Below, piece after piece: positions 1-26,622 of a stretch of DNA of 26,622 nucleotides. Within the stretch, counting starts at the first letter, position 1; every line of letters begins with the position of its first letter. Source of the DNA: a virus; IMG/VR virus record IMGVR_UViG_3300044591_001056, positions 1-26,622 of that record; one strand, given 5' to 3'. The notes under the pieces are model-generated. The model saw only the letters and a list, made by a program, of their open reading frames with translations, ran no database searches and was not told the origin of the DNA. The position numbers and the translations under genes were made by a program.

Positions 1-10
1 AGTTTGTAAA

Positions 11-26
11 TCCCCAATTAAGGGGA
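11..26 (-). terminator. Hairpin just 3' of tRNA-Gly (possible terminator or 3' processing signal)
   Basis: Read on the minus strand, the sequence right after the tRNA forms a 5-bp stem TCCCC/GGGGA with a 6-nt loop, followed by TTTAC. The U tract is short, so it may be a weak intrinsic terminator or a structure that guides 3' end processing of the tRNA. Confidence 0.4.
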
Positions 27-97
27 AGCGAATGACGGGGATCGAACCCGTGACACCAACTTGGAAGGATGGGATGTTACCGCTACACCACATTCGC
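27..97 (-). tRNA. tRNA-Gly (anticodon UCC)
   Basis: The minus strand folds into a cloverleaf. The acceptor arms GCGAATG/CATTCGC pair over 7 bp. The T arm is ACGGG-TTCGATC-CCCGT. The anticodon loop CTTCCAA gives anticodon TCC, which reads GGA and GGG codons. The discriminator is U73, as usual for bacterial tRNA-Gly. CCA is not encoded, so it would be added by the host enzyme. One T-T mismatch is seen in the anticodon stem. It stands alone, with its own promoter upstream. A phage-borne tRNA-Gly(UCC) would supplement decoding of GGA, a Gly codon common in this window. Confidence 0.93.
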
Positions 98-159
98 AGA
101 TGTAATCATTAAGAGATCTAAACTGAGATTTGGGCGACCCCTCAACTGATTACCCTTAT

Positions 160-188
160 ATTATAGGGCATTGGTTCTGAGGTGTCAA
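160..188 (-). promoter_or_regulatory. Consensus sigma70-type promoter for tRNA-Gly
   Basis: Minus strand: TTGACA (183-188), a 17-bp spacer, and TATAAT (160-165). Both hexamers match the consensus exactly. The start site would be near 153, about 55 nt upstream of the tRNA 5' end at 97. It begins 6 bp past the stop of the structural gene at 195. Confidence 0.85.
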
Positions 189-194
189 CCCCCC

Positions 195-947
195 CTACCA
201 AGGTCCACCGTATGCTGGATCATTGGCATAACCAAGAGCCTCATTGAGTTCGGTTAATCTTTCAATATTTTCTTGCAGTTGCCTGTTAAGACCCCAAACT
301 TGCAATTCATATTCTCCTTTTATCTTTTGTGTTGCTGTAGCAATACTATTCTGAGAAGACACTGTACCAATTCCAGAATTATATTGAGATATAAGAGAAC
401 TTACATCTACTGCAGGACCAATAATATCAAACACCTTTCCTAACTCAGATCCACCATTTTGAAATAGTCTTGTGCTTACACCAAGTCCAACATTAGAAGA
501 TGTAACAGTGACATATCCCTCTCCATTAAATGGATAGTCGGACCCATAATTTCCTCCAGAAATTTTTGGGTAATCATAAGATTTAAGAACATCTGCTGTA
601 ATTGTCCCATATGCAATAATTACAGACCCCAATCCAACAATACCTAAAGATGAAGCAGTAGCAGTTCCTACTCCAGATACAACACTTCCATATTGAGAGC
701 TAATATTTGCCGTACTAGAACCATATCTTGTCGTTAATAAACCAGTATTCCCACCAATAGCAACAATTTGGACTTTAATTGCATTTGCAGCATTTACAGT
801 ATTTAAACTTTGCTGAGCAGCATTTGCAGATGGTCCATTAAAAGCATCTCTTAAAGAAGAGGCAATAGAAATTCTTTGTGGCAATATTTGATTTTGCCTT
901 AAAAGAGTTTCCTTATCTTCTTGTAATTTAGTTACAACAATTCCCAT
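195..947 (-). CDS. Putative virion structural protein, 250 aa
   Basis: I do not recognise a named family. The N-terminus (residues 1-35) is a charged helix, the middle (about 50-200) is rich in Gly, Ser, Thr, Val and Ala like beta-rich phage fibre or baseplate proteins, and the C-terminus (about 205-245) is another charged, coiled-coil-like helix rich in Leu, Glu and Asn, ending in PAYGGPW. There is no signal peptide. An AATAAATA late-promoter-like octamer lies just upstream. This octamer and the composition support a late structural role. It is divergent from the glycosyltransferase-like gene, with a 30-bp gap. Confidence 0.6.
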   Translation of the reverse strand: MGIVVTKLQEDKETLLRQNQILPQRISIASSLRDAFNGPSANAAQQSLNTVNAANAIKVQIVAIGGNTGLLTTRYGSSTANISSQYGSVVSGVGTATASSLGIVGLGSVIIAYGTITADVLKSYDYPKISGGNYGSDYPFNGEGYVTVTSSNVGLGVSTRLFQNGGSELGKVFDIIGPAVDVSSLISQYNSGIGTVSSQNSIATATQKIKGEYELQVWGLNRQLQENIERLTELNEALGYANDPAYGGPW

Positions 948-969
948 AAATCATTATATGTATTTTCTA

Positions 970-977
970 TATTTATT
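970..977 (-). promoter_or_regulatory. T4-type late promoter candidate (AATAAATA)
   Basis: Minus strand AATAAATA preceded by CAC, the same 11-nt string as upstream of gene 26. It lies 22 nt upstream of the ATG at 947, a normal distance for a T4 late promoter. There is no -35 box, as expected for this class. It ends exactly where the divergent GTG start begins. Confidence 0.5.
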
Positions 978-1718
978 GTGAAAGTTGCTCTATTATTAAC
1001 TGGATATATGAGGAATTGGGAGAACCACTTCCAAAACATAAAAACCAATATTATTGACAAATATTCAACTGATGTATACATCAGTTCTTACAGTTATTCT
1101 GAACTTTACATGGGTTCTGATATAGTTCAGATAGATGTAGATGACATAATAAAGAAATATAATCCAAAAAATTATTTGTTTAGAGATAAAGAAACTCTTC
1201 CAGAATTTAAATTCAAATCAAATGGATTAGAGATAAATGGAAGAGAATGGTCATATAGAATATTAAGACAATGGTATACAAATTATCTGGGATTACGAAT
1301 ATTTGATCCTAGAGAATATAATATTGTAATTAAATGCAGAGCAGACTTCTCTATAAAAAACTTTCACCTTCAAACAAATAAAGACTTGGTTTTGCCTGTG
1401 TGGAAGGTTCATCCAGGTCCATGCAATCCAGAAGATTCATATGTGGATTACTTTGCACATGGAAATGGATATTGGATGAAAAAATATCTTAAATTGTATG
1501 AAAAAACAAAAGAGATGCATGATAATGATTGGGGTGATGTCTCCTTGGGAGAAACCCTAATCAAATCATACATCGATAGGTATATTGGTTCTGAACATAT
1601 CACATTAGATTATGATATGGATTGGAAGATGAGAGATGAACCTTGGATGTCTGAGGTCCAGAACATTTATAAAAAACACGACCCTCTCAAAGTTGTAACC
1701 ATTGAGAAGGATGTGTAG
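978..1718 (+). CDS. Putative glycosyltransferase-like protein, 246 aa
   Basis: The N-terminus (residues 1-40), with LLLTGYMRNW followed by a DVYISSYSY strand, resembles small glycosyltransferase-like proteins of bacterial polysaccharide clusters and phages. A later VIKCRADF segment (about residues 118-125) resembles their Asp-containing strand. The fold and reaction are inferred from this pattern only; donor and acceptor are unknown. The start is GTG at 978, because the conserved N-terminal strand begins before the first internal ATG. No clear ribosome site is visible. It is the only plus-strand gene in this part of the late module and overlaps the oxygenase gene tail-to-tail by 32 bp, which suggests an inserted cargo gene. 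It could instead be an unrelated phage protein. Confidence 0.45.
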   Translation: MKVALLLTGYMRNWENHFQNIKTNIIDKYSTDVYISSYSYSELYMGSDIVQIDVDDIIKKYNPKNYLFRDKETLPEFKFKSNGLEINGREWSYRILRQWYTNYLGLRIFDPREYNIVIKCRADFSIKNFHLQTNKDLVLPVWKVHPGPCNPEDSYVDYFAHGNGYWMKKYLKLYEKTKEMHDNDWGDVSLGETLIKSYIDRYIGSEHITLDYDMDWKMRDEPWMSEVQNIYKKHDPLKVVTIEKDV

Positions 1719-2361
1719 AACCCTGATGGTAATCTGGATTTTGTGGTTTTAAAGTAACACGAATATCACCAGGAATCACAAGACGTTCACCCTTTCTCTC
1801 AGTAAACTTTTGAGTAAAGTGCCCAATTTTACTTGGAAAAATTACTACACTACCCTCGATAGGGGTAATACTATAAACATTACAATTATAACGATTATAT
1901 CCAGTGATTAAATTCTTTTGTAGTGCCTCAGTGAACATATCACCAACACATTCATTAGGATTTTTTTCTTGTGCTACGCAAAATTTATCAGAAGTCTCAT
2001 CAGTTTTAACATAATAAACAAAACTCAAATCTGATGCATTGTGATTATGAGGTTTTACAGATGGTGTCTCATCATCTTGATGATATCCAACCCAAGATTT
2101 GATAATATGATAATCTAATTTTGAATAATCAACATTTAAATATCCAAAATAATTATCAACATGTGTACGTAATTCTTCAAAAAAAGGTTTACAAGACTTT
2201 TTTTGATGAACAAAAATTCTACCAGAATATTCTGGACTTTCATTCTGATATCCATCAAACCAATAGTCACGAAGTTCATCAAGATTACTCTTAATTTTTT
2301 CGTGACAATCCACCATTCCCTGATAAACAATCAGGGGGAATGCTTCATGTACTCTATGCAT
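1687..2361 (-). CDS. 2-oxoglutarate/Fe(II)-dependent oxygenase family protein, 224 aa
   Basis: The C-terminal half matches the prolyl-4-hydroxylase-like oxygenase family common in T4-like cyanophages. A His-rich segment PHNHNASDLSFVYYV (H105 and H107) starts the double-stranded beta-helix. The GSVVIFPSKIGHFTQ segment supplies the distal iron-binding His (H181), and R193 or R201 would bind 2-oxoglutarate. It should hydroxylate a protein or small molecule; the substrate is unknown. Start: the ATG at 2361 overlaps the upstream stop (TGATG), which suggests translational coupling; a GTG one codon earlier is possible. It follows two structural genes in the same transcript, so a virion protein is one conceivable substrate, but this is inference. 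Confidence 0.75.
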   Translation of the reverse strand: MHRVHEAFPLIVYQGMVDCHEKIKSNLDELRDYWFDGYQNESPEYSGRIFVHQKKSCKPFFEELRTHVDNYFGYLNVDYSKLDYHIIKSWVGYHQDDETPSVKPHNHNASDLSFVYYVKTDETSDKFCVAQEKNPNECVGDMFTEALQKNLITGYNRYNCNVYSITPIEGSVVIFPSKIGHFTQKFTERKGERLVIPGDIRVTLKPQNPDYHQGSTHPSQWLQL

Positions 2362-3017
2362 CACTTACCGTTAATATTATATTCCTTATTATCCCCTGGA
2401 TAGTCTGCTGGTGTCAAGCCTTGATACTCAGAAATATTTTTATTTGTATCAATACGTTCACCAAACACAACATAATCACAATTAATTGAAGTTCCAGAAT
2501 TATTTTTGATATGAATTTTATTACCCCATTCAATTTTATCGACAAATAATTCTTGCCAATGTCCATTTGGAGTTAACGTTATCGCTAAAGTTTCCATATC
2601 AACAAAATCTTTCCAATAATCTGGCAACTCAATATAAGAGTTATTTACTAGTTTTCCACGCAAATATACATCTGCAGTTGGTCCTTCCAGACAAATATAT
2701 CTAAGACGATGTTCTTGTTTTGTTGGGTGTTGAATATCAAAAGATTTCTTAGAATCCCAAACTGCAGCCTTTGCATTTAATGAACTAACTGATGCAGTTT
2801 TAACATCTGCTGCTTGAACAATTTGATCCGCCTTTAAATTTCCAACCTTAACGTTATAATGAATCCAGGGAGTACATGCTTCTTTTGGATAATCATCATC
2901 CCCAGTCAAAGATTTTAAAATATAATCAAATTTTGTAGAGAATGGTCCTTTAATACCTTTATCTCCACAATTTCTTCGTCCAACTCTTTTTGATACAAAA
3001 GTTCCTTCTTCAGCCAT
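2361..3017 (-). CDS. Virion structural protein, fibre-type C-terminal domain, 218 aa (paralogue of 3020-3799)
   Basis: From about residue 85 to the end it carries the pattern K-x-FDI-x-HPTK, LRY-x-CLEGP-x-x-DVYLRGK, IELPDYW, LTPNG, VFGER, DYPGDN. This pattern recurs in fibre-like proteins of T4-like cyanophages and is nearly repeated in the gene upstream, so the two are paralogues. The N-terminal 80 residues differ between them. The ribosome site is strong (AAGGAGG, 7 nt before ATG at 3017) and lies within the end of the upstream gene. Position between gp5-type genes and the oxygenase suggests a tail or baseplate appendage. Its exact place in the virion is not shown by sequence. Confidence 0.65.
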   Translation of the reverse strand: MAEEGTFVSKRVGRRNCGDKGIKGPFSTKFDYILKSLTGDDDYPKEACTPWIHYNVKVGNLKADQIVQAADVKTASVSSLNAKAAVWDSKKSFDIQHPTKQEHRLRYICLEGPTADVYLRGKLVNNSYIELPDYWKDFVDMETLAITLTPNGHWQELFVDKIEWGNKIHIKNNSGTSINCDYVVFGERIDTNKNISEYQGLTPADYPGDNKEYNINGK

Positions 3018-3019
3018 TT

Positions 3020-3799
3020 TTAATCCTCCTTAACATCATAATGATATCCAGATACAGAGTATTCATCATTATTACCTGGATAATCTGCAGGGGTAGAACC
3101 TTCGTATTCAGGAATTAGTTTTTCACCATCTTTTCTTTCACCATAAACATGATAAAAGCAATGTATTGGGAATCCATTATTTTTTATATAAATTTTATTA
3201 TCTTTAATATCCTCAACAACTAGGTCTTGATTTATTCCAATCGGTGTTAAATTAACAGTTATAGAATCTTCATCAACTAAATTTAACCAGTATTCTGGAA
3301 GTTCTATAATATTTTTTTTAGTTTTACCTCGAAAATATACATCATTAGATGGTCCTTCTGGGCAAGTATGGCGAAGTCTCCACCCCTCTTTTGTCGGGTG
3401 TGGAATGTCAAAATTCTTTTTAGCAGAAAGAATATGCCCACCACAACGTGACATCACTTCACCCTGAGCAATAATATTATTACCAGCACTAATGTTACCA
3501 TTTACATCGAGATGTGTAAAAATAGCAGCATTACCAATTACACCTAATGAATAAGGTGAATTGTTACCAGTACATAAAGCACCAGGAATAATATTTGGTG
3601 GAGAGTCTGAGTTTTTATTTGGACCAACCATCAAGGTAGCTTTTGGTCCTGCACCAAAAACTTTTGGATCTCCAACAACTTCTGGTCCTTCTACATACGC
3701 AGATCCTCTAATTTCTGTTGGTCCCAATCCCAATACAAGTGACGGATCACCAACACCAACAAATAATCTTTTTTTAACTTCTACGTCAGGTAATTTCAT
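3020..3799 (-). CDS. Virion structural protein, fibre-type C-terminal domain, 259 aa (paralogue of 2361-3017)
   Basis: The N-terminal half (residues 1-120) is rich in Gly, Pro and Val, with a repeated G-[DA]-P-x-V style (GDPSLVLG, GPEVVGDPKV), as in repetitive beta structures. The C-terminal half (about 125-255) repeats the domain seen in the downstream gene: KKNFDIPHPTK, LRHTCPEGPSNDVYFRGK, IELPEYW, NLTPIG, YGERKDG, DYPGNN. It starts 1 bp after the stop of the 3801-4385 gene and is followed directly by its paralogue. The pair looks like a tandem duplication with divergent N-termini. A tail-fibre or baseplate-spike role is likely but unproven. Confidence 0.65.
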   Translation of the reverse strand: MKLPDVEVKKRLFVGVGDPSLVLGLGPTEIRGSAYVEGPEVVGDPKVFGAGPKATLMVGPNKNSDSPPNIIPGALCTGNNSPYSLGVIGNAAIFTHLDVNGNISAGNNIIAQGEVMSRCGGHILSAKKNFDIPHPTKEGWRLRHTCPEGPSNDVYFRGKTKKNIIELPEYWLNLVDEDSITVNLTPIGINQDLVVEDIKDNKIYIKNNGFPIHCFYHVYGERKDGEKLIPEYEGSTPADYPGNNDEYSVSGYHYDVKED

Positions 3800-3800
3800 A

Positions 3801-4385
3801 TTAAGTCGAGTCCCTTGCTTCTTGATTTTCTAAGTTAGATATTCCTTTAGATTTTTTAACGGAGGTAGCACCATCTGCACAATCAATTAAACCTCCAGCA
3901 AAATTTAATGTATTTTTGCCAACTACTTCACATAATCCAGAAGAGAAAAATTTTGCTACTGAAGATGCATTAAGTTCAATATTTTTAGAACGAATAATTA
4001 CTTTTTCATTAGCATCAATATTTACAAATCCACTTTTGTTACTATCACCATTTGCTCTAATATCAATATTTTTTGCTTCCATCATTATTCTACCATTTGG
4101 AGCACGAATAATGATATCCCCATCAACAGCATTTAAAACAAATGATACATTTGTTACTGGATTATTACCACACCAAATCTGATAGACTCCAGGACATCTA
4201 TTAATTGTTCCACCAGCCATAGTCCCAGTAGACATAAGCTGCATATAATGTTCCGCAGCAGGTGCTGGAGGACCATTACGTATCATTACACCAGCAACAT
4301 GATTATTAATATTAATGTGCCCAAATTTTATTTGCCCATAATCATTACCAAGTTTTAATGGATTATGTATTTTAGCCTTTGTCAT
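3801..4385 (-). CDS. gp5-associated baseplate structural protein, 194 aa
   Basis: The middle and C-terminus (about residues 80-165) contain short alternating hydrophobic strands such as GDIIIRAPNGRIMMEAKNIDIRA and NEKVIIRSKNIELNA. This resembles the repeating strands of the T4 gp5 C-terminal triple beta-helix and of VgrG-type spikes. The start overlaps the gp5 stop by one base (TAATG), so the two are probably translationally coupled. In T4 the beta-helix is part of gp5. Here gp5 lacks such a C-terminus and this separate protein could supply the needle. That split is an inference from the strand pattern and gene order. Confidence 0.55.
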   Translation of the reverse strand: MTKAKIHNPLKLGNDYGQIKFGHININNHVAGVMIRNGPPAPAAEHYMQLMSTGTMAGGTINRCPGVYQIWCGNNPVTNVSFVLNAVDGDIIIRAPNGRIMMEAKNIDIRANGDSNKSGFVNIDANEKVIIRSKNIELNASSVAKFFSSGLCEVVGKNTLNFAGGLIDCADGATSVKKSKGISNLENQEARDST

Positions 4386-6718
4386 TAAACTTTACCCACA
4401 CAATCTACTACTCTAATAATATTGACATTTTTGGGAACTTCACCATCAGTATCATCACCAAATCTACTAACACAAAATATAGGATTCAATTTTGCATTAT
4501 AACCTGTTTCAGAATTAATGTAAATATTTGGTCTTTCAGTAAATCCTTTTCCACCATCAATAATATTAATTCCAGTTAATACACCAAATGGTCCAAAAAT
4601 TGGTTCTACAACAGCTCCACCAGTATTTGGTTCTATGACAATTTTATCTTCACTAGAATAATTTATACCAGCATTCTCAATATCAATACCACAAAGATAT
4701 AAAATTACAGGATAAGAACCAACATTAATTCTTGGGAAAGATTTAAAATCTGTTCCTCCACCAATACCAGTTCCAGGTACAGAAATATTATTAGATGCAG
4801 TATCAGTTCCAGCAAATCCTATACTTGAACTACCAGTACTACTTCCAGCAATTCCAATATTAGTAGGATCAAAATTAGTAGGATTATTAGAACCTCCACC
4901 CAAAACGGCAATAGTGTTCAATATAGTCCTATCTTCTGGCCTAATTACTCGATCACCACCTCTTAACTCTGGAATTATTTCTTCACCTGGATCATAAGGA
5001 AGATCATAACTACCACTAGATCTTTGAACAATTGTTTGATTATTTGTTGCCCACGTTCTCCCATCACCACCAAGATCTCCATTTGGTGAGGGTAAATATC
5101 CATACCCTTCATCTAAAATAACTACATTTGATACGGACCCAGTTCCATTTCCACTACCATCATCATCAATTACAACTCTACCTCTACTACCTTTACCTTT
5201 TCCACAAGGATCTTTAAAATTAACATATGGTGCTTCAGTATATCCAAATCCACCTGCAATTATATCAACACCCAATAAATCTCCAGAAGCACTTATTATA
5301 GCATTTCCTATGGCACCAGATCCACCACCACCCCAAATTTGAACTGCGGGGGGACCACAAAATACTGGTCCAGTATTACAAGCATCAAATGCAGATCCTT
5401 TACCAGAAATCATGTTGGAGAAATTAATATTCAAATCATCAATACTGGATAACCCAGATACACTAGCAGCAATACCTTTAGCCTTACTTATAATAGAATC
5501 GAAATCAAAAATAGATCCAGGTTCTCCAGCTTCAAATATATCCCATTCTTTAGCTTGTGGGCATTCTTGTTTTTCATCACATAAGAAAAATCCAAGAATC
5601 GCTTTAAGAAGTCCAAGAATACCATCAGCGATACTAAAAACTGTACCCAAAATAGAAGATAAAGTTCCAAGTATTTTATCTACTAGTCCACTAACAAGAC
5701 CCAATATATTACCTAATAAATTGGCAATAAAGTTTTCAACTACACATTCAGGAACAGTGATAAATTTATCAAAAGCATTAAATAAAAATCTACCAACCAT
5801 TTTAATTAGATTGGCAATTAACTTATTAAACAAACAAATTATTAATTCTACAACAGTATCTTTTGCAGCTTTTACTTTATCTCTATCTGGTGGATTTACC
5901 AAATAATAAAGTTTTTTTGTTTTATCATTTATTTGTTCCAAAACATATTTTCTAATTTCTTCAAATACCCATTTGAGTGCTTTAGAAATAAATTTTGCCG
6001 CTTTGTCAATTAATTTTTGAATGTAAGCTTTTTTATCAGCAATCCAACCTTGTGCAGAATTTTGCCATCTTTTCAATTGACTTTGAACTTTTTCAATATC
6101 TTGTATTAAACCTTGAATTGATTTTTGAATTCCTCTTAAAGGAATTTTTTCACAGTCTGATGGTGCTGCTACAGCAAATTTAGGTTCATTTAATATGTCT
6201 AAATCAGAAATACTCCAAATATTTGGATAATTTATTCCTTCTAAAGGTAATCCCTTTGCTAAAGGTACATCATATCCAGCGACAATATCTTCAGGAGTAT
6301 ATCCACTGTAAGGAGTAAATGCTGCGTCAGATGGTTGAGTTTTTACTAATTCTGTTTGATCATTATTTACTTTAACACCCAACATTATGGGATTGGTTTT
6401 TGTAGAGGGACTTCCCCAAATACCCCAAACTCTAGTTCCTTGAGTAATTCCAGGGGTTATTCCAGTACCTTTATGCCCAGATCCCATAATAGTTGTAGGG
6501 ACTTCAATCCAAGGAAGAGCAGAATCTGGAAGTATTTTTTTATCCGCAGGATGAACATGTTGTATTCTCACCTTGACACGATAAGCCCAATTTTGTAATT
6601 GCTCTCTAGTTTCAAGACCCTCATCATCTCTGGGCCATTCACTTCTAGGTGCAACAATTCCTTCCCATATTAACCATGGTTTATCCGATTCAAATAAAAA
6701 AGATCCAGCAAATTCCAT
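4385..6718 (-). CDS. 5: Baseplate hub protein gp5-like, lysozyme-less, 777 aa
   Basis: Residues about 15-118 match the N-terminal OB-fold of T4 gp5: LPWIEVPTTIMGSGHKGTG, then TQGTRVWGIWG and NPIMLGVK. The T4 lysozyme domain that should follow (Glu-Asp-Thr catalytic set) is not recognisable. Instead, residues about 192-381 form a long helical, strongly hydrophobic stretch with coiled-coil character at its start and repeated LG and IL motifs at its end. Residues about 480-740 are Gly/Ser-rich with GxGYxxxP repeats (near 486, 541, 682, 726). Length is 777 aa against 575 in T4. It follows the gp27-like gene and the 70-aa gene, as a hub gene should. Peptidoglycan cleavage may have moved to the 1060-aa protein upstream. 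Confidence 0.8.
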   Translation of the reverse strand: MEFAGSFLFESDKPWLIWEGIVAPRSEWPRDDEGLETREQLQNWAYRVKVRIQHVHPADKKILPDSALPWIEVPTTIMGSGHKGTGITPGITQGTRVWGIWGSPSTKTNPIMLGVKVNNDQTELVKTQPSDAAFTPYSGYTPEDIVAGYDVPLAKGLPLEGINYPNIWSISDLDILNEPKFAVAAPSDCEKIPLRGIQKSIQGLIQDIEKVQSQLKRWQNSAQGWIADKKAYIQKLIDKAAKFISKALKWVFEEIRKYVLEQINDKTKKLYYLVNPPDRDKVKAAKDTVVELIICLFNKLIANLIKMVGRFLFNAFDKFITVPECVVENFIANLLGNILGLVSGLVDKILGTLSSILGTVFSIADGILGLLKAILGFFLCDEKQECPQAKEWDIFEAGEPGSIFDFDSIISKAKGIAASVSGLSSIDDLNINFSNMISGKGSAFDACNTGPVFCGPPAVQIWGGGGSGAIGNAIISASGDLLGVDIIAGGFGYTEAPYVNFKDPCGKGKGSRGRVVIDDDGSGNGTGSVSNVVILDEGYGYLPSPNGDLGGDGRTWATNNQTIVQRSSGSYDLPYDPGEEIIPELRGGDRVIRPEDRTILNTIAVLGGGSNNPTNFDPTNIGIAGSSTGSSSIGFAGTDTASNNISVPGTGIGGGTDFKSFPRINVGSYPVILYLCGIDIENAGINYSSEDKIVIEPNTGGAVVEPIFGPFGVLTGINIIDGGKGFTERPNIYINSETGYNAKLNPIFCVSRFGDDTDGEVPKNVNIIRVVDCVGKV

Positions 6719-6721
6719 TTA

Positions 6722-6934
6722 TTAACTTTCGTATATTCTACATTCAGGAGCATCAGGATTTTCATCACAAAATAATTCTAAAGGAGAAGGATCGTGATCA
6801 TCATTTGGATGATTTTCTTTATATGATTCTAATGACTTCAATTCATCTTCGGTGTGACGACGACATTGAGGAGAAGTTAAAGGATCATCAAGAATTTTTT
6901 TATCCTGTTCAATATGTTGATTGATGGTATCCAT
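6722..6934 (-). CDS. Small conserved cyanophage protein, 70 aa, between hub genes
   Basis: An acidic protein with a helical N-terminus (residues 1-40, with PQCRRHTEDELKSLESY) and a C-terminus reading ELFCDENPDAPECRIYES, with two Cys separated by ten residues. I recall similar small proteins at this position in T4-like cyanophages, but no function is known to me. It lies 5 bp after the gp27-like gene and 3 bp before gp5, so it is co-expressed with the baseplate hub and may be a minor hub component or an assembly factor. Confidence 0.7.
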   Translation of the reverse strand: MDTINQHIEQDKKILDDPLTSPQCRRHTEDELKSLESYKENHPNDDHDPSPLELFCDENPDAPECRIYES

Positions 6935-6939
6935 GATTT

Positions 6940-8211
6940 TTACCTTGGTTTTCTTCCAAATGAATCACGAACCAAATTTATCTTTGTTAGAGTTGAACTT
7001 GGTGTAATGTGAAAACATATATCTGATATCATATATATACCACTTAATTCCTTGTCTGCCATAATTGTGTCCTTTTCACCTTGTTCTGGGAAATCACAAA
7101 AAACTAAATCACCAGCTCTTAATGAACAATCTCCTGGAATAATAATACTTAATATCAGAGTAAAAACCTGATTATATCTCATAGAAGATTGAATAAGAAC
7201 ATTATTAGAATCTAAATTTTCTTTTGTCGATTTTTGAAGTTGAGCCTTACTATTGTTTGCTGGTTCGGGTAAATGCCCAACATCCATTCTTTTATAAGAT
7301 CTTCTAGTTGCACCCTCAAAACCTTCACCTAATTTGGGAGACTCTAATCCACCAAGTTCTTCCTGCTGTTCTGATGACAATTGCTTAGTGGTTTTAAATT
7401 TATCTGTATATGGATCAAACGATTCCATTTTACTTTCATAAGATCCCATAATCAAATTAGACATTACATCAATTGTTTTGCTGGCATCATATCTTAATAT
7501 TTTAGCATCATATCCTGGTGGAAGTAATGTAGTTCCATTAAAAATATATTTTTTTACGGGTTCTTGTTCAAATAATTTATCTATAGATTTAAATTTAAAC
7601 CCATCATAAGTTTCAAATAAAAAATATCCAGCAGAAGTTCCAGATGACCCACTAGGAACTGATAATTTTGCAACCTCTGTGGCAAGTTTAAATGGTTTTT
7701 TACCTCCACCAATAAAATTATATTTGTTTACGGTTGTATCTACATCTATAATTTTATCAGTTTTTATGTTATCTCTCAGAATTCTCATTACAGATTCTGA
7801 TATTTCTCCATCAAATCTTCGATAAACTTCAGAGTTTGTAAATTGATTCGTCAGATATTCTTTACTTACAATATCTAAAGTAAATACTGCATTTTGTCTA
7901 TCTGAAAAAATATTTCTAATTTTAGATACATATAATTCATCAAATTTTAATACATTTCCATAATTATCTTCAAACTCAAGTTCAACCTTTTCAAATCCAG
8001 ATAATTTTAGTCCTTCTAGAACAGTTTTATTATTTGCAGCATTTCCAGTATCAATAATTGTAACAGAAACCGTTACTGTATGTTCTAACACACTCTCATA
8101 ATAATCAAACAACACAACACCAGCAGACACATCACAAGAACCACTTCCTCTATTAGAGTAAATGATAAACTTTTTAATATTAGCAGATTGTGCTTCTTTA
8201 TTTGCGGTCAT
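6940..8211 (-). CDS. 27: Baseplate hub protein, gp27-like, 423 aa
   Basis: Position (after the tape-measure genes and before gp5) and length (423 aa; T4 gp27 has 391) fit the trimeric hub that joins tail tube and gp5 spike. Sequence features fit hub proteins: an N-terminal beta barrel (about 10-100, with TVTVSVTIID), a segment SESVMRILRDNIK followed by YNFIGGGKKPFKLATEVAKLS (about 140-190) that resembles gp27/late-control-D hubs, and a C-terminal barrel ending in RAGDLVFCDFPEQGE and SGIYMISDICFHITP. Its start overlaps the upstream stop by 4 bp (ATGA). The match to gp27 is structural in style; identity is probable, not certain. Confidence 0.65.
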   Translation of the reverse strand: MTANKEAQSANIKKFIIYSNRGSGSCDVSAGVVLFDYYESVLEHTVTVSVTIIDTGNAANNKTVLEGLKLSGFEKVELEFEDNYGNVLKFDELYVSKIRNIFSDRQNAVFTLDIVSKEYLTNQFTNSEVYRRFDGEISESVMRILRDNIKTDKIIDVDTTVNKYNFIGGGKKPFKLATEVAKLSVPSGSSGTSAGYFLFETYDGFKFKSIDKLFEQEPVKKYIFNGTTLLPPGYDAKILRYDASKTIDVMSNLIMGSYESKMESFDPYTDKFKTTKQLSSEQQEELGGLESPKLGEGFEGATRRSYKRMDVGHLPEPANNSKAQLQKSTKENLDSNNVLIQSSMRYNQVFTLILSIIIPGDCSLRAGDLVFCDFPEQGEKDTIMADKELSGIYMISDICFHITPSSTLTKINLVRDSFGRKPR

Positions 8212-11200
8212 GCTAGTGCCGATTCGATACTATTATCTATGTGTGCGGATCTTCCAATAGTAGGAATTTTTCCACCAGATCCAATAGTAGATGTAGATTT
8301 AATTCTCTCATGTATTGGAAGTATTACAACTTTCATTCCAGTAGACTCATATGATGCTTGTGATTTTATACTTTCTGGAGCATAAGATTTTTTATTTACT
8401 TTTGATATTTTTGCAGATGGTTTCATATCATGCATTTTATTTCCCATCTCATTCATTGCTTCAAAAGTTTCTCTTCCAAATAAACTAACTGCTTTTGAAG
8501 ACATAACCATTTCGTTTTTATGAAGCATACCAACACCACCATCACCAGTATATCCACCTTTTTTAAAAGCAACATGCACATGATCATAATGAGCAGCATT
8601 TGTATTGGAAGGATCTCCACCAGCCCATTTAGATTTTGAAGGAGGACCCCAATGCGTTAAAGGAACTTTTTTACCCCCAGATATTCCAAATCCAAGAGGA
8701 GTATATATCAATTCTTGTACAGAACTTCCATATCTTTTAACAATTTCTTTTGCCAATGCAAGTTGTTGTGAAGTTCCCAGTCCTTTACTATCATTCGAAA
8801 AATCCATTGCTCTACCAACACCATGAAATCCTCTAGAACCTGGGCGATAAGATGAAAATAATGGTACTCCCATACTTTCAGCTAAAGATCTCACTGATTG
8901 CAAACTTCCTTGTTGAGATCCCATCTTCATATTTGGATCAATATTTCCACCAGTAGATGGTTTATATACCGTAATCGCTGGAGATCCTGAAGCTCTTTGT
9001 GCAGCGTTTAAATATGACTTGTAGGCACCACTTTTATAAACTGACCAGGCAGAAAATCCCTGACTTTCTTTTGTTTTTTTAGCAGCATGTGCATTAATTA
9101 CGGGATCTTTTAACTGTTCATAATTCGAAATTCCAAATTGTTTAAGTCTTTCTGGTCCAAGACTATCAATCATATTAATTTGCCATAATCCATAAGAGTT
9201 ATCTCCAGTAGCTCGATTATTATTATGTGCGTTCGAATTTCCACCAGATTCTGCCATAGCAATTGCAGCCATAATTACGGCATCAGATTGACTAAATCCA
9301 GCACCTTTAGCTAATCCAACAAGTTGTTCAATACTTATTTGACCCCTCGATAAAGTTCCAGCAGCGAGTTCTCCATCCATCCCCACAGTAGAATCTCCAG
9401 TAACAGATCCAGCAGGAGGTGTTTTTTCAGACTCTAGTTTAATAGAATTTAAAATTATATCAGATTGCCTTTCTACAAATTGTCTAAACATTCCAGCAAC
9501 AGAATTTCCAACTCTTTCACCAAAATTTAATTTATCATTTGACAACATAGTAGGAACTATTCCACCATTAGCCATTGCTAAAATAGATCTTGCAGTATCA
9601 TTAACTGCTATATCAGCATTTGCATCAATCAATTGCTGAATAACGGAACCAAAAGCATTTCCAACTCGGTCATAAAAATTTTTGTTTGGTTTTTGACCCA
9701 TTACAAGATCAACACCAACGCCCATAATTTGTCCAAAAAATGAACTGTTTGGTTTTTTAAGCTCACTAGACGCAGTTGTTAAAACCCTCAAAGAGCTCAT
9801 TTGTTGAGAATTTTTTGGATCCTCTGGATTAAATACTTTTTCTATTACATCTCTTCCACCAACATCTTTACCAATTTGAACTGGTCTTTCAGATATTTTG
9901 GGTGGTTTTGGTTTTGTTCGTTTAAATGTTCTTTGTATTTTTCCACCTACTTGCTTTCCACTTCGTGTAGATATTTGTCCACCCTTAGCACGTCCTTCAA
10001 TTTTTTCAGGTCTTTGATAAGCAGTAATTGTTTCATATAAACTCACACCCAATTGGTCACCAATCAATCCACCTAGTAGTCCACCAATTGCAGCACCAGC
10101 ACCAGCACCAATTAAATTACCAATAATTGGAACTACACTTCCAGCAACACCACCAACAGTACCACCCAGCCAAGTTCCAAGTGCTTGCCCAACTCCAGCA
10201 CCAACTGCACCCGCAGTTGCTTTCCCTAAAGGTTCACGTAAAACAAAATATCTAAAAGCAAAATCAACTAAAGGTCCAATAATTGGAAATCTACCAAGTG
10301 CCTTAGTAGCACCACTAGCAATTTTTGCACCACCTTTACCAAAAGTTCTTGCTGCAAATCTATTAGCAGTTCTTCCAATTCCCCTTCTTCCAACTTGTCC
10401 TGCAGTTTGCCCATCTCCAGCAAGTCCAGAAATATTTCTGCGATTAAATAATCCTCTTGGTTGAAATCTTTTCTTAACTTCTTTAAATGCTTGTGAAGAA
10501 TTTTTACCAGAATCTCTTAGTTCTTCATAATATCTTGCTGCACTATTACCAAATTTTCTTTCAATTAATTTTGCTTCTTTACCACGATTCAAATAACGAT
10601 TGAGTCTATCATTTGCTGGTAATTGTTTCCCTCCACTAATACCTTTTTGATTACCAAATCCACCTTTTGGTTTCTTTTTACCCATTCCAAAATCAGTTCC
10701 ACCTATGGTGGACATTCCAGCAATTATAGCAAGATTAATAAATGTGTTTAATTGTCCAGAGAATTGATCAAATGTTTTTTGGAGATTTTCCCCACCAATA
10801 TTTTTGATAGTATCTCTAACTTTATCATAAACACCATATCCAATTTCAATAAAACTGACTAGTTTATCAGCCATTCCACCAATAAAACTTTCAATGAAAG
10901 TTATTGCTGGAGTTAATTTTTTACTGAACTCAATTATTTGTGGAAGATATTTTACTAATCTTACTAAAACAAATCCAAGTAAAGTGCTAGTGACAAAATT
11001 TTTAATACTATCAAGTAATCCCAGTCTTTTAGTGGGAATAGATAAACCTCCAGGGAGTGATTTATCTTTTTTTTGTTCTAAAATGTTCTCTTTTTTTACC
11101 CTTTTTTTATTTTCTAATTCTTTACTCTTACCAATTAGCGTTTTCTTTTGTAAATCTAAACTTTTTTTTAAAATATCTTCTATAGATATTACTTTTTCTT

Positions 11201-11390
11201 TTATTATTAAAATATCTTTGTTTAAATCTTTATTAGATTCTTGTTGCTCAAGTTCTTGAGGAACTGGTGCAGTATCTCTATACTGTACGTTCTTTGCAGG
11301 TACTAAAAATCGAGTAGCATTACTATAAGATGCCTTTTTATTTTCTTCTTTAGAAGATGGTAATAATTTTTTAGGATCTAATACAGCCAT
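8208..11390 (-). CDS. Tail protein with tape-measure features and two peptidoglycan hydrolase-like domains, 1060 aa
   Basis: Regions in order: a charged coiled coil (about 40-115); a hydrophobic segment TLLGFVLVRLVKYLPQI (about 135-155); a basic region (220-380); a long Gly/Ala-rich hydrophobic stretch (about 386-446) typical of tape-measure proteins; a lytic-transglycosylase-like domain (about 683-800) with the likely catalytic Glu in MAESGG and YGLWQIN; an M15/LAS-type metallopeptidase-like domain (about 830-943) with the zinc pattern H-x6-D in HGVGRAMDF and H-x-H in YDHVHV; then HKNEMVMSSKAVSLFG, a motif shared with the 800-aa protein. It should be carried in the tail and cut the cell wall during DNA entry. 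It may be a second tape measure or a tail-tip enzyme. It begins 1 bp after the 800-aa gene. Confidence 0.7.
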   Translation of the reverse strand: MAVLDPKKLLPSSKEENKKASYSNATRFLVPAKNVQYRDTAPVPQELEQQESNKDLNKDILIIKEKVISIEDILKKSLDLQKKTLIGKSKELENKKRVKKENILEQKKDKSLPGGLSIPTKRLGLLDSIKNFVTSTLLGFVLVRLVKYLPQIIEFSKKLTPAITFIESFIGGMADKLVSFIEIGYGVYDKVRDTIKNIGGENLQKTFDQFSGQLNTFINLAIIAGMSTIGGTDFGMGKKKPKGGFGNQKGISGGKQLPANDRLNRYLNRGKEAKLIERKFGNSAARYYEELRDSGKNSSQAFKEVKKRFQPRGLFNRRNISGLAGDGQTAGQVGRRGIGRTANRFAARTFGKGGAKIASGATKALGRFPIIGPLVDFAFRYFVLREPLGKATAGAVGAGVGQALGTWLGGTVGGVAGSVVPIIGNLIGAGAGAAIGGLLGGLIGDQLGVSLYETITAYQRPEKIEGRAKGGQISTRSGKQVGGKIQRTFKRTKPKPPKISERPVQIGKDVGGRDVIEKVFNPEDPKNSQQMSSLRVLTTASSELKKPNSSFFGQIMGVGVDLVMGQKPNKNFYDRVGNAFGSVIQQLIDANADIAVNDTARSILAMANGGIVPTMLSNDKLNFGERVGNSVAGMFRQFVERQSDIILNSIKLESEKTPPAGSVTGDSTVGMDGELAAGTLSRGQISIEQLVGLAKGAGFSQSDAVIMAAIAMAESGGNSNAHNNNRATGDNSYGLWQINMIDSLGPERLKQFGISNYEQLKDPVINAHAAKKTKESQGFSAWSVYKSGAYKSYLNAAQRASGSPAITVYKPSTGGNIDPNMKMGSQQGSLQSVRSLAESMGVPLFSSYRPGSRGFHGVGRAMDFSNDSKGLGTSQQLALAKEIVKRYGSSVQELIYTPLGFGISGGKKVPLTHWGPPSKSKWAGGDPSNTNAAHYDHVHVAFKKGGYTGDGGVGMLHKNEMVMSSKAVSLFGRETFEAMNEMGNKMHDMKPSAKISKVNKKSYAPESIKSQASYESTGMKVVILPIHERIKSTSTIGSGGKIPTIGRSAHIDNSIESALA

Positions 11391-11391
11391 T

Positions 11392-13794
11392 TTAGTTTAT
11401 ACCACCTATACCGTATATTTGAATGTTATTTTTTCGATGAGAACTCATCATAAATGCAGGAAAATCTTCAACATCTCTTATAGCATTCATTCTAGTTCCA
11501 GAAGATTCTGTAGATTGTTTTACTACTGGAGGTAATGTAATAACATTAGATTTAGATCTTCCACTTGGTGGTTCTGGAATATATTGTTTAATATTTGGTC
11601 GTATATTAATATTTCTTTTTCTAAGATCAACTAGGGTATCACCAACACCACTTATCATTGTCATTGCATTATTAATAAATGGTACAATGAAAGGCATTTT
11701 TTGTGATAATGGTCTAAATGATTGTAAAGCAGCGTCTTTTATAGAAACTGAATTTATGTCATTAGATATTTGTAAATTAGAAGGTTTATTATTTGGTTGT
11801 GTTCTTGGAGGTTTGAGTGAAAATGGTTTAATAGAAGGTGCCTTTTGACTTGATTTTTTGTTCGCAGTTGGTACATTTTGTAAAGTATCTGAGGTATCAC
11901 CAAACATTTTTGTTGGAGTTGTCAATTTTTTATTTTGATCCAAAGAACTTGCAACATTCACAACATTATTAAGACTCATCATGGATTTTTTATTAGCAAC
12001 CTCAGGATTAAAAACAGATTTCTTGGCAGCCGCAGATGGTTTTTCTGGAACTAATGCCCCAACCATTCCACCACCAGCAGCCAATTGAATATTATTCACC
12101 ATTTTAGGAACGTTAGTTCCTCCACCAGACTTGTTTAATCCTAAGAAGAAGTTTGCCCCATACTTATCAACTGCTGGTTTAGAGATAACAATCTCTCCAG
12201 GTTGAGCAGCAATCAACTGAGTATCTTTCCCAGCTCCAGCAATTCTAACACCAGTATCATCTGTGATAGTACCACCACTTTCAAATCCAATATTTTTAAT
12301 TGGAGTAGGTTTCTGATAATCCCCAAATTTAGGGATCAATCCACCACCTCTAAACATATTAAATCCACGACTCTGTATTTGCTCTTGTGATAATTGTGCA
12401 GCACCTGGTCCTTTACCAGTTTTTGCAGTTTCTTGAGGTAATACTGTAGATGGATCAGATTTTTTATTTTCTTTTCTTGTTTTATCAACTTGTTGTGTAG
12501 ATGCATAAGCACCAACTCCAGCAGCAATACTACCACCAATAAGAGCTGCTGTAACAGGATTTGCTTTTACAAAGTTGAGTAATTTTGGAATTGCAAATTT
12601 ACTCAGTTTAAATGTTAATTTGGTAACTGTTCCGATGATAGATCTAACAAATCCACCTAAAGGAGTTGCAAATAATAAAAATGCTCCTAGTAATGCAGGC
12701 CACCAATCACCAATAAATCTAACTAAAGTATCAATTTTCTTTTTATTTTTTTTATCCGATATCCAATCTATAAATTTGACCATTAAACGGCCAAGCAAAG
12801 TCCAAACAATAAAATTAATTATTTTGTCAAGAATACTTTGGAATGGTGCTAAGACTTTTGATGCTAATGTTTTTAACTTGTTATCTCTTTTCTCTAAGTC
12901 TTCTTCCCTTTTACCCCTTTTTAAATTTTCACCAATTTTTCTTTGATTCTCTGCATCTTTTTGAATCAATTTATTTTGAGATGCAAGAAGAGAGGCAATA
13001 GAAATTATAGAATTTTTTATTGCTTCAATATCTTTTTTTATTGAACTCCCAATATTTGCAGATTCTTTAGAAACATCAGGTACAGAAACTTTTCCAGCAA
13101 GAAAATATTGCTGTTTAGATACTCTTATTGGACCAGTTGTTCCAATATTATCTGCATTTATTTTTTTACTTCTTACTTTAAATCTACCAACCTTTCCCTT
13201 TACTCTTTTAAATTCATCTTGCAATAATATCTGTTCTTCTCTGGGGATTTTTTTATCCCCCATACTTATTGTTACTAATTTTTCTTTTAGAAGACTTAAA
13301 TAAGTACCATAATCAATATCAAAAATATCTTGTATCCCAAGTATTTTTAATATTCTTTCATCAATTTCCTCATTAACTAAGTCTTCTTCTTTAGTACCTT
13401 CATATAAAGTTAATGCACCAGAAGGATCTAGAACATTACTTTTAGATTGTTCTTTAGGTGGAACTTCTTTTGGTATTTTTGTCTTTTTACTTTTATCATT
13501 TACATAGTAATTCCACAAAAATAAAATATACTGGTCACGTAAACTAAAATCTTTATTGGATTGTGGATTTTGTACAGACTCAATTGGTGCTGGATAATCC
13601 TTATCAGACGCCAAATATGCGTTAATAAAAGTATCTGCTACTTTATCTGCCTTCACACCAAAGTTATTTTCAATTAAATACTTGCTCACTTCCATTCGTT
13701 GAGCAAGTATTTTTTTATATTGCCCAGTTCTACTCGCTACAATAGTAGATATTGGCCAAAATTTATCTATAAACTTTGGTTTATTAGCCGACAT
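11392..13794 (-). CDS. Tail tape-measure protein candidate, 800 aa
   Basis: This gene follows the gp26 chaperone and its frameshift ORF, the canonical place of a tape-measure gene. The N-terminal 300 residues are charged and helical. Hydrophobic helices lie at about 321-343 (FIVWTLLGRLMVKFIDWI), 361-395 (WWPALLGAFLLF) and 411-432 (AALIGGSIAAGVGAYAS), as expected for a protein that is released into the host membrane. At about 533-555 is GEIVISKPAVDKYGANFFLGLN-like sequence, a motif seen in phage tape measures. The C-terminus is low-complexity, rich in Lys, Pro and Ser. Its start overlaps the 55-aa ORF by 11 bp. Equivalent in role to T4 gp29 (590 aa) by position; direct sequence similarity is not evident. 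Confidence 0.65.
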   Translation of the reverse strand: MSANKPKFIDKFWPISTIVASRTGQYKKILAQRMEVSKYLIENNFGVKADKVADTFINAYLASDKDYPAPIESVQNPQSNKDFSLRDQYILFLWNYYVNDKSKKTKIPKEVPPKEQSKSNVLDPSGALTLYEGTKEEDLVNEEIDERILKILGIQDIFDIDYGTYLSLLKEKLVTISMGDKKIPREEQILLQDEFKRVKGKVGRFKVRSKKINADNIGTTGPIRVSKQQYFLAGKVSVPDVSKESANIGSSIKKDIEAIKNSIISIASLLASQNKLIQKDAENQRKIGENLKRGKREEDLEKRDNKLKTLASKVLAPFQSILDKIINFIVWTLLGRLMVKFIDWISDKKNKKKIDTLVRFIGDWWPALLGAFLLFATPLGGFVRSIIGTVTKLTFKLSKFAIPKLLNFVKANPVTAALIGGSIAAGVGAYASTQQVDKTRKENKKSDPSTVLPQETAKTGKGPGAAQLSQEQIQSRGFNMFRGGGLIPKFGDYQKPTPIKNIGFESGGTITDDTGVRIAGAGKDTQLIAAQPGEIVISKPAVDKYGANFFLGLNKSGGGTNVPKMVNNIQLAAGGGMVGALVPEKPSAAAKKSVFNPEVANKKSMMSLNNVVNVASSLDQNKKLTTPTKMFGDTSDTLQNVPTANKKSSQKAPSIKPFSLKPPRTQPNNKPSNLQISNDINSVSIKDAALQSFRPLSQKMPFIVPFINNAMTMISGVGDTLVDLRKRNINIRPNIKQYIPEPPSGRSKSNVITLPPVVKQSTESSGTRMNAIRDVEDFPAFMMSSHRKNNIQIYGIGGIN

Positions 13795-13951
13795 TTTGTT
13801 GTTGTTTAAGTTTTTCTTCTTCCAAATGAGCCTTCAATAAAGTAACGTAAATGTCCCGTTCCCACGGTATCAAATTTTCAATCTCTGTTAATGAATATTT
13901 ATGATATTGAATCAAAGAAAAATTCAACTTATAATAATTCTCCAAGTCCAT
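13784..13951 (-). CDS. Frameshift-accessed tail-assembly-chaperone extension, 55-aa ORF (gpT-like)
   Basis: This short ORF encodes 55 residues with LTEIENLIPWERDIY, LLKAHLEEE and a KQQQ tail. The pattern (a helix ending in PWER-x-IY, then an acidic Glu-rich end) is typical of the downstream T part of G/GT tail-assembly chaperones. No Shine-Dalgarno sequence precedes its ATG at 13951. Its frame is open back to a slippery T TTT TTC at the end of gene 26, from which a -1 shift enters it and adds RIALVH before its Met. The shift would give a 299-aa gp26 fusion. It ends 11 bp inside the tape-measure gene. It could instead be made separately as a small gp51-like baseplate assembly factor. Confidence 0.75.
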   Translation of the reverse strand: MDLENYYKLNFSLIQYHKYSLTEIENLIPWERDIYVTLLKAHLEEEKLKQQQNVG

Positions 13952-13957
13952 ATGGAC
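13946..13957 (-). promoter_or_regulatory. Possible frameshift-stimulating hairpin
   Basis: The mRNA holds GTCC-ATAT-GGAC, a 4-bp stem with a tetraloop, beginning 11 nt downstream of the slippery heptamer. An adjoining A-T pair and a CTC/GAG pairing (13960-13962 with 13940-13942) could extend it across a small internal loop. Stimulatory structures usually begin 5-9 nt downstream, so the fit is only moderate. Confidence 0.35.
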
Positions 13958-13962
13958 TAGAG

Positions 13963-14682
13963 CTATACGAAAAAACTTGACAGGCCCTCCAGTACGACAG
14001 TACTTTCAACACCAGTATTTGGATTGGTAACTTTAATTTCATGAGAAAGTTTTGGCATCGTATCAAAGAATTCTTCAATCATTTTAAATTGAGAAGAATT
14101 CATTTGATCTAGAAATTCAACAATTTCTTTTTTGGTTACATCAGAAGAAGACCATGCTTCATTTTCCGTATAAATTTTATCCACACAAGAAGCAACTAAA
14201 TCAAAAGATTGCTCCATATTACTATTACCAGTAAAGTCAAAATTACTCTTAATAAATTGATCCAATGAAGGATATTTCATTTCCATCATTATGGAATCAT
14301 CAATTTTAATCTGTGTTTTGTGCTTATCATTTTTTTGCACTTGAATATCATCAATATCAATAGTTACAGGAACTGTAGTCTGTTCATCATCAGGACAAAT
14401 AATATTTACTTCAAGTTCTTCACCAACCGACTTTCCACGAATATTTAAAAACAAATATTCAATATCAAATGTTGGTAATGATTCTACCTTTATATTTTTT
14501 GTAAGTATACAGTTTTTAATAACTGTTTTAATTGCTGTCGTAATTTGTTTAGTATCTTCACTCTCCAATGCTAAAACTAATAGTTTTTCTTCTCTTACTA
14601 AAAATGGTCTATATTGTATAACTTGACTAGTAGAAGGCAATTCCAACTCATATGTTGGGGCAGAAATTTTTGGTAAAGGCAT
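13963..14682 (-). CDS. 26: Baseplate hub assembly / tail assembly chaperone gp26-like, 239 aa
   Basis: The N-terminus (ELPSTSQVIQYRPFLVREEKLLVLALES, about residues 12-39) is characteristic of the T4 gp26/gp51 baseplate family. T4 gp26 has 208 aa. The rest is a mixed alpha/beta protein with acidic C-terminal helices. In T4 the product is needed for baseplate hub assembly. By position directly before the tape-measure gene it corresponds to the G chaperone of lambda-like tails. The last codons are AGT TTT TTC GTA TAG, which contain a -1 slippery site. The ribosome site AGGAG lies close to the ATG, and an AATAAATA late promoter candidate lies upstream. Confidence 0.85.
   Translation of the reverse strand: MPLPKISAPTYELELPSTSQVIQYRPFLVREEKLLVLALESEDTKQITTAIKTVIKNCILTKNIKVESLPTFDIEYLFLNIRGKSVGEELEVNIICPDDEQTTVPVTIDIDDIQVQKNDKHKTQIKIDDSIMMEMKYPSLDQFIKSNFDFTGNSNMEQSFDLVASCVDKIYTENEAWSSSDVTKKEIVEFLDQMNSSQFKMIEEFFDTMPKLSHEIKVTNPNTGVESTVVLEGLSSFFV
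13969..13975 (-). promoter_or_regulatory. Programmed -1 frameshift slippery heptamer T TTT TTC
   Basis: On the minus strand, phased to gene 26, the heptamer reads T TTT TTC, matching X XXY YYZ. After tandem slippage the codons become TTT TTT and then CGT ATA GCT CTA GTC CAT ATG, which is open into the 55-aa ORF. The frame-0 stop TAG follows just one codon later (13963-13965). Confidence 0.8.
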
Positions 14683-14707
14683 AATCTCCTATAAAATTCA
14701 GTTACTT

Positions 14708-14715
14708 TATTTATT
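14708..14715 (-). promoter_or_regulatory. T4-type late promoter candidate (AATAAATA) before gene 26
   Basis: Minus strand AATAAATA preceded by CAC, in the 47-bp gap between the gp54-like gene and gene 26, 26 nt upstream of the gene 26 start. No -35 element is seen, as expected of the class. Confidence 0.5.
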
Positions 14716-14729
14716 GTGTTTTTGAGATC

Positions 14730-15593
14730 TTATACATCATCATATATTTGCGATAATGTAGATCTACCATCCTGTATAGCAACAGTTCTTGGAATATCAG
14801 TTCCTCTTGATCCATTTAACTGAACTGTTGTAGTTCCAGGTGGAACATCTGGATTTCCAGTTGAATTTGGATTTCTATCAGGAACTGTTGTCTCAGCAAC
14901 AGTTGTTAAATCATCAACAGCATATCTAGTATAAGAAAAAGATACAGTAACTTTTAATAAAGAAGAAGATTCATAAGATACTGGAATAGAATTTAAACTC
15001 ACTGGAAATGCATCTACAAAATTATAGATTAATAATGGTGATTGAGATGATCTACCAGTGCCATAATCTCTCTCATATTTAACAATTTGTATAATTGATT
15101 TATAGAACTCTGGATATTGTATTCTAGATATCGATGCGGAAGAAAGTTTATCATTAGCAGAAACTCCCTGAATATATTGCTCATTTGCAATATATCTCAT
15201 CCATGCCTCAAAAAATCTAATTTGATAATAGTTACTATCTTGAGTCACATAAAATGTAAAGTCTGCCCTATCATCATATAATCTCCTGTATGCATGTTTT
15301 TGGGTTATCCCCATATAATCATTATTAATATCAATTGTTGCAAATGATGATCCTGGTAATGATGCCTCAGAACAAGATAGTTCTAATAATTCATTATCTA
15401 CTGGTTTTCCTATTTGTTTTTCTATGAATGACAAAGCAAACCCCTTATCCCCAGATTGTCTAGGAAAAGAGGCTTTACCTGGTGGAGCAATTATAACAGA
15501 ATAATTAGATGTTAAAGCAGGCTGCAATAGTCTACTTTTTATTCTAGACATTGATACCCCAGGATTTATCGCTGGAAGACTTTTACCCGCCAT
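14730..15593 (-). CDS. 54: Tail tube/baseplate initiator protein, gp54-like, 287 aa
   Basis: The core (about residues 65-220) has the pattern of T4-type tail-tube-related proteins: LSCSEASLPGSSFATIDIN, then YRRLYDDRADFTFYVTQD, YQIRFFEAWMRYI, YKSIIQIVKYERD, NFVDAFPVSLNSIPVSYES and LLKVTVSFSYTRY. This style is shared by gp19, gp48 and gp54. Gene order next to gene 26 and opposite gene 4/48, and the length (T4 gp54 320 aa), favour the tube initiator gp54. The C-terminal 60 residues are a Pro/Thr/Asn-rich tail. It is divergent from gene 4 with a 40-bp gap. No clear ribosome site is seen. The specific assignment as gp54 rather than another tube homologue is tentative. Confidence 0.6.
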   Translation of the reverse strand: MAGKSLPAINPGVSMSRIKSRLLQPALTSNYSVIIAPPGKASFPRQSGDKGFALSFIEKQIGKPVDNELLELSCSEASLPGSSFATIDINNDYMGITQKHAYRRLYDDRADFTFYVTQDSNYYQIRFFEAWMRYIANEQYIQGVSANDKLSSASISRIQYPEFYKSIIQIVKYERDYGTGRSSQSPLLIYNFVDAFPVSLNSIPVSYESSSLLKVTVSFSYTRYAVDDLTTVAETTVPDRNPNSTGNPDVPPGTTTVQLNGSRGTDIPRTVAIQDGRSTLSQIYDDV

Positions 15594-15594
15594 C

Positions 15595-15602
15595 TATAAA
15601 TA
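15595..15602 (+). promoter_or_regulatory. T4-type late promoter TATAAATA for the gene 4 operon
   Basis: A perfect T4 late-promoter octamer, TATAAATA, lies 31 bp upstream of the gene 4 ATG in the divergent gap. Transcription would start around 15608-15613 and run through genes 4, 16077-16718, 48 and 53. Confidence 0.75.
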
Positions 15603-15633
15603 TTTTTACTATTATATACTATGTAGTTAATTT

Positions 15634-16077
15634 ATGAATGAAAGCATAAAAAGCAAATACCGACCATCAAACCCACAAAAATATAAAGGAAATCCAAATA
15701 ATATTATTTGTAGAAGTAGTTGGGAACGTAAATTTTGCAAATGGTGTGACTTGAATGAAAATATTTTAGAGTGGGCAAGTGAAGAATTTTTTATCCCCTA
15801 CATATCACCAATTGACCGAAGAGTTCATAAGTATTACCCAGACTTTATAGTAAAAATGAAAGATAAAACTGGAACTATAAAAACTTATGTAGTTGAAGTC
15901 AAACCAAAAAGACAAACCGCTCCACCAAAAAGAAAATCCAGAATAACCAAATCATTTTTATATGAAGCCCAATTGTATGAAGTAAATAAAGCAAAGTGGA
16001 ATGCCGCAGAAGAATGGTGTAAAGATAGACTTCTAGAATTTAAAATTATAACAGAAGATGATTTAGGTATAAAGTAA
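15634..16077 (+). CDS. 4: Head completion protein gp4, 147 aa
   Basis: Near-canonical gp4: YRPSNPQKYKGN at the start, RSSWERKFCKWCD, WASEEFFIPYISPIDRRVHKYYPDF and VVEVKPKRQ. The residues D70 (in YYPDF) and E88-V-K90 form a PD-(D/E)XK-like set, in line with the TnsA-like nuclease fold assigned to this family. Length (T4 gp4 150 aa) is normal. In T4 it acts late in head maturation, after packaging, before tail joining. Its stop overlaps the next ATG by 1 bp (TAATG). It is the first gene after the TATAAATA promoter. Confidence 0.92.
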   Translation: MNESIKSKYRPSNPQKYKGNPNNIICRSSWERKFCKWCDLNENILEWASEEFFIPYISPIDRRVHKYYPDFIVKMKDKTGTIKTYVVEVKPKRQTAPPKRKSRITKSFLYEAQLYEVNKAKWNAAEEWCKDRLLEFKIITEDDLGIK

Positions 16078-16718
16078 TGTCTAAAAAAACTCTGTTCGAA
16101 GAACTTAACGAAGAAGTAAACTTAGAAGGAAAAGGAAAATCTCCATTTTTCTATCGAAGAGCTTTTGCACGGTTATCAGAAAAATATAAAAATGACCCAC
16201 AAAGACTAATATTAGATGAGCAAAAAGATAATGGTAAAGAAGAAGACAAAGATACAAACGTATTAAGAAGAATTCCAAAAGTTGGACATTTGATGATGTT
16301 TGAATATGAAGCATCTTCAAAAAATTTAAAGTATTTTGATAAAAATCCTTTAGTTTATATAATTTCAACCTCAGGAAATTCTTTTACTGGAAGTAATTTA
16401 CATTATATTGATCCACCAAAAAGACAAATAATAACAGAAAATTTAATGGGAGGTAGATTGAATTTACCATATAGTTCTGTGTCTAAATATAATATAAATC
16501 AAATTAAAGGTTTATTATTAGATGTAGCATTTGATGAATGGATAACTGCCATAAATATACCAATTGAATCTTTTGTATCAATAAAAGAAGGCAAAGAAAA
16601 ATCCATTTTAGTAACTGATGTTTGGAAAGACACTAACAAAACATTTAAAAAAATGCTAAGAGGAGTAAGAACTTATAAAGGATATGGTAAAAATGATTTA
16701 GACTTTAGGGGGAATTAA
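16077..16718 (+). CDS. Conserved T4-like myovirus protein in the gene 4-48 operon, 213 aa
   Basis: The central part (about residues 60-190) reads IPKVGHLMMFEYEA, KYFDKNPLVYIIS, FTGSNLHYIDPPKRQII, then a basic C-terminus with KMLRGVRTYKGYGKNDLDF. I recall a family with this pattern (G-x-MYxFxYxPK, FPLV, G-x-NxHYLPP) in many T4-like phages next to head-completion and baseplate genes. It is sometimes guessed to be a DNA end protector like T4 gp2, but no domain here proves it. The N-terminal 50 residues are charged and probably helical. It is coupled to gene 4 and lies 2 bp before gene 48. Confidence 0.6.
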   Translation: MSKKTLFEELNEEVNLEGKGKSPFFYRRAFARLSEKYKNDPQRLILDEQKDNGKEEDKDTNVLRRIPKVGHLMMFEYEASSKNLKYFDKNPLVYIISTSGNSFTGSNLHYIDPPKRQIITENLMGGRLNLPYSSVSKYNINQIKGLLLDVAFDEWITAINIPIESFVSIKEGKEKSILVTDVWKDTNKTFKKMLRGVRTYKGYGKNDLDFRGN

Positions 16719-16720
16719 AA

Positions 16721-18151
16721 ATGGCAGGAAATTTTAAATGCCCCCAAGGTCAAATTTGTAGTAATGAATTTGGAACTAGAACTGGTAAAGACACTACAAA
16801 TGGATTTTATAGAACTTCAACTGCAATATCCCAACAATCTGGTGGAGCAGCAGTATCTGGTGGAACTACAACACTTTATTATTGGAAACCTGCAAATGTT
16901 TCTGGACAAATAACTTTAGCTGGTGTAGTAACAAATAAAGGAAGTTGGGTTCCAGCAGCAAAAACCTCTGATGGTCAAACTTGGGAATTATTAAAAGATT
17001 CAGATGGAAAACCTGTTTTAGGAACAGATGCCGCAAATTCATTAAAAAATTCAAACGGTAATTTAAATAAAAACACATCAGTACAAGTAACTAGGGCATT
17101 AGAATCTAGTGGTATAACATCAAAACAAGAACAAACTAGAGTTATAACTCCACCAGCATCATCAAACCCAGCAGACTCTGCCGCTACTGGTGGTGATGTA
17201 GCAAATCAAAATGATCAAGATAACACATCAACTCCTGTAGATTTGTCTGGAATAGCAAATTTAAATTTTGAAGGAGTAGGACAAAGAGATCAATATGCAG
17301 ATTATAAATACCCATTAAATCAAGGATCACAACCAACAGATTATATTGTTTTTAAAGCATTTAAATATGGTGGGAGAGATGTTAATGGTGCAAGTGGTAA
17401 TATTTTCAGCTTTAAAGAAAGAGATTTAAAGCAAGAAATAAAAGGATCAGTAAGACTCCCAATTCAACCTTCAGTTACAGATCAAAATGGTGTTAAGTGG
17501 AATGAGGGTACAATAACACCATTACAGATGGGAGGTGCAAATCTAGCTTTAGGAACCATAAACGGCGGTGCAGAAGGTGCTACAGCAGCATTAGAGAATG
17601 CTTTAAGAACGACACAAGATGGTGAAGTGTCCTCACAAATAAAAAACTTTGTTGCATTATATGCAGCAGAACAAGCAGTACAAACAAATTTAGCAGCAAG
17701 ATTAACTGGTGCGATTGTAAACCCAAACTTAGAACTACTATTTGATGGTCCTACTTTAAGACCTTTTACATTTAATTTTAAACTATCACCAAGATCAATA
17801 CAAGAGGCAGAACAAGTAAAAGGAATTATTAGATTTTTTAAACAAACCATGGCAGTAGTGACTACACCAAAAGATTTGTTTTTAAAAGCACCTTGTGTTT
17901 ATGAAATATCATATTTTTATCAAGGAAAACCACACAAAGGAATTAATAAAATAAAAAAATGTGCATTACAAGCATGTAGTGTTGACTACACTCCAGATGG
18001 TTCTTATATGACATTTAATGAAGATTTTATGGAAAATGGAGACAACAAAAGTCATTCAATGTTTTCATATAATCTAAGTTTACAATTCATGGAACTTGAA
18101 CCAATATATGCAAAAGATTATGACGACTCTTCTAAAGAAATAGGTTACTAA
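16721..18151 (+). CDS. 48: Baseplate tail-tube cap protein gp48, 476 aa
   Basis: The C-terminal half (about residues 320-470) contains NPNLELLFDGPTLRPFTFNF, then KLSPRSIQEAEQVKGIIRFFKQTM, ISYFYQGKPHKGINKIKKC and FSYNLSLQFMELEPIYAKDY. This is the tube-like domain of T4 gp48, which caps the baseplate hub and templates the gp19 tube. The N-terminal 180 residues are Ser/Thr/Gly-rich and not conserved with T4. Length is 476 aa against 364 in T4. The ribosome site is GGGGGA before ATG at 16721. Gene 53 follows after 2 bp. Confidence 0.8.
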   Translation: MAGNFKCPQGQICSNEFGTRTGKDTTNGFYRTSTAISQQSGGAAVSGGTTTLYYWKPANVSGQITLAGVVTNKGSWVPAAKTSDGQTWELLKDSDGKPVLGTDAANSLKNSNGNLNKNTSVQVTRALESSGITSKQEQTRVITPPASSNPADSAATGGDVANQNDQDNTSTPVDLSGIANLNFEGVGQRDQYADYKYPLNQGSQPTDYIVFKAFKYGGRDVNGASGNIFSFKERDLKQEIKGSVRLPIQPSVTDQNGVKWNEGTITPLQMGGANLALGTINGGAEGATAALENALRTTQDGEVSSQIKNFVALYAAEQAVQTNLAARLTGAIVNPNLELLFDGPTLRPFTFNFKLSPRSIQEAEQVKGIIRFFKQTMAVVTTPKDLFLKAPCVYEISYFYQGKPHKGINKIKKCALQACSVDYTPDGSYMTFNEDFMENGDNKSHSMFSYNLSLQFMELEPIYAKDYDDSSKEIGY

Positions 18152-18153
18152 AA

Positions 18154-20493
18154 ATGGCATTCTATTTTAGAAACGTACCCGATTTTGAATATGTAAGTAG
18201 ATTTCCAGGAAAGAGAAATCTTAATGACTATGTTCCTGTAAAGAATTTATTTAAAAGAGGGAAGATAAGAGACGACATATTTGGTAACTTAAAATATTTT
18301 ACAAAATATAATATTATTGGAGATGAACGCCCAGATAATATCGCTAAAAAAATATACGATGATTCCACATTAGATTGGGTAGTTTTATTATCAAATAATA
18401 TATTGAATGTATATAATGAATGGCCAAAGACTCAATATGCCTTTGACAAATATCTTTTAGAAAAATATGGTTCTTATGAAAATATTTACTCAGGAATACA
18501 TCACTATGAGACCATAGAATATAAAACTTCAGATTCAATTACAATTGTCCCTTCTGGAACATTTGTAGATGAAGGATTTTATAACGCACCAGAATACACA
18601 ATAGAATTAAATAATGATATAGAATTACCAGAATCTATATCTGGAGAGCAGGCATTAGCATCATCAACAATAAGTAATTCAAGTATTATAAATCTCAATT
18701 TAATCTCTGCAGGAACTGCATACGATGAAAGTGTGCAGGTATATATTGAGAATCCTCCTCAAGGAAGAGTCGCAATTGCAACTGCAGTCTTATCAACAGT
18801 TTTAGGTGAGAGAGAAGTTGCTTCAGTCTCAATTGTAGACTTTGGTAGAGGATATACTTATCAACCATTAGTATCTTTTACTCCTCCACCACCAACCATA
18901 CCACCCGAATTTAACGTCACTATTGGTGCTGCAGGAACAGTAACCTCAGTTTCTATAGGCAATTCTGGAGAAGGATATACATTTTTACCTATATTAGAGT
19001 TTTCTTATCCAGAAGATATTATTAGTAATGCTATATTCTTAGGTGAAATGCCTTCACAAACTATCAATACTGGTCTTGAAGGTATGTACATCTCTCCAGA
19101 TGGAGACAGAATGTATACTGCCCATGGAGCGTCTGGTTATACTCAAGGAAGAATAGAACAATATACACTATCATCACCATGGGATATTACTACTGCATCT
19201 TATGTTGGAACATATAATTTAACCACTGGTGTAGCATTTACATATGCAACTGGTGTAGAATTTAGTCCAGATGGAACAAGAATGTATGTTTCTGGACTAA
19301 CATCAAGTGGATATAAAATTGCCCAATATACTTTAGGAAATCCTTGGTTATTAACATCTGTAATTTATAAATCCAGCGTATCAGTATCAACCCCAGCTGG
19401 TGTAAGATTCCAAGATAATGGAAGATCTCTGTTTATTCTAGATGGAGAATCTCCAGATACAATTAGAAAATATTCATTATCTGTTGCATGGGATATTACG
19501 ACATTATCACCGATACAAGTATCATCATTAAATATATCAGCAATAACCAATGATTTTAATATTTTAGGATTCAATTTTAATGATACTGGTAAAGATTTAT
19601 TTGTTGGTGGTTCAAATACAGTATATGCATTTTCTTTAACTACTGCTTGGGATATTAGAACTGCATCTCTAGTAACAAGTTTAGATTTTTCTTCAAAAGA
19701 TACATTACCTCAAGATGTTTTTATAAATTCTGCAAGAACTAGATTAATAATTTCTGGATCTTCAACTAGAAAAGCATATGGATATAATATTGACTTACAA
19801 GCAAGAGGATATGTAACACTAAGTGGAGAAAATATAGGTAGTTTTGTACTAACCAATCCAGGTGGAGGATATTCTGAACCACCAACAATTTCAATACAAC
19901 CACCAATTCCAGCAAGAACAACTCAAGGATATGCCCTTTATGCGGATGGAAAGGTAAATCAAATAGTAATTACGGATCCAGGATATAATTATAGACAACC
20001 ACCTCAAGTCACAATACAAGCACCATTAGATCCAATTCCAGCTTCTGGAAGAGCACTAGTTGAAGATGGGGTAATCATTGATTTAATACTTACAAATACT
20101 GGAAGAGGATATGAAACAGCACCACAAGTAACAATTAGTCCTCCTGGAAATATATACGAACCACAAGTAGATGAATTATTTGAAATTAATGGTCAAATAT
20201 GGAAGTATAATGGATTTAACTGGTACAGAAAAATATCAGACGGAGTTCAATATTATGATAGAAAGGAACAAAAAGTTATAGAAATTGAAGGTGATAAAGT
20301 ATCAAAACCAGTAACAAACTATGATTATGAGATAGAGTTAGAAGAGAAAAAAAGATCAATCTATGTTTTAAAATCAGATTATTTAAGTATAGTATTTGAC
20401 GATATTGAAAATATCATGACATATAAAAAAGGTTCTGAACAATATTTGTCCAGAACCCTTAAGAGAGGTGATAACCCTAGATATTACGATTAA
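18154..20493 (+). CDS. 53: Baseplate wedge protein gp53 with large beta-propeller-like insertion, 779 aa
   Basis: Residues 1-125 are canonical gp53: FKRGKIRDDIFGNLKYFTKY, GDERPDNIAKKIYDDS, DWVVLLSNNILN, the LysM-like part of the wedge. The gp53 C-terminus returns at about 674-779 (NYDYEIELEEKKRSIYVLK). T4 gp53 has only 196 aa, so about 540 residues are inserted. The insertion has GxGYxxxP repeats near residues 229 and 270; a propeller-like region at about 310-540, with repeats of SPDG-x-RMY and QYTL-x-x-PWDITTAS; then three more GxGYxxxP units near 569, 608 and 648. The repeats suggest a surface-exposed, possibly receptor- or glycan-binding module on the wedge. The minus-strand gp32 terminator lies inside its 3' end, and its stop abuts the gp32 stop. 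Confidence 0.85.
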   Translation: MAFYFRNVPDFEYVSRFPGKRNLNDYVPVKNLFKRGKIRDDIFGNLKYFTKYNIIGDERPDNIAKKIYDDSTLDWVVLLSNNILNVYNEWPKTQYAFDKYLLEKYGSYENIYSGIHHYETIEYKTSDSITIVPSGTFVDEGFYNAPEYTIELNNDIELPESISGEQALASSTISNSSIINLNLISAGTAYDESVQVYIENPPQGRVAIATAVLSTVLGEREVASVSIVDFGRGYTYQPLVSFTPPPPTIPPEFNVTIGAAGTVTSVSIGNSGEGYTFLPILEFSYPEDIISNAIFLGEMPSQTINTGLEGMYISPDGDRMYTAHGASGYTQGRIEQYTLSSPWDITTASYVGTYNLTTGVAFTYATGVEFSPDGTRMYVSGLTSSGYKIAQYTLGNPWLLTSVIYKSSVSVSTPAGVRFQDNGRSLFILDGESPDTIRKYSLSVAWDITTLSPIQVSSLNISAITNDFNILGFNFNDTGKDLFVGGSNTVYAFSLTTAWDIRTASLVTSLDFSSKDTLPQDVFINSARTRLIISGSSTRKAYGYNIDLQARGYVTLSGENIGSFVLTNPGGGYSEPPTISIQPPIPARTTQGYALYADGKVNQIVITDPGYNYRQPPQVTIQAPLDPIPASGRALVEDGVIIDLILTNTGRGYETAPQVTISPPGNIYEPQVDELFEINGQIWKYNGFNWYRKISDGVQYYDRKEQKVIEIEGDKVSKPVTNYDYEIELEEKKRSIYVLKSDYLSIVFDDIENIMTYKKGSEQYLSRTLKRGDNPRYYD
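20423..20457 (-). terminator. Intrinsic terminator of gene 32, inside the 3' end of gene 53
   Basis: Minus strand: GGTTCTGGACA and TGTTCAGAACC form an 11-bp stem with one G-U pair and a 5-nt AATAT loop, followed by TTTTTTATAT. This is a strong Rho-independent terminator, about 37 nt past the gene 32 stop. On the plus strand the stem is followed by CTTAAG, not a T run, so it acts in one direction only. Confidence 0.85.
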
Positions 20494-21459
20494 TCAACTT
20501 TCTGCAAGTTTTTGAAAGTAACTCATAGCATCATCATCCTCATCTTCACCGTAAGATGAACTAGAAGAACTAGAAGAACTAGAAGAAAGAGAACTTAGTT
20601 GAGAACTAAGGTCTTCGGGAAGTTCGGAAGTCTGACGACGAGATTCAAAGTTAGGAGTATAAGAACCGCGAGAGTTGTCTTCATCATCAACCTCTTCATC
20701 AACAGGACGTTGAGCAGCAGATTTTTGACCAAGGACATACTTAAGACGCTTTTCAAGTTCTTCGTATGTTTTAAATTCGGTCGGAGCAATCAATTGATTA
20801 AGGGAATATTCCTTTTTCCAAATTGCTTCCATTGCTTCATCATCATTCAGAAGAGGTTCTGGGCGATCAAACTCAGACTTATCATAGTTCCAGTAACCAT
20901 CAACCTTACGGATTTTCAACTTAAAGTTTGCACCTTGCCAAAAATCAAAGGGGTTGATAGGGGTCTCATCTTCAAATTCAGGTTGCATTGCTGCCATAAT
21001 CTTATCAAAGATTTTTTTACCATACTTGAAGAGAAATACTTTACCTTCATTGGCGGGATTTGCAGGATCCTTAACTACGTAAATGTTAGAGTAGTAAGAT
21101 AGTTTACGCTTTTGCTTACGAACAGTTTCTTTATCTTTGTCACTACCACTGTTCCACAATTCACGATTGTATTCAGAAACTGGATCCTTTTGTCCAATAG
21201 TAGTGAGCGAGTTTTCAATATACCATCCACCAGGACCTTGAAATCCATGGGCATACATTTTTACCCACGGAAGATCTTCACTTTCAGGAGAAGGTAGGAA
21301 TCGAACAACTGCGTACCCATTACCAGTCTTATCCATCTCTGGTTTCCAGAGACGATCATCAGCACCATTAGAAGATGTATTCATCTTCTCCATCTCTTTA
21401 ACAAGTTTTTGTGTAAGAGAACCAAGAGAAGATTGTTTTTTAAGATCAGAAAAAGACAT
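20494..21459 (-). CDS. 32: Single-stranded DNA binding protein gp32, 321 aa
   Basis: Clear gp32: the N-terminal basic self-association region (SFSDLKKQSSLGSLTQKLVKE), DRLWKPEMDKTGNGYAVVRFLPS, FQGPGGWYIENSLTTIG, KLSYYSNIYVVKDPANP and KYGKKIFDKI. It covers ssDNA in replication and recombination. The zinc-binding Cys of T4 gp32 are absent: there is no Cys in the whole protein. The C-terminus has a poly-Ser linker and an acidic tail (GEDEDDDAMSYFQKLAES), which in T4 recruits partner proteins such as gp59. RBS GAGG lies 8 nt before the ATG. It has its own promoter, a structured leader and a terminator, as fits autoregulated high expression. Confidence 0.95.
   Translation of the reverse strand: MSFSDLKKQSSLGSLTQKLVKEMEKMNTSSNGADDRLWKPEMDKTGNGYAVVRFLPSPESEDLPWVKMYAHGFQGPGGWYIENSLTTIGQKDPVSEYNRELWNSGSDKDKETVRKQKRKLSYYSNIYVVKDPANPANEGKVFLFKYGKKIFDKIMAAMQPEFEDETPINPFDFWQGANFKLKIRKVDGYWNYDKSEFDRPEPLLNDDEAMEAIWKKEYSLNQLIAPTEFKTYEELEKRLKYVLGQKSAAQRPVDEEVDDEDNSRGSYTPNFESRRQTSELPEDLSSQLSSLSSSSSSSSSSSYGEDEDDDAMSYFQKLAES
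20558..20584. repeat. 9-bp tandem repeat encoding the gp32 Ser linker (3 copies)
   Basis: Three perfect copies of gaactagaa (plus strand) encode alternating TCT and AGT Ser codons in the linker before the acidic tail of gp32. Copy number could change by slippage without breaking the frame, which would change linker length. Confidence 0.8.
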
Positions 21460-21495
21460 TAGATTACCTCAGATTAAGTTAGATTTGGCCTTTGG

Positions 21496-21524
21496 GTGCC
21501 CGTTAGGGCATCTGCGGTGGGCAC
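21496..21524 (-). promoter_or_regulatory. Structured 5' leader of gene 32 (possible autoregulatory operator)
   Basis: The leader predicted to start near 21524 opens with GTGCCC, which pairs with GGGCAC (21496-21501) over 6 bp around a 17-nt loop. A competing hairpin TGCCC-TAAC-GGGCA (21497-21510) uses the same 3' arm. T4 gp32 represses its own translation by binding an unstructured leader nucleated at a 5' pseudoknot. A similar role is inferred here. Confidence 0.55.
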
Positions 21525-21548
21525 TAAACCAATATATTGCAGATGCCC
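21506..21548. repeat. 10-bp inverted repeat spanning the gene 32 promoter
   Basis: Arms gggcatctgc (21506-21515) and gcagatgccc (21539-21548) are perfect inverted repeats, 23 bp apart. One arm lies in the -35/-10 spacer and the other in the leader, flanking the start site. It may be a DNA operator. Confidence 0.7.
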
Positions 21549-21559
21549 GTCCATGTCAA
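21531..21559 (-). promoter_or_regulatory. Sigma70-type promoter of gene 32
   Basis: Minus strand: TTGACA (21554-21559), a 17-bp spacer, TATATT (21531-21536). The -35 overlaps the last codons of the DUF1825-like gene, giving gene 32 expression independent of the upstream operon. Confidence 0.85.
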
Positions 21560-21897
21560 GTGTTTTCAAATTTACCAATTTGTTCTTTCATTTTTTCAAT
21601 CAAAGTTTGCATATTAGTGAAGATCACATTCATATCAACATTTGCTGGTAGTCCCATCATAACAGCAGACTTTGATATATTTTCTTTCATCTTTTTTGCT
21701 TCTGGATCATCAGATAAAGATAATCTGGTATATAAGACTTTTTGTTTATCCAATAACCTTTGAAGTAAATCAACATGTTGCATTTTACCTTTATGATCCA
21801 TTTGGTAAAATTTAAAAACACTATTATAAAGATCTTCTTGTAGTTCAGAAATTTCTACCATCTCTGCACGAACTACATCTGATTCAAAAAAACTCAT
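21556..21897 (-). CDS. DUF1825-like protein, 113 aa, between gp59 and gp32
   Basis: The sequence MSFFESDVVRAEMVEISELQ, then KQKVLYTRLSLSDDPEAKKM and MMGLPANVDMNVIF resembles DUF1825, a family of small helical proteins found in cyanobacteria and their phages; function unknown. I chose ATG at 21897 because AAGGAG lies 8 nt upstream and the ATG overlaps the gp59 stop (ATGA); a GTG start nine bases earlier would cut into the spacing. It is all-helical with an acidic, Met-rich surface. In T4, gene 59 directly precedes 32, so this gene is an insertion. A replication or recombination role is suggested by context only. Confidence 0.65.
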   Translation of the reverse strand: MSFFESDVVRAEMVEISELQEDLYNSVFKFYQMDHKGKMQHVDLLQRLLDKQKVLYTRLSLSDDPEAKKMKENISKSAVMMGLPANVDMNVIFTNMQTLIEKMKEQIGKFENT

Positions 21898-22484
21898 AAT
21901 ACACACTCCTTTAAAATTTTTCTATACTTAAATATATCAATATTTAGAAACGAAGAATATTTTTTTATCCTAGCAGATATAAATTTCCACACAGGATCAT
22001 TTAATTTCTTATCAAAAACTTTTACAAATCCAAAAATTTTATCAAGTATAATAAAAGTTTCTAAGGAGATATTATTTTGCAAATGTTGCTTTAATATTTG
22101 TGGATGAGATGATCCTTCTACAAAAAACATCTCATCAAAATTATTTTTATTAAATATATTACTTACCTGTTCTTTAAAATGATATGAAAGGGATTGTTTC
22201 TTTTTTTCCCAATCAACGTATCTAGTTTCACCTTCTCTAATTATTTCTCCAATCCATAACGATTGAGGATCATCACAAGAAACAAAATTGGCAACAAAAA
22301 AATTTATAACTTCCTGATCACTCTTTTGTCTAGATAATTTTTCAAACCAATATCTATCCTTCCTTTTATAGAAGGATTGTAGCGTAGCTCTACTTTTACC
22401 ACAATACTTATGATAGTCGTAACTATCTTTAGTAAAGTGATTTTTTAAAGCAAGATATGTTTTATAAACATCAAAAGGTGTCAT
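21894..22484 (-). CDS. 59: DNA helicase loader gp59, 196 aa
   Basis: Matches T4 gp59 in length (217 aa) and pattern: an N-terminal YKTYLALKNHF, then KRKDRYWFEKLSRQK, the SLWIGEIIREGE segment, and QNNISLETFIILDKIFGF followed by WKFISARIKKYSSFLNID. The protein is all-helical and basic. In T4 it binds gp32-coated fork DNA and loads the gp41 helicase, so its neighbourhood with gp32 is functional. It follows gene 33 by 15 bp without a clear ribosome site, and its stop overlaps the start of the DUF1825-like gene. Confidence 0.88.
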   Translation of the reverse strand: MTPFDVYKTYLALKNHFTKDSYDYHKYCGKSRATLQSFYKRKDRYWFEKLSRQKSDQEVINFFVANFVSCDDPQSLWIGEIIREGETRYVDWEKKKQSLSYHFKEQVSNIFNKNNFDEMFFVEGSSHPQILKQHLQNNISLETFIILDKIFGFVKVFDKKLNDPVWKFISARIKKYSSFLNIDIFKYRKILKECVL

Positions 22485-22499
22485 AATATAAATTAAAAA

Positions 22500-22790
22500 T
22501 TAAAAAATTAACTTAGCCCTGGAAGTTCTTTTTAAGAAATTAAGTTCCATTGCATCATACTTAATTTTTTCTTTTAATGGTTTAGATATAAGTTTAGGAA
22601 CAGATTCTAAATCAATACTATTTTTATCACAAAAATGAATAATAGCATCAATATAATTCATATCATTATTATGATGAACTAATGCTTCAATTTCTTGTGC
22701 GAATTTAGTAGGACAGAAAAACTTATTTTCTAATACTTTTTCAAATTCTTTTTGTTCTAAATTACTTTTTGTTTGTTTATCAGGTTTCAT
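22500..22790 (-). CDS. 33: Late transcription coactivator gp33-like, 96 aa
   Basis: The segment FAQEIEALVHHNNDMNYIDA, then IIHFCDKNSIDLESVPKLIS and LKEKIKYDAMELNFLK aligns in order and spacing with T4 gp33 (112 aa), which binds the RNA polymerase flap and, through its hydrophobic C-terminal end, the gp45 clamp. Here the C-terminus is RAKLIF, a plausible clamp-binding tail. The start at ATG 22790 is preferred over the earlier ATG at 22895: it overlaps the nuclease stop by only 11 bp, while the longer version would overlap by 116 bp. A weak GGGA lies upstream. gp33 would act with a gp55-type sigma factor on the TATAAATA promoters seen in this window. Confidence 0.8.
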   Translation of the reverse strand: MKPDKQTKSNLEQKEFEKVLENKFFCPTKFAQEIEALVHHNNDMNYIDAIIHFCDKNSIDLESVPKLISKPLKEKIKYDAMELNFLKRTSRAKLIF

Positions 22791-23460
22791 ATGTTCCCAA
22801 TTTGTATTGAACAAACTCTCTAATATACTGTATGAGTAGTTTGATGTATTTTTCTTTGTCGTATTCTTCATAAACAACACATTCTCCATTTTCACAAGAC
22901 ATAATGATTACCAATTTTTTAACGGTAATTCCAGTTAACTCATAAAGCATACATGCATATGCTACACATTGAACAAAATAGTGTTCAATCCATTCTCTAG
23001 GTTTAGGTTTTTTTGAGGTTTTAAAATCAATTATTGCCAATTCTCCATTAAATTCAGCAATACAATCTACTGTTCCCGCAACACCTAATACTTTACTGTA
23101 AAGAGAAGACTCTAGAGCATGAATATTATTTATCTTATTTAATTCTGGTTTAGCAATTTTAAATAAGAAATCAGATAAAGGTTGAACTTTAGGAAGTTCT
23201 TGATCGTTAATCAAATAATGTTCAACTAAAGTGTGCATATCAGTCCCGCGACTGGTTGCCTGCTTAGTAATTTTATCCGCCTTTTCTTCACCAATTTTTT
23301 TACGCCAGTTAGCAAAGAACTGGCGATTTTTATGACTGGTAACTGAAGTGATAGAAAATAATTTTAAAAGTTCATTTCCATCAGGTATTTTATAATAACG
23401 AACACCATCTATATTCTCCCGTTCTAATTTGGGGAGATCCAATTCAATATGTTTAAACAT
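22780..23460 (-). CDS. PD-(D/E)XK superfamily nuclease (RecB/Cas4-like exonuclease), 226 aa
   Basis: Motifs in order: RGTDMHTLVEHYL (His76, the RecB-type His motif), E117, TVDCIAEFNG with D132, AIIDFKTSKK with D145 and K147, and QCVAYACMLY (Q164, Y168, the QxxxY motif). Together they form a complete RecB-like active site, predicted to need a divalent metal. Length suits single-domain phage exonucleases. It is coupled to phoH (TAATG overlap at 23460) and to gene 33. It likely trims host or phage DNA during recombination or degradation; the exact substrate is unknown. There are no Cys clusters for an Fe-S centre, unlike typical Cas4. Confidence 0.8.
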   Translation of the reverse strand: MFKHIELDLPKLERENIDGVRYYKIPDGNELLKLFSITSVTSHKNRQFFANWRKKIGEEKADKITKQATSRGTDMHTLVEHYLINDQELPKVQPLSDFLFKIAKPELNKINNIHALESSLYSKVLGVAGTVDCIAEFNGELAIIDFKTSKKPKPREWIEHYFVQCVAYACMLYELTGITVKKLVIIMSCENGECVVYEEYDKEKYIKLLIQYIREFVQYKLGTYET

Positions 23461-24218
23461 TAAAATCCTAACTCAGTTTTTGCAATAATATATTCTTTAC
23501 ACAGACCTGAACGAACAATATCCTCTACACCAAATTCAATGATGTCAAAAGAAGGCATTACTCGTAAAATCTTCATAAAATCAATAATACCATTACGCTC
23601 ATTTGTTTTTACAAGATCCGATTGAGTCGCATCTCCACAAAAACAAATTTTTGTATTTTCACCAACACGAGTAATTATACTATCAAGTTCATGAAAATTC
23701 AAGTTTTGAAATTCATCAACTATAATAATGGCATTATCTAATGTAGTTCCTCGAAGAAATGATGTTGACCAAAAACTTATAGTTCCTTGTGTCTTTAAGT
23801 TGCCATATAACATCTCAAATTCAGTATCACTTGGAAGTTGGAACATGTATTTAACCATGTTCTTATAAGGAATTTGATACAGAGAAGATTTATCTTCATG
23901 ATCTCCAGGAAGAAATCCAATTTCTCTGGTAGCAACTAATGAACGAACGATGTATATCTTTTCATAAGGAGAATGTTCTTTTAAAACATCTTTCAATGCA
24001 TTATACAAAGTGATAAATGTTTTACCAGTTCCAGCAGCACCATATGCCACAAGATTTTTACTTTCACTATATGAAGAGAATAATTTTTTTTGATTCTCTG
24101 TTAAAGGATCAATATCTAAAAGTAATTCCGTATTAACAGGTTTTTTTCTTTTCATTTGTTTTGCAGTCATACCAACACCTATTGGTTGATGCTCATCAGT
24201 TCTTCTTCTTCTTGCCAT
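23460..24218 (-). CDS. phoH: PhoH-like P-loop ATPase, 252 aa
   Basis: Walker A GAAGTGKT (residues 60-67), an IVRSLVATREIGFLPGD segment, Walker B NAIIIVDEFQNL (about 162-173) and FCGDATQSDL are all PhoH features. The N-terminus (1-35) is basic. PhoH proteins are widespread in marine phages, often regarded as phosphate-stress related, though the function in infection is unresolved (RNA- or nucleotide-linked ATPase/helicase activity is discussed). It is translationally coupled to both neighbours by TAATG overlaps. No Pho box is seen nearby. Confidence 0.93.
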   Translation of the reverse strand: MARRRRTDEHQPIGVGMTAKQMKRKKPVNTELLLDIDPLTENQKKLFSSYSESKNLVAYGAAGTGKTFITLYNALKDVLKEHSPYEKIYIVRSLVATREIGFLPGDHEDKSSLYQIPYKNMVKYMFQLPSDTEFEMLYGNLKTQGTISFWSTSFLRGTTLDNAIIIVDEFQNLNFHELDSIITRVGENTKICFCGDATQSDLVKTNERNGIIDFMKILRVMPSFDIIEFGVEDIVRSGLCKEYIIAKTELGF

Positions 24219-24460
24219 TAGATTTTCTTAACAAGGGACTTGGGTGCTTTAGATGCTTTTTCTAGGACTTCATTCCATCCAGGATGTTTTTTAATAAGTT
24301 GATCTTTCCATTCTCCAACTTCTCCAAAAGATGCACATCCTTTAGACCAATCTCTAGTCCATTCTGGATTATCTTTATACCATTGAGTAATGTCATGTAC
24401 ACTCATCTCAATGATCTTTTTTTCCCCAGTCTCGTTATTAATGATAGGATAAATCGCCAT
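24218..24460 (-). CDS. Small conserved phage protein, 80 aa (FmdB-like pattern without Cys pairs)
   Basis: The sequence begins MAIYPIINNETGEKKIIEMS, then WYKDNPEWTRDW and ends VGEWKDQLIKKHPGWNEVLEKA. Such proteins occur beside phoH in T4-like cyanophages and recall a FmdB-type zinc-ribbon protein whose Cys were lost (one Cys remains). Function is unknown. Its stop overlaps the phoH start by one base. The 52-aa protein encoded just upstream has a similar opening. Confidence 0.65.
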   Translation of the reverse strand: MAIYPIINNETGEKKIIEMSVHDITQWYKDNPEWTRDWSKGCASFGEVGEWKDQLIKKHPGWNEVLEKASKAPKSLVKKI

Positions 24461-24482
24461 AAGTTACATTAATTTACAGTAA

Positions 24483-24490
24483 TATTTATT
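24483..24490 (-). promoter_or_regulatory. Weak late-promoter-like octamer (AATAAATA)
   Basis: Minus strand AATAAATA, 23 nt upstream of the 80-aa gene, in the only gap between thyX and phoH. The region is AT-rich and the downstream genes are early/middle type, so this may be chance; it could also allow late expression of gp33 and gp32-module genes. Confidence 0.25.
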
Positions 24491-24496
24491 TTAATT

Positions 24497-24655
24497 TTAT
24501 TCGATCAATATAGTAGAAGCATCATCACATTCAATACAGTCTATACATTCAGAAATATCTGGATTTTTATTCAAATATTCTTTCAATTCATCTTCACTAA
24601 AAATGACTTTAAATATATGACCAGTTAAATGGTCTTTTAAACACCAGGTTTTCAT
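24497..24655 (-). CDS. Tiny CxxCxxC protein, 52 aa
   Basis: The protein opens MKTWCLKDHLTGHIFKVIFS, continues DELKEYLNKNPDISE and then holds CIDCIEC (Cys at 37, 40 and 43). Three closely spaced Cys plus Cys5 could bind one zinc or an Fe-S centre. GAGG lies 6 nt before the ATG and the thyX stop lies 6 bp upstream. The opening (ligand-like strand, then DEL-x-x-YLxxNP) resembles the 80-aa protein downstream and FmdB-type regulators, so the two may be distant paralogues. Function is unknown. Confidence 0.65.
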   Translation of the reverse strand: MKTWCLKDHLTGHIFKVIFSEDELKEYLNKNPDISECIDCIECDDASTILIE

Positions 24656-24661
24656 AGTTCC

Positions 24662-25414
24662 TCAGGGTGACAATCTTGCTTTGTGTAAACGCTTTTCTTC
24701 ATAATATTGCCAAACACTTGGAGACCATTTTTGAAGTTCTGGTGCAAATGCATCGCATAGTGCTTGAATTTCAAGTTGAGCATCAAGTTTTGAACGAAGA
24801 TCCATAAAGTGAAGTACAGAACGTAAATTAAAAGATACTACAAAGTTCTGACGAATTGCTTGGGGAAGATAATCACGAATATGCTCTTCACACATTCCCT
24901 GATCATAATACTCAGCATACTCTTCACACTCACTCAGAATACGCCCCAGTTTGCGTTGACGGTTCTCAGCAGTCCATTCATACTTCTTACCTTTACGATT
25001 AGTATAGAACCCCTCAGGGCGAACGTAGAAGACTTCTTCAACATCAAGTTCACGCTTGGCAACTTTAACTACACGCTTACCAGTATAACGTTGCGATTGA
25101 ACATCCCAAGTAGTTCCAATTCGGTGAGTTCTTGCTTGAACAATTACGTTATGAACAAAACCAGAACAAGAGAATGTAATTTGAGGATGCTCTAGAGGAC
25201 CCCAATGCCCACGCTCATTCGCAAGAAGTTGTTCAACAATCCATTCCCCACACTCTTGCTGACTGGGAACTTTTACGTTATGAATTGGAACTTCCGAGTA
25301 ATCACCTTTTCCTGCTTGCCATATTACCTGTTCAGGAATGGGATATCCTTGAAGTTTTACAACTTCAAGTCTTTTATCAAGTTCGAGTAAATCTTTTGCT
25401 TTAATAGGTTTCAT
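24662..25414 (-). CDS. thyX: FAD-dependent thymidylate synthase ThyX, 250 aa
   Basis: ThyX converts dUMP to dTMP with FAD and methylene-tetrahydrofolate, supporting phage DNA synthesis. The motif RTHRIGTTWDVQSQRY (about residues 93-108) is the signature region, though it has eight residues between THR and Ser rather than the seven in the classic RHRX7S. HWGPLEHPQITFSCSG precedes it, and LRSVLHFMDLRSKLDAQLEIQ near the C-terminus is the usual active-site helix. Length is normal. It is transcribed from the promoter at 25638-25666 after the 52-aa acidic gene. No Shine-Dalgarno sequence is visible. Confidence 0.93.
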   Translation of the reverse strand: MKPIKAKDLLELDKRLEVVKLQGYPIPEQVIWQAGKGDYSEVPIHNVKVPSQQECGEWIVEQLLANERGHWGPLEHPQITFSCSGFVHNVIVQARTHRIGTTWDVQSQRYTGKRVVKVAKRELDVEEVFYVRPEGFYTNRKGKKYEWTAENRQRKLGRILSECEEYAEYYDQGMCEEHIRDYLPQAIRQNFVVSFNLRSVLHFMDLRSKLDAQLEIQALCDAFAPELQKWSPSVWQYYEEKRLHKARLSP

Positions 25415-25457
25415 AAATTTAAAAATTTTTTGTATTAATATTTACCAAGTAATAAAA

Positions 25458-25616
25458 TCAATCATCATATTCTTCAAATACTTCATCATAATCACCAAAC
25501 ACTGATGAAGAAAATTGTTGTTCTTCAACTACATCTTCCAAAAGAACTTCTTTCTTCAATGAATCAATTAATAATTCCATATTACTAATGATTAATTTTA
25601 TTCTTTCTTTGTCCAT
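25458..25616 (-). CDS. Tiny acidic protein, 52 aa, upstream of thyX
   Basis: A helical N-terminus (MDKERIKLIISNMELLIDSLKK) is followed by a strongly acidic tail ending SVFGDYDEVFEEYDD. Similar tiny proteins with an N-terminal helix and a DYDEVFE-type acidic end occur in cyanophages; the role is unknown. The acidic tail might mimic DNA or bind a nucleic-acid-binding partner, which is speculation. It has no clear ribosome site, and a short inverted repeat (AAAGATT/AATCTTT, 25617-25632) lies against its ATG, where it could hinder initiation. Confidence 0.65.
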   Translation of the reverse strand: MDKERIKLIISNMELLIDSLKKEVLLEDVVEEQQFSSSVFGDYDEVFEEYDD

Positions 25617-25637
25617 AAAGATTCAAATCTTTTTTTC

Positions 25638-25666
25638 ATTTTACATAAAAAAAAGGAGGATGTCAA
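25638..25666 (-). promoter_or_regulatory. Sigma70-type promoter inside a terminator hairpin, for the thyX operon
   Basis: Minus strand: TTGACA (25661-25666), a 17-bp spacer made largely of the terminator's T run, and TAAAAT (25638-25643). Transcription would begin near 25631, about 15 nt before the 52-aa ORF. It reads into thyX, phoH, the nuclease, 33, 59 and the DUF1825-like gene. Confidence 0.7.
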
Positions 25667-25675
25667 TCCTCCTTT
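25647..25675 (-). terminator. Intrinsic terminator of the small-ORF operon
   Basis: Minus strand AAAGGAGGAT-TGAC-ATCCTCCTTT is a perfect 10-bp stem with a tetraloop, followed by five more T residues. It lies just past the stop of the 33-aa ORF. On the plus strand the stem is followed by AAAAATT, so it works for minus-strand transcripts. Confidence 0.85.
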
Positions 25676-25680
25676 AAAAA

Positions 25681-25782
25681 TTATGCAATCTGTGGTTGTT
25701 TTGCCATATTTAATTGTGCATCTTTGAGAAGTTTTTCCTTCTTTGCTTTTTTCTTAAGATAGCGAACGAAGTAAGTATTCAT
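25681..25782 (-). CDS. Tiny basic protein, 33 aa
   Basis: It encodes MNTYFVRYLKKKAKKEKLLK and a short tail ending MAKQPQIA. It is lysine-rich and probably one amphipathic helix. A strong ribosome site (GGGAGG, 9 nt before the ATG) and an ATGA overlap with the upstream gene support translation despite its size. Similar short proteins seem conserved in cyanophages. Function is unknown; RNA or DNA contact is plausible from charge alone. Confidence 0.7.
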   Translation of the reverse strand: MNTYFVRYLKKKAKKEKLLKDAQLNMAKQPQIA

Positions 25783-25946
25783 TTTGCTTTACCTCCCTGT
25801 ACCTTTTCCATGGAGAATTTGTTTCCATTTTCATCTACCCAGAACATTGCTCCACGATAGATTTCTACATGAGGTTCTCTTTTCAAAGTTTGATTTGGAC
25901 GATCATTGGTGTCATATTCAACACCACGATATACGACTTTAGACAT
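25779..25946 (-). CDS. DUF4278-like small protein, 55 aa
   Basis: The N-terminus SKVVYRGVEYDTNDRP and a second EIYRGAMFWVDENG match the two short YRG strands of DUF4278, a small family common in cyanobacteria and their phages, of unknown function. The ribosome site is AAGGAG, 8 nt before the ATG. The stop overlaps the next start (ATGA), and the ribosome site of the 33-aa gene lies within this gene. The family call rests on a short motif. Confidence 0.6.
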   Translation of the reverse strand: MSKVVYRGVEYDTNDRPNQTLKREPHVEIYRGAMFWVDENGNKFSMEKVQGGKAK

Positions 25947-25984
25947 TAGGTTTCTCCTTAATTTTGAGGCTAAAGAGCGTTCCT

Positions 25985-26137
25985 TCAGTCGGCTTTTGCG
26001 TCTACTTTACACTCTTTTGGGGAGATTTGTTTAACCTCCCAAATAAGATCGTTACGAGTTTGTTTCGGCATCTCTGCTTTGTAAACTCGGGTGGAAATCA
26101 GTTGTGCTTGCAAGCAAGTAAGGATGAGTGCTTCCAT
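25985..26137 (-). CDS. Small conserved cyanophage protein, 50 aa
   Basis: It opens MEALILTCLQAQLISTRVY, followed by RNDLIWEVKQISPKEC. This fits an amphipathic, possibly membrane-associated helix, then a polar tail. Proteins starting MEALVL-x-CLQAQLI occur in T4-like cyanophages. It is the first gene after the promoter at 26208-26236. No strong ribosome site is seen; the leader hairpin at 26173-26194 lies 36 nt upstream. Function is unknown. Confidence 0.65.
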   Translation of the reverse strand: MEALILTCLQAQLISTRVYKAEMPKQTRNDLIWEVKQISPKECKVDAKAD

Positions 26138-26172
26138 AGATGAACGATCCGTTCCGAGTCGGCTTACTTCCG

Positions 26173-26194
26173 TTCGCTATTCGCAAATAGCGAA
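26173..26194 (-). promoter_or_regulatory. Strong leader hairpin of the small-ORF operon
   Basis: Arms TTCGCTATT and AATAGCGAA form a 9-bp perfect stem with a 4-nt TGCG loop, in the leader between the promoter and the 50-aa ORF. There is no T run, so it is not a terminator. It might protect the 5' end of the mRNA or bind a regulator. Confidence 0.6.
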
Positions 26195-26207
26195 TGAACG
26201 TGGGCAC

Positions 26208-26236
26208 ACTATATACCCATTGACTTATATAGTCAA
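26208..26236 (-). promoter_or_regulatory. Sigma70-type promoter of the small-ORF operon, with palindrome at -35
   Basis: Minus strand: TTGACT (26231-26236), a 17-bp spacer, TATAGT (26208-26213). The -35 is one arm of a perfect palindrome TTGACT-TATAT-AGTCAA (26220-26236), a plausible operator for a dimeric repressor or activator. The start would be near 26201. Confidence 0.75.
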
Positions 26237-26252
26237 GTTCTTTTGTAAAATA

Positions 26253-26622
26253 TTATACAATTATTAGATCAGATAACGTTTTGGACTTATATATAAAAAA
26301 CTTTTCACATTCTAAATAAAATTTTTTTTGTTTTTCTTTAGGAAGATCTGCTGGATGACACTCTTCATGTTGATTAGAATATAAATCTAAAATTAAATTT
26401 TTATACTCATTATTAATTTTTTTCACAATAAGTTTAGTATCATTTGAAAAATTATAATCAAATATATTATGCAAATAATATAAATGCTCTAATGGCAATG
26501 GATGACCTTCTTTATAATTCTTATGTATAATTTGTTTATCATTAATATTTTTTATTCTGAGATCATTTTCCCATAAAACTTCATAATAACTAGGATATAT
26601 TTTATCAATTATACTTTGATAA
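26253..26622 (-). CDS. Incomplete gene at the window edge, at least 122 aa
   Basis: The minus-strand frame is open from its stop (26253-26255) to the end of the window, with no in-frame ATG, so the start lies outside. A TTG codon at 26498 is not a convincing start because the coding pattern continues upstream (YPSYYEVLWENDLRIKNI). The visible part is Lys, Asn, Tyr and Leu-rich with EGHPLPLEHLYYL and ECHPADLPKEKQKKF. The pattern recalls the ends of some phage sulfotransferase- or glycosyltransferase-like proteins, but I cannot assign a family. The small-ORF promoter begins 16 bp beyond its stop. Confidence 0.6.
   Translation of the reverse strand, partial: YQSIIDKIYPSYYEVLWENDLRIKNINDKQIIHKNYKEGHPLPLEHLYYLHNIFDYNFSNDTKLIVKKINNEYKNLILDLYSNQHEECHPADLPKEKQKKFYLECEKFFIYKSKTLSDLIIV

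Follow-up and report, generated by a model that had tools for sequence, protein, structure and literature searches.

The DNA analysed in the current work, referred to below as the window, is the whole 26,622-nucleotide sequence of a 26.6-kb uncultivated virus record, which carries a gene 32 region on its minus strand. On this strand the genes for PhoH, a PD-(D/E)XK nuclease, a gp33-like late coactivator, gp59, a DUF1825 protein and gp32 follow one another, and both gene order and gene content, as read from the sequence, are those of T4-like cyanophages. The part described here is the control region of gene 32 in such a phage, with promoter and inverted repeats at 21494-21559 on the minus strand, upstream of gp32. 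Along the minus strand its elements (Table 1) follow in the order TTGACA, arm A1 (GGGCATCTGC), TATATT, arm B1 (GTGCCC), arm A2 (GCAGATGCCC), TAAC, arm B2 (GGGCAC) and a box (CCAAAGGCCAAATC), which is followed by AATCT repeats, the first of these lying inside the box and GAGGT separating the second from the third, and then by the ATG. The TGA stop codon of the DUF1825 gene overlaps the -35 box.

Table 1. Coordinates of the genes and control elements at the gene 32 locus of the window.
Feature	Position	Strand	Basis
DUF1825 gene, directly upstream of gp32	21556..21906	-	Pfam PF08855, E 3.3e-12; ORF list
-35 box TTGACA	21554..21559	-	11 of 12 consensus positions (both boxes), 17-nt spacer
Arm A1 GGGCATCTGC, within promoter spacer, upstream of expected start	21539..21548	-	Sequence; covariation with A2
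-10 box TATATT	21531..21536	-	Promoter scoring; comparison across gp32 loci
Arm B1 GTGCCC, 7 nt past -10 box, approximately +1	21519..21524	-	Sequence; covariation with B2
Arm A2 GCAGATGCCC, in leader, pairs with A1	21506..21515	-	Sequence; covariation
Hairpin C TGCCC-TAAC-GGGCA	21510-21497	-	Sequence; conservation absent
Arm B2 GGGCAC, partner of B1 (helix B) or of the A2 end (hairpin C)	21496..21501	-	Covariation (helix B)
Conserved single-stranded box CCAAAGGCCAAATC (family form ACAMARGCCRAAT)	21482..21495	-	Comparison of core RRCCRAAT
Three AATCT repeats, exact 10-nt period	21461..21485 (21485-21481, 21475-21471, 21465-21461)	-	Sequence
Shine-Dalgarno-like GAGGT, between repeats 2 and 3	21466..21470	-	Sequence
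Gene 32, single-stranded-DNA-binding protein, 321 aa	20494..21459	-	Pfam gp32 PF08804, E 2.1e-49

Promoter and inverted repeats of the gene 32 leader

The first-pass annotation of this DNA had placed here a sigma70-type promoter (TTGACA-N17-TATATT), a perfect 10-bp inverted repeat with one arm in the promoter and the other in the leader, and a pairing of GTGCCC with GGGCAC, and all three were recovered where it had put them. The promoter is the top-scoring of 18 promoter-like sites in the region 20000-24000, for which 20.2 sites are expected by chance, and 406 of 408 gp32 loci have an upstream promoter of comparable score. Cyanomyoviruses are without the T4 middle-promoter factors (PMC2984593), and sigma70-like motifs occur ahead of early genes in S-PM2 and Syn9 (PMC2984593), which agrees with the sigma70-type gp32 promoter found here. 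The gp32 promoters of several other phages show features of their own. TAAATA motifs lie within the -35/-10 spacer in L363, L393, L213, L200 and L160; these motifs resemble the cyanophage late promoter NATAAATA and possibly represent overlapping early and late promoters. In L213, L160 and Syn9 (L446) an inverted repeat has its centre at the -10 box or directly behind it (for example ACTGCTATGATAGCAGT; in Syn9, TGCTAC...GTAGCA), and S-SCSM1 (L330) has an imperfect one.

Inverted repeat A of the window is a perfect 10-bp repeat with arms 23 nt apart, and helix B comprises the 6 bp of GTGCCC:GGGCAC. Of 3000 dinucleotide shuffles of the 116-nt region, 8 contained a perfect inverted repeat of at least 10 bp with a loop of 3-30, which makes A locally unusual, if modest when taken alone. 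The whole window contains ten such perfect repeats of at least 10 bp against 1.6 expected, mostly AT-rich, and the length of A by itself is therefore not decisive. The longest inverted repeat of the window, a perfect one of 13 bp with an 11-nt loop, is located at 13676-13712 (AAATACTTGCTCA). The folding energy of the leader RNA is ordinary (z -0.95). Judged from sequence comparison, the arrangement is real on the grounds of its conservation with compensatory changes, and not on those of repeat length or folding energy.

Covariation and mutual exclusion of helices A and B

A first pattern, in which only the -35 box, the A1 arm and parts of the -10 box were fixed, matched 72 viral contigs, in most of which the match is located before gp32 and a complementary A2 arm is present at equal distance. 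A looser pattern, which placed no constraint on four A pairs or on any part of B, retrieved 44 distinct sequences. Of these, 42 precede gp32 and show complementarity at the unconstrained pairs; L315 and L323 are neither before gp32 nor complementary. The trimmed set consisted of 40 distinct sequences with ten arm haplotypes, and in these 40 viral sequences A and B are found at fixed positions before gp32. The pattern behind most of the sequences prescribed five of the ten pairs of A, and the unconstrained pairs were handled separately in a whole-arm permutation analysis.

Helix A occurs in the forms GGGCATCTGC, GGGCACTTGC, GGGGACTTGC, GGCAATTGC and AGGCACTTGC, each with its own partner arm, and helix B as GTGCCC:GGGCAC, GTACTC:GGGTAC, GTACTC:GAGTAC, GTGTCC:GGACAC and GTATCC:GGATAC, the commonest of which (GUACUC:GGGUAC in RNA) contains GU. 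Over the ten arm haplotypes, 97% of the cells of A and 100% of those of B are paired. Compensatory changes in relatives, which the annotation had proposed as the check on its reading, were present in both helices: double changes affect 4 of the 10 pairs of A (7 double-change cells) and 3 of the 6 pairs of B (9 cells), that is 7 pairs for A and B together. The covariation score of 0.325 exceeds both the shuffle control (0.151, sd 0.026; 0 of 500) and the slid control (at most 0.089), as for a conserved structured RNA, and whole-arm permutations at least as good as the observed arms numbered 13 of 5000 for A and 2 of 5000 for B. Wobbles are of the sense-RNA kind only (2 GU and 0 AC in each helix). 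One such step in A, from G-U in L271/L278 to A-U in L309, separates near-identical phages. A is without internal mismatch in all 40 sequences, its wobble intermediates being located at the end pair.

On the gp32 protein tree the A haplotypes require 4 changes and the B haplotypes likewise 4, and this small number of independent haplotype switches, about four, is the chief limit on the covariation evidence. The window-type leader is found in two gp32 clades, and L320 bears the haplotype of another clade, as the result of either an exchange or one further change. Window-type arms were absent from the cultured isolates searched, in which the matches start past the A1 arm, and a search of Rfam with the window leader and 20 related loci returned zero matches at gathering score.

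In an H-type pseudoknot, a loop of 1-5 nt is unable to span a stem of 9-10 bp. Throughout the 40-sequence set the gap between A2 and B2 is only 1-5 nt, against 9-10 bp for A, and a single H-type pseudoknot made of full A and full B is therefore implausible and was discarded; a shortened A could be combined with B. For read-through RNA, the minimum-energy fold contained A, with B excluded, in 9 of the 10 sequences modelled, and in RNA starting at +1 B forms in 8 of the 10, the window and L005 favouring hairpin C, which is the lowest-energy fold of the window's +1 RNA. On spacing and predicted energies, full A and full B are mutually exclusive. Hairpin C had been put forward as the competitor of the GTGCCC/GGGCAC pairing; it is present in the window but shows no double change and is broken in the GTATCC and GTGTCC groups, and was dropped as a conserved switch partner.

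Considering that A1 lies upstream of the expected start site and is missing from the mRNA made by the gp32 promoter, A can exist in RNA only within read-through transcripts, and RNA from +1 is limited to B or C. Accordingly, of the proposed RNA switch or pseudoknot the covarying helices stand and the full A+B pseudoknot does not, and a switch would operate between two kinds of RNA, read-through and promoter-made, and not inside a single leader. B is taken as RNA because it begins at the predicted +1 and because its most frequent form accommodates GU. For A to act in RNA, its upstream arm requires read-through from DUF1825, which is likely given the compact co-directional gene order. The few wobbles that A contains are of the sense-RNA kind, and action of A in RNA has an edge, short of a decision, over action in DNA.

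Repeats and leader types among sister phages

Of 107 dissimilar gp32 leaders, 99 contain the core RRCCRAAT of the box and 48 the triple repeat. Beyond these leaders, two triple-repeat matches were obtained in 4.39 Mb of fetched sequence (both strands), both of them in gp32 leaders; within the 4.39 Mb compared, the triple repeat is specific to gp32 leaders. The spacing of successive AAT motifs in gp32 leaders is 9 or 10 nt in 104 of 177 cases, a period that could match the spacing of gp32 monomers, and the repeats within a leader resemble one another more than expected (0.42 versus 0.26, 0 of 2000 shuffles), a value from which relatedness was not removed. Most related gp32 leaders contain three AAUCY/AAUAC repeats at a 9-10 nt period. 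The parts of the window leader, their fixed geometry, the covariation of A and B and the repeats are established by sequence and comparison.

The leaders of 134 gp32 genes were sorted by simple patterns into window-type, 5' hairpin, H-type pseudoknot, short unstructured and other classes. The short class, with neither hairpin nor pseudoknot, accounts for 40 of the 134, and a 5' structure is therefore not indispensable. H-type pseudoknots with covarying stems S1 and S2 are present in sister clades at the same place after the gp32 promoter; in S2, 13 haplotypes are 100% paired with 18 double changes, and 0 of 5000 whole-arm permutations were as good. Leaders of this class were observed in L170, L163, L202, L441 and relatives (for example GAGGcugCCUgauCCUCuaccaagcuaaAGG), many with GGCU and AAGC motifs, and similar pseudoknots are readable in the cultured isolates RN05-S (L447) and RB11-B (L448). 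The pseudoknots of this class, among them those of the two isolates, share with the window their position after the gp32 promoter and the box and repeats downstream, and differ in consisting of two short coexisting stems with a loop of approximately 9-11 nt, where the window has a 6-bp hairpin and an excluded 10-bp alternative.

A different clade carries a perfect or near-perfect covarying inverted repeat of 8-10 bp which flanks the -35 box and spans the DUF1825 stop codon (for example AGGCTCAAGGG...CCCTTGAGCCT); it was observed in L399, L430, L339, L443, L368, L386, ACG-2014h (L329) and approximately 25 more. Over approximately 33 sequences this repeat, which lies entirely ahead of the start, shows 15 double changes, with 0 of 5000 permutations as good. 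The notion of a long inverted repeat common to all cyanophage gp32 promoters was rejected, only 23 of 107 dissimilar promoters having one of at least 7 bp and 10 of 107 having one at p 0.01; the repeat-bearing promoters belong mostly to two classes, the window type and the -35-flanking type, the others being at chance level. A further leader type, in L371, L379, L417, L382 and S-8S56 (L451), contains a long GTTGGGC...GACCCAAC hairpin, and most of its members also conserve an inner sequence close to AGCACAGTA...AGCGTAA. In RB11-B (L448) and S-SRM01 (L452), a homing-type nuclease gene, annotated as HNH or nuclease-associated modular domain 3, is located directly upstream of gp32, as is segG in T4.

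A candidate autogenous operator and its alternatives

Gene 32 of T4 is the textbook case of translational self-control. Its operator is composed of a pseudoknot at the 5' end of the mRNA and of UUAAA repeats (PMC535899, PMC3014915); the gene 32 message as processed by RNase E begins with the pseudoknot (PMC3014915). According to a review, the spread of this autoregulation among T4 relatives needs study, and the pseudoknot, which RB49 is without, may be the sole viral example serving autoregulation (PMC3014915). In the literature searched there was no paper on cyanophage gp32 leaders and none joining cyanophage, gene 32 and pseudoknot, an absence that does not by itself prove novelty.

The window resembles the operators of T4, T2 and RB69 in that a structured 5' leader element precedes the same gene (Pfam gp32, E 2.1e-49) and unstructured repeats overlap the ribosome-binding site. 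It differs from them in having a simple 5' hairpin, helix B, in place of a full H-type pseudoknot, and in that the repeats, AAUCU at a 10-nt period here and AAUCU/AAUCC/AAUAC at a 9-10 nt period across the cyanophages, are analogous and not identical to UUAAA/UAAA. Moreover, the structure starts at an internal promoter, inside which one alternative arm is located, whereas in T4 its 5' placement results from RNase E processing. The echo of T4 gp32 autoregulation with a different sequence, as first suggested, gains from the AAUCU repeats and the sister pseudoknots; the window itself has neither a full pseudoknot nor the UUAAA repeats of T4. By analogy, the window leader would work like the T4 operator, yet it lacks two of its defining structural features. 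Two competing helices whose full coexistence is impossible also recall attenuators and riboswitch-like switches; unlike in those, the choice would follow the start of transcription rather than a ligand, a ribosome or a terminator, and no U-run terminator follows the window helices.

The reading favoured here, to which we assign a probability of roughly one half, is that the region is an autogenous translational operator of gp32 that keeps the logic of T4 with a new anatomy. The internal sigma70-type promoter would give rise to a short mRNA which, from the promoter position, would start at B1, so that helix B would form a hairpin at its 5' terminus; next would come the unstructured box and the three AAUCU repeats, 10 nt apart, over the ribosome-binding site. 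Surplus gp32 would nucleate on or beside the 5' structure, then spread cooperatively over the repeats and shut off its own translation, as in T4. In transcripts reading through from the upstream PhoH, gp33, gp59 and DUF1825 genes, A1 would be present, A1:A2 would form and B would be excluded, so that the shape of the leader would be set by where transcription began and helix A would mark read-through messages. We infer the start at B1, the read-through, the binding and repression by gp32, and the action of A in RNA rather than DNA. The more specific proposal of a switch by transcript origin, in which the leader would pair with the promoter arm in read-through RNA but with its own 5' terminus in RNA made from the promoter, is a tentative one, judged less likely than not.

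Control at the DNA level through repeat A, also raised in the annotation, is possible: a protein would bind the arms around the -10 box and block the promoter, B being a separate RNA hairpin. The arms of A bracket the core promoter at a centre-to-centre distance of 32-33 bp, about three helical turns, the -35-flanking class mostly has 21-23 bp, about two turns, and the different covarying repeat of that clade lies wholly upstream of the start site. The paired motif, however, was present a single time in each of four phage records of 88-247 kb, which does not amount to a regulon and led to rejection of a phage-wide repressor operator with several sites; the arm sequences change while their complementarity stays, which would need a co-evolving protein, and the wobble intermediates of A are of the sense-RNA kind. 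Such an operator is regarded as a minority prospect. Somewhat less probable is a role in mRNA processing or stability instead of gp32 binding, with B as a protective 5'-terminal stem and A as the mark of the junction between upstream and gene 32 messages, which an RNase, for instance RNase E, would cut apart there. In T4, RNase E cleaves the gene 32 mRNAs at -71, immediately ahead of the pseudoknot, at a site conserved in five T4 relatives (PMC3014915), and the AU-rich -10 region lies within the loop of A, but processing leaves unexplained why repeats with a 10-nt period, specific to gp32 leaders, cover the ribosome-binding site.

That mutation rather than selection made the arms of A complementary appears improbable. 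The perfecting of imperfect palindromes by template switching is known in T4 and other systems, and would account for the freedom of A from internal mismatches; against it, the position and arm length of A are fixed relative to the promoter and gp32 in the 40 sequences while the intervening bases vary, B keeps its pairing with GU tolerated, and wobble intermediates are found at the end pair of A. A chance origin, in which short GC-rich repeats happen to fall in a short intergenic region, could draw on the ten perfect repeats in the window, but is refuted by the conserved geometry and the covariation controls and retains hardly any probability.

If the switch by transcript origin is true, the autogenous operator would be present only on gene 32 mRNA made from the promoter, and T4-like cyanophages would uncouple operon-derived from promoter-derived gp32 synthesis. 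The leaders compared in these phages place covarying 5' hairpins, H-type pseudoknots or the exclusive helices of the window before gp32-specific repeats, and so offer a large natural set, cultured isolates included, on which to test how gp32 recognises its own message. As read from these sequences, the comparison suggests that the logic of autoregulation may persist while the RNA anatomy that serves it is replaced.
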